This document shows positions 1 to 64,000 of a stretch of 64,000 nt of DNA, in pieces. A program made the translations under genes and the position numbers. Location: the NCBI GenBank assembly GCA_902776305.1, contig CACYPS010000013.1:47657-111656 (forward strand). Direction: 5' to 3'. The notes below the pieces were generated by a model, which did not search any database, was not told the DNA's origin, and was given only the letters and a program-made list of their open reading frames with translations. This DNA comes from an uncultured Lachnospiraceae bacterium. GTDB lineage: Bacteria > Bacillota > Clostridia > Lachnospirales > Lachnospiraceae. How positions within the stretch are numbered: the first letter of the stretch is position 1; each line of letters opens with the position of its first letter.

Positions 1-1566
1 CGAGCCACATACGGCCTTGTCTATGGTGAGGTCAAAGCAGTCCGTATCGGTCTGGCCGAGCGGCTGAGAAAGCTGCCCCTCGGCTACTTCGGTAAGCGGG
101 ACCTGGCTGACCTCACGGAGACGATCATGGGCGATGTGAACCGTCTTGAGCATGTCTGGTCTCATTGTCTGGGATATCTCTACGGTTCCTATATCTCAAC
201 GGCGATCATAGCAATCGGTATGCTTATCTATAACTGGCGGATGGCGCTTGCGTGCCTGTGGGGCGTACCGGTGGCATTTGCATTGCTGTTCGGCAGCAGA
301 AAACTCACGAAACGCAATTCCGAGGTCACCAAAGCGGCAGGCGTTCAGGTGTCGGACGGTATCCAGGAAACATTGGAGAATATACGTGAAATCCGGGCAA
401 CGAATCAGGAAGACCGATTCCTGAAGGAACTGAACGACAAGATTGATTATCACGAAAAGACTATGCTCCGGGGAGAGCTGCACACCGGTATCTTTGTCAA
501 TGCAGCGAGCGTGATCATGAGGCTGGGGGTGGCAACGACCATCCTTACCGGAACAAGCATGATCCTTTCCGGTCAGATTGACTTTATGGTCCTGTTCATG
601 TTCCTGCTGGCGATTACGCGTGTCTATGCGCCGTTCGACCAGGCATTGGCACTGATCGCGGAAATGTTCATGTCTCAGATCTCCGCGAGCCGACTGATGG
701 AGATATATGACGCGAAGACGGCGGAAGGCACGGATACCTTTGCCCCGGCAGGACATGACATCGTATTTGAGAACGTCGCTTTTACATACAATGTGAATTC
801 CGGCGAAGCCGGAAGAAACCCGAAGGGTAAGCACTATGCAGAGGGCGGACTTGGCAGCGAAGATGAGCATGTGCTGCGCGGCGTCAGCTTTACTGCAAAA
901 GAAGGTGAGGTTACAGCGCTTGTCGGTCCATCAGGATCCGGCAAAAGCACCTGCGCAAGGCTGGCAGCCCGTCTGTGGGATACCTCCGAAGGAAGCATCC
1001 GTGTCGGCGGCATCGATATCAACTCAGTCGATCCCGAGGTTTTGCTCACAGACTATTCCATGGTCTTCCAGGACGTCGTGCTCTTTGACGATACCGTAAT
1101 GGAGAACATCCGTCTCGGCAAGCATGGCGCAACGGACGAGGAGGTCCTCGCGGCGGCAGCGGCAGCCAACTGCGATGAGTTCGTGGAAAAACTGCCGAAG
1201 GGCTATGCAACGCCCATCGGCGAGAACGGTGCAAAGCTCTCCGGAGGCGAGCGGCAGCGTATTTCAATCGCCCGGGCACTGCTTAAAAACGCACCCATCG
1301 TTCTTCTGGATGAGGCAACTGCCTCTCTCGACGTGGAAAACGAAACGAAGGTTCAGGGTGCGTTGTCGCGGCTTCTGGCAGGGAAGACTGTTCTGGTCAT
1401 TGCACACCGCATGCGTACGGTTGAGGCTGCTGATAAGATCGTAGTCCTTGCTGACGGCAAGGTCGCCGAGGAAGGCAGTTCTGCTGAACTGCTCGCAAGA
1501 GAAAACGGTATCTTCAGACGTATGACTCAGCTTCAGAGCGCCAGTGCCGGGTGGACAATCAAATAG
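1..1566 (+). CDS. ABC transporter, fused permease/ATPase, 5' truncated
   Basis: The frame is open from the first base, so the gene starts upstream; 521 residues are visible. It is a half-size ABC exporter: membrane helices occupy about the first 240 visible residues, followed by a nucleotide-binding domain. That domain has Walker A GPSGSGKST (visible residue ~308), signature LSGGERQ (~413), Walker B IVLLDEA (~435) and the switch His in IAHR. The subtype resembles Clostridial half-transporters that often occur in pairs and are annotated as multidrug or siderophore/peptide exporters. No C39 peptidase is visible, but the N-terminus is missing. A hairpin with a T-run follows at 1591-1638, and a double-glycine-type peptide gene lies 220 bases downstream. 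Substrate unknown. Confidence 0.93.
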   Translation, partial: RATYGLVYGEVKAVRIGLAERLRKLPLGYFGKRDLADLTETIMGDVNRLEHVWSHCLGYLYGSYISTAIIAIGMLIYNWRMALACLWGVPVAFALLFGSRKLTKRNSEVTKAAGVQVSDGIQETLENIREIRATNQEDRFLKELNDKIDYHEKTMLRGELHTGIFVNAASVIMRLGVATTILTGTSMILSGQIDFMVLFMFLLAITRVYAPFDQALALIAEMFMSQISASRLMEIYDAKTAEGTDTFAPAGHDIVFENVAFTYNVNSGEAGRNPKGKHYAEGGLGSEDEHVLRGVSFTAKEGEVTALVGPSGSGKSTCARLAARLWDTSEGSIRVGGIDINSVDPEVLLTDYSMVFQDVVLFDDTVMENIRLGKHGATDEEVLAAAAAANCDEFVEKLPKGYATPIGENGAKLSGGERQRISIARALLKNAPIVLLDEATASLDVENETKVQGALSRLLAGKTVLVIAHRMRTVEAADKIVVLADGKVAEEGSSAELLARENGIFRRMTQLQSASAGWTIK

Positions 1567-1590
1567 GGTGAGAAAAATGTTTTGCAGCCA

Positions 1591-1638
1591 AACGACAGCT
1601 GATTGGGAATTATTCTCTTTTAGCTGCCGTTATTTTTT
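1591..1638 (+). terminator. Rho-independent terminator of the ABC gene
   Basis: Arms AACGaCAGCT and AGCTGcCGTT are followed directly by a run of six T (1632-1637). It separates the transporter transcript from the small peptide gene. Confidence 0.75.
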
Positions 1639-1788
1639 GTCATAGGTAACTTCTTCGGATTACTTTGAAATGATTAGCCCTTTAAATATACTGATACGTA
1701 TATAGATATGTACAGAAGATAACAAACGAACCGCTTGAAGATAAGCGGATGTACAGATAATAAATATTGAAAAAAGGAGATAATTACT

Positions 1789-1971
1789 ATGAACATGGCT
1801 ATAGAAAACAACAACGCGCAGATTACTTTTGAGGAACTTGGTATGATATCCGGTGGCGGATACCGCGCTATCGGAGTACCTTTTATGTTAGGTCCCGTTT
1901 TCCCCGAGCTGAGGGAAATTCCGAAGAAGAATGATGAACCCAGGGATGGCGGAGCAACAGGAAGCTGGTAA
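1789..1971 (+). CDS. Small peptide with double-glycine-type leader (bacteriocin/RiPP-like precursor candidate)
   Basis: A 60-residue protein with a strong site AAAAAGGAG nine bases before ATG 1789. Residues ~14-24 read FEELGMISGGG. This fits the double-glycine leader pattern (ELxxIxGG) of peptides cleaved and exported by ABC systems. The remainder (about 37 residues) starts YRAIGVPF, is Pro/Gly-rich, has no Cys and ends in W. It lies between two terminators (1591-1638 and 2034-2073), so it is its own unit downstream of an ABC exporter gene. No modification enzyme or immunity gene is visible. Function is inferred from the leader motif only; a small unrelated protein is possible. Confidence 0.6.
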   Translation: MNMAIENNNAQITFEELGMISGGGYRAIGVPFMLGPVFPELREIPKKNDEPRDGGATGSW

Positions 1972-2033
1972 ATAAGGATCGTTCTATCGATTCAAAGAAT
2001 AATCTTATGATAGAGGAACATCTGTCAATCATT

Positions 2034-2073
2034 CCTCCGATAAAAGTCTGATGGCTTTTACCGGAGGTTTTTT
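2034..2073 (+). terminator. Terminator of the small peptide gene
   Basis: CCTCCGATAAAAG pairs with CTTTTACCGGAGG (one A-C mismatch) around a short loop, followed by TTTTTT. Confidence 0.85.
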
Positions 2074-2203
2074 GTATTATATACCATAGGATGTTTGTTT
2101 TATCCTCATCAAACGAATATTAAAGGACATCAAGCATACTGATTATATGAATCATATTAGTATCACCGAGAAAACCCGGAGAAGGAGAATCTTAAAGCCT
2201 GAG

Positions 2204-2695
2204 ATGAAAGAACACATTATCCACCCAATACCTCCGTTTTATGATAAAGAATCAAAAATTCTTATTCTGGGAAGTTTTCCGTCGGTCAAATCCCGGGAGC
2301 AGAAGTTCTTCTACGGGCATCCGCAGAATCGTTTTTGGAAGGTGCTCGCACAGGTCTTTACGGATGAAGTGCCGAACACGGTACCGGAGAAGAAAGCATT
2401 TTTGAAAAAACACCATATCGCGCTGTGGGACGTGATAGGTGCCTGTGATATTGAAGGTTCATCGGATTCGAGTATAACGAATGTGGTCGTCAATGATCTT
2501 TCGAAAATCTTGGATACAGCTGAGATTAGAGGCATCTTCGTAAACGGAAAAACGGCAGAAAAATACTATAAAAAATACACCGAAAAAAAGACAGGCAAGA
2601 GGGCTGTCTGCTTGCCGTCCACAAGCCCGGCGAACGCTGCCTGGAAAATAGAAAAGCTGGCAGAAAAATGGAGCGAAGAGATCCTCGACCCATAA
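2204..2695 (+). CDS. DNA-deoxyinosine (hypoxanthine-DNA) glycosylase, UDG superfamily
   Basis: Base-excision repair enzyme that removes deaminated adenine from DNA. The protein (163 residues) begins MKEHIIHPIPPFYD and carries the family motif LILGSFPSVKSREQ, then YGHPQNRFWKVL and a C-terminal LPSTSPANA segment typical of this UDG-fold family. An in-frame ATG at 2147 would add 19 residues unlike family starts, so I prefer 2204; neither start has a well-spaced ribosome site (AAGGAG at ~2182 is 15 bases away). It stands alone between the peptide unit and the convergent kinase gene. Confidence 0.85.
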   Translation: MKEHIIHPIPPFYDKESKILILGSFPSVKSREQKFFYGHPQNRFWKVLAQVFTDEVPNTVPEKKAFLKKHHIALWDVIGACDIEGSSDSSITNVVVNDLSKILDTAEIRGIFVNGKTAEKYYKKYTEKKTGKRAVCLPSTSPANAAWKIEKLAEKWSEEILDP

Positions 2696-2740
2696 GCCGG
2701 TCTTACCCGGCATCCCTTCGGAAGTCTCCGAACTTATCCG

Positions 2741-2770
2741 AAAAAAAGTTGCCACTGTAGGGGTGGCAAC
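2741..2770 (-). terminator. Terminator of the kinase gene
   Basis: Read on the minus strand, GTTGCCAC and GTGGCAAC pair and are followed by seven T. It lies 26 bases past the kinase stop codon. Confidence 0.85.
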
Positions 2771-2796
2771 GCTAAGGGTAGAGCAGTGCTATAATG

Positions 2797-3861
2797 CTAC
2801 GAGAAAAAGGAAGCCTTGACCAGTATAAGCAGGAATATGAGACCGAAGGCCATGGCTAAGTCAAGGATGACGACGCCGATGATTCTGACTGCTTTGCTCT
2901 TGAAATTGCAAAGCGGCATCAGGCTTTGGATGCCAAGATAGTTGCAGCTCCCGATTACTATGGCCAGCATCGTACAGATGAATGTGATTCGTTCGATCCA
3001 GAGCCCTAAACCGTATGCGTTTTTGACTTCCAGATTAAAACCCAGCCAAAAGATAAACACGTACATGAGAGCGGCAGTGAACATTTTCCAGGGTGTACGT
3101 GTCCGGAAACCCGGCGGGAGAAAACGATAAGGGTCCTTTGAGTCAGGCACCTCCGGCTTTTCAAGTAATCTGGAGATCTCTCTTTTTAATGCAGTAACAT
3201 TGTTGTATCTCTCTTTGGGATTCAGGTTGGTACACTTGGCTGTGATTTTGTTCAAAGCAGACGGATAGTCGGGACAGACGGCAAGCATTTCTTTCAGCAC
3301 AACACCCAGAGAAAAGATATCTGTTCTGGGGGTCGAAGACCCGAATCCGTACTGCTCCGGCGCTGCATAACCCTTTGTGCCGAGGAGAACAGTATCTTCT
3401 GCCGTATGTTCGGAAAAGAATTTTGCTGCGTTGAAATCTAGCAGAACAGCTCTGTTATAACCGGTGATGATGATATTGGACGGCTTTATGTCTCTGTGAA
3501 TGATCGGAGGCTCGAGCGAGTGCAGGTGCTCCAGAACGGTACATATATCGCAGATGTAGTGCAGAACATCGTGACAGGTGACCTTTTTAGCAGATAGCAA
3601 TTCCTCCAGCGATGTGCCGGAAACATACTCCTCGATAAGTATAAGCTGATTGTCTATGGGACAGCAGGCTATGATTTGCGGAACGCCCTGTATGCTGAGA
3701 GCGCTTAACCTTCTGTAAATATCGAGATTAAATACATCAAGGACTTTCTTAACGTAGATTTTTTTGGTTTCCTGATGTTGAACGAGATACACTTTATGAC
3801 TCTCGTTAATATCCGCTATTTCTTTGTAATAAGATATGGCAAGACGTTCCGAAAGATCCAC
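2797..3861 (-). CDS. Serine/threonine protein kinase with C-terminal membrane helices
   Basis: Hanks-type kinase of 354 residues. Visible elements are a candidate ATP-binding Lys (YVKK, ~39), catalytic loop HRDIKPSN (Asp ~124), a metal-binding triplet DFN (142-144) in place of DFG, and activation-loop end GTKGYAAPEQYG (161-172). The N-terminal glycine loop is degenerate. After about residue 255 come three hydrophobic helices, so the kinase domain should be cytoplasmic and membrane-anchored at its C-terminus. There is no PASTA domain, so this is not the PrkC cell-wall kinase. It diverges from the HTH gene 3916-4377 across only 54 bases with a central palindrome, suggesting co-regulation. Its targets cannot be told from sequence. 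Confidence 0.88.
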   Translation of the reverse strand: MDLSERLAISYYKEIADINESHKVYLVQHQETKKIYVKKVLDVFNLDIYRRLSALSIQGVPQIIACCPIDNQLILIEEYVSGTSLEELLSAKKVTCHDVLHYICDICTVLEHLHSLEPPIIHRDIKPSNIIITGYNRAVLLDFNAAKFFSEHTAEDTVLLGTKGYAAPEQYGFGSSTPRTDIFSLGVVLKEMLAVCPDYPSALNKITAKCTNLNPKERYNNVTALKREISRLLEKPEVPDSKDPYRFLPPGFRTRTPWKMFTAALMYVFIFWLGFNLEVKNAYGLGLWIERITFICTMLAIVIGSCNYLGIQSLMPLCNFKSKAVRIIGVVILDLAMAFGLIFLLILVKASFFS

Positions 3862-3879
3862 ACTATCAATCCTTTCGCA

Positions 3880-3898
3880 ATAATGATGGAATCATTAT
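3880..3898. promoter_or_regulatory. Palindrome in the kinase/HTH divergent region
   Basis: Perfect 8-base arms ATAATGAT and ATCATTAT around GGA. The centre (3889) is 28 bases from one start codon and 27 from the other, which suits an operator read by the adjacent HTH protein or another dimeric regulator. Confidence 0.55.
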
Positions 3899-3915
3899 AA
3901 CAAACAGGTATAAAA

Positions 3916-4377
3916 ATGGGTGAGAAAAGTACAAGAGATTTAGAGGAGGTACTCGGAAGAACACATCTGTCCGAGTTCGATCAGTACTGCAGAGACAATA
4001 AAGAGAGCATGCACGGTGAGAGCAGTTCATTTTCTACATATATAAAAAATATTCTGGCATACAAGCACATGACGCAGCAGGAAGTCTTTCTGAAAGCGGA
4101 AATTCCGGAGAGGTACGGTTACAAACTTCTTTCCGGAGAGAAACGCACAAAACAGAGAGACATTATTCTGCGCATATGCTATGCGGCAGAATTGTCCCTT
4201 AGCGAGACGCAGAGGGCATTGAAGAAATATGAAATGCCTGTGCTGTATGCAAAGAAACAAAGGGATGCCTTACTTATGATTCTGTTCAATGAAAGACCGG
4301 GGAGCATTGCGGAAGTCAATGGCTTTTTAAGGGAGAACGGTATGGACCCGCTCAGAACAAGCGGATTTCAGGAGTAG
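3916..4377 (+). CDS. XRE-like helix-turn-helix protein paired with the kinase
   Basis: 153 residues. Residues ~35-95 (STYIKNILAYKHMTQQEV, then KLLSGEKRTKQRDIIL) form an XRE/Cro-type helix-turn-helix. The C-terminal part is a short helical domain (NERPGSIAEVNGFLRENGMD) with no recognised ligand pocket. It is divergent from the Ser/Thr kinase with a 54-base shared promoter region. By context it may regulate the kinase gene, or be its phosphorylation target; Ser/Thr are common in its N-terminal 35 residues. The DNA-binding role is well supported by the motif, the link with the kinase is inferred from position. Confidence 0.75.
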   Translation: MGEKSTRDLEEVLGRTHLSEFDQYCRDNKESMHGESSSFSTYIKNILAYKHMTQQEVFLKAEIPERYGYKLLSGEKRTKQRDIILRICYAAELSLSETQRALKKYEMPVLYAKKQRDALLMILFNERPGSIAEVNGFLRENGMDPLRTSGFQE

Positions 4378-4670
4378 ATTCAAGAAATTCTCGGTGTTCT
4401 TGCCGCGACGTGCGGCAGCTACGCATCAGCCCGCATTCGGATTGATTCGCGATCCTCATTGCGGCGATGAGTAGTCACAAATAATGACGGATACAGATCG
4501 CATCACATTTTCTGCATAACAACTGAGGGAAGCTTTGCGGAAATTGACGGGCTGCCTTTCCTTTCAGGCAGTGCGGTTTTGCTGTGTGGCGGGCAAAAGA
4601 GGATGGATCTGTTTTCAATCGACGGGGATGTCGAATGTCTATAGAGTACGCGAGAGCGTATCGTGACAAA

Positions 4671-4717
4671 GGGCGGCTGTTTTTACAGGAAACTGTGAAA
4701 GCAGCCGCTCTTTGTTA
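4671..4717 (+). terminator. Hairpin of the dispersed GGCTGYCGC-like family
   Basis: GGCGGCTG...ACAG pairs with CTGT...CAGCCGCT around a GGAAA loop, with a weak T-rich tail (CTTTGTTATT). The right half is duplicated in the tandem repeat at 4685-4766. No gene ends close by, so its role is unclear. Confidence 0.45.
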
Positions 4718-4766
4718 TTCGTCCCACAGGAAACTGTGAAAGCAGCCGTTCTTTGTTATTCGTCCC
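4685..4766. repeat. 41-bp tandem repeat, two copies
   Basis: Unit begins ACAGGAAACTGTGAAAGCAG and ends TTCGTCCC; copies 4685-4725 and 4726-4766 differ at one base (C/T), and a third copy starts (ACAGGA) and stops. It indicates a recent duplication of part of a hairpin element. Confidence 0.85.
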
Positions 4767-4777
4767 ACAGGACACTT

Positions 4778-4841
4778 CGTTCCCATGACACAAAAACGCT
4801 CAGATGCACAATGATCCGACGGAGCATTGTTACGCATACAT
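4778..4841. repeat. Dispersed repeat, copy A (partner at 39398-39462)
   Basis: Starts CGTTCCCATGA, contains AAAAACGCTCAG and a hairpin CAATGATCC/GGAGCATTG, and ends TTACGCATACAT. A near-identical segment lies 34.6 kb away next to the argF terminator. The remainder of 4378-5081 holds no convincing gene. Confidence 0.8.
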
Positions 4842-5081
4842 TATCGAGATGATGCGAGCTGTTCGCAACGGGTAATTCATATCAGGCAGAAAAGAGATCC
4901 TGCACGAGGAACAGAATCAATCGGAATGAAGTCAGAGAAAAGGCAGCGAGAGAGGCCCGGACCTTCACCTTGTGTTTACAGTCCGTCAATGATAAAGTAA
5001 TTATAAGAACGTTAACAAAGTTATTGAGTGAAGATATCCGCTTTAACAGGTCGGATTGCAATATCTCGTGGAAAGTGAGTT

Positions 5082-6713
5082 ATGGACAAAAACTGGATTT
5101 TAAAAATATACGGAAAAGAATACCGAAAAATGACAAAGAACCTGCTCGCAAAAGCCGATCTTGCCGCGCTGATCGGTGACAGGGACAGGAAAATCGGAAT
5201 TAAGCCGAATCTCGTGACACCCTCCCCGGCTGATTTCGGAGCTACAACGCATCCCGAGATCGTAGCAGGGATCATTGAATATTTGCAGGAAAACGGATTC
5301 CGGAACATTGTTATTGCCGAAGGATCATGGGTAGGCGACCGCACAGCGGAGGCATTTGAAATATGCGGTTACAGGACGCTGAGTGAAACTTATGGCGTGC
5401 CGCTTCTTGACGCCCAGACGGAAGCTTATCATACGGTTGATTGTGCAGGTATGAAGCTCGCAATTTCGGATATTGTGGACAGAATCGATTTTCTGATTAA
5501 CGTGCCGGTCCTGAAAGGACATTGTCAGACGAAAGTGACTTGTGCCTTAAAGAATATAAAAGGACTTATTCCGAACAGGGAGAAATCCCGTTTTCATCAG
5601 ATGGGACTTCATAAACCGATTGCGCATCTGCAGAAAGGAATACGGCAGGATTTTATTGTAGTTGATCATATCTGCGGTGATTTGGATTTTGAGGAGGGCG
5701 GAAATCCCGTCATAAAGAATTGCATAATGGCAGCGGCGGATCCCGTACTCACAGACAGTTATGCCTGCTATCTTCTGGGAATCACCCCGGAGGAAGTGCC
5801 GTATATCGGACTTGCCGAGAAACTCGGAATCGGAAGTACGGACCTGAGTGACGCAAAGATATTCAGAATTGAAAATAATACCGAGGTAGACTCAGCACTG
5901 GCGGAAGACCGGGAGAAGCCGGATGAGCAGAGGTTCCTTGACGTCTCATATGTCGTAGAAGAATACGACAGCTGCAGTGCCTGCTACAGTGCGCTCACGT
6001 ATGCACTGTGCCGATTGAAAGAAGAAGGGCTTCTGGAAAAGCTTGATACGAAAATCGGAATCGGCCAGGGAATGCAGGGAAAGACCGGGAAACTGGGTAT
6101 CGGCAAGTGCACTAAAGATTTCGAATATTGTATTATGGGATGCCCTCCCGATGAGGAGAAGGTATATCGGGAGCTGAAACGGTACATTTTGGGAAATGTA
6201 AGTCACGCGGAGAGGGCGAGAGAACTTTTTTATTCGGGCTATAACTGCGCGCAGTCTGTATTCTGTGCATTTACCGATGTGACCGGCTTTGATCTGGACA
6301 CATCTGCACGCCTTGCATCTTCTTTCGGCGCCGGACTGGGGCGGCTGCGTGAAGTATGTGGATGCGTGAGCGGCGCTGCCATGGTGCTCGGAGCAGTAGA
6401 AGGATATGATGATCCGAGCGATAAGAATGCCAAGAAAGAACATTATGAGCGTGTACGGGAGTTCGCGGCGCATTTTCGGGAGTCTGAAGGATCGATTATC
6501 TGCAAGGAACTACTGGCGAGAGGTAAGACAGGAAGGAAGAGTGAAGCGGACAGAAATGCGGACAGCGCTGACGGCGTTAAAATTCCGGAAAAAGTAGAGA
6601 TCGGCGGTGAACCCGAAGAGAGGACAGCGGAGTATTATAAGAAGAGACCGTGCCCCGACCTGGTATACCGCGCAGCGGAGATTCTGGAAGATATGTTATC
6701 GGATTCGAAATAA
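5082..6713 (+). CDS. DUF362 protein fused to a C_GCAxxG_C_C redox domain
   Basis: 543 residues. Residues ~30-360 match DUF362 (KPNLVTPSPADFGATTHPEIV, then GHCQTKVTCALKNIKGLIPN), a family tied to Fe-S and redox proteins. A Cys-rich stretch follows (CSAC at ~299, then KCTKDFEYCIMGC). Residues ~375-540 match the redox-active C_GCAxxG_C_C family: GYNCAQSVFCAF, SSFGAGLGRLREVCGC and PCPDLVYRAAEIL. The common CGAVTG motif is CGCVSG here, adding a Cys. A charged insertion (~495-525) precedes the last Cys. Start ATG 5082 has GGAAAGTGAG upstream. The Dabb gene follows after 34 bases. Substrate unknown; a role in metal-cluster electron transfer is inferred. Confidence 0.85.
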   Translation: MDKNWILKIYGKEYRKMTKNLLAKADLAALIGDRDRKIGIKPNLVTPSPADFGATTHPEIVAGIIEYLQENGFRNIVIAEGSWVGDRTAEAFEICGYRTLSETYGVPLLDAQTEAYHTVDCAGMKLAISDIVDRIDFLINVPVLKGHCQTKVTCALKNIKGLIPNREKSRFHQMGLHKPIAHLQKGIRQDFIVVDHICGDLDFEEGGNPVIKNCIMAAADPVLTDSYACYLLGITPEEVPYIGLAEKLGIGSTDLSDAKIFRIENNTEVDSALAEDREKPDEQRFLDVSYVVEEYDSCSACYSALTYALCRLKEEGLLEKLDTKIGIGQGMQGKTGKLGIGKCTKDFEYCIMGCPPDEEKVYRELKRYILGNVSHAERARELFYSGYNCAQSVFCAFTDVTGFDLDTSARLASSFGAGLGRLREVCGCVSGAAMVLGAVEGYDDPSDKNAKKEHYERVREFAAHFRESEGSIICKELLARGKTGRKSEADRNADSADGVKIPEKVEIGGEPEERTAEYYKKRPCPDLVYRAAEILEDMLSDSK

Positions 6714-6747
6714 TATGTTTGGCAGACGCCGGGAAAGGAGTATACTT

Positions 6748-7032
6748 TTGAAGCATTATATCATTGCAAAATTAAATGAGGGAATTGACAGGAACGAACT
6801 GATTGTACCGGTAAAGGAAATTTTCGAGGAGACGCTGCAGATCCCCGGCGTCTACAGTGTGAAGGTCATGCCCTGTTGTATCGACAGACCGAACCGATAT
6901 GACATTATGATTGAAATAGGCATGGATAAAGAAGCCTTACCGGCATATGACGCATCTGCTCCGCATAAAAAATGGAAGGAGACATATGGCGGAATGCTTT
7001 CCGCCAAGACGATATTTGATTGTGAAGATTGA
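6748..7032 (+). CDS. Dabb-domain (stress-responsive A/B barrel) protein
   Basis: 94 residues from a TTG start chosen because AAAGGAG (6734-6740) sits seven bases before it; an upstream in-frame ATG (6715) has no ribosome site. The sequence KHYIIAKLNEGID, then CCIDRPNRYDIMIEIGMD and YDASAPHKKWKETYG, is typical of small dimeric alpha/beta-barrel Dabb proteins. The family includes stress proteins and some enzymes of unknown substrate. It follows the DUF362 fusion by 34 bases and is likely co-transcribed. Confidence 0.8.
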   Translation: MKHYIIAKLNEGIDRNELIVPVKEIFEETLQIPGVYSVKVMPCCIDRPNRYDIMIEIGMDKEALPAYDASAPHKKWKETYGGMLSAKTIFDCED

Positions 7033-7146
7033 CGTAATCTCATATTCGAAGAAGTGCCCGAGCACGGGAATTTGCACATAAAATCAAACAAAAATCACTT
7101 TTATTTGTGGATAATCGCGAGACTTTATGTTACAATAAGTACGTTA

Positions 7147-7219
7147 TAGGCATAGTTGCGCAATGCCTGTAATGAAAGGACGCTCTGCGGGCTCTTATGA
7201 GAAGGTATTACTCATAAGA
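7147..7219 (+). promoter_or_regulatory. Structured 5' leader of the NifU-like/GGGtGRT operon
   Basis: Two clean hairpins: AGGCAT (7148-7153) with ATGCCT (7163-7168), and TCTTATGAG (7193-7201) with CTCATAAGA (7211-7219), each with a 9-base loop. They are separated by GTAATGAAAGGACGCTCTGCG. No T-run follows. I do not recognise a known riboswitch class. Confidence 0.4.
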
Positions 7220-7262
7220 CACAATTAATCCTTTATCGAGAATAGCATATGAGGAGGACAAT

Positions 7263-7955
7263 ATGATTTATTCGACAGAAGTTAAAAACATGTGCCCTGT
7301 CACACAGGGAGCGCGCCACGGTGCAGCTCCGATACCCGAAGAAGCTAAATGGGTAAAAGCAAAAAAAATTGAAGACATTTCCGGTTACACACACGGCATC
7401 GGTTGGTGCGCACCTCAGCAGGGAGGATGCAAGCTTTCCCTTAACGTTAAAGACGGCATCATTCAGGAAGCACTGGTTGAGACTCTTGGATGCTCCGGCA
7501 TGACACATTCCGCAGCTATGGCAGCTGAAATTCTTCCGGGTCTTACGATCCTTGAAGCACTGAATACTGACCTTGTCTGCGACGCGATCAACACAGCTAT
7601 GAGAGAACTCTTCCTGCAGATCGTATACGGCAGAACACAGAGCGCATTTTCAGAAGGTGGTCTTCAGATTGGCGCAGGTCTTGAAGATCTCGGCAAGGGC
7701 GCTCGTACTATGATCGGTACAACATATGGCACAGTAGCTAAGGGACCGCGTTACCTTGAGCTGACAGACGGTTATATTACACATCTCGCACTGGATGAAA
7801 ACGATGAGATCATCGGCTATAAGTACATCAACTTCGGCAAGATGATGGATTTCATCAAGAAGGGCGAAGATGCTCAGAAGGCTATTGAGAAGGCATCCGG
7901 TCAGTACGGCAGAGTTGCTGATGCTGCTCGCTTAATTGATCCGAGACACGAGTAA
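7263..7955 (+). CDS. NifU-like iron-sulfur cluster assembly scaffold (GGGtGRT partner)
   Basis: 230 residues; ATG 7263 has AGGAGG six bases upstream. The N-terminal half resembles the NifU/IscU fold: Cys residues in GWCAPQQGGCKLSL and a GCSGMTHSAAMAAEIL segment like the IscU FGCGSAIAS motif. The family is usually annotated as an Fe-S assembly scaffold adjacent to GGGtGRT proteins, and that gene follows after 19 bases. It is much longer than classical IscU (a separate 128-residue IscU is at 17327), so it is a distinct paralogue with an uncharacterised C-terminal half. The transcript appears to begin in the structured region 7130-7220. Confidence 0.85.
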   Translation: MIYSTEVKNMCPVTQGARHGAAPIPEEAKWVKAKKIEDISGYTHGIGWCAPQQGGCKLSLNVKDGIIQEALVETLGCSGMTHSAAMAAEILPGLTILEALNTDLVCDAINTAMRELFLQIVYGRTQSAFSEGGLQIGAGLEDLGKGARTMIGTTYGTVAKGPRYLELTDGYITHLALDENDEIIGYKYINFGKMMDFIKKGEDAQKAIEKASGQYGRVADAARLIDPRHE

Positions 7956-7974
7956 GAAAAGGGAGGAAGAAAAA

Positions 7975-8994
7975 ATGGCATTATTTGAATCCTATGAAAG
8001 AAGAGAGCCTCAGATTCTTGCTTGTCTGAAAGAGTACGGAATCTCTTCAATTGAAGAATGTAAAGAGATCACAGACGCAGCCGGCATCGATGTTTATCAC
8101 CTTATCGAAGGCATTCAGCCGATCTGCTTCGAGAACGCTAAGTGGGCATACACAGTTGGTGCTGCCATCGCTATCAAGAAGAACTGCCGTCGTGCAGCAG
8201 ACGCAGCTGCAGCTATCGGTATCGGTCTTCAGGCATTCTGCATCCCGGGATCAGTTGCTGACCGTCGTAAAGTAGGTCTTGGCCACGGCAATCTCGGCAA
8301 GATGCTTCTGGAAGAAGAGACAGAGTGCTTCGCATTCCTCGCCGGTCATGAGTCTTTCGCAGCAGCTGAAGGCGCTATCGGTATCGCTGAGAAGGCGAAC
8401 AAAGTTCGTACAAAACCGCTTCGTGTTATCCTGAACGGTCTCGGCAAAGATGCAGCTCAGATCATTTCCCGTATCAACGGATTCACACATGTAGAGACAG
8501 AATTTGACTACTATACAGGAGAAGTCAAAGAAGTCGCAAGAACATGCTACTCCAAAGATCCGGAGTCACCGCGTGCAAAGGTTAACTGCTATGGTGCAAA
8601 CGATGTTCAGGAAGGCGTTGCAATCATGTGGAAAGAGAATGTTGATGTTTCCATCACAGGTAACTCCACAAACCCGACTCGCTTCCAGCATCCGGTAGCA
8701 GGTACATATAAGAAAGAGCGCGTTGAAGCAGGCAAGAAGTACTTCTCAGTTGCTTCCGGCGGCGGCACAGGCCGTACACTTCATCCGGACAACATGGCAG
8801 CTGGTCCGGCTTCCTATGGTATGACCGACACTCTGGGCCGTATGCATTCCGACGCACAGTTTGCAGGATCCTCCTCCGTTCCGGCACACGTCGAAATGAT
8901 GGGACTCATCGGTGCAGGTAACAACCCGATGGTTGGTATGACTGTTTCCACAGCTGTATCTATCGAGGAAGCTGCAAAGGCAGGAAAGTTCTAA
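7975..8994 (+). CDS. GGGtGRT family protein
   Basis: 339 residues named for the conserved SGGGTGRTLHPDNMAAG motif, seen at ~266-283. ATG 7975 is preceded by GGGAGGA at ideal spacing; the frame is open further upstream but without a ribosome site. The protein has Ala/Gly-rich helical segments (TVGAAIAIKKNCRRAADAA) and no signal peptide, so it is probably cytoplasmic. It forms a two-gene operon with the NifU-like scaffold and ends at a strong terminator. The function of the family is not established to my knowledge; the link to Fe-S metabolism is from its partner gene. Confidence 0.9.
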   Translation: MALFESYERREPQILACLKEYGISSIEECKEITDAAGIDVYHLIEGIQPICFENAKWAYTVGAAIAIKKNCRRAADAAAAIGIGLQAFCIPGSVADRRKVGLGHGNLGKMLLEEETECFAFLAGHESFAAAEGAIGIAEKANKVRTKPLRVILNGLGKDAAQIISRINGFTHVETEFDYYTGEVKEVARTCYSKDPESPRAKVNCYGANDVQEGVAIMWKENVDVSITGNSTNPTRFQHPVAGTYKKERVEAGKKYFSVASGGGTGRTLHPDNMAAGPASYGMTDTLGRMHSDAQFAGSSSVPAHVEMMGLIGAGNNPMVGMTVSTAVSIEEAAKAGKF

Positions 8995-9015
8995 TATAAC
9001 ATGTAAACTAAAGGG

Positions 9016-9045
9016 GCGCCGTCGGCATATGCCGGCGGCGCTTTT
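9016..9045 (+). terminator. Terminator of the GGGtGRT operon
   Basis: GCGCCGtCGGCAT pairs with ATGCCGgCGGCGC and is followed by TTTTATT. The T-rich tail leads directly into the TTCTTCATCGCG repeat. Confidence 0.9.
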
Positions 9046-9046
9046 A

Positions 9047-9168
9047 TTCTTCATCGCGTAATACCCGTGATTTTAATCATGAGATACGCGCGCAAAGTGA
9101 AATCTGGCTTCATCGCGCAATACCCGTGACGTGGGTCTATGATACGCGTGCAAAGTGAAATTTGGCTT
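9047..9168. repeat. TTCTTCATCGCG dispersed element, two tandem copies
   Basis: Two copies with a 59-base period: TCATCGCG(T/C)AATACCCGTGA, then ...TATGATACGCG(C/T)GCAAAGTGAAAT and TGGCTT. Single copies occur at 15347, 34532 (reverse) and 38181. Confidence 0.85.
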
Positions 9169-9185
9169 GAACGGAGGTGAGAACC

Positions 9186-10001
9186 ATGCCGCAAAAGGAC
9201 CGAGGTAAAAACGGCAGTGTGGGAATAGGCGATACGGAAATGTATTATGTTTCTTTTGGCACAGGAAAAAAGAAACTGGTTGTTTTACCCGGCCTGTCGG
9301 ACGGGCTTGCTACTGTAAAAGGGAAAGCCTGGCTCCTGTCGATCCCGTATAAAAAATTTTTGCAGGACTATACAGTGTATATGTTCAGCAGGAAGAATAA
9401 AATGCCGGAGGGCTACAGCATTAGGGACATGGCCGATGATCAGGTCTGCGCTATGAAGGCGCTCGGAATAGACAAGGCCGGTATAATGGGCGTATCTCAG
9501 GGCGGCATGATTGCACAGTGCATCGCTATAGATTATCCGGAGATCGTGGAATGCCTGATTCTGGCGGTCACGGCACCAAAAGCCACGGATATAGTCAGAG
9601 ATGTCGTGTCGGGGTGGATCGGCATAGCAGAGCTTGGAGACCACACTGCACTTATGGTAGATACTGCTGAGAAGATGTACTCGAAGAAGTATCTCGATAA
9701 GAACAGGAAACTGTTTCCGGTGCTTGCCAGATTTACAAAACCGTCAGACTATGAGCGATTCTTTAGGAATGCATACGCTATACTGGACTTCGATGTACGA
9801 AATGAACTCGGGAAAATAAAAGCCCCGACTCTGATTATAGCCGGAAGTGATGATAAAACTGTCGGTAATGATGCTGCGAACGAGCTCAATAAAGGAATTT
9901 CCGGCAGTGAGCTTTATATCTACGAAGGTCTGGGGCATGGGGCGTTTGAAGAAGCTAAGGATTTTTATGACAGAATATTGGATTTTTGCAAATCCCATTA
10001 G
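9186..10001 (+). CDS. Alpha/beta hydrolase
   Basis: 271 residues from ATG 9186, chosen over an upstream GTG (9177) because GGAGGTGA ends five bases before it. Nucleophile elbow GVSQGG (Ser ~99), acid-loop Asp in IAGSDDKTVG (~219) and catalytic His in GLGHGAF (~250) make a complete triad. The strand preceding the elbow (MKALGIDKAGIMG) is typical of small-molecule esterase/lipase-like hydrolases. No signal peptide. Substrate unknown; it stands alone behind the tandem element 9047-9168. Confidence 0.85.
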   Translation: MPQKDRGKNGSVGIGDTEMYYVSFGTGKKKLVVLPGLSDGLATVKGKAWLLSIPYKKFLQDYTVYMFSRKNKMPEGYSIRDMADDQVCAMKALGIDKAGIMGVSQGGMIAQCIAIDYPEIVECLILAVTAPKATDIVRDVVSGWIGIAELGDHTALMVDTAEKMYSKKYLDKNRKLFPVLARFTKPSDYERFFRNAYAILDFDVRNELGKIKAPTLIIAGSDDKTVGNDAANELNKGISGSELYIYEGLGHGAFEEAKDFYDRILDFCKSH

Positions 10002-10163
10002 CCCGACCAAAGCAGGATACGTATCAATGCATGTAAAGACAATAGAGTACATGCTCCAGACAGAAATGCTTATAATCAATCCGGAATGATATAGGTGTTA
10101 TTATGGATGCTTTGTTAGACGATATAGTAAAGGCTGTTATATAGCACATAAGGAGGATTTATT

Positions 10164-10787
10164 ATGAGTTTGTTTGATTCGTTCGATGAGATGTTTGCGC
10201 AGGTACAGAGTGCAGCAATGAAGGCATATGAGGAGAACCAGAAATACCAGAGTGTTACTTCACTTACCTTCAAGCCGGTGCCTGCAGAAAAAGCAAAAGC
10301 ACTCAAGGCGGCGGACACCGGACTCTTCGGACTGGGATTTCTGGGAGGACTCTTTGGACGAGATAAGGCGAAGTTTATCGAGTCGATTGAGCAGGGAAGA
10401 ACAGCATATACAGAGGTTCTTGTGCTCGCAAGAGAGCACCGGGTCGTTGATCGATCCGAAAATGATCCTGAGTCTGTTCTTTACCAGTACTATTATAAGG
10501 TGGCAGATCTCAACGGGAACGTGATCCGTGAGGACGTCCCTATGATAGACGACAAGTATTCTATAGCTCTTGAGTATAACAATGGTGATTCTGCCAGCCA
10601 GACAGGGTGTGCCGATGTGGTAGATCCGGGCAGCTATCGTCATATGTACTTAGTGTGTTATTATCTTGGAGATGACCAGCATTTCGTACTGCTTACGAAA
10701 GAGCAGCTTGATGATATGACACTTCTGATGAATAATGCAGGGTCACGCTTTCTTTATACGGAAGATGGCGTGGGATATAGATGGTAA
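10164..10787 (+). CDS. Uncharacterised protein with Gly/Phe-rich segment
   Basis: 207 residues, AGGAGG ribosome site, not recognised. An N-terminal helical region (~1-45) is followed by a Gly/Phe-rich hydrophobic stretch GLFGLGFLGGLFG (~51-63), too short and broken for a certain membrane helix. The C-terminal ~120 residues look like alternating beta strands (TAYTEVLVLAREHRVVDRS, YQYYYKVADLNGN) with many aromatic and acidic residues. No signal peptide and no Cys cluster. Flanked by a hydrolase (163 bases upstream) and a terminator-like hairpin directly after its stop. Confidence 0.65.
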   Translation: MSLFDSFDEMFAQVQSAAMKAYEENQKYQSVTSLTFKPVPAEKAKALKAADTGLFGLGFLGGLFGRDKAKFIESIEQGRTAYTEVLVLAREHRVVDRSENDPESVLYQYYYKVADLNGNVIREDVPMIDDKYSIALEYNNGDSASQTGCADVVDPGSYRHMYLVCYYLGDDQHFVLLTKEQLDDMTLLMNNAGSRFLYTEDGVGYRW

Positions 10788-10800
10788 GAATGACAGTACA

Positions 10801-10904
10801 GGAGCTGTCGCATCAGATCGTGCCGACATAATTTACAGCAAGGCGTTAGCGTGTAACGTCTGCCGGAAATTGTGTTGTCGCGTCTGGGTGCGGCAGCTCT
10901 TTTG
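10801..10904 (+). terminator. Nested-hairpin repeat acting as terminator of the gene ending at 10787
   Basis: Outer arms GAGCTGTCGCATCAGA and TCTGGGTGCGGCAGCTC with a TTTTGTT tail; the interior contains a second imperfect hairpin. Member of the GGCTGTCGCATCAGG family. Confidence 0.7.
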
Positions 10905-11033
10905 TTCTGTCGTGGGACCTTGAGGATGCTTCTTGACAGGATGCCGACAACTAGGCAAAATAAAGTTAAATATGAAGTCACAGTATAGTGTAGATATGAT
11001 TCACAACGGATGGCAAGTAATAGCAAATAACTC

Positions 11034-11098
11034 AAACTTCACACTTCATAGCACAAATTTAAATGATGAGACTGATATGGAACTGCAAGTGGGAAGTT
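11034..11098. repeat. Inverted repeat resembling termini of the 54.2-54.7 kb element
   Basis: AACTTCACACTT and AAGTGGGAAGTT form a 12-base inverted repeat with one mismatch around ~40 bases, just upstream of ATP-grasp copy 1. The GTGGGAAGTT arm equals the core of the terminal repeat of the elements at 54159 and 54471. It may be a remnant. Confidence 0.35.
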
Positions 11099-11133
11099 AA
11101 ACAAGGAAACGATAGATCACAAGGAGGACTAAT

Positions 11134-12315
11134 ATGAATTATATATTTATCTCACCTGCATATCCCGTCACCTGTACGTATTTTTGCGACCGCCTGCATG
11201 AACTTGGCGTAAATGTGCTCGGCATCGGAGATGTGCCCTACGATACCCTGAACGAGCAACTGAAACGCTCCCTGACGGAATACTATTATGTGAGCTCCCT
11301 CGAGGATTATGACCAGGTGTACCGCGCCGTTGCATTTTATATCCATAAATACGGAAGGATAGACTGGCTGGAATCCCTGAACGAATATTGGCTTCCCGCA
11401 GACGCCCGCCTGCGCACGGATTTCAATATCGCCACCGGGACCAGAGACAGTGAAATTGGGGATTTGGTGAGAAAGTCCGGTATGAAGAGAGTTTTTATAG
11501 AAGCCGGCATACCTACTGCCCGCCAGCATATAGTCAGTGATCTTGAAGCCGCAAAGGCCTTCATAGAACAAGTCGGATATCCCGTAATCGCAAAACCCGA
11601 TATAGGAGTCGGGGCGAACGGTACGGTGAAGATCAATTCGGAAAGTGAACTTATCTCTTTCTATGAAAACGTTCCGTCCGAACTCTATGTGATGGAACAG
11701 TTCCTGTGCGGTGATATATGCACATATGACGCTGTCATAGATTCACATTGCGAGCCGCTGTTCGAATCTATGTGCACCTATCCGCCGGTCATCGATTCGG
11801 TTCACAACGATGAAAATGTTCACTTTTACACGACGCCCGATGTGCCTGAGAAGCTGCGCGACCTGGGAAGAAAAGCTGTAAAGGCTTTTGGGGCAGATAG
11901 CCGATTTGTCCATTTTGAATTCATTAATCTGAAGCAGGATTGTGAAGGTGTCGGAAAGGCCGGAGACTTTGCTGTGATGGAGGTCAATATGCGTCCGGCA
12001 GGCGGACATGATCCGGATATGATGAATTATGCTCAGTCAACGGATGTATTCCGAATTTACGCTGAGATGGTCACACAAGACAAGCGCATGATGCCTGAAT
12101 CGGGTGAGCGTTATATCTGCGCATACGCCGCACGCAAAGACGGTCATACCTTTACACATACCCATGAGGAAATCATGGAGCGTTACGGCAGCGATATCGT
12201 GATGCAGAAGGAAATGCCGGCGATCGACTGGCCGTCGATGGGCAGATATGTCTATATGGCAAGATTTAAAGAGAAGGCGGAGATGGACAGATATTTTGCA
12301 TTTGTCCTGGAATGA
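11134..12315 (+). CDS. ATP-grasp ligase-like protein, copy 1
   Basis: 393 residues with AGGAGG site. The ATP-grasp fold is indicated by YPVIAKPDIGVGA (~149-161; nucleotide-binding Lys), the hinge-like MEQFLCGD (~189) and the metal-binding segment FVHFEFI/VMEVNMRPAGG (~260-293). The N-terminal ~110 residues form a preATP-grasp-like domain (FISPAYPVTCTYFCDRL, VNVLGIGD). It is clearly paralogous along its full length to the protein at 51953-53140. The family resembles CarB-like carboxylate-amine/thiol ligases of unknown substrate. Copy 2 is next to an esterase; this copy has none, and its transcript ends in 41-base tandem repeats. Confidence 0.88.
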   Translation: MNYIFISPAYPVTCTYFCDRLHELGVNVLGIGDVPYDTLNEQLKRSLTEYYYVSSLEDYDQVYRAVAFYIHKYGRIDWLESLNEYWLPADARLRTDFNIATGTRDSEIGDLVRKSGMKRVFIEAGIPTARQHIVSDLEAAKAFIEQVGYPVIAKPDIGVGANGTVKINSESELISFYENVPSELYVMEQFLCGDICTYDAVIDSHCEPLFESMCTYPPVIDSVHNDENVHFYTTPDVPEKLRDLGRKAVKAFGADSRFVHFEFINLKQDCEGVGKAGDFAVMEVNMRPAGGHDPDMMNYAQSTDVFRIYAEMVTQDKRMMPESGERYICAYAARKDGHTFTHTHEEIMERYGSDIVMQKEMPAIDWPSMGRYVYMARFKEKAEMDRYFAFVLE

Positions 12316-12500
12316 GACAGATGAGGGTACAGGCCCGGGCATCTGCCTCGTAATTGGACAGATGAGGGTACAGGCACATGCATTTGCCTTGGAATTGGAA
12401 AGATGGGAGTAGAGCCATAGGCATTTGCCTCGTAATTGGACAGATGAGGGTACAGGCATATGCATTTGCCTCAGAATGAAAAAGATTGAAGTACAAAGAA
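12316..12500. repeat. 41-bp tandem repeats after ATP-grasp copy 1
   Basis: GACAGATGAGGGTACAGGC recurs at 12316, 12357, 12398 (degenerate) and 12439, with a fifth decayed unit near 12480. Each unit has AGGCA...TGCCT inverted arms. The array begins one base after the stop codon. Confidence 0.85.
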
Positions 12501-12512
12501 CTTGCCTACATG

Positions 12513-12521
12513 TGTTACAAT
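12513..12521 (+). promoter_or_regulatory. Possible extended -10 of the feoAB fusion gene
   Basis: TGTTACAAT gives a TGn extended -10 without a good -35. It would create a ~120-base leader that includes CAGTTAGTCTGATTGA at 12586-12601, a motif shared with the other feo promoters. Confidence 0.3.
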
Positions 12522-12649
12522 AGATTCCGGTAAAAGATTTTACTGAAAAGTATGTTCGGCTAAGACTTCCAATATTTACTTACTCAGTTAGTCTGATTGA
12601 TGTAAGCGAAGAGTTTTGGTCTGCAATAAGTAACGCATGAGGAGACAGC

Positions 12650-14995
12650 ATGACAATTAAAGACCTGAATATCGGGCAGACCGGCGTCATAACCGTGGTC
12701 GGAGGAGAGGGTTCCTTACGGCAGCACTTTTTAGATATGGGTGTCATTCCCGGCGCAGCGATCACAGTTGTAAAATATGCACCGATGGGAGATCCCGTCG
12801 AACTGATGGTGCATGGATACAAACTGACCCTGCGCCTGGACGACGCAGCTAAAATAGAAGTAATACCGGCAGAGGGACGTGACGGAAAAGTAGAAAAAGC
12901 AGCAGAGATTTCGAAAAGGGAGCATCCCGGACTTGGCGAGGGAGGAAAATACCACCCACCCGGCAGCGGAGATCCCCTTCCGGATGACACGATCCTTACC
13001 TTTGCGCTTATCGGAAATCAGAACAGCGGAAAGACGACGCTCTTCAACAGGCTGACCGGTACAAATCAACATGTCGGTAATTTTCCCGGGGTGACAGTGG
13101 ATCGAAAAGACGGACCGATTCAGGGGCGTAAGGATACGATGATCACGGATCTTCCCGGTATTTATTCCATGTCGCCTTACAGCAGCGAGGAAATCGTATC
13201 AAGAAATTTTGTACTGGACGAGAAACCGAAGGCGATTATAGACATCGTGGATGCTACGAACATTGAGCGCAACCTGTATCTGACGATGCAAGTGCTTGAG
13301 ATGAATATCCCGACGGTAGTGGCGCTCAATATGATGGATGAGGTCACGGCCAACGGGGGCAGTGTCGACGTGAATACGATGGAAGCTATGCTGGGCGTTC
13401 CGGTGCTTCCGATCTCAGCCGCAAAAAATGAGGGTGTGGATGAGCTGGTCGACCATGCTATTCATATTGCTCATTATCAGGAGAGGCCCCTTCGCCAGGA
13501 TTTCTGTGATGAGAACGACCATGGCGGAGCAGTGCACAGATGTATTCATGCAATCAGCCATCTGATTGAGGACCATGCTAAAAAGGCCGGCTTGCCTGTC
13601 CGATTCGCGGCTTGTAAAGTTATCGAGGGAGACAGACTCATTCTCTCGCAATTGAAGTTGGATCAGAATGAGACTGAAACGATGGAACACATCGTGAAGC
13701 AGATGGAAAATGAGCGCGGACTGGACCGCAGCGCTGCAATCGCAGATATGCGCTATGCGTTTATTAAGAAGGTCAGCGAGGCGACTGTAACCAAGCCGAA
13801 AGAGAGCAGGGAGCGCACACGCAGTGAGAATATTGACCGATATCTCACAGGAAAATATACGGCGATCCCGATTTTTATAGGCATCATGGGACTTGTTTTC
13901 TGGCTCACGTTTAATGTGATCGGTGCATGGCTTCAGGGATTGCTGGAAATGGGCGTCGGAGCTCTCAGCGATCTTGCGGACCGTGCAATGACAGCTGCAC
14001 ATGTCAACGAGGTCATCCATGGTCTCATTATCAAGGGAATATTCGAGGGCGTCGGAAGTGTACTCAGCTTTCTTCCGGTGATCGTGACGCTGTTCTTCTT
14101 CCTGTCCATGCTTGAGGACAGCGGTTACATCGCCCGCGTAGCCTTTTTCATGGATAAGCTGCTCCGCAGGATCGGCCTAAGCGGACGAAGCATCGTTCCT
14201 ATGCTGGTCGGGTTCGGATGTACGGTCCCGGCGGTCATGGCAACGAGAACACTGCCCAGTGAACGCGACAGAAAAATGACAATTTTGCTGACTCCGTTCA
14301 TGAGCTGCTCGGCAAAGGTTCCGATTTATTCATTTTTTATCGCTGCATTTTTCCCGCAATACGGATGGCTTATTATGACAGGCCTGTATGTGCTCGGTAT
14401 AGTGACTGCGATCTTGATTGCGTATCTGTACAGAGGGACTATGTTTAGAGGAGAGGCGGCGCCATTTGTCATGGAACTCCCGAATTATCGTATGCCGGGA
14501 GCGAGGAACGTCATTCAGCTTCTGTGGGAGAAAGCCAAAGATTTCCTGCAGAGAGCCTTTTCGATCATTTTGATTGCTACCATTATTGTGTGGTTCCTGC
14601 AGAGCTTTGACCTGCGTTTTAATATGATCACGGATTCGCAGAGCAGTATTCTTGCGATGATCGGAGGCGTTCTGGCGCCTATCCTTAAGCCGATCGGTTT
14701 AGGCGACTGGCGTATCTGCACATCTCTGATCAGCGGTTTCATGGCGAAGGAGAGTGTGGTGTCCACGACGAAGATCCTGTTCGGAAAGAGTCTGACATCG
14801 GTACTGACACCGCTTTCGTCGGCAACCCTCCTGGTGTTCTCGCTGCTGTATACGCCGTGCGTGGCAGCTGTAGCTTCTATTCGTCGGGAGCTCGGACTTA
14901 AGTGGGGGATTGGCGTTGTGATCTGGCAATGTGTAGTCGCCTGGGTCGTAGCGCTGCTTGTCCGAACGGTCCTGATGCTCATGGGGGTCGCGTGA
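12650..14995 (+). CDS. feoB: FeoA-FeoB fusion, ferrous iron transporter
   Basis: 781 residues. Residues 1-77 are a complete FeoA (SH3-like) domain (LRQHFLDMGVIPGAAITVV, GDPVELMVHGYKLTLR). A Gly/Pro/His linker (~80-118) joins it to FeoB: G1 GNQNSGKTT (~121), G3 DLPGIYS (~166) and G4-like NMMD (~227), then the helical insulation domain and a polytopic membrane part from ~397 with gate segments (GFGCTVPAVMATRT, PFMSCSAKVPIYSFF). It imports Fe(II) across the cytoplasmic membrane under GTPase control. A FeoB-associated Cys-rich gene overlaps its stop by one base. A second, unfused FeoB is at 23313. Confidence 0.95.
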   Translation: MTIKDLNIGQTGVITVVGGEGSLRQHFLDMGVIPGAAITVVKYAPMGDPVELMVHGYKLTLRLDDAAKIEVIPAEGRDGKVEKAAEISKREHPGLGEGGKYHPPGSGDPLPDDTILTFALIGNQNSGKTTLFNRLTGTNQHVGNFPGVTVDRKDGPIQGRKDTMITDLPGIYSMSPYSSEEIVSRNFVLDEKPKAIIDIVDATNIERNLYLTMQVLEMNIPTVVALNMMDEVTANGGSVDVNTMEAMLGVPVLPISAAKNEGVDELVDHAIHIAHYQERPLRQDFCDENDHGGAVHRCIHAISHLIEDHAKKAGLPVRFAACKVIEGDRLILSQLKLDQNETETMEHIVKQMENERGLDRSAAIADMRYAFIKKVSEATVTKPKESRERTRSENIDRYLTGKYTAIPIFIGIMGLVFWLTFNVIGAWLQGLLEMGVGALSDLADRAMTAAHVNEVIHGLIIKGIFEGVGSVLSFLPVIVTLFFFLSMLEDSGYIARVAFFMDKLLRRIGLSGRSIVPMLVGFGCTVPAVMATRTLPSERDRKMTILLTPFMSCSAKVPIYSFFIAAFFPQYGWLIMTGLYVLGIVTAILIAYLYRGTMFRGEAAPFVMELPNYRMPGARNVIQLLWEKAKDFLQRAFSIILIATIIVWFLQSFDLRFNMITDSQSSILAMIGGVLAPILKPIGLGDWRICTSLISGFMAKESVVSTTKILFGKSLTSVLTPLSSATLLVFSLLYTPCVAAVASIRRELGLKWGIGVVIWQCVVAWVVALLVRTVLMLMGVA

Positions 14996-15156
14996 TGGTC
15001 AATATATGGGACATTATTCTTTCAGCCCTGATTTTTGTGGCGGTCGTGATGGCAGTTGTCCACATCGTACGTACAAAAAAGCGCGGCGGCAGCGCGTGCT
15101 GCGGAGACTGTTCGAACTGCGTCTCTTCCTGCGGCGAACACAGAGGAAAGTCATAG
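14995..15156 (+). CDS. FeoB-associated Cys-rich membrane protein
   Basis: 53 residues starting at the ATG of TGATG, overlapping the FeoB stop. One N-terminal membrane helix (IILSALIFVAVVMAVV) is followed by a basic stretch and a Cys-rich tail CCGDCSNCVSSC. This is the usual small FeoB companion in Clostridia, thought to serve like FeoC or to pass iron on; function unproven. Translational coupling with FeoB is expected. Confidence 0.88.
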   Translation: MVNIWDIILSALIFVAVVMAVVHIVRTKKRGGSACCGDCSNCVSSCGEHRGKS

Positions 15157-15258
15157 ACAGAAGTGTTTTGCAGCGTATCTTGGCTTGCGCTTTCATATTC
15201 AAGTTTCACTTGCGGGATTTTGCCGGGATTTGGGTCAGCGTCAGATAGGATAAAGAGA

Positions 15259-15341
15259 GGGCTGTCGCATCAGGAAAAATGAAAATAACCGCTATACATA
15301 GCAGATATGCGCAAATATCATCTGCTGTGTATAGCGGTTTT
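15259..15341 (+). terminator. Composite hairpin after the feoAB operon
   Basis: The left arm GGCTGTCGCATCAGG of the dispersed family stands alone (15259-15274), followed by a complete inner hairpin ACCGCTATACA...TGTATAGCGGT (15288-15338) with TTTTC tail. The right outer arm is missing. Confidence 0.65.
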
Positions 15342-15346
15342 CTTAT

Positions 15347-15393
15347 TCTTCATCGCGCGATACTCGTGACCTTAGTTTGAGATATGCGCGCAA
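15347..15393. repeat. TTCTTCATCGCG dispersed element
   Basis: TTCTTCATCGCGCGATACTC, GTGAC and GAGATATGCGCGCAAG match the copies at 9047, 34532 and 38181. It abuts the T-tail of the hairpin ending at 15341. Confidence 0.8.
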
Positions 15394-15424
15394 GGCATTC
15401 TTGAAGCCATATTACGGCAGCTCC

Positions 15425-15838
15425 TTATGTCCTCTGCTTCTGCGAGAGCAGGTCACTGAGGTATCTGCTGTAAAAGAAGTCATGCGTAAGCTTGTCATAC
15501 TCCGCCCACATCGGGAGCGTTTCGCATGCGGACGCTCTCGGGCATGGCGGAGCCCCGTCCGCAAGGCACGCAACTGTCGCGAACTCGCCTTCCATCAGCT
15601 CCAGTATCTCACCGACGGAGTATTCTTCCGGCTTTCTGCAGAGCTTATATCCCCCGCCCTTTCCGCTGGCTCCCACAAGAAGGCCTCCGGAAACCATACT
15701 TTTCACGATAATCTCCAGATATTTTTTTGAAATCCCCTGTCTGGCAGCTATATCCTTCAGCGGAATAAAACTGCCCGTGTCATGTTCTGCGAGATCGATC
15801 ATGACTCGGATGGCATATCTTCCTTTTGTAGTGACCAT
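15425..15838 (-). CDS. Rrf2 family regulator, IscR-like
   Basis: 137 residues from MVTTKGRYAIRVMIDLAEH, with AGGAGG upstream on the minus strand; a longer frame lacks a ribosome site. Residues 1-60 hold the winged HTH with GISKKYLEIIVKSMVSGG. Cys 91, 99 and 105 (CLADGAPPCPRASAC) occupy the place of the three Fe-S cluster Cys of IscR, so it probably senses Fe-S or iron status. It is divergent from iscS-iscU with overlapping control elements. The cluster-binding role is inferred; CymR-type regulators lack this Cys triplet. Confidence 0.9.
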   Translation of the reverse strand: MVTTKGRYAIRVMIDLAEHDTGSFIPLKDIAARQGISKKYLEIIVKSMVSGGLLVGASGKGGGYKLCRKPEEYSVGEILELMEGEFATVACLADGAPPCPRASACETLPMWAEYDKLTHDFFYSRYLSDLLSQKQRT

Positions 15839-15913
15839 CGCTTCTACCCTCCTAAAAAAATGTGTCTGAACCGGAAAAGTCAAGAGAAGGTTCATAGAGT
15901 AAATCTTTTGCCT

Positions 15914-15943
15914 ATTATAGCGCAGGGTGAGTAGGTAAATCAA
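15914..15943 (-). promoter_or_regulatory. Promoter of the rrf2 gene
   Basis: On the minus strand TTGATT (15938-15943), an 18-base spacer and TATAAT (15914-15919). TAGGT lies within the spacer. Confidence 0.7.
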
Positions 15944-15973
15944 GTCACTAATTACCTATTGACACAGTAGGTG
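15930..15973. promoter_or_regulatory. Candidate Rrf2 operator between rrf2 and iscS
   Basis: TAGGT (15932), ACCTA (15954) and TAGGT (15968) recur; ACCTATtgacacagTAGGT is an inverted repeat overlapping the iscS -35 region. Position suits repression of both genes by the Rrf2 protein. Confidence 0.5.
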
Positions 15974-15987
15974 AATAGGACTATACT
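15959..15987 (+). promoter_or_regulatory. Promoter of iscS-iscU
   Basis: Consensus TTGACA (15959-15964), 17-base spacer, TATACT (15982-15987). Confidence 0.85.
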
Positions 15988-16045
15988 GAGTCTCAACAAG
16001 AGGAAATCCAATGAATTGTATGAAGGTGACGAAAGGAGAAAACCA

Positions 16046-17230
16046 GTGATTTATGCCGACAACGCCGCGACCACCAAAATGAGTGAGGCGGCAATCAATA
16101 CAATGCTTAATGTCATGAAAGAGAGCTATGGAAATCCGTCCAGTCTGTACGGAATCGGGCAGCACGCGAAGGAAATCCTTGAAGAGGCTAGAGTGAAGAT
16201 CGCATCCGTGATCGGTGCGGATCCCGGTGAGATAACATTCACATCCGGCGGAAGTGAAGCAGATAATCAGGCCATAGTTTCTGCGGCCGAGCTGGGACGG
16301 AAAAAGGGAAAGATGCACATCATTTCCACGGCAATCGAGCACCATGCAGTATTGCACACTCTCGAAAAGCTGAAGAAGGAAGGATTTGATATCACTCTTC
16401 TTGACGTCCATGAGAACGGAATTGTCAGGCCGGAGGAAGTGGAGGCAGCAATCCGCGATGACACATGCCTCGTAACAATTATGTACGCCAACAATGAGAT
16501 CGGCACTATCCAGCCTATCCGCGAGATCGGTGCCATCTGTCGCAGCAGGAATGTGCTTTTCCATACCGATGCCGTTCAGGCGATTGCTCACATCCCGGTG
16601 AATGTCAAGGATGATAACATCGATATGCTGTCCTCCTCAGCTCACAAATATCATGGTCCCAAAGGCGTCGGTTTCCTCTACGCAAAGAAGGGAATACGTC
16701 TCACGAACATCATTGAGGGCGGTGCGCAGGAGAGAGGGAAACGCGCCGGTACAGAAAATGTGCCGGGTATCGCCGCCATGGCGGAAGCCCTGCAGGAAGC
16801 AGATACACACATGGCTGAAAATGCTGCCCACATGGCAGCTATGCGAGACAAATTGATTGCCGGTCTCAGGGAAATTCCTCACGCAGCTCTGAACGGCGAT
16901 GCGGAACACAGACTTCCGGGCAATGTCAATTTCTGCTTTGAGGGAATTGAGGGAGAATCGCTTCTGCTTCTTCTTGACGACAAAGGAATCCAGGCTTCAT
17001 CCGGCAGTGCCTGTACATCCGGATCTCTCGATCCGAGCCATGTACTTCTCGCTATCGGAAGAGTTCACGATGTCGCTCACGGATCTCTGCGCCTGAGCAT
17101 CGGCGAAGAAATCACGGAGGAGGAAGTGGATTATATTATCAAATCCGTAAAAGATGTTGTCGGATATCTCCGGAGTTTTTCTCCGGTATGGCGCGATCTG
17201 TGCGCAGGGAAAACACCGTTTATTCTGTAA
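16046..17230 (+). CDS. iscS: Cysteine desulfurase
   Basis: 394 residues from GTG 16046, chosen because GAAAGGAG sits seven bases upstream and the protein then begins IYADNAATT as in other NifS/IscS enzymes. PLP-binding Lys is in SSAHKYHGPKG (~201); the active Cys is in SSGSACTSGS (~323). It takes sulfur from L-cysteine for Fe-S clusters and thiolation. The IscU gene follows 96 bases later and an IscR-like regulator is divergent, so this is a compact isc-type operon without hscAB, fdx or iscA. Confidence 0.95.
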   Translation: MIYADNAATTKMSEAAINTMLNVMKESYGNPSSLYGIGQHAKEILEEARVKIASVIGADPGEITFTSGGSEADNQAIVSAAELGRKKGKMHIISTAIEHHAVLHTLEKLKKEGFDITLLDVHENGIVRPEEVEAAIRDDTCLVTIMYANNEIGTIQPIREIGAICRSRNVLFHTDAVQAIAHIPVNVKDDNIDMLSSSAHKYHGPKGVGFLYAKKGIRLTNIIEGGAQERGKRAGTENVPGIAAMAEALQEADTHMAENAAHMAAMRDKLIAGLREIPHAALNGDAEHRLPGNVNFCFEGIEGESLLLLLDDKGIQASSGSACTSGSLDPSHVLLAIGRVHDVAHGSLRLSIGEEITEEEVDYIIKSVKDVVGYLRSFSPVWRDLCAGKTPFIL

Positions 17231-17326
17231 GATAACTCATAAATATTACTCATATACTGAAAACAAAGTGCTTACAGTATTCGAATGTGGGTAAAAATAA
17301 GTTGGAGTACGATTGGAGGCATAAAA

Positions 17327-17713
17327 ATGGCTTTATATAGTGAGAAGGTAATGGATCATTTCCGCAATCCGCGGAACGTCGGCGTCATTGAGGACGCGAA
17401 CGGAATCGGCGAGGTCGGAAATGCAAAATGCGGCGATATCATGAAGATGTATCTTAAGATCGAGGATGATATTGTTCAGGACGTGAAATTTGAAACATTC
17501 GGTTGCGGAAGCGCAATCGCATCCAGCTCCATGGCAACCGAACTGATCAAGGGTAAGCCGGTGAGCGAAGTGGCTCAGCTCACCAACAAAGCAGTTGCGG
17601 AGGCTCTGGACGGACTGCCGGCATATAAGATGCACTGTTCCGTTCTGGCCGAGGAGGCAATTCAGTCAGCGCTTGCGGATTATTACAGTAAGAAGGAAGC
17701 GACAGCCGAATAA
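17327..17713 (+). CDS. iscU: Fe-S cluster scaffold IscU/NifU
   Basis: 128 residues; ATG 17327 has GGAGG eight bases upstream. Cluster ligands are in place: Cys35 with Asp37 (NAKCGDIM), Cys60 (FGCGSAIASSS) and Cys104 (KMHCSVLA). It accepts sulfur from the adjacent IscS and iron to build [2Fe-2S]/[4Fe-4S] clusters. The Clostridial NifU/IscU subtype is confirmed by the start MALYSEKVMDHFRNPRNVG. It is the last gene of the unit. Confidence 0.95.
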   Translation: MALYSEKVMDHFRNPRNVGVIEDANGIGEVGNAKCGDIMKMYLKIEDDIVQDVKFETFGCGSAIASSSMATELIKGKPVSEVAQLTNKAVAEALDGLPAYKMHCSVLAEEAIQSALADYYSKKEATAE

Positions 17714-17801
17714 GACGACCGATTATGCAAATGTGCGTCTGATCTCTTTCTTTCACTCATTGACAGATTTCGGATAATAAGAAATAATGATTAAAATGCT
17801 C

Positions 17802-17863
17802 AAAGTATCATTCTTCGTATCATTTTTAGAATACGAGCATACTTGGTGCCGGTATGATACTTT
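17802..17863. repeat. AAAGTATCAT inverted-repeat element, copy 1
   Basis: Terminal arms AAAGTATCAT and ATGATACTTT are exact inverses around ~42 bases that contain a smaller inverted repeat (GTATcATTTTTAGaATAC). A related element with the same ends is at 51881-51929. Confidence 0.65.
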
Positions 17864-17916
17864 GGAACTGCAATCAAAGAATGAAAGAAAAGCGTAAACA
17901 GGAAGAGGAGGCAGCG

Positions 17917-18267
17917 ATGAGTCAAAAGCCCCACACGCACATAGATGAAAACGGTAACGTGATCACGCATACACATGATGAGAAGCATGTGAGACATAGT
18001 CATTATCATGACCCCGAGGAGAAGAAAAGACAGCTGAATCGCATCTCGAGAGCTATCGGGCATTTGAATCATGTAAAAAGTATGATAGAGAATGATCGGG
18101 ACTGTGCCGATGTCCTGACGCAACTTTCTGCGGTTGACTCGGCTTTGAGAGGACTCGGAAAGGAGATTATAAAGGAGCACATGACGCACTGCATCACGCA
18201 CGCCATCGAGGATGGAGATATGGAGGCAGTGGAGGAGTTCCAGAAGGCTGTACAGAAATTTATCTGA
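17917..18267 (+). CDS. CsoR-family metal-sensing repressor
   Basis: 116 residues; ATG 17917 preceded by GAGGAGG. A His-rich N-terminal tail (HTHIDENGNVITHTHDEKH) precedes the all-helical CsoR/RcnR domain. Cys63, His88 and Cys92 have the exact spacing (25 and 4) of the Cu(I) ligands of CsoR, so copper sensing is the best guess; the His tail could bind Ni, Zn or Cu. No copper exporter is in the window: upstream is iscU, downstream a MATE exporter with its own promoter. Its target is therefore not visible here. Confidence 0.88.
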   Translation: MSQKPHTHIDENGNVITHTHDEKHVRHSHYHDPEEKKRQLNRISRAIGHLNHVKSMIENDRDCADVLTQLSAVDSALRGLGKEIIKEHMTHCITHAIEDGDMEAVEEFQKAVQKFI

Positions 18268-18275
18268 TTGTGGTT

Positions 18276-18331
18276 ACCACTATATATTAGCGGATATTTG
18301 CGAATAACTTCTGCTATATATAGTGGTTTTT
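18276..18331 (+). terminator. Terminator of the csoR-like gene
   Basis: ACCACTATATAT...GCGGA pairs with CTGC...ATATATAGTGGT, then TTTTTG. The arms resemble inner hairpins at 15288 and 20655. Confidence 0.85.
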
Positions 18332-18428
18332 GTCTTTTCGACAGCTTCTCTGTGTCAGCCGGTTATGACCTTTAGCCTTGCACCAAATTGCGAGAGCATG
18401 GATTGTAAAAGGTTATCTACCCGAAACG

Positions 18429-18457
18429 TTACACACCGGCTGCCTTTATGTTATAAT
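18429..18457 (+). promoter_or_regulatory. Promoter of the MATE gene
   Basis: TTACAC (18429-18434), 17-base spacer, TATAAT (18452-18457). Confidence 0.65.
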
Positions 18458-18498
18458 AAGCTTCGAATTGACAGAATGAAGGCAGAAAGAAGATTTTT

Positions 18499-19872
18499 AT
18501 GAGTAAGACCGCTAAAAAATCACAGTACGGGAAAATGACGGAAACGCCCATCTCGAAGCTTGTGGTGACACTCTCCATACCCACCATAGCATCTATGCTG
18601 GTAACAAATATCTATAACCTTGTAGATACGGCATTTGTCGGAAGGCTCGGAACGAGCGCCAGCGGGGCAGTCGGCATTGTATTCGGTTTTATGTCTATCA
18701 TTCAGGCTTTCGGATTCATGTTCGGACAAGGTTCCGGCAGTATTCTGTCGAGGGCACTGGGAAGTCAGGACAGGGAGTCGGCTACCGTCCACGCATCTGT
18801 CGGATTTGTCGGGTCTTTTATGTGCGGTCTGATTATCTCGTTGATAGGATTCCTGCTTCTGGATGAAATAGTCATGTTCCTGGGATCAACTCTGACGATC
18901 GCACCTTATGCCAAGACTTACATATCATTCATTCTTGCCGCGGCTCCGTTCATGTGCAGCAGCTTCACATTGAACAATCTGCTGAGGTATGAAGGGAAAG
19001 CCAGCCTTGGCATGATCGGGCTCATGTTCGGAGCAATCCTGAATATGGTCGGGGACCCGATTTTCATGTTCGGCCTTGGAATGGGCATAGCAGGAGCAGG
19101 ACTCTCCACAGCGCTCAGCCAGATCGTGAGTTGGGGAATTCTTCTGTTTATGTTCCTGGGCGGACACACGGAATCAAAAATTAATCTTATAAAAGCATTT
19201 CAGGCCGGACCGGCAGTGGTCGGTAATATCATGGCGACCGGTTTTCCAAGCCTTCTGAGACAGGGACTCAACAGTTTGACTACGGTACTTCTGAACTCAC
19301 GATGCGGCATATATGGCGATGCGGCAGTTGCCGCTATGAGCATTGTCTCCAGAATCGTATTCTTTACATTTTCTATTGCACTGGGAGTCGGACAGGGATT
19401 TCAGCCCGTGTCTGCATACAATTACGGAGCGCGCAAATATTCCCGGATACGAGAAGGATATCGCTTCACGGCGATTCTGGCGGAAGGAATCATTCTTGTG
19501 GGAGTAACTATACTGGTTGTGTTCGCGTCTCCCCTGATCCGGCTTATGCGGGAAGATCCCGAAGTCATCGAAATCGGGACCAGAGCTCTCAGGCTGCAGG
19601 CTCTATCCAATCTGTTCCTGCCACCGTGTATGGTAACTGAGATGCTTTATCAGAGTACCGGGCACAGGGCCGGTGCGACTATGCTCTCCGCGCTGAGGAG
19701 CGGTCTTCTTTTCATCCCGAGCCTTCTGATACTTTCGAGTGTAAGGGGACTTGCCGGAATACAGGAGGCGCAGCCGCTGTCAGTCGTGCTATCTTTTCCG
19801 TTTACGGTTATGTTCGCAGTCTTGTTCTTCAGAAAGCTTCCGAAGGCGGATGGGGAAAAAATCGGAGGTTGA
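18499..19872 (+). CDS. MATE family efflux transporter
   Basis: 457 residues with twelve predicted membrane helices in two MatE halves. The first helix region has the typical PTIASMLVTNIYNLVDTAFVG segment, and the middle holds the second-half start (FPSLLRQGLNSLTTVLLN). It resembles the Clostridial MATE/DinF-like group that exports cationic drugs or metabolites by Na+ or H+ antiport. Substrate cannot be assigned. It has its own promoter and is followed by a 67-base tandem repeat. Confidence 0.92.
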   Translation: MSKTAKKSQYGKMTETPISKLVVTLSIPTIASMLVTNIYNLVDTAFVGRLGTSASGAVGIVFGFMSIIQAFGFMFGQGSGSILSRALGSQDRESATVHASVGFVGSFMCGLIISLIGFLLLDEIVMFLGSTLTIAPYAKTYISFILAAAPFMCSSFTLNNLLRYEGKASLGMIGLMFGAILNMVGDPIFMFGLGMGIAGAGLSTALSQIVSWGILLFMFLGGHTESKINLIKAFQAGPAVVGNIMATGFPSLLRQGLNSLTTVLLNSRCGIYGDAAVAAMSIVSRIVFFTFSIALGVGQGFQPVSAYNYGARKYSRIREGYRFTAILAEGIILVGVTILVVFASPLIRLMREDPEVIEIGTRALRLQALSNLFLPPCMVTEMLYQSTGHRAGATMLSALRSGLLFIPSLLILSSVRGLAGIQEAQPLSVVLSFPFTVMFAVLFFRKLPKADGEKIGG

Positions 19873-20008
19873 GGTATCAGCTGACATAGACAGGTAGTAT
19901 CAGATAAGGCATAAACCAGGTAAAGCATATACCAGATAAGGTATCAGCTGACATAGACAGGTAGTATCAGATAAGGAATATACCAGGTAAGGCATACACG
20001 GAAAAGGC
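19873..20008. repeat. 67-bp tandem repeat, two copies
   Basis: GGTATCAGCTGACATAGACA starts at 19873 and 19940, with further AAGGCATA/ACCAGGTAA sub-repeats inside. It lies between the MATE stop and the nitroreductase. Confidence 0.8.
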
Positions 20009-20073
20009 ATATTAGTAAGATATAATAATATGGTATTAACAGGTACAAGGTACCTGATATAAAGGAGGATATT

Positions 20074-20586
20074 ATGGAATTTACAGAGGTTATCAGAGAT
20101 CGCTATTCTTGCAAAAAGTACGACGGAAAACAGATCACAAAGGAACAGCTTGAAGCCATTCTCGAAGCGGGACGCGTTGCACCGACAGCAAAGAACCTGC
20201 AGGAGCAGCACATTTATGTTGTACAGTCAGAGGAAGGTCTGGCAAAAATCGACAAGGTCACTCCGTGCCGCTATGGAGCGCAGACGGTGCTCGTGGTCGC
20301 ATTTGACCGTGAGAATGTCTTTACATATCCGGGAGGAAATCGCGATTCCGGTATTGAGGACGCGGCTATCGTGGCTACACACCTTATGCTCGGTGCCAAA
20401 AATGTCGGCGTGGACAGCTGCTGGCTGAATAATTTTAATCCGGATATTTTGAAAGCCGATCTGGGACTGCCGGAGAATGAGGAAATCCTGATGCTTCTGG
20501 ATCTCGGATATGCTGCTGAGGGCAGCGGACCGCTTCCGAATCACGGAAAGAGGAAAGAGCTGGCGGAGACGGTGAGCTATATCTGA
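20074..20586 (+). CDS. Nitroreductase family protein
   Basis: 170 residues, AAAGGAGG site. The FMN-binding pattern RDRYSCKKYDGKQIT (~8-22), APTAKNLQEQ (~36) and ATHLMLGAKNVGVDSCWLN (~96) identifies a small nitroreductase-fold flavoenzyme. It should be a dimer reducing nitro compounds, quinones or similar with NAD(P)H; true substrate unknown. Single-gene unit ending at a bidirectional hairpin shared with argC. Confidence 0.92.
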   Translation: MEFTEVIRDRYSCKKYDGKQITKEQLEAILEAGRVAPTAKNLQEQHIYVVQSEEGLAKIDKVTPCRYGAQTVLVVAFDRENVFTYPGGNRDSGIEDAAIVATHLMLGAKNVGVDSCWLNNFNPDILKADLGLPENEEILMLLDLGYAAEGSGPLPNHGKRKELAETVSYI

Positions 20587-20637
20587 CCGGTCAAGCGGGA
20601 GAAGATGGATTTTATTCAAAATAGTTGATTAAGCGAA

Positions 20638-20725
20638 GGGGCTGTCGCAGCAAGCAGTTCACTATATGGAGACATGAACTCAATATGTCTGCTATATAGT
20701 GACATTGCCTGTTGCGGCAGCCCCC
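20638..20725. terminator. Bidirectional nested hairpin between nitroreductase and argC
   Basis: Outer arms GGGGCTGTCGCAGCAAGCAG and CTGTTGCGGCAGCCCC, inner arms CACTATATGGAGACAT and ATGTCTGCTATATAGTG. It lies 51 bases after one stop codon and 7 before the other (convergent genes). Confidence 0.8.
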
Positions 20726-20731
20726 TTATTG

Positions 20732-21667
20732 TTACTCAAGTCCGATTGTCTCATCCAGTCCGAGCATAATGTTCATATTCTGGACGGCTGCACCGGAAGC
20801 TCCTTTGCCGAGATTGTCAAATAGAGCTGTCACGCTCGTCTGATCCTCATAACCGCACACGACAAGCTGAAGATGGTTCGTGCCGGCAAGTGCATTTGCA
20901 TAAACCGTTCCCTGCTTTGCATCATATGGGAGAACCGTTACAAAGTGCTCATCCGCATAATAGCTCTGAAGATTTGCGCAGATTTCCTCCGCTGTCGGCT
21001 GACCGGGAAGGAGGCGGTTCTGAAGCATGATCGTGGTAGCCATTCCCTTGTAATAGTCGTCGACGATTGGCATGAAGACCGGCGGGTAAGTGAGTCCCGT
21101 GACTTTCTGCATCTCCGGAATGTGCTTGTGCTTCAGCGTCAGTCCGTAGATGCCGGGTGCTGAGAGCTTTTCTTCCCGGTCCTGTGCCTCATACTGGGCA
21201 ATCATCTTCTTGCCACCGCCGGAGTAACCTGTCAGCGAATAGCAGGTGACCGGGTAATCTGCAGGCAGGATACCCATCTTTACGAGCGGTGCGACAGAGG
21301 AGATGAGTCCGGTTGCATGGCAGCCGGGATTGGCGACACGTTTGCCTGCTGCGATTGCCGCGCGCTGCTCTTTGGAGAGCTCCGGATAGCCGTAGACCCA
21401 GTCATCGGATGTGCGGTGGGCCGTAGAGGCGTCGATTACGCGCACATCGGGATTCTCTATCAGGGAGACAGCTTCAATCGCGCCTGCATCAGGCAGACAG
21501 AGAAACACGATGTCTGCGCTGTTGAGGAATTTTCTGCGTTCGTCCGTGTCATGCCGTTTATCCTCGTCGATGCGGAGAAGTTCGAGGTCAGTTCTGTTTC
21601 CTATTCTTTCATAAATCTGAAGGCCGGTGGTGCCGACCTGACCGTCTATATATACTTTTGTTTTCAT
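20732..21667 (-). CDS. argC: N-acetyl-gamma-glutamyl-phosphate reductase
   Basis: 311 residues, AGGAG site on the minus strand. It has the N-terminal NADP-binding start YIDGQVGTTGLQI and active Cys in NPGCHATG (~115), with HKHIPEM of the ArgC family. This is the shorter ArgC class (about 310 rather than 345 residues). It performs the third step of ornithine/arginine synthesis. It stands alone here; other arginine genes in the window are argF (38292) and carB. Confidence 0.95.
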   Translation of the reverse strand: MKTKVYIDGQVGTTGLQIYERIGNRTDLELLRIDEDKRHDTDERRKFLNSADIVFLCLPDAGAIEAVSLIENPDVRVIDASTAHRTSDDWVYGYPELSKEQRAAIAAGKRVANPGCHATGLISSVAPLVKMGILPADYPVTCYSLTGYSGGGKKMIAQYEAQDREEKLSAPGIYGLTLKHKHIPEMQKVTGLTYPPVFMPIVDDYYKGMATTIMLQNRLLPGQPTAEEICANLQSYYADEHFVTVLPYDAKQGTVYANALAGTNHLQLVVCGYEDQTSVTALFDNLGKGASGAAVQNMNIMLGLDETIGLE

Positions 21668-21854
21668 GGTAATCTCCTGTGATGTGAACTTTGGTATCGA
21701 TTATAACATTTCAGGCGAGGAAGTGCATCTTTTTTATCTCAGCGTGAGAAGACACTGTATCTGAGACCTTGGGTCATGTCAAACTCGCCTCAGTGGGATA
21801 TACCTGTATCACAATAGTTAGCTGTTGCAATTTCTCAGCAGGATACGGTTAGTG

Positions 21855-21883
21855 TTGGCTCTCTTTTTTCAGGGGTTTATAAT
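21855..21883 (+). promoter_or_regulatory. Promoter of the isolated feoA-like unit
   Basis: TTGGCT (21855-21860), 17-base spacer, TATAAT (21878-21883). GGTTAGT (21847-21853) sits just upstream of the -35. The predicted start (~21890) falls on the first bases of the folded leader. Confidence 0.7.
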
Positions 21884-21887
21884 ATAT

Positions 21888-21964
21888 CTTATCAGAACCT
21901 GCGAAGCAGGTTCAGCAGGATTCACGCAGTGAAGCCTGCGTTAGCCCCGTCAGGGGCTGATAAG
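21888..21964 (+). ncRNA. Folded leader RNA with four-way junction (riboswitch-like), unidentified class
   Basis: Closing stem CTTATC (21888-21893) / GATAAG (21959-21964) encloses three arms: AACCTGC/GCAGGTT with a GAA loop (21896-21912), GCAGGaTTCA/TGAAgCCTGC with a 5-base loop (21915-21939), and AGCCCC/GGGGCT with a 4-base loop (21943-21958). Transcription is predicted to begin at its 5' edge and the FeoA-like start codon is ~100 bases downstream. A T-run lies at 21998-22003 without a good terminator stem. Known iron/cobalt/nickel (NiCo, czcD) riboswitches also use a four-way junction, but I cannot confirm membership. Confidence 0.55.
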
Positions 21965-22062
21965 ATAACGAGCGACAACGCGCAGCTGTTCCGATAGTTT
22001 TTTAGATATACGCTGTATGTCGACGGCAATGATATTCTGCTTAAGAGAATGGAGGTATGACC

Positions 22063-22281
22063 ATGGTCAGTTTACAGAATGCCAAAGAGGGCGGACGCTA
22101 CAGAGTAACCTGGCTTCTCGGAACCTATGCCGGATATCTGCATGACACCTGGGATCTTTGCATAGATGACTGCCTCAGTGTTCTTGCAAATAACGGAAGC
22201 AGCCTGATCATCAGATTCAACGGACGTAAGGTAGCCATGAGTTCGGATATCGCGGGCTGTGTAAAGATGGAGCCGGTGTGA
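22063..22281 (+). CDS. Divergent FeoA-like protein
   Basis: 72 residues from ATG 22063, seven bases after GGAGG; ATG 22057 is too close to that site. The pattern SLQNAKEGGRYRVTWLL...LCIDDCLSVLANNGSSLIIRFNGRKVAMSSDIAGCVKM follows the SH3-like FeoA fold, but the usual LDLG/GDP motifs are absent and three Cys are present. It has its own promoter, folded leader and terminator (22428-22465), so it is expressed apart from the feoA-feoA-feoB operon. A regulatory or iron-sensing partner of FeoB is an inference. Confidence 0.7.
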   Translation: MVSLQNAKEGGRYRVTWLLGTYAGYLHDTWDLCIDDCLSVLANNGSSLIIRFNGRKVAMSSDIAGCVKMEPV

Positions 22282-22427
22282 GATAATGCTAATTATGCGA
22301 ACTTTTGTCCCTTCAAGGCAAAATTATGTTGAGACGCATTAAAACGTTATGGTGTGTAAAGTTTTTGTAAATAATTGAATATCCCGGTCTTTTTCAGAGC
22401 AGCAAAATAGAAAAAGGGTGATTATAA

Positions 22428-22465
22428 ACCGAAGGCGAGCTTAAGAAGCTCTCCCTCGGTTTTTC
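22428..22465 (+). terminator. Terminator of the isolated feoA-like gene
   Basis: ACCGAAGGCGAGCTT pairs with AAGCTCTCCCTCGGT, then TTTTTC. Between 22285 and 22427 I see nothing else. Confidence 0.85.
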
Positions 22466-22535
22466 TTTTGCGCAAAAACGGGCAGGATTTTCCTCAGGAA
22501 AGAAGTGAAAATTTCGGATAAGTTAGTACAGACTA

Positions 22536-22564
22536 TTGAAAATTCCGGTTAGTTAGTTTATACT
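22536..22564 (+). promoter_or_regulatory. Promoter of the feoA-feoA-feoB operon
   Basis: TTGAAA (22536-22541), 17-base spacer holding GGTTAGTTAGTT, TATACT (22559-22564). GATAAGTTAGT lies just upstream (22518-22528). GTTAGT boxes overlapping the promoter suggest an iron-responsive operator. Confidence 0.65.
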
Positions 22565-22687
22565 ATCATGTGATAAAAAGCTAAATAATAAGGCGAAGAC
22601 GATTTCTTTCATAAATTAGTTGCATTTAATATAAAGAATACTATTTTAAGAGGAGATTGTAATGTGCCGGAAGGAAGGAGGTTATAT

Positions 22688-22906
22688 ATGCCTTTAAGAC
22701 TGGCTGATTTGAACAAAGAATATGAAATTATGCGCATCGGCGGCAGTGCGGAAGTTAAGCAGCATCTTGCCGATCTGGGATTTCATGTAGGAGCGAAGGT
22801 CATTGTTGTTTCCAGATCCGGCGAAGGTATGATCGTGAGCATTAAGGGCTCCAGAATAGCGGTCGGTAAGGATATGGCCAATAAGATATACATCAGTGTG
22901 GGATGA
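22688..22906 (+). CDS. feoA: FeoA family protein, first of operon
   Basis: 72 residues; ATG 22688 follows GGAAGGAGG. FeoA features: HLADLGFHVGAKVIVV and IKGSRIAVGKDMANKIYI. The central GDP(I/M)-type loop is shortened to GEGM. It is a small cytoplasmic SH3-like partner of FeoB. A second FeoA (23011) and FeoB (23313) follow on the same strand. Confidence 0.9.
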   Translation: MPLRLADLNKEYEIMRIGGSAEVKQHLADLGFHVGAKVIVVSRSGEGMIVSIKGSRIAVGKDMANKIYISVG

Positions 22907-23010
22907 CACCCGTCTCTATAGGCGTTGGACAACAAACTCCCGCGACAAGGCTCACGAGCGAGACTTGAAGTGTAGTCGGGAGCATTTCGATAAGTAATGA
23001 GGAGGAAGAT

Positions 23011-23229
23011 ATGACACTGAAAGATGTAAGCGTAGGACAGACAGTAAAGGTTAAAAAGCTCACCGGTTCAGGTCCGGTCAAGCGCCGTATCATGGACATG
23101 GGAATCACGAAGGGTGTGGAGATTTATGTTCGAAAGGTTGCTCCCCTGGGAGATCCGATGGAACTGAAGGTTCGCGGATATGAGCTTTCAATCCGCAAGG
23201 CGGATGCTGAAATGATCGAAGTGGAGTAA
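23011..23229 (+). CDS. feoA: FeoA family protein, second of operon
   Basis: 72 residues of classical FeoA: RRIMDMGITKGVEIYVRKVAPLGDPMELKVRGYELSIR in outline, with GAGGAGG upstream. It is more canonical than the preceding FeoA and closely resembles the FeoA domain of the fusion at 12650. The 104 bases between the two genes hold a CTCCCG/CGGGAG hairpin (about 22937-22982). Confidence 0.95.
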   Translation: MTLKDVSVGQTVKVKKLTGSGPVKRRIMDMGITKGVEIYVRKVAPLGDPMELKVRGYELSIRKADAEMIEVE

Positions 23230-23312
23230 TAAGGATACCCATGCTGTAAAGGCAGAGTGTTCAAGTACATAAACAGCGGATAATCCTGTTGGAATTAATG
23301 GAGGAATATAAA

Positions 23313-25598
23313 ATGGCAGTTAAGATTGCACTTGCAGGAAACCCGAACTCCGGAAAGACAACATTGTTCAATTCCCTGACGGGTTCCAATCAATATGTAG
23401 GTAACTGGCCGGGTGTAACGGTCGAGAAAAAGGAAGGAAAACTGAAGGATGACAAGGAAGTTATTATACAGGATCTTCCTGGAATCTATTCCCTGTCTCC
23501 TTATACATTGGAAGAAGTTGTTGCGAGAACGTATCTGGTCACGGAAAAACCGAACGCGATTCTGAACATCATCGACGGTACAAATATTGAGCGAAATCTC
23601 TACCTGACGACGCAGCTTATCGAGTTGGGAATTCCGGTCGTCATCGCTGTCAACATGATGGATCTTGTTCGCAGACGCGGGGATTCGATCAATATTGCAA
23701 AACTCGGCAATATGATAGGCTGTGATGTCTTCGAGATCAGTGCTCTCAAGAATGAGGGTATAAAGGAGGCAGTAAGCAAGGTCGTCTCTGTCGCAAAGTC
23801 GGGCAGTGTCGCACATGCACCGGCCACATTCAGCGCAACCGTCGAGAAAGCTATCAAGGAAATCGAGAATAATCTCGGAAGCTCAGTCGATGCAAGCCTT
23901 GCACGCTGGTATGCCATTAAGGTCTTTGAGAGAGATGAGAAGGCTCTCGAAACCCTTTCCCTCACGGATGCACAGAAGTCAGCAATGGAGAAGATCATTG
24001 CAAAGTGTGAGGCTGAGATGGATGATGACTCTGAGAGCATCATCACAAATGAACGCTATAATTACATTTCCGATATTATTTCGGTATCCGTACAGAAGGT
24101 CGTAAGCGAAGACAATATGACGGTATCAGACAAGATCGATAAAATCGTTACGAACAGAATACTCGGTCTTCCGATCTTCGGCGTTGTGATGTTCCTGATT
24201 TATGCGATATCCATGGGCGGTTGGGCTATATCTATAGGTACGAAGGCTACGGATTTTGCAAATGATGTCGTCTTCGGTGAGTGGGTCCCCGGTCTTTTTG
24301 ACACGATTCTCGGTGCTCTCCATGTTGCACCTGAGTCCTGGCTGTATGGTCTGATTCAGAACGGTATTGTCGGCGGTGTGGGAGCCGTTCTCGGATTTGT
24401 TCCGCAGATGCTTGTTTTGTTCCTGCTTCTGGCCATCGTTGAGGATATCGGTTACATGTCGCGTGTTGCATTTGTCATGGACAGAATTTTCCGCCAGTTC
24501 GGCCTGTCCGGCAAGAGTTTTATACCGGTCCTCGTAGCGACAGGCTGCGGCGTTCCGGGCATCATGGCATCGCGTACAATTGAAAATGATCGCGACCGCA
24601 AGATGACGATCATGACGACGACATTCATACCGTGCGGAGCAAAGCTTCCGATCATCGGTCTGGTAGCGGGAGCCCTGTTCGGACAGTCTCCGTTCATCTC
24701 GGTATCCGCGTATTTTATAGGAATGGCGTCCATCGTTATTTCGGGTATTATTCTGAAGAAATTCAAGGCGTTCGCCGGTGAGCCGGCTCCGTTCGTCATG
24801 GAGCTTCCGCCTTACCATGTGCCGTCCGTATCCAATGTCCTTCGTGCGACATGGGAGCGCGGCTGGTCTTTCATCAAGAAGGCCGGTACTGTTATTGTGC
24901 TTTCATCTATCATCATCTGGTTCCTGTCCAGTATGGGAAGCGTTAACGGAAAGTTCGGTATGGTCGACAACCTGTTCCAGGATGAGACAGTCGTCACAGA
25001 CGAGGTCATCTCAGACATTGCCGCAAAGATGGATATTCCGGAAGAGGACGTTGCACCGATGGATGCATCCCTTCTGGCAGGTGTCGGAAATACACTCTCT
25101 GTTGTATTTAAGCCGCTCGGTTTCGGGACATGGAAGCCGACCGTTGCTACGATAACAGGACTTGTTGCCAAGGAAGAAGTAGTAAGTACATTTGGTGTCC
25201 TCTATAATTACGATGAGGAGGCAACGGGTGAGGAGCTTGGTGATAACGGAGAGGCTATCTGGGATCGTGTTGCGGCTGACTATACTCCGCTCGCTGCATT
25301 TGCATTCATGCTCTTCAACCTTCTCTGCGCACCTTGCTTCGCAGCTATGGGTGCAATTAAGAGAGAAATGAATAACACGAAGTGGACACTTGCCGCAATC
25401 GGATACATGTGCCTCTGGGCCTATGTTGTGGCTCTGATCGCTTATCAGCTCGGAGCGACATTTACAGGAGGCGGTTTTGGAATCGGAACGATTATTGCAA
25501 TTGCTTTGACCGCCGGTCTGGTATATCTCCTTTTCCGCAAGGGTTACCAGCCGGATGATAAAGTGCAGACACTCACGAGCGTGGAAGCCGCGAAATAA
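23313..25598 (+). CDS. feoB: Ferrous iron transporter FeoB
   Basis: 761 residues; MAVKIALAGNPNSGKTT start with GGAGG upstream. G1 GNPNSGKTT (~9), G3 DLPGIYS (~57), G4-like NMMD (~117); the polytopic membrane part begins ~280, with gate segments ATGCGVPGIMASRT and TFIPCGAKLPIIG. A loop near 560-590 carries acidic residues (DETVVTDEVISD, EEDVAPMD). It imports Fe(II). Last large gene of feoA-feoA-feoB; a Cys-rich companion is 240 bases downstream. It is unfused, unlike FeoB at 12650, and the two differ enough to be separate lineages. Confidence 0.96.
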   Translation: MAVKIALAGNPNSGKTTLFNSLTGSNQYVGNWPGVTVEKKEGKLKDDKEVIIQDLPGIYSLSPYTLEEVVARTYLVTEKPNAILNIIDGTNIERNLYLTTQLIELGIPVVIAVNMMDLVRRRGDSINIAKLGNMIGCDVFEISALKNEGIKEAVSKVVSVAKSGSVAHAPATFSATVEKAIKEIENNLGSSVDASLARWYAIKVFERDEKALETLSLTDAQKSAMEKIIAKCEAEMDDDSESIITNERYNYISDIISVSVQKVVSEDNMTVSDKIDKIVTNRILGLPIFGVVMFLIYAISMGGWAISIGTKATDFANDVVFGEWVPGLFDTILGALHVAPESWLYGLIQNGIVGGVGAVLGFVPQMLVLFLLLAIVEDIGYMSRVAFVMDRIFRQFGLSGKSFIPVLVATGCGVPGIMASRTIENDRDRKMTIMTTTFIPCGAKLPIIGLVAGALFGQSPFISVSAYFIGMASIVISGIILKKFKAFAGEPAPFVMELPPYHVPSVSNVLRATWERGWSFIKKAGTVIVLSSIIIWFLSSMGSVNGKFGMVDNLFQDETVVTDEVISDIAAKMDIPEEDVAPMDASLLAGVGNTLSVVFKPLGFGTWKPTVATITGLVAKEEVVSTFGVLYNYDEEATGEELGDNGEAIWDRVAADYTPLAAFAFMLFNLLCAPCFAAMGAIKREMNNTKWTLAAIGYMCLWAYVVALIAYQLGATFTGGGFGIGTIIAIALTAGLVYLLFRKGYQPDDKVQTLTSVEAAK

Positions 25599-25696
25599 TT
25601 CCATATGTATATGTGAGTGCGGGCGCTGAGTCGAATGGCTGCAGGCGCTGAAGCCGCAAAGTCAATGCGTTGCAGCGAATAAATGAGAGACAATTG

Positions 25697-25718
25697 CCGG
25701 GCCTGCTTGCAGGCCCGG
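25697..25718 (+). terminator. GC-rich hairpin after feoB
   Basis: CCGGGCCTGC and GCAGGCCCGG pair with a two-base spacer; the tail GTATTTGCCGTTT is only moderately T-rich. It may be a weak terminator or a processing hairpin before the Cys-rich gene. Confidence 0.45.
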
Positions 25719-25838
25719 GTATTTGCCGTTTATACCAAAAGTGCCGCTTGCGGGAAATCCCACGGTTCGATTATTGTATGGGGTATGTGCCTTGCGTATG
25801 AATAAGTAATTGCTCAGTTATTTGAAAAGTAGGAGGAC

Positions 25839-26027
25839 ATGATGGGAAATGTGATAGTAGGACTTATATTGCTTCTGGTTGTGGTACTCTGTGTGAGGAG
25901 CATTATTCGCGAGCACAGGCAGGGGGGCTGCGGGGGAGGTTCCTGCAGCGGAAATTTCGGAAGCTGCGGTGGATGCTCAAACCAGGATATAATCATTACG
26001 GTCAAGAGGAAGTATATGAAAAAATAA
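25839..26027 (+). CDS. FeoB-associated Cys-rich membrane protein
   Basis: 62 residues with AGGAGG site. One N-terminal helix (VIVGLILLLVVVLCV), a basic segment, and a Gly/Cys tail GGCGGGSCSGNFGSCGGCS. It corresponds to the companion at 14995 and is paired with the second FeoB. The last 14 residues (IIITVKRKYMKK) extend past the Cys tail and are unusual for the family. Confidence 0.85.
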   Translation: MMGNVIVGLILLLVVVLCVRSIIREHRQGGCGGGSCSGNFGSCGGCSNQDIIITVKRKYMKK

Positions 26028-26169
26028 GTTCACCGCAAGGGACATTTGAGCAACTTGTGATGAAATGGATCATGGTCAGGACAACGGAAAATCTGATGGG
26101 ATTATGTGCCTGAAAATCTGAAAGTGTTCTTCTGAAAAGAAATGGTCATAGAACGGAGAGTGATATGCA

Positions 26170-26502
26170 GTGCGAATAAAGAAAGTTTACGCAACGGATA
26201 TTGTTGCAGTGACTTACACAGGGAGCGAAATCCCTGTATTTGAGAAGAGTGAGGCCTTCTGGATCTATGCAGTCGACGAGACGAAGGTCGTGCGCATGCA
26301 GATCCTGTCTGTGTATTCGGGAAATATTGACGATATGATAAAACAGCTAAGGATGTGTCGTGTCGATGCGCTGATAGCCCGGAACTTCGGACCGAAGGCG
26401 ATGAGCCGGCTTCGTGAGGCGGGGATACGAATGTATTCGTTTGATGGCGGTGCCAGAGCTGCGGTGAATGCATTTTCTGAGGGCCGTCTGGCAGAGATGT
26501 GA
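26170..26502 (+). CDS. NifX/NifB-type Fe-Mo cluster-binding family protein
   Basis: 110 residues from GTG 26170 with GGAGAG nine bases upstream. The sequence resembles the dinitrogenase iron-molybdenum cofactor domain: an initial strand block, the middle DDMIKQLRMCRVDALIARNFGPKAMSRL in outline, and SFDGGARAAVNAF. Such proteins bind metal clusters; in organisms without nitrogenase their role is open. There is no nif gene nearby, but the feo/isc region precedes it. A perfect palindrome follows its stop codon. Confidence 0.75.
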   Translation: MRIKKVYATDIVAVTYTGSEIPVFEKSEAFWIYAVDETKVVRMQILSVYSGNIDDMIKQLRMCRVDALIARNFGPKAMSRLREAGIRMYSFDGGARAAVNAFSEGRLAEM

Positions 26503-26504
26503 AA

Positions 26505-26526
26505 GTTTGAAAGTAAACTTTCAAAC
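26505..26526. repeat. Palindrome after the NifX-like gene
   Basis: Arms GTTTGAAAGT and ACTTTCAAAC around AA begin three bases after the stop. The same palindrome, with longer arms, follows the last gene of the window (63900-63929). No T-run. Confidence 0.8.
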
Positions 26527-26610
26527 ATTGATTGGCGGGTCAGATGACCATGCAAGCATGGTCGCCTGACCCTGGAGGAACAAATTACGAGTTTTCAAGT
26601 CAAAAGAATG

Positions 26611-26672
26611 GAGCTGTCTCATTACGGCATGTTGCCACAATATAGTGGTGACAATGCCTGATGAGACAGCTT
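26611..26672. terminator. Long hairpin near the aldo-keto reductase 3' end
   Basis: GAGCTGTCTCATtacGGCAT pairs with ATGCCtgATGAGACAGCTTC around inner CCAC/GTGG. It is a variant of the GGCTGTCGCATCAGG family. T-rich tail on the plus strand (TTCTTCATTTTC). Confidence 0.6.
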
Positions 26673-26779
26673 CTTCATTTTCGTTTCGTTGTGATCAAGA
26701 ACGCCATGGCATTCTTGCCGTTCCGCGCATGGTGCGAAGCACCTTGCTTAATGCACGGTTGCGATCCGCCGGGCTTCAC

Positions 26780-27910
26780 TCACTCCAGTACTTCTGCGCA
26801 CTCCTTAAGATACTGAATAATCGGAAGATGCTGCGGACATGCGCCCTCACACTGACCGCACTGAATACATGCAGAGGGTGCGGATCCGGAGACTTCCATT
26901 TTGTAATTTCTTCGGGCGCGCTCGAGATTACCGTACATTTTGTAGATATTCATGGAACTGAAGATGGCCGGTATATCGATTCCCATCGGACAACCGCCGG
27001 TGCAGTAACGACATGCGGTACAATGAATGTGGTCGATAGCCCGAAGAGCCTCCTGTGCATTGACAATGCATCCCTGCTCAGCCTCGGTGAGAGGTGCGAA
27101 CTTTCCGTTTCCCATGTAGGATAAGTTGTCTGCCATCTGTTCCCAGTTGGACATTCCGGAGAGCACGACCATGACATTCGGGAGAGAGGCTGCGAAGCGA
27201 ATTGCCCAGGAACTCGGGCTGGGGCCGTTTTCCGTTATGTTGAGCGCATCCTTCACGACCTGCGGGGGGTTCGCCAGCATACCGCCCTTGACAGGCTCCA
27301 TGACGACGACGGGCTTTCCGTGTTTCGATGCGACCTCGTAGCATCGGCGGGACTGAACTTCAGCATCGTCCCAGTCAGCGTAGTTGATCTGAAGCTGGAC
27401 AAATTCTGCGTCCGGATGCTCGTTCAGGAGCTCATCCAGAAATTCCGGCGAGTCGTGGAAGGAAAATCCCCAGTGACGTATGAGACCTTCCTCCTTGAGG
27501 CCTTTCACATAATCCCAGATACCGTATTTATCATAGAGAGGCTTGTTGCCTTTTCCGAGTGCGTGCAGCAGATAGAAGTCGAAATAACCGGCGCCTGTCC
27601 TCTCAAGACTTATTTTGAACTCGTTTTTAGCCTCCTCCTCATTCTTCGCGGCAAAATTCGAGGCGTTGATCTTTGTGGCAAGATAGAAGGAGTCACGGGG
27701 ATGGCGCTCGACGAGGGCTTTCCTTGTCGCTTCCTCGGAACCTTCATATACGAAAGCTGTATCGAAGTATTTGCCTCCGGCAGCGAGGAACGCATCTACC
27801 ATGTCAGCAGTCCGTTCTACGTCTATGACTTCCATGCCGTTACGGCTTATTCGCGGAAGGCGCATCATACCAAATCCAAGTTTAATACAATCATTAATAA
27901 GTTTTTCCAT
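26780..27910 (-). CDS. Aldo/keto reductase with C-terminal 2x[4Fe-4S] ferredoxin domain
   Basis: 376 residues. The TIM-barrel part (~1-290) carries the AKR residues Asp in FDTAFVYEG (~50; catalytic Tyr in the same segment), Lys in ATKINAS and His in YLLHALG. Residues ~297-370 contain two Cys clusters, CTACRYCTGGCPMGIDIP and CIQCGQCEGACPQHLP. This fused form is common in anaerobes and should couple a carbonyl reduction or oxidation to ferredoxin-like electron transfer. Substrate unknown. Single gene, divergent from the TPR gene. Confidence 0.92.
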   Translation of the reverse strand: MEKLINDCIKLGFGMMRLPRISRNGMEVIDVERTADMVDAFLAAGGKYFDTAFVYEGSEEATRKALVERHPRDSFYLATKINASNFAAKNEEEAKNEFKISLERTGAGYFDFYLLHALGKGNKPLYDKYGIWDYVKGLKEEGLIRHWGFSFHDSPEFLDELLNEHPDAEFVQLQINYADWDDAEVQSRRCYEVASKHGKPVVVMEPVKGGMLANPPQVVKDALNITENGPSPSSWAIRFAASLPNVMVVLSGMSNWEQMADNLSYMGNGKFAPLTEAEQGCIVNAQEALRAIDHIHCTACRYCTGGCPMGIDIPAIFSSMNIYKMYGNLERARRNYKMEVSGSAPSACIQCGQCEGACPQHLPIIQYLKECAEVLE

Positions 27911-28165
27911 ACGTTCACCTCTCTTTTAAGATTCGGGCAGTTGAGAAACTCTACACACGATGGAATTTATGCTTATGTAATTACGTGGAGTGCAGTGCTG
28001 CTCATTTAATCAAATTGCGGCCGATAAATCGGTCTTTTATCGGGAGTTGCTGCGCAATTTCCGATCCGATTAGATATATTATACAATATTTGTGCCGCAT
28101 TTTATTGTATAAACTATTATTTTTAAGGTATTATTACAGGTAGGGAAACCTTTTGGAGGCTTAAA

Positions 28166-29197
28166 ATGAAAGATAGCTCAGGAAATGCTTTGAGGAGAGC
28201 GCTGGTCGCGCTTTCCGTCCTTCTCGTTTTGACGCTGGCGGTATTTATCGCTGTTGTGAACATGCCGCTCACCCGATACGCACACTATATGAATCTTGGT
28301 GCGAAATATTTACTGAATGAAGAATACGATGATGCGGTACGCGCGTTTTCTGAGGCTGTGAAAATTGAGCCGAATGACGCCGAGGCTTACCGAGCAAGGG
28401 CGGAAGCTTATGAACAGACAGGGCAGACAGACCTTGCCTATCAGGACTATCTGGAGATAGAACGGATCACCGGGGAGACAGGTTTAGCAGATCGAAAAAT
28501 CGGGAAATCGACTGATGAAAATGCATCGGCAGATACCTCCGGACCACCCGCCGAAAATGTACCTACCGAGGCTCCTCCCACGGAGACACCCGTTCCTGCT
28601 ACTCCTACACCGGAGCCGGTCGCACCGGATTATGATGCATTTTTCCAAGATGTGAAGGTCAACCCGAATGCCTATTTCATACCGCTTGACGGTTATGATC
28701 TTTATACATACGATAACCCCGGAGCTGTTATAGCGAGAGGAGATTTGGATCTCGACGGGGTGGATGAGGCATTTGTTTCCTTCACGAATCATGGCTCGCC
28801 ATATAACGTGATCAGCACACAGGTGTGGAAGTGGAACGGAAGCGCGTTTGAACTCTACGCCAATATAGGCGGATCTTATGCGACAATGGATTTTTATACA
28901 ACCGGAGGCATACGGCACTACCCGAAGAATCCAAAGACTCTCATTAATCCATATACGGTGGAAGTATACAATGCCGAGACAAAAACATACGATGAACTTT
29001 TCGGCGTGGCCGGCGTGAGTCCGGACACAATGGAACATTACGGGACATATGATCCCGCTTTGGATCTCGATGGTGACGGCATCATCTACTATCAGAACGG
29101 AGAAACACCTATGACACAGGCAGAGTATGAAGCCCTGATTGAGCCGTATGTGCCGGACCGGGCGCATCTGGAGCTGAACTGGACGGACCTGTTCTGA
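28166..29197 (+). CDS. Membrane-anchored TPR protein with extracellular C-terminal domain
   Basis: 343 residues, GGAGG site. A signal-anchor helix (ALVALSVLLVLTLAVFIAVV, ~10-30) is followed by two TPR-like units (~38-105: AKYLLNEEYDDAVRAFSEAV, AEAYEQTGQTDLAYQDY), a Pro/Thr-rich linker (~117-150) and a C-terminal domain. That domain has calcium-like acidic repeats (DLDLDGVDEAFVSF, DLDGDGIIYYQNG) reminiscent of FG-GAP/dockerin-type loops. Probably outside the membrane. Precise function unknown. A Cof-type phosphatase gene follows 21 bases after the stop. Confidence 0.75.
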   Translation: MKDSSGNALRRALVALSVLLVLTLAVFIAVVNMPLTRYAHYMNLGAKYLLNEEYDDAVRAFSEAVKIEPNDAEAYRARAEAYEQTGQTDLAYQDYLEIERITGETGLADRKIGKSTDENASADTSGPPAENVPTEAPPTETPVPATPTPEPVAPDYDAFFQDVKVNPNAYFIPLDGYDLYTYDNPGAVIARGDLDLDGVDEAFVSFTNHGSPYNVISTQVWKWNGSAFELYANIGGSYATMDFYTTGGIRHYPKNPKTLINPYTVEVYNAETKTYDELFGVAGVSPDTMEHYGTYDPALDLDGDGIIYYQNGETPMTQAEYEALIEPYVPDRAHLELNWTDLF

Positions 29198-29218
29198 TAC
29201 TGCTGAAGGAGACTGCAT

Positions 29219-30058
29219 ATGGGAAAAATAATTTTTATCGACGTGGACGGAACACTTGTGAACTATGAAGGAATCATTCCGGAGTCTGCAACTGTCGCAA
29301 TCCGCAAAGCGCGTGCCAACGGTCATCGCGTTTATATCAGCACCGGCCGCAGCAAGGCGGAAGTCTATAAGGATATCTGGGAGATCGGCCTTGACGGTAT
29401 GATCGGCGGGAACGGCAGCTATGTGGAAGATCACGGAACGGTGGTCCTGCATCAGCTGATCACGAAGGAGCAGAGTGCGCGGATCGTTGACTGGCTGCAT
29501 GAGCGAGGTTTAGAGTTCTATCTTGAGAGCAACAACGGTCTTTTTGCAAGTGAGAACTTCGAGACAGCCGGAGAACCCGTCATTCAGGAATACAGCAGGC
29601 GGAAAGGAAAAGACGGATCTGAAGCGATGACGATTCGAAAGGCTTTCCCGGAGATGATTTTTGACGGAGAGCTGTATCGAGACGACCTGAACAAAGTCAG
29701 CTATATTTTGAATTCGTATCAGGATTTTCTGGATACGAAAGAACAGTTCCCTGATCTCGAGAATAACACCTGGGGCGGCGCGGGCGAGACTGCGCTTTTC
29801 GGTGACCTGGGCGTGAAAAATATCACAAAGGCAAATGCCATCGGCTGCCTCCTTGATTACCTTGGAGCCGATCTTGCGGACACGATTGCGATAGGGGACG
29901 CGAAAATAGACATTCCGATGCTCGAGTACTGCAATTTCGGAGTTGCGATGGGAAGCGGAGGCGAGGAAATTCGTGCTATGGCAGATTATGTGACGGATGA
30001 CGTCGACAAGGATGGGCTCTACAAGGCATTTGTACATCTGGGGCTGATAGAAGAGTGA
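29219..30058 (+). CDS. HAD superfamily phosphatase, Cof subfamily (IIB)
   Basis: 279 residues. Motif I DVDGTLV (Asp8, Asp10), motif II STGRSK (~42), motif III Lys and motif IV AIGDAKIDIPML (~222; Asp pair) are intact, and the large cap domain lies between motifs II and III as in Cof-like sugar-phosphate/FMN phosphatases. Substrate not predictable. AAGGAG before ATG; likely co-transcribed with the TPR gene. Confidence 0.92.
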   Translation: MGKIIFIDVDGTLVNYEGIIPESATVAIRKARANGHRVYISTGRSKAEVYKDIWEIGLDGMIGGNGSYVEDHGTVVLHQLITKEQSARIVDWLHERGLEFYLESNNGLFASENFETAGEPVIQEYSRRKGKDGSEAMTIRKAFPEMIFDGELYRDDLNKVSYILNSYQDFLDTKEQFPDLENNTWGGAGETALFGDLGVKNITKANAIGCLLDYLGADLADTIAIGDAKIDIPMLEYCNFGVAMGSGGEEIRAMADYVTDDVDKDGLYKAFVHLGLIEE

Positions 30059-30181
30059 GCGGCTCATTCTCATGTTTTAACATGATCAAGTTGGTAGGAT
30101 AAAAAAGTCAGAAAGGATAAGTTCAGCCCCGCGAGCGGGACATGAAACAGCAAAAAGACTTATTATAAGAGGAGCATACAT

Positions 30182-30832
30182 ATGAAAAAAGCAGCAATAT
30201 TTGATATGGACGGGACAATGTTCGACACAGAGAGAATCTGGAAGGAGAACTGGGAGAAGCTGATCAGCGAATTCGGTTTTGAGAATAATCCGGATTTTCC
30301 TAAAAATGTATGCGGAACAAGCGGAGAGAAGATGCTGAATGTTATCCGCAAGTTCTACCCCGGCATCGACGCGGAAGCATATCGTACGGCAGTGAGAAAC
30401 GAGGTCAACAAGTCGATCGCTAACGAGGTGCCTGTAAAAGAAGGATTATATGAAATTGTGGACTATCTCAAGTCACAGGGCGTTAAGCTTGCAATCGCGT
30501 CCAGCAGCCAGCTGGAGAAAATCAAACACTGTGTGAAGCTTGCCGGCCTTGAGGGCAAGTTTGATATGCTTTTTTCGGGAAATGATATTGAACGCGGTAA
30601 GCCGGCACCTGATATTTTCCTCAAAGCAGCCGATGCTATGGGCGTGGATTCTACGGAGTGTTATGTGCTTGAAGACGGTCTGAACGGCGTTTACGCCGGA
30701 ATCGCTTCCGGTGCGACGACAGTCATGATTATTGACCTCACGGAGCCTGATGAGAAGGCGAAGGAAGGATGTGTCGGGATCTATAATTCCCTGCTCGAGG
30801 TCAGGGATGCGATGAAGGCGGGAGAGATCTGA
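30182..30832 (+). CDS. HAD superfamily phosphatase/phosphomutase, beta-PGM-like
   Basis: 216 residues. Motif I DMDGTMFDTE (nucleophile Asp8, Asp10), small helical cap (~16-80), motif II IASSSQ (~105), Lys in GKPAPD (~139) and motif IV LEDGLNGVYAG (~163). This is the subgroup of beta-phosphoglucomutase and 2-deoxyglucose-6-P type phosphatases. GAGGAG site. It lies 123 bases after the other HAD gene. Confidence 0.9.
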   Translation: MKKAAIFDMDGTMFDTERIWKENWEKLISEFGFENNPDFPKNVCGTSGEKMLNVIRKFYPGIDAEAYRTAVRNEVNKSIANEVPVKEGLYEIVDYLKSQGVKLAIASSSQLEKIKHCVKLAGLEGKFDMLFSGNDIERGKPAPDIFLKAADAMGVDSTECYVLEDGLNGVYAGIASGATTVMIIDLTEPDEKAKEGCVGIYNSLLEVRDAMKAGEI

Positions 30833-30927
30833 TCTCTGACGCAGAACTCTCGTGATTAAGTCAGCTCGATGAATGCGAAAAAATGAAGTTCGCCTCAGAA
30901 CGCGGGCGAGCTATGAGAGTGTTGCGG

Positions 30928-31722
30928 CTATTTGTCCAGATAAATCAGAAGGTATGTAATGCCTGCAAGGATCGGCTGATGCAGCATGTATATGAGCAGC
31001 GAATGCTGTCCGATCCAGTTGAAAGGCTTTAAAAGCCTGTCTGCAGGGGTTTCTGTATCCTTCCCTGCAGCTATCTGAGCGAGTTTGCGCTCTTTGAGTG
31101 CCGGAAGCGTCAATCTGCCGAGGAAGAACCCCATGAAGTAGACGAAGATCCAGGGCAGGAGCGGGACATAGTCGGTCGACCAGAAGCCGGGTGCTACAAA
31201 GCCCAGAAAAGTCATGAAGTATCCGCGGTACAGAGAGCTCGGGAGCATCTTCAGCGGGTGGAACATGATTCCGATGTAGCCCTGTGAGACGCCTCGAAGC
31301 AGGATATAACAGATAACAGAGAGTGTGAAGAATATGGCGGACTGAATCGGTCCGCCATTATAGTGCTCTTTAACAGGCGTCCCGATCAGCGTTGCTGCCC
31401 CGAGGAAAGTCAGGACGCCGAAAATAATGGCGTCCTCCGGCATGATCAGCAGCGTGACAGCGGTGATCAGTGCGCCGCATGCGGTCAGTTCGAGGCCACG
31501 CCTGAGAGACCGTCTCGAGAGATTGAGACAGTATCCGGAGACAAATATAAAAAAGAAGCGCATGAAGGTCTGCCACAGTCTGGTGGGAGTAGTGTAGTCC
31601 CGGTACCAGGGCCAGTCCACGCCTTTCAGAAAGACCAGATCCCAGAAGAAGTGGTAGATGACCATGCTGACGACGAGCATACCGCGGAAAGTGTCGAGGA
31701 AGGTGAAACGGATTTTGTTCAT
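30928..31722 (-). CDS. DUF1624 / heparan-alpha-glucosaminide N-acetyltransferase-like membrane protein
   Basis: 264 residues, AAAGGA site. The start RFTFLDTFRGMLVVSMVIYHFFWDL contains the family's conserved Arg-Gly and His in the first helices; about seven hydrophobic helices follow and the end GQHSLLIYMLHQPIL is typical. These integral acyltransferases move acetyl groups across membranes. The acceptor in this organism is unknown. Divergent from the binding lipoprotein gene. Confidence 0.85.
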   Translation of the reverse strand: MNKIRFTFLDTFRGMLVVSMVIYHFFWDLVFLKGVDWPWYRDYTTPTRLWQTFMRFFFIFVSGYCLNLSRRSLRRGLELTACGALITAVTLLIMPEDAIIFGVLTFLGAATLIGTPVKEHYNGGPIQSAIFFTLSVICYILLRGVSQGYIGIMFHPLKMLPSSLYRGYFMTFLGFVAPGFWSTDYVPLLPWIFVYFMGFFLGRLTLPALKERKLAQIAAGKDTETPADRLLKPFNWIGQHSLLIYMLHQPILAGITYLLIYLDK

Positions 31723-31797
31723 TGTATGGATTCCTTTCGAAGCTGATTTATACTTTATCAGGATAAAGCAAGTTCGTCAATCTACCTGTAATTTATA

Positions 31798-31841
31798 TTG
31801 ACAGATCCTGAAAAACATGTATAATCTGAAAATGGTTTTCA
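31798..31841 (+). promoter_or_regulatory. Promoter with Fur/Zur-family 7-1-7 operator
   Basis: TTGACA (31798-31803), 16-base spacer, TATAAT (31820-31825). It is followed by TGAAAAT-G-GTTTTCA (31827-31841), which fits the 7-1-7 inverted repeat of Fur/Zur/PerR boxes with six of seven arm pairs and covers the expected start site. Confidence 0.65.
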
Positions 31842-31918
31842 ATTTTAAGGTTTTTCATCACTCCGCGAATGGAGCTATGAATAGGCATTTTGGCTTTCAA
31901 GACACATTGGAGCAGAAA

Positions 31919-32956
31919 ATGAAAAAGTATTTATCAGTTGTAATCATTGCAATTTTCATGATTTCTATCTTTTCGGGCTGCGGCAATAATGGGCAGACAG
32001 CAGAAATCAGTGGAATAGATAACGATAGACCCACGATCGTTACCACTATTTTTCCGGAATATGACTGGGTCCGGAACGTGGTCGGTGAATCCTCAGATAC
32101 CTTCGATATAAAGATGCTTCTCGGAAGCGGCGTAGACCTGCACAGCTACCAGCCGACTGCCGAGGACATGGCGACTATTTCCAAATGCGATATGTTCGTA
32201 TATGTCGGCGGCGAGTCCAACCGGTGGGTGACAGATGCTCTCAAAGAGGCCGAGAACTCTGATATGATCGTTATAGACCTGCTTGATGTGCTGGGTGACA
32301 GGATTAAGGAGGAGGAACTCGTGGAAGGCATGCAGGAAGAGGCAGAACATGAGCATCCGGAAACGGCTGCCGACATAGCTGCCGACCTGACTGAGTCGGG
32401 TGAGGAGGACGAAGGTCCCGAGATAGACGAACATGTATGGCTGTCCCTTAAGAATGCGGAGCTGTGTGTTTCTGCCATCGAAGAAGCAGTCAGCACATTG
32501 GATCCTGACGGAAGTGAGACATATGAGGCAAATGCGAAGAGCTACATAGAAAAGCTGGACGCTCTCGACAGGCAGTATTCGGATGTTGTCTCTGCTGCAG
32601 AAACGAAGACAATTCTTTTCGGAGACCGTTTTCCGTTCCGCTATCTTGTAGATGATTACGGCATTGAATACTATGCTGCTTTTGTCGGATGTTCGGCTGA
32701 GACCGAAGCCAGCTTTGAGACAATCATATTCCTTGCCGAGAAAATCAATGAATTGGATCTGCATTGCGTATTTACTATAGAGAACAGTGATCAGAAGATC
32801 GCGAAAACAATCATGCAGAATACAAAGAGCAGGGATCAGAAAATACTGACCCTCGACTCCATGCAGTCTGTCACGTCTGAGCAGATTGAAAACGGGGAGA
32901 ATTATCTATCCATCATGGAATCCAATCTGAAAGTGCTTACCGAAGCGCTTGGCTGA
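31919..32956 (+). CDS. Zinc/manganese-type ABC substrate-binding lipoprotein (ZnuA/TroA family)
   Basis: 345 residues from ATG 31919 (TTGGAG site). A lipoprotein signal ends FSGC (Cys21). The cluster A-I fold is indicated by IVTTIFPEYDWVRNVVG, His in GVDLHSYQPT (~82), EHVWLS (His ligand, ~172) and DRFPFRYLVDDYGI (~238). The usual His-rich loop is replaced by an acidic one (EEAEHEHPETAADIAADL in outline, ~137-165) with two His. It is an orphan: no permease or ATPase is adjacent. The 7-1-7 box at its promoter suggests control by zinc or iron. Confidence 0.88.
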   Translation: MKKYLSVVIIAIFMISIFSGCGNNGQTAEISGIDNDRPTIVTTIFPEYDWVRNVVGESSDTFDIKMLLGSGVDLHSYQPTAEDMATISKCDMFVYVGGESNRWVTDALKEAENSDMIVIDLLDVLGDRIKEEELVEGMQEEAEHEHPETAADIAADLTESGEEDEGPEIDEHVWLSLKNAELCVSAIEEAVSTLDPDGSETYEANAKSYIEKLDALDRQYSDVVSAAETKTILFGDRFPFRYLVDDYGIEYYAAFVGCSAETEASFETIIFLAEKINELDLHCVFTIENSDQKIAKTIMQNTKSRDQKILTLDSMQSVTSEQIENGENYLSIMESNLKVLTEALG

Positions 32957-32975
32957 AATTAACAGGGTATTGCAT

Positions 32976-33023
32976 AAAGCCTTATCATGAAAGTGCAGCG
33001 CATTTTCTATGATGAGGCTTTTT
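32976..33023 (+). terminator. Terminator of the binding-lipoprotein gene
   Basis: AAAGCCTTATCAT pairs with ATGATGAGGCTTT and ends in TTTTTG. Confidence 0.85.
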
Positions 33024-33255
33024 GTGTCATAGAAACAGTGTTTCCCATGATACGAACACGTTTCGTGGCTTGTTGTAAGCAAAAAGAAAAGTTGCAGTAA
33101 CTGCTTTACAACTAATATATACACGAATACAATATTAGTGACAAAAGCTTTTTGTCTGATATCAGGAAGCAGTGTTATCATTTTTATGATTGCTTATGTC
33201 GCTCGATGCAGCAAAGCATCAGGCGGTCATTTAAAGGGAATAGGAGAAAACAGAT

Positions 33256-34485
33256 ATGAAGAAGAACTTACTGGTCGCCCAGTCCGGCGGCCCCACAGCC
33301 GCAATTAACGCTACGCTGGCAGGTGCAATCAGAGAAGCCGGAATGCACGAGGAGATCGATCAGGTCATCGGAGCGTGCTATGGGATTCAGGGCGTCCTTC
33401 AGGAGAAATTCATCAATCTCAGTGAGCTCGTAGATACGGAGGAAAAGCTGCACAAGCTGAGCGTGACGCCGGCAGCGGCTCTCGGTTCCTGCCGTTTCAA
33501 GCTGAACGATATCGCTGAGGACGACAGCCAGTACAGACAGATCGTTGAGATATTCCATAAGCATAACATCGGTTATTTTGTTTATATCGGCGGCAACGAT
33601 TCCATGGATACGGTTGCCAAGCTTTCCAAATATTGTGCGGACAACGGCATTGATGATATCCAGGTCGTGGGAGGTCCGAAGACGATCGATAACGACCTGA
33701 TGGGCATCGATCACTGTCCGGGATTCGGATCCGCAGCCAAGTACATCGCTGCTGTATTTGCAGAACTTGAGCAGGAGATGTGCGTATATGACACCAAGAG
33801 CGTCATCGTCGTCGAGATGATGGGCCGACATGCAGGCTGGCTTACTGCCGCTGCCGTTCTGGCTGACCTGCCGAACGCGGACGTGCCTTACCTCATCTAC
33901 CTTGAGGAGCGTCCGTTCTCCATCGAGAAATTCCTCTCCGACCTGAGGGCAAAACTTGAAGAGAATGACGTCGTCATGATTGCTGTCAGCGAGGGCGTTC
34001 ACGACGAGAACGGGACCTTCATCTGCGAGTCGGTCAGCAGCTCCAAGGGGCTCGATGTGTTCGGCCATGCGCAGCTTTCCGGCACAGGCAAGATTCTTGA
34101 AAATGCGATTCGCGACCAGATCGGCTGCAAGGTACGGTCCATTGAACTTAACCTGCTCCAGAGATGTGCCTCCCATATCCTGAGCGCTACGGATATTGAA
34201 GAGTCCGGAAGATTAGGTGCAAATGCCGTCCGCCTCGCAGTAGAGAAGAAGAGCGGTCTTATGTCCTCGCTCCGCAGAGTATCAAACGATCCCTACCAGG
34301 TCGTCTATGAGGGCGTTGATATTCAGATGGTCGCAAATGCAGAGAAAAAGGTACCGCAGGAGTGGATCAATGAGGAAGGAAACGGCGTGACGCAGGAATG
34401 CATCGATTATCTGCTGCCGCTTGTTCAGGGCGAGCTCACCTGTGAGTTCAAGAACGGAGTGCCGGATTATCTTATGCTTAAATAA
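33256..34485 (+). CDS. pfp: Pyrophosphate-dependent 6-phosphofructokinase
   Basis: 409 residues. The PFK active site is GGPKTIDND with Lys142, and the phosphate loop is GGNDS (112-116) with Asp115 where ATP enzymes have Gly. Both changes mark PPi-type enzymes. FGS and MMGRHAGWLT substrate segments are intact. It phosphorylates fructose-6-phosphate reversibly with pyrophosphate in glycolysis. Length and sequence match the Clostridial PPi-PFK subgroup. Site GGGAATAGGAG. No other glycolytic gene is close. Confidence 0.9.
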   Translation: MKKNLLVAQSGGPTAAINATLAGAIREAGMHEEIDQVIGACYGIQGVLQEKFINLSELVDTEEKLHKLSVTPAAALGSCRFKLNDIAEDDSQYRQIVEIFHKHNIGYFVYIGGNDSMDTVAKLSKYCADNGIDDIQVVGGPKTIDNDLMGIDHCPGFGSAAKYIAAVFAELEQEMCVYDTKSVIVVEMMGRHAGWLTAAAVLADLPNADVPYLIYLEERPFSIEKFLSDLRAKLEENDVVMIAVSEGVHDENGTFICESVSSSKGLDVFGHAQLSGTGKILENAIRDQIGCKVRSIELNLLQRCASHILSATDIEESGRLGANAVRLAVEKKSGLMSSLRRVSNDPYQVVYEGVDIQMVANAEKKVPQEWINEEGNGVTQECIDYLLPLVQGELTCEFKNGVPDYLMLK

Positions 34486-34531
34486 TACCATTTGCGGTTG
34501 AGACAATTGTACTTACGATGAAGGTGAATAT

Positions 34532-34583
34532 GACTTTGCGCGCGTATCATGGACTTACGTCAAGGGTATTGCACGATGAAGAA
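34532..34583. repeat. TTCTTCATCGCG dispersed element, reverse orientation
   Basis: On the minus strand TTCTTCATCGTGCAATACCC, TTGACGTAAGTCCATGATACG and CGCGCAAAGTC. It again follows a terminator tail (read minus), that of carB. Confidence 0.8.
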
Positions 34584-34591
34584 TAAAAACA

Positions 34592-34617
34592 GGCTGCCAC
34601 AGTTCATTGTGGCAGCC
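34592..34617. terminator. Bidirectional terminator between pfp and carB
   Basis: GGCTGCCACA and TGTGGCAGCC are perfect 10-base arms. The minus-strand tail TGTTTTTATTC serves carB; the plus tail CTTGTTCTTTT serves pfp. Confidence 0.9.
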
Positions 34618-34651
34618 CTTGTTCTTTTCTGATATTCAGTTCAAATCCCTG

Positions 34652-37600
34652 TTAGTCCTTAATGAGTGAATGCCACTCCTGCAGAGATCTCACCGATCCC
34701 TTATAATGGCTCTTTACTCTCGCGATTCCCTCTGCCGCCGCTTTGGCCGCAGCCATCGTCGTGATGTAAGGAATCTTGTACTTGATTGCCGACTTTCTCA
34801 GATAACTGTCGTCATGAGCGGATTCCTTGCCGATCGGGGAATTGATGATCAGCTGGATCTTGCCGTTGGTCATGTAATCGAGAATATTCGGGCGTCCCTC
34901 GTAAAGCTTCTTTACGCGCTTGACCGGGATTCCCGCCTGCTCGATCAGGTCACATGTTCCGCCGGTCGCCATCAGCTTAAATCCTGTCGAGTAGAGAGCT
35001 CTGGCGACGGAAACTACTTCGAACTTATCCTTGTTGTTGACGGAGATAAGAGCGGTGCCGGAAATCGGCAGCGTTGCCTGAGCGCCTTCCTCAGCCTTGT
35101 AGAACGCGAGACCCGGAGTCTTGGCAATGCCGAGGACCTCACCGGTGGATCTCATTTCCGGTCCGAGAACCGGGTCTACTTCCTGGAACATATTGAACGG
35201 GAAGACAGCTTCCTTGACGCCGAAATACGGAATGACTCTTTCCTTCATATTCGGAATCGGTGACGGACGGCCTGTCAGCTCGCTCGTGATGATATCCGTT
35301 GCGATCGGAACCATGGATACGCCGCAGACTTTGGAAACGAGCGGAACCGTGCGGGATGCGCGCGGATTTGCCTCAAGGACAAATACCTTTTCGTTCTCAA
35401 TCGCGTACTGCATATTCATAAGTCCGACAACATGCATTTCCTCAGCAATACGGCGTGTATAATCCTTGATCGTCTCAAGGTGTTCCGGCCAGATGTGCTG
35501 TGACGGGAGAATGCAGGCCGAGTCGCCGGAATGAATGCCGGCAAGCTCGATATGTTCCATAACAGCGGGAACATATGCATGCGTTCCGTCGGAGATCGCA
35601 TCTGCCTCACACTCCAGAGCATGATTCAGGAAACGGTCGATCAGAATCGGACGATCCGGTGTTACGCCGACAGCTGCATTCATGTACTCTGTCATAGCGA
35701 CGTCATCATAGACGACTTCCATGCCGCGTCCGCCGAGTACGTAGGACGGGCGAACCATAACAGGATAGCCGATTTTATTTGCAATCGTCTTGGCTTCCTC
35801 AACCGTTGTGGCCATTCCGGACTCCGGCATCGGGATGCCGAGCTTATCCATCATGCCGCGGAACAGGTCGCGGTCCTCTGCGAGGTCAATAACCTCCGGA
35901 GATGTTCCGAGGATGTTAACGCCGTTCTTCTTAAGGTCTGCTGCAAGGTTGAGCGGTGTCTGGCCGCCGAACTGTGCAATTACGCCGACCGGTTTCTCCT
36001 TTTTGTAGATGCTGAGAACATCTTCCAGTGTGAGAGGCTCGAAATAGAGCTTATCGGATGTATCGTAGTCTGTGGATACTGTCTCCGGGTTGCAGTTGAC
36101 GATGATCGTCTCGAATCCGAGCTTCTTCAGGGACTTGGCTGCGTGTACGCAGCAGTAGTCAAATTCGATACCCTGTCCGATTCTGTTCGGACCGCCACCG
36201 AGGATCATGACCTTCGGCTTGTCTTCTTTCACCGGATCGTTGTCCGGTGCATTGTATGTCGAGTAGTAGTATGCACTGTCTTCCGTACCGCTTACGTGTA
36301 CGCCGTCCCATGCTTCCTCGACGCCGAGCTCGATGCGCTTATTTCTGATATCGTCTTCCGGAATCTCGAGGATCTCGCTGAGATACTTATCCGAGAATCC
36401 GTCCCACTTGGCCTGTGTGAGCATTTCGTCTGTCGGCAGGCTGCCCTTGAATTTAAGAAGAGCCTCCTCCTCGTCGACGAGTTCCTTCATCTGCTCGATG
36501 AAATATTTCTTGACCTTGGTGATCTCATGGACTTCATCGATTGTTGCTCCCTTGCGGAGTGCTTCATACATAATGAAGTGGCGCTCGCTGGAAGGAACCA
36601 TGAGTTTACTGAGAAGCTCTTTCTTGCTCAGGTCGTAGAAGTTGCTGACATGACCGAGACCGTAGCGGCCTTTTTCGAGAGAGCGGACAGCCTTCTGGAA
36701 AGCTTCCTTGTAGGTCTTTCCGATACTCATGACTTCGCCGACCGCACGCATCTGTGTGCCGAGCTTGTCCTCGACGCCCTTGAATTTCTCGAATGCCCAT
36801 CTTGCGAACTTGACTACGACATAGTCGCCGTCCGGAACATATTTGTCGAGGGTGCCGTACTTACCGCACGGAAGATCCGCAAGTGTCAGTCCTGTAGCAA
36901 GCTTTGCCGAGACAAGAGCAATCGGGAAACCGGTTGCCTTGGAAGCAAGAGCGGAGCTGCGGGATGTACGCGGATTGATCTCAATAACGATGATTCGATC
37001 GGAGACCGGATCGTGAGCGAACTGAACGTTCGTGCCGCCGATAACGCCGATGTGCTCAACGATTTTGTAAGCCTGCTCCTGCAGACGGTCCATGACTTCC
37101 TGAGAAATTGTGAGCATCGGAGCCGTGCAGAAAGAATCGCCTGTGTGAATGCCCATCGGATCAACGTTCTCGATGAAGCATACCGTGATCATATTGTTGT
37201 CCTTATCGCGGACGACTTCGAGTTCCAGTTCTTCCCAGCCGAGGATCGATTCCTCAACGAGGACCTGGTGGACCAGAGAAGCCTGAAGTCCGCGTGCCAT
37301 GACGACCTTTAGCTCTTCTTTATTATAAACGAGACCGCCGCCGGCACCGCCCATCGTGTAGGCAGGACGGAGAACGACCGGATAGCCGAGCTTATCAGCG
37401 ATTTCAAGACCTTCTTCTACACTGTACGCTACCTGGCTTCTGGCCATTTCAATACCGAGCATGTTCATGGTCTTCTTGAACTCGATGCGGTCCTCACCGC
37501 GCTCGATTGCGTCGACCTGAACGCCGATGACCTTTACATTGTATTTGTCCAGAATGCCTTCTTTGTAAAGTTCGGAAGCAAGATTTAGGCCGGACTGTCC

Positions 37601-37873
37601 TCCGAGATTCGGAAGCAGAGCGTCCGGACGTTCTTTTGCAATGATCTGCTCAAGACGTTCAACATTGAGCGGCTCGACATATGTTACATCAGCCATCTCC
37701 GGGTCTGTCATGATAGTGGCCGGGTTGGAGTTTACAAGTACGATCTCGTAGCCGAGGCTGCGAAGCGCTTTGCAGGCCTGTGTGCCGGAGTAGTCGAACT
37801 CGCACGCCTGACCGATTATGATCGGGCCGGAACCGATGATCAGAACCTTGTGAATATCTGTCCTCTGTGGCAT
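34652..37873 (-). CDS. carB: Carbamoyl-phosphate synthase large subunit
   Basis: 1073 residues, full length, AGGAGG site. It has two homologous halves (start KVLIIGSGPIIIGQACEFDYSG; second half VMILGGGPNRIGQGIEFDYC in outline, ~557), each an ATP-grasp, with an allosteric MGS-like C-terminal domain (~940-1073). It makes carbamoyl phosphate from bicarbonate, ammonia delivered by CarA, and two ATP. carA is not next to it, whereas argF and pyrBI, the two users of carbamoyl phosphate, follow within 3 kb. Divergent from argF across 418 bases. Confidence 0.98.
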   Translation of the reverse strand: MPQRTDIHKVLIIGSGPIIIGQACEFDYSGTQACKALRSLGYEIVLVNSNPATIMTDPEMADVTYVEPLNVERLEQIIAKERPDALLPNLGGQSGLNLASELYKEGILDKYNVKVIGVQVDAIERGEDRIEFKKTMNMLGIEMARSQVAYSVEEGLEIADKLGYPVVLRPAYTMGGAGGGLVYNKEELKVVMARGLQASLVHQVLVEESILGWEELELEVVRDKDNNMITVCFIENVDPMGIHTGDSFCTAPMLTISQEVMDRLQEQAYKIVEHIGVIGGTNVQFAHDPVSDRIIVIEINPRTSRSSALASKATGFPIALVSAKLATGLTLADLPCGKYGTLDKYVPDGDYVVVKFARWAFEKFKGVEDKLGTQMRAVGEVMSIGKTYKEAFQKAVRSLEKGRYGLGHVSNFYDLSKKELLSKLMVPSSERHFIMYEALRKGATIDEVHEITKVKKYFIEQMKELVDEEEALLKFKGSLPTDEMLTQAKWDGFSDKYLSEILEIPEDDIRNKRIELGVEEAWDGVHVSGTEDSAYYYSTYNAPDNDPVKEDKPKVMILGGGPNRIGQGIEFDYCCVHAAKSLKKLGFETIIVNCNPETVSTDYDTSDKLYFEPLTLEDVLSIYKKEKPVGVIAQFGGQTPLNLAADLKKNGVNILGTSPEVIDLAEDRDLFRGMMDKLGIPMPESGMATTVEEAKTIANKIGYPVMVRPSYVLGGRGMEVVYDDVAMTEYMNAAVGVTPDRPILIDRFLNHALECEADAISDGTHAYVPAVMEHIELAGIHSGDSACILPSQHIWPEHLETIKDYTRRIAEEMHVVGLMNMQYAIENEKVFVLEANPRASRTVPLVSKVCGVSMVPIATDIITSELTGRPSPIPNMKERVIPYFGVKEAVFPFNMFQEVDPVLGPEMRSTGEVLGIAKTPGLAFYKAEEGAQATLPISGTALISVNNKDKFEVVSVARALYSTGFKLMATGGTCDLIEQAGIPVKRVKKLYEGRPNILDYMTNGKIQLIINSPIGKESAHDDSYLRKSAIKYKIPYITTMAAAKAAAEGIARVKSHYKGSVRSLQEWHSLIKD

Positions 37874-38125
37874 GAATTTCCTCCTATATGGTGTTTGGAT
37901 TGTCTAATCTGAACATTCTAAGATATTTAACACCAAAATAAGTCATTTGAAAAGAGGGAATTACATCTTTTTTAAAGATTATGCAGATTTGATGCATAAA
38001 TATACAAAAACTGCATCCGATATACATCGAGTATGCATGGTTTTGGGTTTTGCGGAAAAACATAATAAATAAGAAAAAACAGAGGCCTGTATGTATCGCG
38101 GGTCTTGCGCACGCTGAGTGAATCG

Positions 38126-38145
38126 TGTATTATTATTCAATATTT
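38126..38145. promoter_or_regulatory. Possible ARG box in the carB/argF divergent region
   Basis: GTGTATTATTATTCAATAT resembles the ArgR/AhrC half-site pair (TGAATNNNNATTCA-like); a second match TGAATGATTTATTC is at 38170-38183. Spacing is not perfect. I see no strong promoter in 37874-38291. Confidence 0.35.
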
Positions 38146-38180
38146 CATCTATTCGGCACTCCATGAGAATGAATGATTTA

Positions 38181-38223
38181 TTCTTCATCGCGCAATACTC
38201 GTGACATAAGTCTATGATACGCG
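38181..38223. repeat. TTCTTCATCGCG dispersed element
   Basis: TTCTTCATCGCGCAATACTC, GTGACATAAGTC and TATGATACGCG. This copy lies upstream of argF and, unlike the others, has no terminator stem before it. Confidence 0.8.
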
Positions 38224-38291
38224 ATAGGTGACACTCGTCTTTAACAGAACGAAATGTTTGCATTTCGGAAAATTTTATCGGAGGTATAGAT

Positions 38292-39275
38292 ATGAACCTG
38301 AAAGGACGCAGCTTTTTAAAACTTCTCGACTTTACGCCGGAAGAGATTCTCTGCTTTGTGGATCGCGCGGACGAACTCAAAGCGCAGAAGAAGGCCGGAA
38401 TCCCTCACCGTAATCACATCGGAAAGAATGTCGCACTTATATTTGAGAAGACAAGCACGAGAACAAGGTGCTCATTTGAAGTTGCTGCATCCGATCTCGG
38501 TATGCATTCCACCTTCCTCGACCCGTCCGCTTCTCAGATCGGCAAGAAGGAGAGTATCGCTGACACGGCACGCGTTCTGGGAAGAATGTATGACGGTATC
38601 GAGTATCGCGGTTTCGAGCAGACGATTGTCGAAGATCTCGCGAAGTACTCGGGAGTCCCGGTCTGGAACGGTCTGACAAATGAATTTCATCCGACGCAGA
38701 TACTTGCCGACATCATGACGATACGCGAACATTTCGGTTATCTGAAGGGCATTAAACTGACTTACATGGGTGATGCGAGATACAACATGGGCAATTCCCT
38801 CATGGTGATCTGTGCGAAGATGGGCATGCATTTTACAGCCTGCACAAGCAGGAACTATTTTCCGGATCCGGCGCTCGTAGAAGAATGCAAAAAGATTGCG
38901 GATGAGACAGGCGGTACGATCACGCTGACTGAGGACGCCATGGCGGGAACCAAAGGTTCCGATGTTATCTACACGGATGTGTGGGTATCCATGGGCGAGC
39001 CGGATGAGGTCTGGGAGGAGAGGATCCGCGAGCTGTCCCCGTACCAGGTCACGAAGGCAATCATGGAAAATGCAGGAGAGCAGGCGATCTTTATGCACTG
39101 TCTGCCTGCGTTCCACGACCTGAATACGACGATCGGGAAGAAGATCTCCGAGAAGTTCGGGATCTCTGAAATGGAAGTCACGGACGAGGTCTTCGAATCC
39201 GCCCAGTCACTGGTGTTCGACGAGGCGGAGAACCGCATGCATACGATCAAGGCGGTCATGGATCTTACGATTTGA
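38292..39275 (+). CDS. argF: Ornithine carbamoyltransferase
   Basis: 327 residues, GGAGG site. Carbamoyl-phosphate loop STRTRCSFE (~56-64), ornithine-side motif DVWVSMGE, and HCLPAFHD (~265) with the catalytic Cys distinguish it from aspartate carbamoyltransferase. It forms citrulline from ornithine; a catabolic role (arginine deiminase path) cannot be excluded, but no arcA or arcC is present. Ends at a strong terminator. Confidence 0.96.
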
Positions 39276-39330
39276 TTTCTGAAGCGGAATTATCGTGAAA
39301 TTGACCAAATTAATAGAAACAAAATAATTA

Positions 39331-39381
39331 CCCCCATAAGAAGCATTGAAATTGAGTTGCTCCTTATGGGGGTTCTTTTTT
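39331..39381 (+). terminator. Terminator of argF
   Basis: CCCCCATAAGaAGCA pairs with TTGCTcCTTATGGGGG, then TTCTTTTTT. Confidence 0.9.
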
Positions 39382-39397
39382 ATGTCATATGGAACTG

Positions 39398-39462
39398 CGT
39401 TCCCTATGAAATAAAAACGCTCAGCTACACAATGCTCCACTGGAGCATTGTTACGCATGCAT
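39398..39462. repeat. Dispersed repeat, copy B (partner at 4778-4841)
   Basis: CGTTCCCTATGA, AAAAACGCTCAG, hairpin CAATGCTCC/GGAGCATTG and TTACGCATGCAT. The hairpin is perfect here and has one mismatch in copy A. Confidence 0.8.
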
Positions 39463-39533
39463 AGGCACGCGAGGATGCGACTGGTGCGCAGATGGAGATG
39501 CAAGCTGACGCTTGCGCGCACCAGCGCGCAAAG

Positions 39534-39557
39534 AGTCGCAAAGCGACTTTTTGTTTT
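39534..39557 (+). terminator. Small hairpin with T-run downstream of copy B
   Basis: AGTCGC aaa GCGACT followed by TTTTTGTTTT. It is oriented for plus-strand transcripts though argF already has a terminator. Confidence 0.6.
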
Positions 39558-39583
39558 ATAACATCGGATACAAAGCCGCGTAC

Positions 39584-40012
39584 TTAGTGTCTCGTATATT
39601 TCTCCTCGCAGTAGAGGCATCTGTAAGTATTTGTCGCTTTATCCGTCAGAACAAATACATGAGGAAGCTCCTGCTCGATTGATGTGATGCAGCGGGGATT
39701 CTTGCAGCGAATTACATTTGTAAGTCTCTTCGGATGATGGAGTCTCTTCTTCTCCACGATCTTGCCGTCCTGAATGACATTGACAGTGATCTTATTGTTG
39801 ATGAAACCGATCACATCGAGATCGATCTCATCCAGTCCGCATTCGATCTTAATGATATCTTTCTTCCCCATCAGCTGGCTGGAAGCATTCTTGATGATAG
39901 CTACCTGATTGTCGACATTGCCGAGATGGAGATATCTGTACAGATCCATGGCCTTTCCGGCAGGGATATGATCGAGAACAATACCGTTTTCAATTCCGCT
40001 GATATTTAACAT
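39584..40012 (-). CDS. pyrI: Aspartate carbamoyltransferase regulatory subunit
   Basis: 142 residues, AAGGAGG site, 12 bases after pyrB. The N-terminal allosteric domain (GIVLDHIPAGKAMDLYRYL) binds nucleotides; the C-terminal zinc domain has CKNPRC and CLYCEEKY (four Cys). With PyrB it forms the class of ATCase regulated by CTP and ATP. Confidence 0.97.
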   Translation of the reverse strand: MLNISGIENGIVLDHIPAGKAMDLYRYLHLGNVDNQVAIIKNASSQLMGKKDIIKIECGLDEIDLDVIGFINNKITVNVIQDGKIVEKKRLHHPKRLTNVIRCKNPRCITSIEQELPHVFVLTDKATNTYRCLYCEEKYTRH

Positions 40013-40024
40013 TTATTTTCCTCC

Positions 40025-40942
40025 TTACACTTCAATGCCGAGCAGTGTGAGAATCAGTGCCATGCGGATGTACATACCGTACTGAGCCTGCTTGAAATAG
40101 ACAGCGCGCGGGTCGTCGTCGACCTCGACGGAAATCTCGTTGACACGCGGGAGCGGGTGAAGGACGAGCATGTCTTTTTTGGCCAGCTCCATCTTGGGTT
40201 TATCCAGAACGTAGAAGTCCTTCATGCGGACGTAGTCGTCTTCGTTGAAGAAACGTTCCCGCTGTACGCGGGTCATGTAAAGGATGTCGAGGACCGGCAT
40301 GACTTCCTCAAGACTCTGAACTTCCGTGTATTTCAGATGTTTCTTGCCGAGCATCTCCGTGATGTAATTGGGAACACGGAGCTCCGGCGGAGAAATCAGA
40401 ATGAATTCAACGTCTTCATAGCGCGACATAGCCTCAATCAGGGAGTGGGTCGTGCGGCCGAACTTAAGGTCACCGCAGAGACCGAGTACCAGATGATCGA
40501 GATGTCCTTTCAGAGAACTGATCGTCAGAAGGTCTGTCAGTGTCTGTGTAGGATGCTGATGACCGCCGTCACCTGCATTGATCACCGGGATGGAGGACTT
40601 CAGTGAAGCGACGAAAGGAGCGCCTTCTTTCGGATGTCGCATTGCACAGATGTCTGCGTAGCAGGAAATCATGCGGATCGTATCCGATACACTTTCGCCT
40701 TTTGCGGCGGAAGAGGAATCGGCAGACGAGAAACCGAGAACGTGTCCGCCCAGATGATACATGGCAGCTTCAAAGCTCAGTCTCGTGCGAGTGCTCGGTT
40801 CATAAAAGCAGGTCGCAAGAGTTTTCCGGTCGCACGCGTGAGCGTATTTGTCCGGGTCGCGTTCAATATCCCCTGCAAGATCGATCAGTGACTGAATCTC
40901 CTCAACGGTCAGGTCCATAGGATTCATAAGGTGACGTGGCAT
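40025..40942 (-). CDS. pyrB: Aspartate carbamoyltransferase catalytic subunit
   Basis: 305 residues, AAAGGAGG site. Carbamoyl-phosphate motif [11 protein letters not shown] (~50), the [14 protein letters not shown] segment (~128) and HPLPRVNEI (~260) are diagnostic. It begins pyrimidine synthesis by condensing carbamoyl phosphate and aspartate. First gene of a pyrB-pyrI operon; no leader peptide or PyrR-type attenuator is evident in 40943-41100. Confidence 0.97.
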
Positions 40943-41100
40943 ATAATCCTCCTTTGTTCGTCAAAAAACAGATTACGGCAAGTCTTATCCCGCTTACGTG
41001 CAAGCACGACGCGCAGGCAGACATGTGGCGCTGTAATCATATAATAATCCTGAATGATATCTTATCCTTTACGGGTGGAAAGTCAAGGAGTTTTTATTCA

Positions 41101-43047
41101 TTATCTTTTACCGTTTTTTCCGTTCCGTGTCACGGGTCTATGCTTAGTACCGTTAATATTTCGGCTCTGTGCCTTCGGTTTTGCCGTCGCGCCCTGCCGC
41201 TTTTCATCCGTTCCTTTTCCCTTGCTCCGAGTCTTTTCTCTGCCGCCTATCTGTCTCGGAGGAATCAGGCACTCTTTTCCGAATCCGATCAGGTCGGTCC
41301 TCCCTTCCCGGATCAGAGCCTCCTTCACAAGATCGTAGTTCTTCGGATCCCTGTACTGGATCAGAGCCCTCTGCATGGCCTTCTCGTGCGGATTCGTGGC
41401 GACATAGACCGGTTTCAGCGTCTCCGGATCCAGTCCTGTGTAATACATACAGGTCGAAATTGTTCCGGGCGTCGGGTAAAAATCCTGTACCTGTTCAGGC
41501 ATATAGCCAAGCTTCTTAATATATTCCGCTAGCGCAATCGCATCTTTCAGCGTACTTCCGGGGTGGGACGACATGAGATAGGGGACAATGAACTGTTTCA
41601 TATCGAGTTCTCGGTTTATCTTTTCGAATTCCTTTACAAATGCATTGTAGACCGTCACACGCGGTTTTCCCATCTTAGAGAGCACGTTATCGGAGATATG
41701 TTCCGGAGCAACGCGAAGCTGCCCGCTCACATGATATTGGCACAGCTCTCTCAGAAATGTACGGTTCCTGTCCGCCATCACGTAGTCGAACCGGATTCCG
41801 GAGCGGACGAACACCTTCTTGACCTTCGGAAGATTCCGCAGTTTCCTCAGCAGCTTCAGGTAATCGCTGTGGTCGACCTCCAGATTGGGGCATGGTTCGG
41901 GAAAGAGGCACTTGCGATGCTGACATGCGCCTGCTTTCAGCTGTTTCGCGCAGGCTGGTTTCCGAAACTCAGCTGTCGGACCGCCCACATCGTGGATGTA
42001 CCCTTTAAAATCCGGGTCCTCTATACACTGCTTCGCCTCCGCGAGGATCGACTCATGGCTCCGCGCCTGGACGATCCGGCCCTCATGGAAGGTCAGTGCA
42101 CAGAAATTGCAGTCGCCGTAGCAGCCGCGGTTGGAGGTCAGTGAGAATTTGACTTCTTTCAGCGCGGGTATTCCACCTTGAGCCTCGTAGGAGGGATGAT
42201 ACGCTCTCATGTAGGGCAGGGCGTACACATCGTCCATCTCCTGCATGGTCATGGGCTTCTGAGGCGGGTTCTGTACAACATACAGACTTCCGTCGTAAGT
42301 CTCGACAAGGCGTTTTGCGGCAAAGGGATCGGTGTTTTTGTACTGGATCGCAAAGCTTTTCGCGTAAGACTTCCTGTCTGTTTTGATTTCTTCAAATGTA
42401 GGCAGTCTGATCGCATCCTCCGTCTCATCCGCATTTCTCGTCTTAAAGACCGTGCCGCGGACAAATGTGACATCGCATGCTCTGATGCCTGAGTTCAGCG
42501 CATCAGCGATCTCAATAATGCATTTCTCGCCCATGCCGTAGGCTAAAATGTCCGCACCGGAATCGAGCAGGATCGACCTGCGGACCTTCCCGGACCAGTA
42601 ATCATAGTGGCCGAGCCTTCGCAGGCTTGCTTCAATGCCGCCGATTATAATGGGCGTCTTTTTATAAGTGCGCCGGATTAGATTGCAGTAAACGATGACC
42701 GCGTAGTCTGGCCGCATGCCGGCTTTTCCTCCCGGACTGTAGGCGTCCTGACTCCGACGCTTTTTGGATACGGTGTAGTGATTCACCATCGAATCCATGT
42801 TTCCGGACGAGACAAGAAAGCCAAGCCGGGGTTCACCGAATTCCGTGATGCTCTCCGGATCCCGCCAGTTGGGCTGGCAGAGCATGCCCACCGAGTAGCC
42901 GAATGATTCGAGCACGCGGCTGATGATAGCGCTGCCGAAACTCGGATGATCAACGTAGGCATCTCCGCAGATATAGACGAAGTCCATCTGAGAGAGGCCC
43001 TTTTCTTCCATCTCTGTTCTGTTTATCGGTAAGAAACCATCTGCCAT
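41101..43047 (-). CDS. YgiQ family radical SAM protein
   Basis: 648 residues, AAAAGGAG site. A cobalamin-binding-like N-terminal region precedes the radical SAM motif CYGDCNFC (~307-314), then family blocks [15 protein letters not shown] in outline, [12 protein letters not shown] and [15 protein letters not shown]. The last ~45 residues are a very basic disordered tail ([20 protein letters not shown]). YgiQ proteins carry one [4Fe-4S] cluster; their reaction is unknown. Confidence 0.93.
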
Positions 43048-43304
43048 ATGTGCTCCTTTTTTAATCGAAAATATGAAGATAGTGATGAGTTCCGCATGAA
43101 AAGCCTTTCATTTTGTGCGTTTATCTCACGGCTGTCCGGAGAATACCGCATCAGAGAGCGGTTGTTTCGCTTTGCAATTACTTAAGGGAAGTATAGCATA
43201 TCGGCTGTCGTTTTAACAGGAGAGGAAAGCCGTACGTTCCTCTCGATTTTTGTGTTTCCTTTTTTGCAAAAGTGACAAATAAACTATAAATTTTCACGAT
43301 ATCA

Positions 43305-43333
43305 TTGTCATTTTTATGAATATAACATAAAAT
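43305..43333 (+). promoter_or_regulatory. Promoter of the GH32 gene
   Basis: TTGTCA (43305-43310), 17-base spacer, TAAAAT (43328-43333). The rest of 43048-43414 holds nothing I can name. Confidence 0.6.
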
Positions 43334-43414
43334 AGAGGAAGTAGGTTATCGCGCTTTCAGGGCTTTATGAGCGCGAATGAGTAAAGAGAATAAAGGTTAT
43401 CGGGAGGATTAAAA

Positions 43415-44872
43415 ATGAAGCAGTGGACACTCGAAGAGCGCTACAGAGTTCTGCAGAGCGCTGATGAAGTTAAGGATCTGTATGATCGCATTCAGACTTC
43501 CAACTACAGACAGAAATATCATATTCAGCCGGTGACAGGTCTTTCCAGTGATCCGAACGGATTTGCCAAGTATGACGGAACGTGGCATCTGTTCTATCAG
43601 TGGTGCCCGTGGGGCGCGGTACATGGTCTGAAATACTGGTATCATGTATCCTCCAAGGACCTTGTACATTGGCAGAATGAAGGCGTCGGCATGCATCCGG
43701 ATACGTTCTATGATAACAAGGGATGCCACTCCGGTTCCGCAATTGCGAAAGACAATGATCTTTATATCTTCTATACAGGCAACCACAGAGACGAAAATTG
43801 GGTCAGAACGCCGTACACATGCGCAGCCAAGCTCGGCGAAGACGGACAGCCGGTCAAGCTGCCTGAGCCGCTGTTCGGACCGCGCGATGACTACAGCGAA
43901 CATCAGAGAGACCCGAAGGTCGTCTATGTAGCGGATAAGAATAAATACTATATCTTTATCGGAGCCCAGACACTGGACAAGAAGGGCACAGCTCTGATCT
44001 ATGAGTCGGAAGAACTGCTCTCCGGATGGAAATTTGCCGGTCAGCTGAATGTACCGGGATTCGAGGACTTCGGCGGAATGTGGGAGTGCCCGTGCATCGT
44101 CAGAATCGGCGGAAAAGACGTCCTGATCATCTCTCCGCAGTATACAAAACTTCCGGGCCGTGCCGAGAGCACGAACCACAACGTATATATCATCGGACAT
44201 ATGGATTATGATACGCTGACCTTCACACCGGAATCAGACTATAAGTATCTCGACTTCGGTTTCGACTTCTATGCAGCTCAGTTCGCGGCAAATGTAGATG
44301 ATCCCGATATGGCTATCCTGATCGCATGGATCGGCCTCCCGGACAATCACTACTGCACAGAGCCGGAAGACTGGGAAGGCAGCATGTGCCTGCCGCGCGA
44401 GCTCCGCATTAAGGGTGATCACCTTGTTCAGGCTCCGGCTGCAGCAATTGCTTCCCTGAGGGACGGCGAGATCGCAGCAGAAGGAAAACTTCCGGATTTC
44501 TGTGAGATGGAAGTCACAAATGCAGGCGGTGACTTCTTCCTGAACCTTTACACGAAGGCTGACGGAACGGGCGGCGTTACAATGAAGTATGACGAAGCGA
44601 CAAAGACTCTGACAGTCGACAAGACAGGTATGGAGAAGCGCTTCAATGAGAACGTCGGCGAAGTTCTGAACGTACCGCTCGATGAGTCTCTGAAGAACAT
44701 CCGCATCTTTATCGACAGATGCTCCTTCGAGCTGTTCATCAATGACGGCGATGCAACATTCACATCCCACATTTATCCGACAGCTGACGAGCATAACTAC
44801 ACGATCAGCGACAACGGATCAGTCAAGATCTATGCGCTGAAGCCGTCTGTAACGGACGAGTTCAAGATCTGA
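43415..44872 (+). CDS. Glycoside hydrolase family 32 (sucrose/sucrose-6-phosphate hydrolase or fructanase)
   Basis: 485 residues, GGGAGG site. GH32 motifs: nucleophile Asp46 in SSDPNGF, RDPKV (~165, transition-state Asp) and the acid/base Glu in MWECP (~217), followed by a beta-sandwich C-terminal domain. No signal peptide, so it works inside the cell on imported sucrose, sucrose-6-phosphate or short fructans. No sugar transporter, PTS gene or fructokinase is next to it, so the exact substrate is open. Confidence 0.93.
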   Translation: MKQWTLEERYRVLQSADEVKDLYDRIQTSNYRQKYHIQPVTGLSSDPNGFAKYDGTWHLFYQWCPWGAVHGLKYWYHVSSKDLVHWQNEGVGMHPDTFYDNKGCHSGSAIAKDNDLYIFYTGNHRDENWVRTPYTCAAKLGEDGQPVKLPEPLFGPRDDYSEHQRDPKVVYVADKNKYYIFIGAQTLDKKGTALIYESEELLSGWKFAGQLNVPGFEDFGGMWECPCIVRIGGKDVLIISPQYTKLPGRAESTNHNVYIIGHMDYDTLTFTPESDYKYLDFGFDFYAAQFAANVDDPDMAILIAWIGLPDNHYCTEPEDWEGSMCLPRELRIKGDHLVQAPAAAIASLRDGEIAAEGKLPDFCEMEVTNAGGDFFLNLYTKADGTGGVTMKYDEATKTLTVDKTGMEKRFNENVGEVLNVPLDESLKNIRIFIDRCSFELFINDGDATFTSHIYPTADEHNYTISDNGSVKIYALKPSVTDEFKI

Positions 44873-44939
44873 TCACAGCAGGGGACGTTCCGGTTTTTCC
44901 TTGTTATATTGGATGATATTGCCGAACTATAATTGAATA

Positions 44940-45034
44940 GGGCTGTCGCATCAGGAAAGGCTGTAATGAAATATATTTGTGTATGTGTATACTGATATAT
45001 TTCATTGCAGTTCACCTGATGCGGCAGCCCTTTT
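44940..45034. terminator. Nested hairpin between GH32 and YlmH genes
   Basis: Perfect outer arms GGGCTGTCGCATCAGG and CCTGATGCGGCAGCCC (one G-T/G-G change), inner arms AATGAAATATAT and ATATATTTCATT, and TTTTG tail. It is the clearest member of the family and serves convergent genes. Confidence 0.85.
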
Positions 45035-45118
45035 GTATGCTGTAATTCTGTGAAGTTTGGAAGATGTCAGCTGACGCTGACCCGAATCCCGCGCCAAGTC
45101 TCGCGAGCGGGACTTAAA

Positions 45119-45928
45119 TTATTTGAAAACTCTTACCCGGACATAAAGTCTACCCTTTTTGGTGCTTGAAATGACGCCGTCGTAGATGAACTTGCCGAAA
45201 CCCCGGACCGATACTCTGGCACCGGGTTTCAGGTCATATCCCCCCGAGAAGGCTGTGCGGCCGTCTACGATGACCGCCTCACGCTCGATCAGTTCCTGCG
45301 CTTTCCCTCTTGCGAGTCTGTAGACAAATGCAAGGATCGCGTCAAGCCTCTCCGAAGCCACCGAGCCCTCCCGCTCCTCGAATTCGGGACGGACAGTGCA
45401 TTTGCCCGGTGCGACTTCTTTTGCGAGCACAGTTGTGTGTTTCACGCGGCAGAGCTCTCGGCAGATGAAATCAGCCATCATTTTCAACACGAAGACATAG
45501 GCAGAGTGATCGGTCCTGTCGATGAGTATGTCACCGATCTGACCGCGATCAATACCGAGATTCATGAGAGCTCCGAGGTAGTCGCGATGCGTCAGAGGAT
45601 CCGCGAATTTTGCCTGAACGGGAGCGATGTGAAGACATGATACGACTTCAGGCGTTTCCGTCTCCTGCAGAATAAAGCTTTTTTTGTCCTGCCAGGAGGG
45701 GAGAAAGGCACAGACTTTCCTCTCGGCCTCATCGAAACCGCCCCACAGGAGGAAGACGGTTCCGCCGACGAGGTCGGACTGCTGCGGGACGCCGAGCTTT
45801 CGCATGGCATCGTTCAAGGAGGCCTGGTCGGAGACGGAGAGGAAGTCGGTGTGGGTCACATATTCATTTTGAAAGGTTTTATTCGAGAGGTCCTTGATCC
45901 GGCTCTCGAGATAGGCTGTATCCGGCAT
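45119..45928 (-). CDS. YlmH-type S4 domain RNA-binding protein
   Basis: 269 residues. The N-terminal ~170 residues match the YlmH domain (FLSVSDQASLNDAM, DPLTHRDYLGALMNLGIDRGQIGDI), and the S4 RNA-binding domain (~190-260) begins ASERLDAILAFVYRLARGKAQELI. YlmH proteins act on stalled ribosomes and are widespread in Firmicutes, usually near ftsZ/divIVA; here the gene stands alone. Weak ribosome site. Confidence 0.9.
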   Translation of the reverse strand: MPDTAYLESRIKDLSNKTFQNEYVTHTDFLSVSDQASLNDAMRKLGVPQQSDLVGGTVFLLWGGFDEAERKVCAFLPSWQDKKSFILQETETPEVVSCLHIAPVQAKFADPLTHRDYLGALMNLGIDRGQIGDILIDRTDHSAYVFVLKMMADFICRELCRVKHTTVLAKEVAPGKCTVRPEFEEREGSVASERLDAILAFVYRLARGKAQELIEREAVIVDGRTAFSGGYDLKPGARVSVRGFGKFIYDGVISSTKKGRLYVRVRVFK

Positions 45929-46097
45929 AGTTTTTGACCTGTATGTAAAGCTAAATATGAAACATTATCTGGGCTTCCCGCTCCCACACTGAACAGTTGC
46001 ACCATAGAAGACTGCTTATTCGTATGGTGAGCATATTTTATGGGAAGTTCAGCTGATATTGCAGGATCCCCAAAATCTTACCACGATTTGCTTTGAA

Positions 46098-46126
46098 TTG
46101 CATTCTCTTTGTGTTTTTGGTATGAT
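46098..46126 (+). promoter_or_regulatory. Promoter of the thrH-maf region
   Basis: TTGCAT (46098-46103), 17-base spacer, TATGAT (46121-46126). Confidence 0.55.
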
Positions 46127-46199
46127 AGTTCCCGGTGACAGTACCGTTACGTGAATGAGAACTGTTTCTGAAATAAATCAGATACTTAGGAGGTTACAT

Positions 46200-46805
46200 A
46201 TGGGGATGAATGTTGTTTGCCTGGATATGGAAGGCGTGCTCGTACCTGAAATCTGGATCGCATTTTCGGAGGCTACCGGTATCCCGGAGCTGCGCCGCAC
46301 GACCCGTGACGAACCGGATTATGACAAGCTCATGAAATACAGACTTGCCATCCTGAAAGAGCATGGACTCGGACTGAAGGAGATCCAGGCTACAATCGCG
46401 ACGATCGATCCGCTTCCGGGCGCGAAGGAATTCCTCGATGAACTTCGCAGGGAGGCACAGGTCCTCATTCTGAGTGATACGTTCACGCAGTTTGCCATGC
46501 CGCTCATGGCAAAACTCAACTATCCGACACTGTTCTGCAATACGCTGGAAGTCGCGCCGGACGGCGAAATCACAGGGTATCAGATGAGATGTGCGCAGTC
46601 CAAGCTGACGACGGTCAGGGCACTACAGTCCTGCGGATTCGACACGATCGCGGCGGGCGACAGCCACAACGACCTTGCTATGATCCGTGCTTCAAAGGCC
46701 GGATTCCTTTTCAGAAGTACCGATGCCATAATAGCGGAGAATCCGGACCTGCCGGCATTTGAGGAGTTTGATGAGTTCCTTGCCGCTATCAAAGCTGTGT
46801 TGTGA
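46200..46805 (+). CDS. thrH: Phosphoserine phosphatase / homoserine phosphotransferase ThrH
   Basis: 201 residues from ATG 46200, seven bases after AGGAGG; an upstream ATG (46155) has no site. HAD motif I CLDMEGVLVPEIW (nucleophile Asp9, Glu11 instead of the usual Asp) is the ThrH hallmark. Motif II ILSDTFTQF (~84) and motif IV AAGDSHNDLAMI (~157) follow. ThrH hydrolyses phosphoserine and can move the phosphate to homoserine, linking serine and threonine synthesis. Maf follows. Confidence 0.88.
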   Translation: MGMNVVCLDMEGVLVPEIWIAFSEATGIPELRRTTRDEPDYDKLMKYRLAILKEHGLGLKEIQATIATIDPLPGAKEFLDELRREAQVLILSDTFTQFAMPLMAKLNYPTLFCNTLEVAPDGEITGYQMRCAQSKLTTVRALQSCGFDTIAAGDSHNDLAMIRASKAGFLFRSTDAIIAENPDLPAFEEFDEFLAAIKAVL

Positions 46806-46867
46806 GATTGTGGGAGTGCGTAAGCACGGAACAATCTGTAATCGACTTTTGGAGAACTTATCATAAT

Positions 46868-47566
46868 ATGGGAAAAATAATACTGGCTTCCGCCTCTCCA
46901 AGGAGGCGGGAGCTTCTTACGCAGATAGGTATCGAATTTGAAATAATGGTCTCCGATAAGGAGGAGCGGATCACGGCGGAGGATCCGGCGGAAATTTGTA
47001 TGCACCTGGCTATGCAGAAAGCGCTCGATGTGAGGGACAAGTTGAGGGCGCAGGGTTTTGAGAGAGACGACGACAGGCCGACGCGGTCCGAAAAGACAAA
47101 GGACGGTGAAGTGATACCTCCGGTATCGAGTATCCAAGGGCAGACTGAGAAATGGTTCGAAGAGATAAGATCTGGCGGAAAGATGCCTTCCGAAGATGAA
47201 TACACCGTAATCGGAGCGGATACCATCGTGGTCCTTGAAAGACAGATCCTCGGAAAGCCTAAAAGCAGGGAGCATGCGGCGCAAATGCTGCGTTCCCTCT
47301 CGGGAAGAGAACATCAGGTTTATACCGGCGTGTGCGTAGTAAGAGGAGATACGACCGCAACATTTGCAGAGAAGACGGATGTCTATGTCGCTCCGCTTTC
47401 CGAGGCGGATATCCGCGCATATATCGCGACGGGTGATCCCATGGATAAGGCGGGGGCTTACGGAATTCAGGGAATATTTGCAAAGCACATCGAGAAGATC
47501 GACGGCGACTACTTCAACGTGGTCGGGCTTCCGATCGGGAGGCTGTGGAGAGAGTATCTGGCATAG
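46868..47566 (+). CDS. maf: Maf family nucleotide pyrophosphatase with internal insertion
   Basis: 232 residues from MGKIILASASPRRRELL. The core motifs are SPRR (10-13), GADTIVV (116-122), KPKSREHAAQML and GAYGIQG. It hydrolyses dNTP/NTP, probably dTTP/UTP or modified forms. Typical Maf proteins have ~190 residues; an extra hydrophilic segment of about 45 residues (62-108) sits just before GADTIV. The insertion is in frame. Likely co-transcribed with thrH. Confidence 0.9.
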   Translation: MGKIILASASPRRRELLTQIGIEFEIMVSDKEERITAEDPAEICMHLAMQKALDVRDKLRAQGFERDDDRPTRSEKTKDGEVIPPVSSIQGQTEKWFEEIRSGGKMPSEDEYTVIGADTIVVLERQILGKPKSREHAAQMLRSLSGREHQVYTGVCVVRGDTTATFAEKTDVYVAPLSEADIRAYIATGDPMDKAGAYGIQGIFAKHIEKIDGDYFNVVGLPIGRLWREYLA

Positions 47567-47575
47567 TCAATGCAC

Positions 47576-47604
47576 TTGGGAATACTCGATGGATGTGCTA
47601 CAAT
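47576..47604 (+). promoter_or_regulatory. Promoter of the M18 aminopeptidase gene
   Basis: TTGGGA (47576-47581), 17-base spacer, TACAAT (47599-47604). Downstream ACTATCAC/GTGATAGT (47625-47659) form a leader inverted repeat. Confidence 0.55.
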
Positions 47605-47685
47605 GACTAACTGTGGACGAATAAACTATCACTTCCTGATATTCACCGGATGTGATAGTAACTGACAATTAAGAGGTGACAGATT

Positions 47686-49182
47686 ATGAACAGAAAAAAC
47701 GCATGGGCTTCCTATACAAGGGAGCAGACCAAAGCAGTATATGATTTCAGCGAGGACTACAAGAAGTTTCTCGACAATGCAAAGACCGAGCGTGAGGCCG
47801 TTGACGCCCTGGTCAATATGGCTGAGGATGAGGGATTCCGCGAACTGAGCCGGCTCATCGAAAGCGGTGAGCAGTTGAAGGCGGGAGACAAGGTTTATAC
47901 CGTATGGATGAACAAGTCTATTGTTCTCTTTAAGATCGGTAAGGAGCCGATGGAGAACGGCCTGAATATTCTCGGCGCGCACATCGATTCTCCGCGCCTT
48001 GACGTGAAGCAGAATCCGCTCTACGAGGACAGCGGGCTGGCTTATCTTGATACGCACTACTACGGCGGTATAAAGAAGTATCTTTATGTTGCGCTGCCAC
48101 TTGCTATTCATGGCGTGATCGTCAGAAAAGACGGAACGACCACGATTCTGAACGTCGGTGAGGATGAGGACGATCCGGTATTCTTTATCTCGGACCTGCT
48201 GATCCATCTGTCACAGGAACTTATGACAAAGAAAGCGAGCGAAGTTGTAGCCGGAGAGGCTTTGGATCTCGTGATCGGACATAAGCCTTTTATCCTCGAA
48301 GGCGATGATAAGGAATCAAAAAAAGATGAAGAAGCGGATGAGACGCTTACACGCGGTCAGGAGTATGCTGTTCGGGCTGAAAAAGAGGAAGGTGCCGAGG
48401 CTAAGAAAATCAAGGGTGCTGTCCGCAGAGGAATCCTTGCAATTCTGAAAGACGAGTATGAGGTCGAGGAAGATGATTTCATTTCCGCGGAACTCGAGAT
48501 CGTACCTGCAGGCAAGGCCCGGGATGCGGGACTTGACCGTTCGATGATCCTCGGTTACGGTCAGGACGACCGTGTCTGTGCATATCCTTCCATGCGCGCG
48601 ATCTGCGAGGTTGGCGATGTGGAACGTACATCCTGCTGTATCCTTGTCGATAAGGAAGAAATCGGTTCTGTCGGTGCGACGGGCATGCGGTCCCATTTCT
48701 TTGAAAATGCCGTCGCCGAAGTCATGAATCTGACCGGTGACTACAGCGAGCTCAAGGTGAGGAGATGCCTGGCCAATTCATGCATGCTCTCATCCGATGT
48801 CTCTGCGGGATTCGATCCGAATTATGCGTCGGCATTTGAGAAGAAAAATACGGCTTATCTCGGCTGCGGTCTTGTCTTCAACAAATTCACGGGCTCAAGA
48901 GGCAAGTCCGGTTCCAATGATGCAAATGCCGAGTATGTTGCCGAAATCCGGAGAGCGCTTGACGAGGCGGGCGTCGTATACCAGACGGCTGAGCTCGGCC
49001 GTGTCGATCTCGGTGGCGGCGGAACGATCGCCTACATACTTGCACTGTACGGTATGAATGTGATTGACAGCGGCGTGGCCGTCCTCAACATGCATGCACC
49101 GTGGGAGGCTACATCCAAGGCGGATATATATGAAGCCCTGAAGGGATATATCGCTTTCCTTGAGAAAGTAAGGGCGGTATAA
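47686..49182 (+). CDS. M18 family aminopeptidase
   Basis: 498 residues, AGAGGTGA site. Metal and catalytic motifs: AHIDSPRLD (His/Asp ~103), DKEEIGS (~326), SSDVSAGFDPN (~367) and the closing His of NMHAPWE (~470). A charged insertion (DDKESKKDEEADETLTRG in outline, ~205-240) interrupts the dimer-type domain. It removes N-terminal residues in the cytoplasm as a zinc-dependent dodecamer. It has its own promoter. Confidence 0.93.
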   Translation: MNRKNAWASYTREQTKAVYDFSEDYKKFLDNAKTEREAVDALVNMAEDEGFRELSRLIESGEQLKAGDKVYTVWMNKSIVLFKIGKEPMENGLNILGAHIDSPRLDVKQNPLYEDSGLAYLDTHYYGGIKKYLYVALPLAIHGVIVRKDGTTTILNVGEDEDDPVFFISDLLIHLSQELMTKKASEVVAGEALDLVIGHKPFILEGDDKESKKDEEADETLTRGQEYAVRAEKEEGAEAKKIKGAVRRGILAILKDEYEVEEDDFISAELEIVPAGKARDAGLDRSMILGYGQDDRVCAYPSMRAICEVGDVERTSCCILVDKEEIGSVGATGMRSHFFENAVAEVMNLTGDYSELKVRRCLANSCMLSSDVSAGFDPNYASAFEKKNTAYLGCGLVFNKFTGSRGKSGSNDANAEYVAEIRRALDEAGVVYQTAELGRVDLGGGGTIAYILALYGMNVIDSGVAVLNMHAPWEATSKADIYEALKGYIAFLEKVRAV

Positions 49183-49229
49183 GGTATAAAACTTATAGCG
49201 TATTAATCAATACTGTAAGGAGTTGTCGT

Positions 49230-50081
49230 ATGAAAACGGGAATTGTAATGGAAGGCGGGGCAATGCGCGGACTTTTTACCGCGGGAGTCATCGATGTGTT
49301 ACTTGAAAAAGGACTTACGAACTTTGATGGGGCAATCGGCGTCTCAGCCGGAGCGTGTTTCGGATGCAATATTAAGTCCGGCCAGCATGGTCGAACCGTT
49401 CGATATAATCTCAGGTACTGTCAGGACTGGAGATATGCTTCCGTGCGTTCACTGAGGGAGACCGGAGATCTCTACGGGTCAGACTTCTGTTACAAACAGA
49501 TTCCTACTGTACTCGATCCTTTTGACACGGAGGCTTTTGTAAAGAATCCGATGGAGTTTTACGTTGTGGCCACGGATCTTGAGACGGGAAAACCGGTTTA
49601 CCACAAGCTTTATGACGGCCTGAACAGTGATCTCAAGTGGATTCAGGCTTCCGCGTCCATGCCGCTTGCAGCCAGGACCATTGAAATCGGAAAATGGAAG
49701 CTTGTAGACGGAGGCGTTGCGGATTCCATTCCTCTCAAATTCATGGAGAAGAAGGGTTTTGACAAAAATGTCGTTGTTCTGACGCAGCCGCGCAATTTCG
49801 TGAAGAAACCGAATAGAGCGCTGCCGGCTATTCGCATAGCCTACAAGGCTTATCCCGACTTTGTACAGAGAGTGGAGACAAGGCACGTTCATTACAATGA
49901 GGAGACGGAGTATGTTAAGGAGCGCGAAGCGGCAGGAAAATGCTTTGTAATCTGTCCTCCGGAGCCTCTCGGAATCAAGCAGGTGTGCCATGATCCGATG
50001 GAGATTGTGCGCGTTTATGAGATCGGCCGGAAGGTCATGTTCGAGCGTCTTGATGAGATGAGAGAGTTTATGAGGAAATAA
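49230..50081 (+). CDS. Patatin-like phospholipase
   Basis: 283 residues, AAGGAG site. Oxyanion loop EGGAMRG (8-14), nucleophile elbow GVSAG (Ser ~40), and catalytic Asp in VDGGVADSIP (~160). Cytoplasmic, no signal peptide. The subgroup resembles YjjU/RssA-like patatins of unknown lipid substrate. Starts 47 bases after the aminopeptidase. Confidence 0.92.
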   Translation: MKTGIVMEGGAMRGLFTAGVIDVLLEKGLTNFDGAIGVSAGACFGCNIKSGQHGRTVRYNLRYCQDWRYASVRSLRETGDLYGSDFCYKQIPTVLDPFDTEAFVKNPMEFYVVATDLETGKPVYHKLYDGLNSDLKWIQASASMPLAARTIEIGKWKLVDGGVADSIPLKFMEKKGFDKNVVVLTQPRNFVKKPNRALPAIRIAYKAYPDFVQRVETRHVHYNEETEYVKEREAAGKCFVICPPEPLGIKQVCHDPMEIVRVYEIGRKVMFERLDEMREFMRK

Positions 50082-50202
50082 ATGCAGCGATTCAAATGCT
50101 GCGATTCTGAATCTGCGTGTATTCTGCACCGGTGATTTTAGTACACCTATGTAAACACAAGAATGAGACTTGTAAAGTCAGCTTCTCGAAGATTATGTTG
50201 TA

Positions 50203-50262
50203 TGGCTGCCGCATAGAGTCTGAAATCACTATAAAGTGGTTAAGGACCGGATGAGGCAGCCA
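50203..50262. terminator. Hairpin between patatin and RsuA-type genes
   Basis: TGGCTGCCGCAT and ATGAGGCAGCCA enclose an inner CACTATAAAGTG; T-rich tail TATTTTATC. Family member between convergent genes. Confidence 0.75.
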
Positions 50263-50277
50263 TATTTTATCGGGTAA

Positions 50278-50982
50278 TTATTCAGCCTGAAGTGATAAAA
50301 TCTCCTCCGGAGTCAGCTTTCGCCACTCGCCCGGAGTGAGGGAAGGGTCGAGAACAAGCGGTCCCATGGAGAGCCTTTTGAGATAGAGCACCCGTTTTCC
50401 GACCGCTTCAAACATACGCTTGATCTGGTGGAACTTGCCTTCCTGAATGACGACTTCGATTTCGGAGATATCACCGCTCTTTTGGATCTCAAGTCGGGCG
50501 GGAAGGCACAGAAGGTCATCGTCAAGACGAATTCCATCCGCAAATGCGCGCACATCACCCTCATTTACGTTCCCCTCGATTTCGGCATAATACCGTTTGT
50601 CAACGTGGTGCTTCGGTGAGAGAAGTCTGTGATTCAGATCTCCGTCATTGGTGATGAGAAGGAGACCTTCGGTATCCTTGTCAAGTCTGCCGACAGGTGA
50701 GAGATCTTTTCTGCGTTCTGCGGGCAAAAGATCGAGCACCGTTCTCTGATACCGGTCCTCTGTTGCCGTAATCACTCCGGCAGGCTTATTGAGCATATAA
50801 TAGGAATAGATTTCGTATATGATTTCTTTCCCCTGATAGAAAACAGAGCTTGTCTCATTGACAGACAAGCCCGGATTTTTGACGGTCACGCCATCGACAG
50901 ATACCTGTCCCTGGCGGACCGCTTTTTTTATTTCTGTTCTTGTTCCGACATTCATGTCGGAGAGGTATTTATCAAGCCGCAT
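50278..50982 (-). CDS. 16S/23S rRNA pseudouridine synthase, RsuA/RluB family
   Basis: 234 residues from MRLDKYLSDM, which gives a standard S4 domain start; upstream in-frame ATGs would add residues that overlap the esterase gene and have no ribosome site. S4 domain ~1-55, catalytic Asp in GRLDKDTEGLLL (~101), and KFHQIKRMFEAVGKRV. It modifies uridines in ribosomal RNA. Last gene of a minus-strand set with esterase and ATP-grasp copy 2. Confidence 0.92.
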   Translation of the reverse strand: MRLDKYLSDMNVGTRTEIKKAVRQGQVSVDGVTVKNPGLSVNETSSVFYQGKEIIYEIYSYYMLNKPAGVITATEDRYQRTVLDLLPAERRKDLSPVGRLDKDTEGLLLITNDGDLNHRLLSPKHHVDKRYYAEIEGNVNEGDVRAFADGIRLDDDLLCLPARLEIQKSGDISEIEVVIQEGKFHQIKRMFEAVGKRVLYLKRLSMGPLVLDPSLTPGEWRKLTPEEILSLQAE

Positions 50983-51080
50983 AGATTTACCGGTTTTAAT
51001 CCCTGACGCAGGTAAATGTTTCGCGTCTGAGATGAGTTTCATAATGAATTTTAAATAGTATCCAGAGTAAGAAATGAATA

Positions 51081-51839
51081 TCAATATGGAGATCCCAGCA
51101 CGTGCTCCAGGAAATACGGAAGCTGCTTTCTCCACCACGGCCAGTCATGGTCGCAGTCGAATCCCCAGTAATCGACCCATGCGGGAATACCTTTCTCACG
51201 CATGACGGCGTCGAGCTCCCTGGTGCTCTCGAGGAGCTCATCCTCCCAGCGTCCCTGACCGATGCAGATGATGATTCTGGAGTTTCTGTAAAGCTCCATA
51301 TACGGATGATCGAGCGGCATGTTGCGAAGGAAGATGGCCGGTGAGTTATCGTAAGCGAGCGGGTCGTTGCATCCCGGGAAGAACATCTGGGCATTGTAGC
51401 AGCCGCTCAGCGCGATAACTGTGTCATAGAGGTCCGGTCTTCTGAAGAAGAAGTTCGCTGCGTGGACAGCGCCCATGCTGCATCCTGTCGTCATGGCTCT
51501 TTCATATGCCTCCGGGCTTCCGTTCTTGGCGCGAACGGAGGGCAGGAACTCTTCGTTGATGTATGCGAACCAGCGTTCCTGCTGTTCGAGACGATAGTGC
51601 TCGTCCCCGTACTTATCGGACCAGCTCTCCTCGTCAATTGCGTCCGGGCAGACGAGCATGATTTTGCCCGCATCCACCCACGGAGCGCAGAGGTCAGTCA
51701 TCTGAAAATTTTCAAAATCGTAGAAATGGCCGTTCTGCGGCGGAAAGGCAATCAGGATCTTTCCTGTGGTGCCGTATGTCTTGAATTCCATATCACGGCC
51801 GAGTCTGTAGCTGTATTCTTTATAATAATTCACCTGCAA
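51081..51839 (-). CDS. Esterase-family alpha/beta hydrolase, partner of ATP-grasp copy 2
   Basis: 252 residues; TTG at 51839 lies ten bases after AAAGGA, while GTG 51833 is an alternative. Nucleophile elbow GCSMGA (Ser ~119), His and Asp near the C-terminus (DCDHDWPWWRK, ~230). The family resembles esterase D/putative esterases (acyl or carbohydrate ester hydrolases). It lies 113 bases after ATP-grasp copy 2. The recurring pairing of such proteins in Clostridia is my recollection and should be tested. Cytoplasmic. Confidence 0.85.
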   Translation of the reverse strand: MQVNYYKEYSYRLGRDMEFKTYGTTGKILIAFPPQNGHFYDFENFQMTDLCAPWVDAGKIMLVCPDAIDEESWSDKYGDEHYRLEQQERWFAYINEEFLPSVRAKNGSPEAYERAMTTGCSMGAVHAANFFFRRPDLYDTVIALSGCYNAQMFFPGCNDPLAYDNSPAIFLRNMPLDHPYMELYRNSRIIICIGQGRWEDELLESTRELDAVMREKGIPAWVDYWGFDCDHDWPWWRKQLPYFLEHVLGSPY

Positions 51840-51880
51840 GGTTGTTCGTTCCTTTCTGATATTTGATGATTACATTGCCA

Positions 51881-51929
51881 AAAGTATCATTATGACAATG
51901 AGTTTGCTCGAGTGGTAGGAATGATACTT
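51881..51929. repeat. AAAGTATCAT inverted-repeat element, copy 2
   Basis: AAGTATCAT (51882-51890) and ATGATACTT (51921-51929) are exact inverses around 30 bases. It shares its ends with 17802-17863 and lies between ATP-grasp copy 2 and the esterase. Confidence 0.65.
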
Positions 51930-51952
51930 GAGGCACGTCCTACGCTTGTCTC

Positions 51953-53140
51953 TTATTTGCAGAGAACGTATGCAATGAACTCCTTCGCCGCTTCCTCATC
52001 GTTCATTTTTGCGGTATACATCTGATTGCCCATGGCACCGGAAAGAATCTCCGGAATGCGCTCGCACATCACCATGCGGCTTCCGTAGAGATTCAGTATC
52101 TCCTCATGCGTGTGAGCGTAATGATTCTTATCGCGTCTGCTGACATATACGCAGTAGTACTCTTTCTCGGATTTCGGGAAGATACGCTTGTCCGTGGTGA
52201 CCATGTCTGCCCAGATCTGGTAAACATCAAGGCTGTGAGCAAAGTTCATCATATCCGGAGTATAGCCTCCGGCAGGTCTCATGTTGACTTCAAGTCCCAC
52301 GAAGTCGCCTTTCTTTCCTATGCCTTTCTTGTCTGCCTTCAGACGGAAGAACTCCAGATGGACAAATCTTCTGTCCGCGTGGAAAGCACGAACCGTCGCG
52401 CGGCCTGCTTTTTTCAGGCCTTCATAGACGTCCCCTGCGACATAGTAGACCAGCTCGAGCTCGTCGTTGACGATATCGGCGATTGACGGCGGCCAGCTTG
52501 TCATGGATTCGAAGAGCGGCTCAAATGTGGAACTTGTGATTGCATCATATGAGTACAGTTCTCCGTCGATGAACTCTTCCATGAGATACTGCACGTCTCT
52601 CGGTTGTGAGAAGAAGGCTGAGAGTTCGTCGTCATTTGTAATCTTATGTGTATCGGACGCACCGACACCGACATCCGGTTTGATGATGATCGGATAGCCG
52701 ACTTCCTTGATGAACTCTTTGGCGTCTTCGAGATCAGTGGCAAAGTGGCAGCGGGCGGTCGGTACGCCGGCCTCAGCATAGAATTTCTTCATGTTGGATT
52801 TGTGCTTAAAGTCCTGGATCCGGTCGTATTTGATGCCCGTAGTGATGTTGAAATCGGAGCGCAGGCGTGCATCCTGCTCCAGCCAGTATTCGTTATTGGA
52901 CTCGAGCCAGTCGATCTTACCGTATTTGAAAGAGAAAAATGCCACTGCACGGAATACCTCAGCATAGTTCTCAAGGGAATCGACTTTATAATATTCTGTC
53001 AGGGAGTTCTTTAAGCAGTCTTCAAGTGAGTCGTAGGAAGCATCACCGATTCCGAGGACATTCACGCCGTTCTTTTTGAGACGGTCGCAGAAGTTCCAGT
53101 AAGTGTGTGGAAAGTGAGGTGAGATAAATACAAAATTCAT
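51953..53140 (-). CDS. ATP-grasp ligase-like protein, copy 2
   Basis: 395 residues, AAAGGAGG site. It aligns end to end with the protein at 11134: FISPHFPHTYWNFCDRL, NVLGIGD, IDWLESNNEYWL, YPIIIKPDVGVGA (ATP Lys), FVHLEFF and LEVNMRPAGGYTPDMMN in outline. The fold is CarB-like ATP-grasp, ligating a carboxylate to an amine or similar, substrate unknown. Unlike copy 1 it is followed by an esterase gene. The inter-copy changes lie mainly in the hinge after the ATP Lys and in the C-terminus. Confidence 0.88.
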   Translation of the reverse strand: MNFVFISPHFPHTYWNFCDRLKKNGVNVLGIGDASYDSLEDCLKNSLTEYYKVDSLENYAEVFRAVAFFSFKYGKIDWLESNNEYWLEQDARLRSDFNITTGIKYDRIQDFKHKSNMKKFYAEAGVPTARCHFATDLEDAKEFIKEVGYPIIIKPDVGVGASDTHKITNDDELSAFFSQPRDVQYLMEEFIDGELYSYDAITSSTFEPLFESMTSWPPSIADIVNDELELVYYVAGDVYEGLKKAGRATVRAFHADRRFVHLEFFRLKADKKGIGKKGDFVGLEVNMRPAGGYTPDMMNFAHSLDVYQIWADMVTTDKRIFPKSEKEYYCVYVSRRDKNHYAHTHEEILNLYGSRMVMCERIPEILSGAMGNQMYTAKMNDEEAAKEFIAYVLCK

Positions 53141-53275
53141 ATGAAACCTCCTTTAAAGAAAGAGTTTTTGATGTTAAAATCTTATTTAAGCGCGCATGCT
53201 TTGACGCACAACATCGTAGTATAGCATAAAACCCCGAAGTAGAATACATTTTCATGAAGATTCAAGGAGTTTAAG

Positions 53276-54148
53276 ATGGAAGAACAGCAGGAAAAAATCT
53301 TTCGTTACATTCAGATCATTTTCGCAGCAACTTGTTGCTCGTGCGCGTACAAGTTCTTCCTTTCCCCTGCGGGTCTATACAACGGGGGTTTTACCGGTAT
53401 TGCTCAGATCATACGTAATATCCTGCAGGACTCTGTCGGCATACATTTTCCATCAGACCCGACCGGTATCTTTGTATGGTGTCTCAACGTTCCTCTGATG
53501 ATCGCCGGTTACAAGTCTCTCGGCAAGATGTTCATGGTACGCACGATTGCAGTAATCACACTCCAGTCTTTCCTCATGACTGTACTGAAAAGCCCTGAGA
53601 CCCAGCTCATATCAGACCATGCTCTGAACTGTGTGTTCGGCGGCGCTCTGAACGGTTTCGGTATCGGAATTCTTCTTCGAAACGGAGCATCGACAGGCGG
53701 TACGGACATCGTCGGTCTTCTCGCAGTCAAGAAAAAACCCGATCTTTCCGTCGGTACGCTGTCCATGACGATCAATGCGTGCATTTTCACGTATGCTGCG
53801 ATCACAAGGACTTTTGAGATTGCTGCCTACTCCGCAGTGTATGCTTTCATCACATCCGTAGTCATTGACAGAACGCATTTCCAGACAACGAAGGTGGCGG
53901 TATTTGTCGTTTCCAGAGTGCCGATCCTCAGCAATGAGGTCAGTGTTGAGATGCACAGAGGCGTCACGACATGGGATGCTATGGGCGGACATAGCCGGAA
54001 GCCGTTCCAGGTTCATATGATTGTCATGAATCGTTATGAGCTTGCGCATTTCAGGCAGGTTATTCGGGCTGTTGATAAGAATGCGTTTATTTGGACGATT
54101 AAGGCGGATCAGGTTATGGGTAATTTTAAGCAGAGGTTGGGGGTGTAA
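53276..54148 (+). CDS. YitT family membrane protein (DUF2179)
   Basis: 290 residues, AAGGAG site. Five or six helices in the first ~205 residues (SPAGLYNGGFTGIAQIIRN; GASTGGTDIVGLL), then a cytoplasmic DUF2179 domain (~215-290) with the THFQTTKVAVFVVS start. Function unknown; common in Firmicutes. Followed by the large palindromic elements. Confidence 0.92.
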   Translation: MEEQQEKIFRYIQIIFAATCCSCAYKFFLSPAGLYNGGFTGIAQIIRNILQDSVGIHFPSDPTGIFVWCLNVPLMIAGYKSLGKMFMVRTIAVITLQSFLMTVLKSPETQLISDHALNCVFGGALNGFGIGILLRNGASTGGTDIVGLLAVKKKPDLSVGTLSMTINACIFTYAAITRTFEIAAYSAVYAFITSVVIDRTHFQTTKVAVFVVSRVPILSNEVSVEMHRGVTTWDAMGGHSRKPFQVHMIVMNRYELAHFRQVIRAVDKNAFIWTIKADQVMGNFKQRLGV

Positions 54149-54158
54149 TAGATAGGTG

Positions 54159-54427
54159 ATTAACCGAAACTTCCCACAGGGAGTATCGTACAGTCTTATC
54201 ATGATAATACTGCATCGGCGGGACGCTGCACAGCATAAGTTCGATCACGGAAATCGAAGATTTCCTATCTCACTTATTCCGCTCGGTCTCGCTGGCAGCG
54301 GTACTAAGAAATTTTCGGCGCCTGTGGCTTGAAAATTTAAAGTACCGGCCGCTCGACGACGCCACGCCGATCGGCAGTATTATATGATTTCGACTGAAGA
54401 AGACAGCAGGTGGGAAGTTTGATTAAT
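54159..54427. mobile_element. MITE-like nested palindromic element, copy 1
   Basis: Terminal inverted repeats ATTAACCGAAACTTCCCAC (54159-54177) and GTGGGAAGTTTGATTAAT (54410-54427). Inside are ATAATACTGC/GCAGTATTAT (54204-54213/54374-54383), ATCGGCG/CGCCGAT, CGGTACT/AGTACCG and AAATTTTC/GAAAATTT, so the whole can fold into one long arm. About 50 extra bases (from GCACAGC near 54238) separate it from copy 2. No ORF. Confidence 0.7.
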
Positions 54428-54470
54428 TGAGTGGCGAGAGTAGCTGAGCAGAGAGAGTAATGGATAGGTG

Positions 54471-54688
54471 ATTAAACGAAACTTCCCACGGTGAGTATCT
54501 GCCAGTCTCATCATGATAATACTGCATCGGCGGGACGCTTTCGCTCGGTCTCGCTGGCAGCGGTACTAATAAATTTTCGTCGCTTACGCTTGAAAATTTA
54601 AAGTACCGGCCGCTCGACGACGCCACGCCGATTGGCAGTATTATATGATTTCGACTGAAGAAGACAGCAGGTGGGAAGTTTGATTAAT
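54471..54688. mobile_element. MITE-like nested palindromic element, copy 2
   Basis: Same organisation as copy 1: terminal repeats 54471-54489 and 54671-54688, and the same inner arms. GATAGGTG precedes both copies (54151 and 54463), a direct repeat of 312 bases, so the pair may come from tandem duplication rather than two insertions. Confidence 0.7.
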
Positions 54689-54785
54689 TGAGTGGAGAGA
54701 GCAGCTGAGCAGAGAGAGTAATTGAGTGGTGAGAGCAGCTGAGCAGTGAAAGTAATTGAGTGGTGAGAGCAACTGTGTATGGAGA
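54687..54785. repeat. 34-bp tandem repeats after copy 2
   Basis: ATTGAGTGG(A/T)GAGAGCAGC starts at 54687, 54721 and 54755; a single related unit follows copy 1 (54426). Ends before the RluA ribosome site. Confidence 0.8.
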
Positions 54786-54841
54786 CTAAGATGTATAGTT
54801 CTTTATGCGCGGTTGCTTCTTTATAAGTGTATGGAAGAATT

Positions 54842-55909
54842 ATGCGGATAACGACAGAATACAAGAATACATATACAGACACGGAGGTCAGCCGCCGCAT
54901 CTTCACCTATACCGCGACGGAGAAAGACGAGGGGAGGCCCGCCCGTGACATCATCCTGTACAAGTGGAAGATGGTCCACCACGACGTCGCCCGGGCCAAG
55001 TATGACACCCCGAACGGAATCACCGTGAACGGAGAAGTCGCATATGTCAACAGGCGGCTTCATAAGGGAGATGTCCTGCAAGTCATATTAACGGACTTTG
55101 CGCCACAGAATATCGTACCTGAGAATCACCCGATCGAGGTCGTTTATGAGGATGAGGATATTATTTGCTTAAATAAGCCCGCCGGAGTGGTCGCGCATCC
55201 CTCCCATGGACACTACAGCGATTCGCTTGCCAATTATCTCGCATACTATTTTCAAATGAAGCATGAGCCTCACGAAATCCGAACAGTCGGCAGGCTTGAT
55301 AAGGATACGTCAGGGCTTATTCTATTTGCCAAAAGCAGGACCATGGCGGCTCACATGACTGAGCAGGCTGAAAAGGGGATTCACACAAAGACCTACTATG
55401 CACTGGCAAGCGGTGTATTTGAACACAGAAGCGGCAGGGTTGAAGTCCCGATTGAGCGGGAGTTTGACGGCGCTCAGAAAAGGGTTGCGAGAGAGGGCGG
55501 AGATTACGCCCTTACTGATTATGAAGTCATCAGGCAGTATGAGGATTACGCATTTCTGCGGGTGCACATCGCGACGGGCCGGACGCATCAGATTCGCGTG
55601 CATATGAATCATATCGGACATCCGCTTCTCGGTGACCCGATCTACAATCCGAAGTGCATGCCCTCGAAATCATTTTCAGACAAGAGGAATGACGCCGTAT
55701 GTATTACCCGCGCGGCGATAGATGTCGGGGAAGAGCATCCTGACTTTTCGGCAGTTTACGGTGGAGAGAAGTGTCTAACCCGCGCGGCGCTGCACGCCGG
55801 GGAAATCACCTTTCATCAACCTTTCACGGGGGAAGATATTGTTCTGAGAGCTGAAATTCCGAAGGATTTTCTCCCCTATATCTCTGACATGGAATGCAAA
55901 CCCGTCTGA
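54842..55909 (+). CDS. RluA family pseudouridine synthase
   Basis: 355 residues from ATG 54842 with GGAAG site; ATG 54827 lacks one. An S4-like N-terminal region (~35-85) precedes the catalytic domain: NKPAGVVAHPS, Asp in GRLDKDTSGLIL (~152) and TGRTHQIRVHMNHIGHPLLGD in outline. A ~55-residue segment after GDPIYN (Cys-rich with RAA..VGEEHPDF and RAALHAGEI) is longer than usual. It modifies uridine in 23S rRNA or tRNA; target not predictable. HD gene 10 bases downstream. Confidence 0.93.
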   Translation: MRITTEYKNTYTDTEVSRRIFTYTATEKDEGRPARDIILYKWKMVHHDVARAKYDTPNGITVNGEVAYVNRRLHKGDVLQVILTDFAPQNIVPENHPIEVVYEDEDIICLNKPAGVVAHPSHGHYSDSLANYLAYYFQMKHEPHEIRTVGRLDKDTSGLILFAKSRTMAAHMTEQAEKGIHTKTYYALASGVFEHRSGRVEVPIEREFDGAQKRVAREGGDYALTDYEVIRQYEDYAFLRVHIATGRTHQIRVHMNHIGHPLLGDPIYNPKCMPSKSFSDKRNDAVCITRAAIDVGEEHPDFSAVYGGEKCLTRAALHAGEITFHQPFTGEDIVLRAEIPKDFLPYISDMECKPV

Positions 55910-55919
55910 CAGGAGTATT

Positions 55920-56678
55920 ATGAATTACGAAAAAGAATTGAATGGATTTCTGGAATATGCAGGTCATTATGACCGCACAAACGGCATGATTGAACTTAAA
56001 GTTGTGCACACGCTGCGCGTCGCGGAGGTGATGGACCGGATAACAGCAGGTCTCGACCTCCCCGATGAGACCCGCTATCTGGCAGCGCTTTGTGCTGTCT
56101 TTCACGACATCGGACGCTTCGAGCAGGTGACCAGGTACGGCACTTATAATGACAGAAGAAGCGTGAACCATGCGGTTTTGAGCTGTGAGGTCCTTCGGGA
56201 AAACGGCTTTCTCGAACACTTGCCGGGAAAACAGCAGGAGATGGTTCTCACTGCGATCGAGAACCATAATAAGCTGACGATAGATGAGGGTCTTGATGAG
56301 GATACGATGCTACTTGCGAAGCTTATACGTGATGCCGATAAGGTCGACATTTTCAGAGTATTTGCAGAGGAAGAGATGGTCGATACGATGGGGGAGATGA
56401 TCGAGATGGTGGAGCAGGAGACTGTGACGGATGAGGTGTTCGAACATTTTATGGCTCACGAATGTGTCCCGAAAGACATCCGTCGTACCGGACTAGATAT
56501 CTGGGTCGGGTTCCTTGCGTTTTTCTATGATATGAACTTTCCGCAGAGCATGAAGATCGCGTTGGAAGAGGGCTACTACAGAAGGCAATTCGATCATGCG
56601 GAATTTACCCTTCCGGAGACACGGGAAAGAGTGGAAGCGATATTGTGCGAGCTCGAGTCTTATCTGGACAGGTTCTAA
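55920..56678 (+). CDS. HD domain phosphohydrolase
   Basis: 252 residues, AGGAG site. H...HD...D motif: His in KVVHTLRVA (~28), FHDIGRFE (His/Asp ~61-62) and Asp in RDADKVDIFRVF (~139). HD proteins cleave nucleotide or other phosphate bonds with metal ions. Translationally close to the RluA gene, ends at a bidirectional terminator. Confidence 0.9.
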   Translation: MNYEKELNGFLEYAGHYDRTNGMIELKVVHTLRVAEVMDRITAGLDLPDETRYLAALCAVFHDIGRFEQVTRYGTYNDRRSVNHAVLSCEVLRENGFLEHLPGKQQEMVLTAIENHNKLTIDEGLDEDTMLLAKLIRDADKVDIFRVFAEEEMVDTMGEMIEMVEQETVTDEVFEHFMAHECVPKDIRRTGLDIWVGFLAFFYDMNFPQSMKIALEEGYYRRQFDHAEFTLPETRERVEAILCELESYLDRF

Positions 56679-56740
56679 AGCAGTGAGTCTGTAGGCGCTG
56701 AGGTCTTTTGTAAAAGTCCGTTGAATGATGAAAAATAAAA

Positions 56741-56774
56741 AAGAGACCCCGGTTTTTTAAAAGGGCCTCTTTTT
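56741..56774. terminator. Bidirectional terminator between HD and flavin reductase genes
   Basis: AAGAGaCCC pairs with GGGcCTCTT; T-run on the plus strand (TTTTT), A-run before it serves the minus strand. Confidence 0.8.
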
Positions 56775-56784
56775 ATACGAAAAC

Positions 56785-57348
56785 TTATTTTAATTTCAGA
56801 CCATCCTTAAAAGCATCGCCGACTCGCTCGGATACCTTATAATAACCGTGCGTGTAAGGGTCGAATGCGATGGCATTCACCAGGGACATATCAGGCTTCC
56901 CGTCCACCATGATACTTTCGTCAGCTGTTACGTTTACGACCTTTCCGATAACACCGCATCCGTACTCGTTGTCCTGATATTCGATGAACTCACACTCCAG
57001 GCAGAGGGGGAATTCGTTAATGACCGGGGCATCAACAGTCTCTGCTTTGCTGGCGGTAAGACCGCTGCGGGCAAATTTATCGGCCACTTTATTTCCTGAT
57101 TCTACGCCGAAATAGTCGGCTTCCACGACGTGAGCTGCATCAGCTATGCTTACGGTAAATGCCTTTCTGGCTTTTATATTTTTTACGGTTTTATGACTTT
57201 CAGTCAGATTAAGGGCAACGGTATTCCTTTCCTGCATAGTGCCCCAGGCTGCATTCATAACATTGACACTGCCGTCCTCGTTATATGTAGCGATCATAAG
57301 TACCGGCATCGGGAATATGCCTTCGGTGATTTTAAGTTTTGTTCTCAT
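56785..57348 (-). CDS. Flavin reductase family protein
   Basis: 187 residues from MRTKLKITEG, nine bases after AAAGGAG; the longer frame runs through the tRNA terminator. FMN-binding split-barrel features: FPMPVLMIATYNEDGSVNVMNAAWG, LNLTESHKTVKNIKARKAF in outline and CLECEFIEYQDNEYG. Such proteins bind FMN and reduce it or act as electron donors (flavoredoxin type). Reaction partner unknown. Confidence 0.9.
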   Translation of the reverse strand: MRTKLKITEGIFPMPVLMIATYNEDGSVNVMNAAWGTMQERNTVALNLTESHKTVKNIKARKAFTVSIADAAHVVEADYFGVESGNKVADKFARSGLTASKAETVDAPVINEFPLCLECEFIEYQDNEYGCGVIGKVVNVTADESIMVDGKPDMSLVNAIAFDPYTHGYYKVSERVGDAFKDGLKLK

Positions 57349-57402
57349 AACAGATGTCTCCTTTTGGTTGTAATTGACAGAAATGTATGTCATATGTAAA
57401 AA

Positions 57403-57437
57403 TGACGGATAAGACAAATCAATGTCTTAATCCGTCA
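57403..57437 (-). terminator. Terminator of tRNA-Ala
   Basis: Read on the minus strand, TGACGGATTAAGACA pairs with TGTCTTATCCGTCA, then TTTTTA. It starts ten bases after the tRNA. Confidence 0.9.
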
Positions 57438-57446
57438 CTTTTGGCC

Positions 57447-57519
57447 TGGAGACAGTGGGACTCGAACCCATGACCTCCTGAATGCCATTCAGGCGCTCTC
57501 CCAACTGAGCTATGCCCCC
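57447..57519 (-). tRNA. tRNA-Ala(GGC)
   Basis: 73-base cloverleaf on the minus strand. Acceptor GGGGGCA/TGTCTCC with G3:T70, the alanine identity pair; D arm AGCTCAGTTGGGAGAGC; anticodon stem CCTGA/TCAGG with loop ATGGCAT (anticodon GGC); T arm GTGGG/GGTTCGAGT-type loop. Discriminator A; the 3' CCA is not encoded. Confidence 0.97.
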
Positions 57520-57651
57520 GCGTTTTCACAAGGGGTATTATAACACACGTAACGGGATTGGGAAAGTATTATTTCCTAAAGTTTTGTCGGGACTCAGAGC
57601 ATTCTCGAGATATATGAACAATCCTCGGGATATCTGAACGCAGGGCAGACG

Positions 57652-57823
57652 TTCATCAACGCATCCGGTATATCCTTGACACTCAGATCGACAATTCATC
57701 AACGCGTCCGGTATATACTTGACACTCAGATCGACAATTCATCAACGCATCCGGTATATACTTGACATTCAGATCGACAATTCATCAACGCGTCCGGTAT
57801 ATACTTGACATTCAGGTCGACAA
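57652..57823. repeat. 43-bp tandem repeats, four copies, upstream of araC
   Basis: Unit CATCAACGC(A/G)TCCGGTATAT(A/C)CTTGACA(C/T)TCAG(A/G)TCGACAATT in short; the cores start at 57661, 57704, 57747 and 57790. Every unit has a TTGACA box. The last copy runs into TTGACA-17-TATTAA (57805-57833), which could be a promoter for the AraC gene. Confidence 0.9.
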
Positions 57824-57939
57824 CATATATTAATGTTACACTGACCATTTTTCATCTGTGAGAAGTTTCGGTATGTGTTACAAATCGACAGGTTTTATGC
57901 GAAAATATCGGCTTTATCGCAAAAGTAAAAAGAAATAGC

Positions 57940-57963
57940 GACATTCTGACAATATTTTGTTAC
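57940..57963 (+). promoter_or_regulatory. Motif shared by araC and binding-protein promoters, site 1
   Basis: GACATTCTGACAATA then TTTTGTTAC, 108 bases before the AraC start codon. It matches 58920-58943 (GACATTTTGACAGGT, TTTTCATAAC) that lies 104 bases before the binding-protein start. Confidence 0.55.
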
Positions 57964-58047
57964 TAAAAAGACTGCTCTGCAAACGCTATAAAAGATAAAC
58001 TCTATGTATATCAGAGATATAAATTGCAGCTGATGAAGGAGCATAAG

Positions 58048-58902
58048 ATGGCGAACGAGAATCTGTTTTTGTATAAACCCGTTGAACGAAAGTTTTCGGA
58101 CCTGTATTTCTGCTATTGCGGTTATGAAGCATGCGCACCGCTTCACAGTTTCGGACCTGCGGTTCGTCCGAACTATCTCATTCATTTTATCATGGACGGC
58201 AAAGGAACCTTCACAATAGATAACACGACATATCAGTTGGGAGCGGGAGAAGGATTCATCATTGAGCCCGGTAAGCAGACATTTTATCAGGCCGATGCCA
58301 AAGATCCATGGACTTACTTTTGGATCGGATTCGACGGAACTCTGGCGAAAGATATGCTCTCCAAGATGGGGCTCGGTAAGACACATCTGATCTTCAGGTG
58401 TGATAACGGGGAGGAGATGCGCGACATCATATTTGACATGCTTAAGTACAATCGTGCAAATGATGCAGATGAATTTATGATCGAAGCACTGCTCTACAAG
58501 CTTTTTTCATCCATGATGAAAGGTGCGGCCGCCGGAATACCCGGAACAGTCAAAGGAAATGAGTATGTCAGAAAAGCAATCGAATTCATCCAGAACAATT
58601 ATGCCAGACAGATTCATGTGAAGGATGTTGCGGATTATGTGAATATCAACAGAGGATATCTGTACTCACTCTTTAAGTCGGAGACGAACATGTCCCCTCA
58701 GGAGTACCTGAGCAATCTCAGACTCACGAGGGCTGCAGAGCAGCTGAATACAACGAATTACTCAATAGAAGTCATAGCGACATCTAACGGATACGGTGAC
58801 CCTGTGGTCTTTACCAAGGCTTTCAAAAAGATGCATGGTATATCTCCTTCAAAATACAGACAGAGCACGGTCGAGAGGTCCCGGAAATCACTTGAAGAGT
58901 GA
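58048..58902 (+). CDS. AraC family transcriptional regulator
   Basis: 284 residues from ATG 58048, six bases after GAAGGAGC. A cupin-like sugar-binding N-terminal domain (~30-110: MDGKGTFTIDNTTYQLGAG, IEPGKQTFYQA) precedes two HTH motifs (~185-275): HVKDVADYVNINRGYLYSLFK and SIEVIATSNGYGDPVVFTKAFKKMHGISPSKYR in outline. It should activate the carbohydrate ABC operon directly downstream and probably itself, given the shared upstream motif. Confidence 0.95.
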   Translation: MANENLFLYKPVERKFSDLYFCYCGYEACAPLHSFGPAVRPNYLIHFIMDGKGTFTIDNTTYQLGAGEGFIIEPGKQTFYQADAKDPWTYFWIGFDGTLAKDMLSKMGLGKTHLIFRCDNGEEMRDIIFDMLKYNRANDADEFMIEALLYKLFSSMMKGAAAGIPGTVKGNEYVRKAIEFIQNNYARQIHVKDVADYVNINRGYLYSLFKSETNMSPQEYLSNLRLTRAAEQLNTTNYSIEVIATSNGYGDPVVFTKAFKKMHGISPSKYRQSTVERSRKSLEE

Positions 58903-58919
58903 TGCAAAGCGATAATAAG

Positions 58920-58943
58920 GACATTTTGACAGGTTTTCATAAC
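58920..58943 (+). promoter_or_regulatory. Motif shared by araC and binding-protein promoters, site 2
   Basis: GACATTTTGACAGGT, TTTTCATAAC; see 57940. It begins 17 bases after the AraC stop codon, and no strong -10 is clear downstream (TAAAAT at ~58977 is a candidate). Confidence 0.55.
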
Positions 58944-59023
58944 AAATTCATCTAACGATTAGTCGCTATTAGCAAATAAAATTAGCATAGTTGCACAAAT
59001 AACAACACAATAGGGAGGTAACT

Positions 59024-60367
59024 ATGAAAAGAAAGCTTTTAGCGGCTACACTTACTGCCGCAATGGTGCTCTCGCTCGCAGCATGCGGCGGCTCATCATC
59101 ATCTTCTTCATCCGGTACAGCTGCATCAGGTTCCGGTGCATCAGGATCCGGAGAACTTCAGGTCAACATCTGGGATAATAATCAGCTCGCAGGCCTGCAG
59201 CAGATCGCAGACGAGTGGACGGAAGAATCCGGCGTCAAGGTCAAAATCAATGTCGTTGACTGGGATAACTACTGGACACTTCTCGAGGCAGGCGCTTCCG
59301 GAGGACAGATGCCCGACGTATTCTGGATGCATTCCAATACAGCACAGATGTATATGGAAAATGACCTTCTTCTGAATCTCGACGACTACATTGCAAAGGA
59401 CGATGCAATCGACCTTGCAAACTATTACGAAGGCGTTGTCGACCTCTATAATCGCGATGACAACGGCTCACAGTACGCACTTCCGAAAGATCATGACACG
59501 ATCGCACTTCTCTACAACAAAGCAATTTTCGACAAGTATGGCGTAGAATATCCGACAGATGACTGGACATGGGAAGATGTCCGTGATGCCGCTGCCAAGA
59601 TTACTGAGGCAGGCAAGGCTGACGGTGTATACGGCTATGCGATCAATACATCCAATAACCAGGACGGCTGGTACAACATCATCTATGATTACGGCGGACA
59701 GGTTATTACAGACGATCACAAGGGAACAACAATCGGTTCCGACGAAGCAAAAGCCGGTATGGAAATGTTACGCCAGATTCTTGAAGTCTCTGCACCGCAG
59801 ACAGTTGTTGCAGAGACAGGCACAGATTCTCTGTTCAATTCCGGTCTTGCTGCAATGATCACTCAGGGTTCCTGGATGATCAATACCTTCTACAAAGCCG
59901 AGCACCATGATGATTATGCATGGGCAATGCTTCCGTACGCTGATGTCAACGGCAACGGCCAGTGCGATAAGGGCGAGCGCTACTCCGCATACAACGGACT
60001 CGGATGGGCAGCAGCAGCCAATACAGCTAATCCGGATGCAGCTTACAGTCTGATTTCCTACTTCTGCTCCGAGAAGGCTCAGAAAGAGCAGGCAGCTCTC
60101 GGCGTCACAATGGGCGGTATGAAGGGCGTCTCCGAAGATTTCGCAAATGCATTTGAAGGCATGGATGTTTCCGCTTTCACACGCGCAGAGGAAGAGGGCG
60201 ATCTGTTCTTCCGTCCGTACACAAGAAACACGACAGTATGGGAAGACGCTCTTCAGCAGAACGGCGGTTTCCTCGATGCATGGCTCAATCCGTCTGATCC
60301 TGCAGTAATGGCCAAAGCTTGCGACAATGCACAGAAGATCATTGAGGACGCAATCGCAGCCGAATAA
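59024..60367 (+). CDS. Carbohydrate ABC transporter substrate-binding lipoprotein
   Basis: 447 residues, GGGAGG site. Lipoprotein signal with lipobox SLAAC (Cys21), then a Ser/Gly-rich linker (~23-43) and a solute-binding fold of the maltose/multi-sugar family (ADEWTEESGVKVKINVVDWDNYW, MPDVFWMHSN, ALPKDHDTIALLYNK). Located outside the membrane. With the two permeases it forms a CUT1-type importer; no ATPase is in the operon, as is usual for MsiK-like shared ATPases. Sugar unknown. Confidence 0.95.
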   Translation: MKRKLLAATLTAAMVLSLAACGGSSSSSSSGTAASGSGASGSGELQVNIWDNNQLAGLQQIADEWTEESGVKVKINVVDWDNYWTLLEAGASGGQMPDVFWMHSNTAQMYMENDLLLNLDDYIAKDDAIDLANYYEGVVDLYNRDDNGSQYALPKDHDTIALLYNKAIFDKYGVEYPTDDWTWEDVRDAAAKITEAGKADGVYGYAINTSNNQDGWYNIIYDYGGQVITDDHKGTTIGSDEAKAGMEMLRQILEVSAPQTVVAETGTDSLFNSGLAAMITQGSWMINTFYKAEHHDDYAWAMLPYADVNGNGQCDKGERYSAYNGLGWAAAANTANPDAAYSLISYFCSEKAQKEQAALGVTMGGMKGVSEDFANAFEGMDVSAFTRAEEEGDLFFRPYTRNTTVWEDALQQNGGFLDAWLNPSDPAVMAKACDNAQKIIEDAIAAE

Positions 60368-60465
60368 GGAGACGTCTTACAGGCAGGTAAGCAGAATCGT
60401 TTAAACTGCAAGCTATAAATAGTTCGTATTTCTGCAGCGACAGAGAATGAAATATTAATCATCTA

Positions 60466-60499
60466 AGCCGGGCTCGCAGGAGTTCCCTGCAGCCCGGCT
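60466..60499 (+). other. Strong intra-operon hairpin after the binding-protein gene
   Basis: AGCCGGGCT-c-GCAGG pairs with CCTGC-AGCCCGGCT around AGTTC; only GTTATC follows, no T-run. It likely stabilises the upstream mRNA so that the binding protein is made in excess of the permeases. Confidence 0.75.
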
Positions 60500-60526
60500 G
60501 TTATCATCTTTCGGAAAGGGGGATTT

Positions 60527-61414
60527 ATGAAACAAAAGATGACAGTGGCCGAGAAAAGAGAGGCTAGATGGGCGTATCTGTTCGTCTTTCCAACAATGCT
60601 CGGTCTGATCGTTCTCAATTTCTACCCGTTTTTTAATACGATTTACCAGTCTTTCTGTAAGACCGGTGATTTCGGAAAAGGAAACAAACTCGTAGGATTG
60701 CTCAATTATAAGATGGTCCTCACAAGAGCGGAGACCTGGCAGTCCCTATGGAACACAATTAAGTATGCAATCATAGAAGTTCCTTTCGGCATTGTAATTG
60801 CCCTTCTTCTCGCAGTTCTTCTGAATAAGAAAATTGCCGGCCGTTCAATCTACCGTACAATTTTCTTCCTTCCGATGGTCTGCGCACCAGCGGCTGTCGC
60901 CATGGTATGGAAGTGGCTTTACAATACACAGTTCGGTCTTCTGAATAATATTTTCCACACCAGAATCGAATGGATCTCCAATCCGAAGATTGCATGGATC
61001 TCGATCGGTATTATCGGCGTTTGGTCCATCATCGGATATAATATGGTCCTTTTCATCGGCGGTCTGCAGGAAATTCCCGGCGACTACTATGAGGCAGCGT
61101 CAATCGACGGTGCGACCGGTGTCCGTGCTTTCTTTAACATCACACTTCCGCTGCTTTCACCGACAACTTTCTTTATTGTCCAGACCAGAATTATCGGCGC
61201 TCTGACGATTTTCGACCTTATGTTCATGGTAATGGATAAGACAAATGTTGCTCTGCCGAAAGTACAGTCCATTGTTTATCTGTTCTACCAGTATGCATTC
61301 ACGAACGGTGATAAAGGTTACGGTGCGACGCTCGTCATGGTGCTCGTTGTATTCATTATGATCATTACGTTCATTCTGCAGAAGGCAGAGAAGCATATTG
61401 TATATCACAATTAA
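60527..61414 (+). CDS. Sugar ABC transporter permease (MalF-like)
   Basis: 295 residues, AAAGGGGG site. Six helices; the EAA loop reads EIPGDYYEAASIDGATGVRAFFNITLPLLSPT in outline (~183-214). First membrane partner of the CUT1 importer. Starts 159 bases after the binding-protein stop. Confidence 0.95.
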   Translation: MKQKMTVAEKREARWAYLFVFPTMLGLIVLNFYPFFNTIYQSFCKTGDFGKGNKLVGLLNYKMVLTRAETWQSLWNTIKYAIIEVPFGIVIALLLAVLLNKKIAGRSIYRTIFFLPMVCAPAAVAMVWKWLYNTQFGLLNNIFHTRIEWISNPKIAWISIGIIGVWSIIGYNMVLFIGGLQEIPGDYYEAASIDGATGVRAFFNITLPLLSPTTFFIVQTRIIGALTIFDLMFMVMDKTNVALPKVQSIVYLFYQYAFTNGDKGYGATLVMVLVVFIMIITFILQKAEKHIVYHN

Positions 61415-61431
61415 GGAAGGAGGACATATAA

Positions 61432-62274
61432 GTGGAAGGTTACGCAGCAAAACAGAGAAGAACAACAATTCTCATTCACGTGATTCTGATCGTCATGTCC
61501 TTCATCATGATCGTGCCGTTCGCATGGATGATCCTGACTGCTTTAAAGACAAATCAGGAATCTATATCCGTCTCCCCGTTCTATATTCTGCCGCATAACG
61601 GCTGGCATTGGGAGAACTTCGCAACTGTCTGGAAGAGCTATAATTTCCTGATTCTCTATAAGAATACATTGCTTATGATCTTCTGGCGCGTTGTGTGTGC
61701 GGTCCTTACGGCCACGATGGCAGGTTATGCATTCGGCCGTCTGAAGTTTCCGGGAAAGAATTTCCTTTTCTCCCTGGTTCTTGTACAGATGATGATCCCG
61801 GCTCAGATCTTTATTATCCCGCAGTACCTCATGGTCTCCAAGATGGGTATGCTGAACAGCCAGTTCGGTTTGGTCTTCCCGGGTCTTGTAACAGCATTCG
61901 GAACATACCTTCTGAAGACCGGATTTGAAGGCCTTCCGAAAGACCTTGAAGAGGCGGCTATGATTGACGGTTGCAATATCGGGCAGCGTTTCCTGATGAT
62001 TATGATGCCGCTGACCAAGAGTTCCATGGTATCTCTCGGTATCTTCACCGCAGTTTTCGCATTCAAGGATCTTATGTGGCCGATGATCGTCTGCACGAAT
62101 GCAAGCACGACAACATTGTCAGCAGGTCTTGCCAAGATGCAGGGTCAGTACGGAAGCGATTATCCCGCAATGATGGCGGCTGCCACACTGGCAGTACTTC
62201 CTATGATCGTCATTTATGTCATCTTCCAGAAGCAGTTCGTGGAAGGTATTGCGACATCGGGCGGAAAACTTTAA
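61432..62274 (+). CDS. Carbohydrate ABC transporter permease (MalG-like)
   Basis: 280 residues from GTG 61432 with GGAGG upstream. Six helices; EAA loop GLPKDLEEAAMIDGCNIGQRF (~178-198). Second membrane partner, 17 bases after the first permease. Ends at a terminator before the next gene. Confidence 0.95.
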   Translation: MEGYAAKQRRTTILIHVILIVMSFIMIVPFAWMILTALKTNQESISVSPFYILPHNGWHWENFATVWKSYNFLILYKNTLLMIFWRVVCAVLTATMAGYAFGRLKFPGKNFLFSLVLVQMMIPAQIFIIPQYLMVSKMGMLNSQFGLVFPGLVTAFGTYLLKTGFEGLPKDLEEAAMIDGCNIGQRFLMIMMPLTKSSMVSLGIFTAVFAFKDLMWPMIVCTNASTTTLSAGLAKMQGQYGSDYPAMMAAATLAVLPMIVIYVIFQKQFVEGIATSGGKL

Positions 62275-62300
62275 TCTTTGTATATCGGAATTTTGACAAA

Positions 62301-62346
62301 ATGAGCAAGAGGCGGGTGGAAACTTCTGGATCTTGCTCATTTTTCT
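62301..62346 (+). terminator. Terminator after the permease genes
   Basis: ATGAGCAAGA and TCTTGCTCAT pair perfectly, followed by TTTTC. Only partial termination is expected if the next two genes belong to the operon. Confidence 0.85.
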
Positions 62347-62361
62347 TATCTGGAGGGGACA

Positions 62362-63048
62362 TTGAAGAGAGTAGATATAAAGAACACGATGAATGAAATA
62401 AAGAGCAATACGCGCGGAATGTCACGAAAAGAGCGTCTCCGCTATATATTTGCATATTACTGGCTCCATATTTTCGGAGCAGTTTTTGCGGTCATCTTTA
62501 TCATCTATTTTCTCACACATTTCCTCTTCGGTATAAAAGAGAACTGGATTTATGTGACGTTCACAAATGTTCTCACGTCAGACGAGGGCGTGAACGCGCT
62601 GAGAGATGATTTTATCGAATATACCGGATACGACCTGAAAGAAAAAAATGTAGTTTTTAATGCAAACAGCTACTTTGACGCCACTACGGTACAGGGGACG
62701 AACAACAGCTATTTTCAGGCATTCGTTGCGATGATCGAGGCCGGTGACCTCGATGCGGTCATAGGGACGAAGGATAATATCGCAGCGGTCGGGGCGAGCG
62801 GGAGACTGAAAGATCTGTCGTCGGAGGAGATGAGAGAGCTGTTTGCCTCCTATTCCGACCGTTTCGTATACTGCACGCCGATTGATGAGGAATATTCCGA
62901 GGACGAGGTTCCTGTAGGTATTGATATTTCGGACAGCACTATCGTTGGAAAGTACGGGATATATACAGGGGATTGCGTGCTGGGTTTGGGGGCATACACA
63001 AAAAATGCTGAGGAAGTTCTGAGGTTCCTGACGTATATCTCAGAGTAG
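62362..63048 (+). CDS. Uncharacterised single-helix membrane protein
   Basis: 228 residues from TTG 62362, five bases after GGAGGGG. A cytoplasmic basic start (KSNTRGMSRKERLRYIFAYYW) is followed by one helix (GAVFAVIFIIYFLTHFLF, ~39-57) and an extracellular domain (~60-228). That domain resembles the binding-protein-like open form used in some Clostridial sugar loci (TFTNVLTSDEGVNALRDDF; GDLDAVIGTKDNI). Not recognised by name. Position between permeases and YesL suggests a role in the same sugar system. Confidence 0.65.
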   Translation: MKRVDIKNTMNEIKSNTRGMSRKERLRYIFAYYWLHIFGAVFAVIFIIYFLTHFLFGIKENWIYVTFTNVLTSDEGVNALRDDFIEYTGYDLKEKNVVFNANSYFDATTVQGTNNSYFQAFVAMIEAGDLDAVIGTKDNIAAVGASGRLKDLSSEEMRELFASYSDRFVYCTPIDEEYSEDEVPVGIDISDSTIVGKYGIYTGDCVLGLGAYTKNAEEVLRFLTYISE

Positions 63049-63228
63049 GATGACCCTCGTTTCTAATGGAGGAAGATCTCAAACCGGTATTATCGGAGAG
63101 TAGGGCGTGCCCCAAGTATCACTCTTCCCACTCGAGCAAGCTCGGTATCAGAATGATTCTTTTGGCACAGTAATCATCAGATTGTTACTGTATACGCAGT
63201 ACGAACAGTTCACTGTGAGAGGAATAAT

Positions 63229-63891
63229 ATGAAGAAGCGGATAACAGCATTTCTGAGTAACGACAGTGCATTCGGACAGCTGATGGCTAAGATTTGGATC
63301 ATCATCGGTTCCAACCTGATGTTCATGATTTTCAGCCTGCCTGTCATCACCATAGGACCCGGACTTGTAGCTTTGTACCATGTACATCTTAAATCCATGA
63401 GAGGTCATCCGGACCTGAATCCCATTACGGAGTTCTGGCACGGTTTCAGGAATAACTTCAGGCAGGCAATCATTATCTGGATCGTATTCCTGCTCGTGCT
63501 TCTGGTCGCTCTGGCAGACATTCGTTTTCTGACCGGACAGGAAGGGATTATGGAGTACATGCGCTATATGGTATATTTTATATCAGGTCTTGTACTTGTA
63601 ATCGTCGGTATGCTGCTTCCTGTCATGGCCGCTTTTGCGGATGACCTGCGCGGGCTTTGCCGCAATGCATTTTACTTTGCCGCAAAGAACCCTGCAAGGG
63701 CGATCCTTATAGCGGCGCTTTATGTATTTCCTCTTTTTCTCTCATATATGGATGTGCAGAGGCTTCCGCTTTATGGCTTCCTGTGGGTCGTCTGCGGATT
63801 TTCTCTGATAGTGAGGATCATTTCATTCCTGTTGCTTAAAGACTTCGGCCGATTTCTTCCTCCGGTGGATGAGGATATATCAGAGTATTGA
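63229..63891 (+). CDS. YesL family membrane protein (DUF624)
   Basis: 220 residues, AGAGGAATA site. Five helices with the DUF624 start LMAKIWIIIGSNLMFMIFSLPVITIGPG and RGHPDLNPITEFWHGFRNNFRQAI in outline. YesL proteins commonly accompany sugar ABC transporters; function unknown. Palindrome 63900-63929 follows. Confidence 0.88.
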   Translation: MKKRITAFLSNDSAFGQLMAKIWIIIGSNLMFMIFSLPVITIGPGLVALYHVHLKSMRGHPDLNPITEFWHGFRNNFRQAIIIWIVFLLVLLVALADIRFLTGQEGIMEYMRYMVYFISGLVLVIVGMLLPVMAAFADDLRGLCRNAFYFAAKNPARAILIAALYVFPLFLSYMDVQRLPLYGFLWVVCGFSLIVRIISFLLLKDFGRFLPPVDEDISEY

Positions 63892-63899
63892 GTGTTCAT

Positions 63900-63929
63900 A
63901 CAAGTTTGAAAGTAAACTTTCAAACTTGT
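63900..63929. repeat. Palindrome after the YesL gene
   Basis: ACAAGTTTGAAAGT and ACTTTCAAACTTGT are perfect 14-base arms around AA; same core as 26505-26526. Both copies begin within nine bases of a stop codon. Nothing else is seen to 64000. Confidence 0.85.
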
Positions 63930-64000
63930 GATTATGCCGGGGCGCCCCCAGCTTTCCTCCATTGTTTCTAAAACTCATGCCCCGGCACAAACGATGATGA

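Follow-up and report, generated by a model that had tools for sequence, protein, structure and literature searches.

A structured leader before a FeoA-like gene in a Lachnospiraceae genome is probably a copy of a mobile repeat with insertion sites 3′ of −10-like sequences

Results

The FeoA-like locus

The window (the whole 64,000-nucleotide stretch that we analyzed, from an uncultured Lachnospiraceae bacterium; all window coordinates refer to it) encodes three FeoA-like ORFs in a row (22057–23229), ahead of a long ORF that is FeoB-like by eye. The first (22057–22281, plus strand, 74 amino acids) is divergent: the FeoA gene that an earlier, sequence-only reading had placed here is retained as an ORF with a subthreshold match (18.2 bits; the Pfam cut-off is 23), and the two FeoA ORFs behind it score above the cut-off. 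A different dispersed repeat (22883–22975), with two halves, a variable spacer and many genus-wide matches, lies behind the second FeoA ORF and ahead of the third. A terminator had also been expected after the first ORF; a strict terminator scan of 21660–22700 returned none, and what can be seen by eye is an imperfect, terminator-like hairpin 3′ of that ORF (approximately 22427–22469) that is followed by TTTTTCTTTT.

On the plus strand upstream of the first ORF, a promoter scan of 21660–22700 identified a −35-like hexamer, TTGGCT (21855–21860), that is separated by 17 nt from a −10 hexamer, TATAAT (21878–21883; 10/12 matches for the pair). Because this region contains 5 promoter-like sites (2.2 ± 1.4 in shuffles), the match alone is weak evidence for a promoter. 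As the sequence-only reading had recognized, a structured RNA directly follows the TATAAT: in the RNA fold of 21885–21967, a 9-bp closing stem (P1; 21885–21893 paired with 21959–21967) encloses three arms, that is, the RNA forms a four-way junction. Arm 1 (21895–21902/21906–21913) has 8 bp instead of the 7 bp first proposed; arm 2 (21915–21919 and 21921–21925/21929–21933 and 21935–21939; 10 bp with a single internal mismatch) and arm 3 (21943–21948/21953–21958; 6 bp) have the lengths previously given. The folding energy is −46.9 kcal/mol (shuffles, −22.3 ± 3.3 kcal/mol; z = −7.55; none of 200 shuffles equals it). In a longer fold (21885–22070) the junction is kept in the centroid structure, and the minimum-energy structure has P1 partly open. 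With the usual promoter spacing, the first transcribed base is presumably near 21890, a few bases within P1, and not at 21888 as originally suggested. The FeoA-like gene probably has a promoter followed by a structured leader.

The same insertion, with the same promoter (identical hexamer and 17-nt spacing), is present at the identical locus of G309, a relative that is ~92% identical to the window's own genome (G000) at the feoA locus. This is as far as a partial run of a check proposed with the original reading, the occurrence of the structure before other feoA-like genes, was positive: among the matches listed for 42 genomes of the genus, only G000 and G309 cover the first FeoA-like ORF at the DNA level. 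Between these two genomes the ORF has three codon differences, two of them silent.

The comparison of G000 and G309 also bears on a possible function of the leader. P1 and the arms have diverged less (1 substitution in 82 positions) than the upstream flank (19 in 217; p = 0.018); conservation is poor in the remaining leader sequence, where 89 positions have 19 substitutions, with 19 gap columns in addition. As judged from these sequences, the low divergence could reflect either gene conversion or function. If function, a mobile repeat might have been co-opted here to adjust FeoA expression in cis, as part of the leader (by mRNA stability or attenuation), in agreement with the retention of both repeat and promoter in the two genomes and with the junction in the centroid of the longer fold. 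However, homogenization among near-identical copies (described below) may explain the low divergence, and the remainder of the leader does not share it, so we regard co-option as unlikely.

Copies of the leader before unrelated genes

The sequence-only reading had proposed that the leader is a metal-sensing riboswitch and had pointed to the four-way junction of the NiCo riboswitch. NiCo riboswitches (RF02683) are four-way-junction RNAs that stand before metal transport or efflux genes. At gathering scores, Rfam has no match on the element (the sole match in the window is to a tRNA at another position); when the search of 21650–23300 was extended to E = 10, seven subthreshold matches were obtained, NiCo not among them, and the one that overlaps the element (BMV3_UPD-PK1, E = 5.2, minus strand) is at chance level. 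As a positive control, the same kind of search recovers a NiCo riboswitch with 52 bits in locus L186 (5226–5305), a Lachnospiraceae MAG sequence that is unrelated to the repeat.

When G000 was searched with 21850–22000, six matches were obtained: the locus itself, four with 95–99% identity, of which two belong to a single array, and a short match with 87%. Near-identical sequence (95–100%) thus accounts for five matches at four loci, located before unrelated genes. One of these loci, L003 (G000:C1:307115–307337, minus strand), is a two-unit array before a gene that was read by eye as smpB and whose product we take to be SmpB; an Rfam search found a tmRNA in the same locus.

These copies argue against the riboswitch. 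A metal sensor, NiCo-like or new, that controls FeoA would account for a four-way junction in the leader of a FeoA-like gene; however, Rfam has no match at threshold (with NiCo recovered elsewhere), near-identical copies precede unrelated ORFs, one of them the presumed smpB, instead of the metal genes that NiCo riboswitches accompany, the number of arms inside P1 differs among relatives, and 4 of 16 compared sites are free of the element in G309 (vide infra). We therefore reject the riboswitch, which we consider extremely improbable; nothing here points to ligand sensing.

Two types of one repeat

In G000, the pattern TATAATRTATCTTATCNG (≤2 mismatches) has 17 matches, a few of which are chance-like; the reversed control has none. 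Apart from the copies described above (type B; 134 bp per unit in arrays), most of the true matches belong to the more abundant type A, a unit of ~95 bp that consists of three successive hairpins. TATCTTATC(A/G)G is the left end of both types, and the right end of some type B copies resembles that of type A. In the window, the repeat extends beyond 21967: a remnant of its right part, that is, ACGAGCGACAA followed by a degenerate right-end hairpin, occupies 21968–22003 (plus strand; outer limit, ~22003, by eye). This right part is shortened, resembles the right end of copy L002 and is longer in G309. The window contains a second copy, an incomplete type A unit on the minus strand (28007–28076) that is preceded on its strand by TATAAT (28083–28078) and points at an ORF (26780–27910, minus strand) that is aldo/keto-reductase-like by eye.

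The repeat forms head-to-tail arrays, and type B sites differ in array size: L003 has two units compared with three (the last shortened) in L252, and L004 has one compared with two in L258; the L003 site has three units in G309, the last shortened. The repeat is, then, short, dispersed and multi-copy, as a MITE is.

Covariation, which had been suggested as a check on the structure, was found for the related type A and was nearly lacking for the window's own type B. In 103 aligned type A units (96 distinct), 90.8% of the cells in the three hairpins are paired, and 243 cells are changed on both sides (80 in shuffles; ≤49 when the partners were slid by 1 to 3 columns). The structure was set by hand, and because the model used for the alignment contains helix 1 and part of helix 3, these counts lean toward the modeled helices; it contains neither helix 2, the weakest (75% paired), nor the outer portion of helix 3. 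When 13 type A units were folded automatically to a consensus, the central hairpin was lost. In the aligned sequences, the type A hairpins are maintained through compensatory change. Type B has hardly any covariation (a single P1 pair, by eye); the copies in G000 are too alike for such a test.

A covariance model built from 13 type A units, with the left flank limited to two bases, matched sequences in 12 of the 42 genus genomes. Scoring was limited to 101 candidates per genome, and the matches numbered 100 in G338, 48 in G319, and 30 each in G000 and G309. From the matches listed, we took 100 regions for analysis, leaving out those in G307, G317 and G209, a single one in G331, and three that lie close to contig ends (G338, G309). 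G196, from another genus of the family, contains a related three-hairpin unit with altered stems.

Relatives of type B were found by alignment in Eubacterium ruminantium and in MAGs labeled Clostridia or Lachnospiraceae. Common to these relatives are TATCTTATC(A/G)G and its partner strand, mostly followed by GATAACGA; the arms within P1 vary. The scan that found them demanded TATAAT, so they are uninformative about the insertion target. The pattern scans matched at least 115 genome-contig stretches and 48 viral ones; among the matches listed, the partner palindrome lies within 110 nt in 12 of 163, none of them viral (in one of the 12, L127, it is 79 nt away). L092, L108, L116, L158 and L181 are among the cut or changed relatives that we recognized by eye, and the remaining pattern matches look like chance. 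In a search of other genera for type B with CYGATAAGATAACGA, 6 of 397 genomes matched, and at the five places outside G000 no repeat was seen by eye. A phage or plasmid origin was rejected: blastn found no match to the repeat in 50,697 phage and 72,556 plasmid records.

The insertion target

We examined the left flanks of 97 type A arrays (88 when near-identical left flanks were removed), a set that left out arrays without an intact left end in the model match, those shorter than 70 nt, and those too near the contig start. The flanks were collected without using the flank in the selection, and they read ATAATA followed by the element start (T/G)ATCTTATC; ATAATA is the consensus over the 88 non-redundant array starts. 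TATAAT occurs within 12 nt of the start in 17 of the 88 (0.28 expected); the other 71 are not at an exact TATAAT and are located at looser, ATAATA-like sites. ATAAT abuts the element in 33 of 95 copies, and the base before it is T in 22 of these 33 insertion sites, compared with 102 of 415 ATAAT occurrences in surrounding DNA (p = 4 × 10−7) and 26 of 68 in the intergenic background (p = 9 × 10−4). In G000, the type B insertion sites likewise start after TATAAT or AATAAT, the inner array unit excepted.

To compare occupied and element-free sites, 20 anchors were sent to G309; 16 loci were usable, giving 16 G000 sites. The element is present in both genomes at 10 sites (at L041 only partly) and absent from G309 at four; two (L050 and L002) are uninformative. 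The four G309 sites without the element still hold TATAAT or AATAAT. At L037, where G000 also has a truncated second unit, G309 reads GTGTATAATAGATTTT and G000 reads GTGTATAATA followed by GATCTTATCG. At L034, G309 has AGGTATAATAGTATTAG and G000 has AGGTATAATA followed by TATCTTATCGG; the right flank has diverged and the right junction is unclean. At L033, the corresponding sequences are CACAATAATATAACT in G309 and CACAATAATA followed by TATCTTATCGG in G000, with a gap that exceeds the element. At L048, G309 has TATAAT and then other sequence in the place of the element. The repeat thus shows the insertion polymorphism of a MITE, with imperfect junctions.

Since the box is present at element-free sites, it is the host target. 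A promoter carried by the element was therefore rejected, also because TATAAT is missing from 71 of the 88 type A arrays. The repeat is dispersed, multi-copy and arrayed, and the ATAATA-like sequence on its 5′ side also occurs at element-free sites. The window copy has no element-free counterpart because G000 and G309 both hold element and promoter; by analogy with the element-free sites, its TATAAT (21878–21883) would be host sequence, that is, both −10 hexamer and insertion target.

As to the terminal inverted repeats and target-site duplication of a MITE, an ATAATA-like sequence is found on both sides of the element, yet the right copy pairs and co-changes with an internal strand. In 61 single insertions, the left and right sequences agree slightly more often than by chance at position −1 (75%; 64% expected; p = 0.0025), at −3 (p = 0.049) and at −6 (p = 0.026), among 32 offset-position tests.

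Copies at apparent promoters

Direction relative to the downstream gene was counted for 74 of the 95 copies (14 overlap a long ORF and 7 have no callable neighbor). Copies behind TATAAT point at the downstream gene in 18 of 21 cases (14 expected), those behind ATAAT in 7 of 10 (6.5 expected), and the others in 25 of 43 (24.5 expected). When two genes are corrected (that at L003, by eye smpB, and the short FeoA-like ORF at L001), 20 of 22 TATAAT copies are co-directional; in same-strand gaps the ratio is 11:2 (p = 0.011) with these corrections and 10:2 (p = 0.019) by the automatic calls. At 16–18 nt, the −35-like hexamer of the TATAAT class scores a mean of 3.09 of 6; shifted spacings give lower scores, 2.43 and 2.39 (p = 0.0025), as do the other copies, 2.64 (p = 0.015). 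An extended −10 (TGn) precedes TATAAT in 8 of 23 copies, compared with 8 of 72 (p = 0.013).

These statistics indicate that the exact-TATAAT targets usually resemble a real promoter −10, with the repeat co-directional with the gene; given the co-direction and the enrichment of −35-like and TGn sequences, a minority of copies, including that in the window, are at apparently real −10 boxes. The excess at promoters may reflect a preference of the enzyme or selection that keeps such copies. In a more specific proposal, a single-strand-DNA enzyme would insert the repeat behind the −10 on the unpaired non-template strand of the open complex, so that active promoters would be the target and each jump would create a new structured leader; we offer this as a speculation that is rather unlikely to be correct.

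The same observations bear on the idea that each copy is a gene for a small trans-acting RNA with its own promoter, the downstream genes being incidental. The TATAAT right before the stem, the stable multi-copy fold and the conserved GATAACGA that follows P1 in the majority of type B relatives would agree with such genes; however, TATAAT is present without the element and missing from most type A copies (71/88), the strict scan found no terminator after the window copy, and TATAAT copies are co-directional with the next gene. We consider small RNA genes very improbable.

Discussion

A mobile repeat as a probable leader

We consider it likely that the structure in the FeoA leader is the left domain of one type B copy of a mobile, non-autonomous repeat, whose insertion sites lie 3′ of −10-like sequence and which forms the mRNA leader where it has landed at a promoter. 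The repeat would move as DNA, probably via its hairpin ends, and insertion would occur 3′ of ATAATA-like sequence, with TATAAT boxes as favorable targets. Insertion at a promoter would leave the −35 and −10 in place, with the element replacing the start region. Before the FeoA-like gene, the repeat appears to have landed right behind the −10 box, so transcription would start a few bases into P1, with the folded repeat as the 5′ leader; the promoter kept in two genomes, the folding leader and the conserved ORF fit this model.

Mobilization would require an enzyme that acts on the hairpin ends, perhaps, as a guess, an IS200/IS605-like HUH Y1 transposase. Among 34 Y1 loci in seven genomes, none encodes a transposase with the ends of the repeat, and a Y1 partner was rejected for the loci examined; for the one transposase family that was examined, the matching-end partner of a MITE is thus lacking. 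A copy of the repeat lies within 1.5 kb at 2 of the 34 loci. The nearest, ~0.2 kb away at L459, is outside the transposase element because the same transposase gene occurs in L461 without the copy.

Relation to known systems

By analogy, the repeat would work like BOX or Correia elements; we file it with none of the known families. BOX elements of Streptococcus pneumoniae have boxB modules between boxA and boxC; like the repeat, they are small, interspersed, modular and folding, with a variable number of modules, occur upstream of genes and are reported to alter expression (PMC3049150), a likeness of architecture. They belong to another genus and apparently have another layout, and they are reported to be over-represented between convergent genes (PMC3049150), whereas the TATAAT copies of our repeat point with the gene. 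Correia elements of Neisseria are likewise small non-autonomous repeats that are often upstream of genes (PMC10969869; PMC2649163), with one copy described immediately downstream of the mtrCDE promoter (PMC10969869); however, their ends are described as supplying promoter sequence (PMC10969869; PMC2649163), whereas here the −10 box is already present at element-free sites. IS200/IS605-type elements transpose as single strands, and guide sequences determine where they are cleaved; of such features, the repeat shows hairpin ends and a target motif. With IS200/IS605 and REP/TnpA-REP systems, the repeat has in common palindromic hairpin ends and a short motif on the insertion side (PMC8266576); it differs in that GTAG, the REP/REPIN tag, is absent from the consensus of the 103 aligned type A units and in that the 34 Y1 loci hold no transposase with matching ends. 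The likeness to NiCo (RF02683) is limited to shape, a four-way junction in a leader; the repeat has no covariance-model match to it and its copies precede unrelated genes. In the open-access literature, we found no description of this repeat or of a mobile element that favors TATAAT.

The supposed riboswitch thus becomes a mobile repeat that, through landing at −10 boxes, would be the leader of several genes. Riboswitches are usually recognized by covarying stems and a position in a leader, and repeats of this kind can therefore mislead RNA discovery. Should the promoter preference be real, it would offer a natural route for a structured leader to spread among many genes, and a link between transposition and the open promoter complex becomes testable.

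Another high-copy repeat was found with the pattern TCGCGATGAAGAATA in G000 and six related genomes, often as inverted pairs ~82 bp apart (≤1 mismatch: 94 matches in G000 and 120 in G319); at several places, type A elements are inserted beside it.
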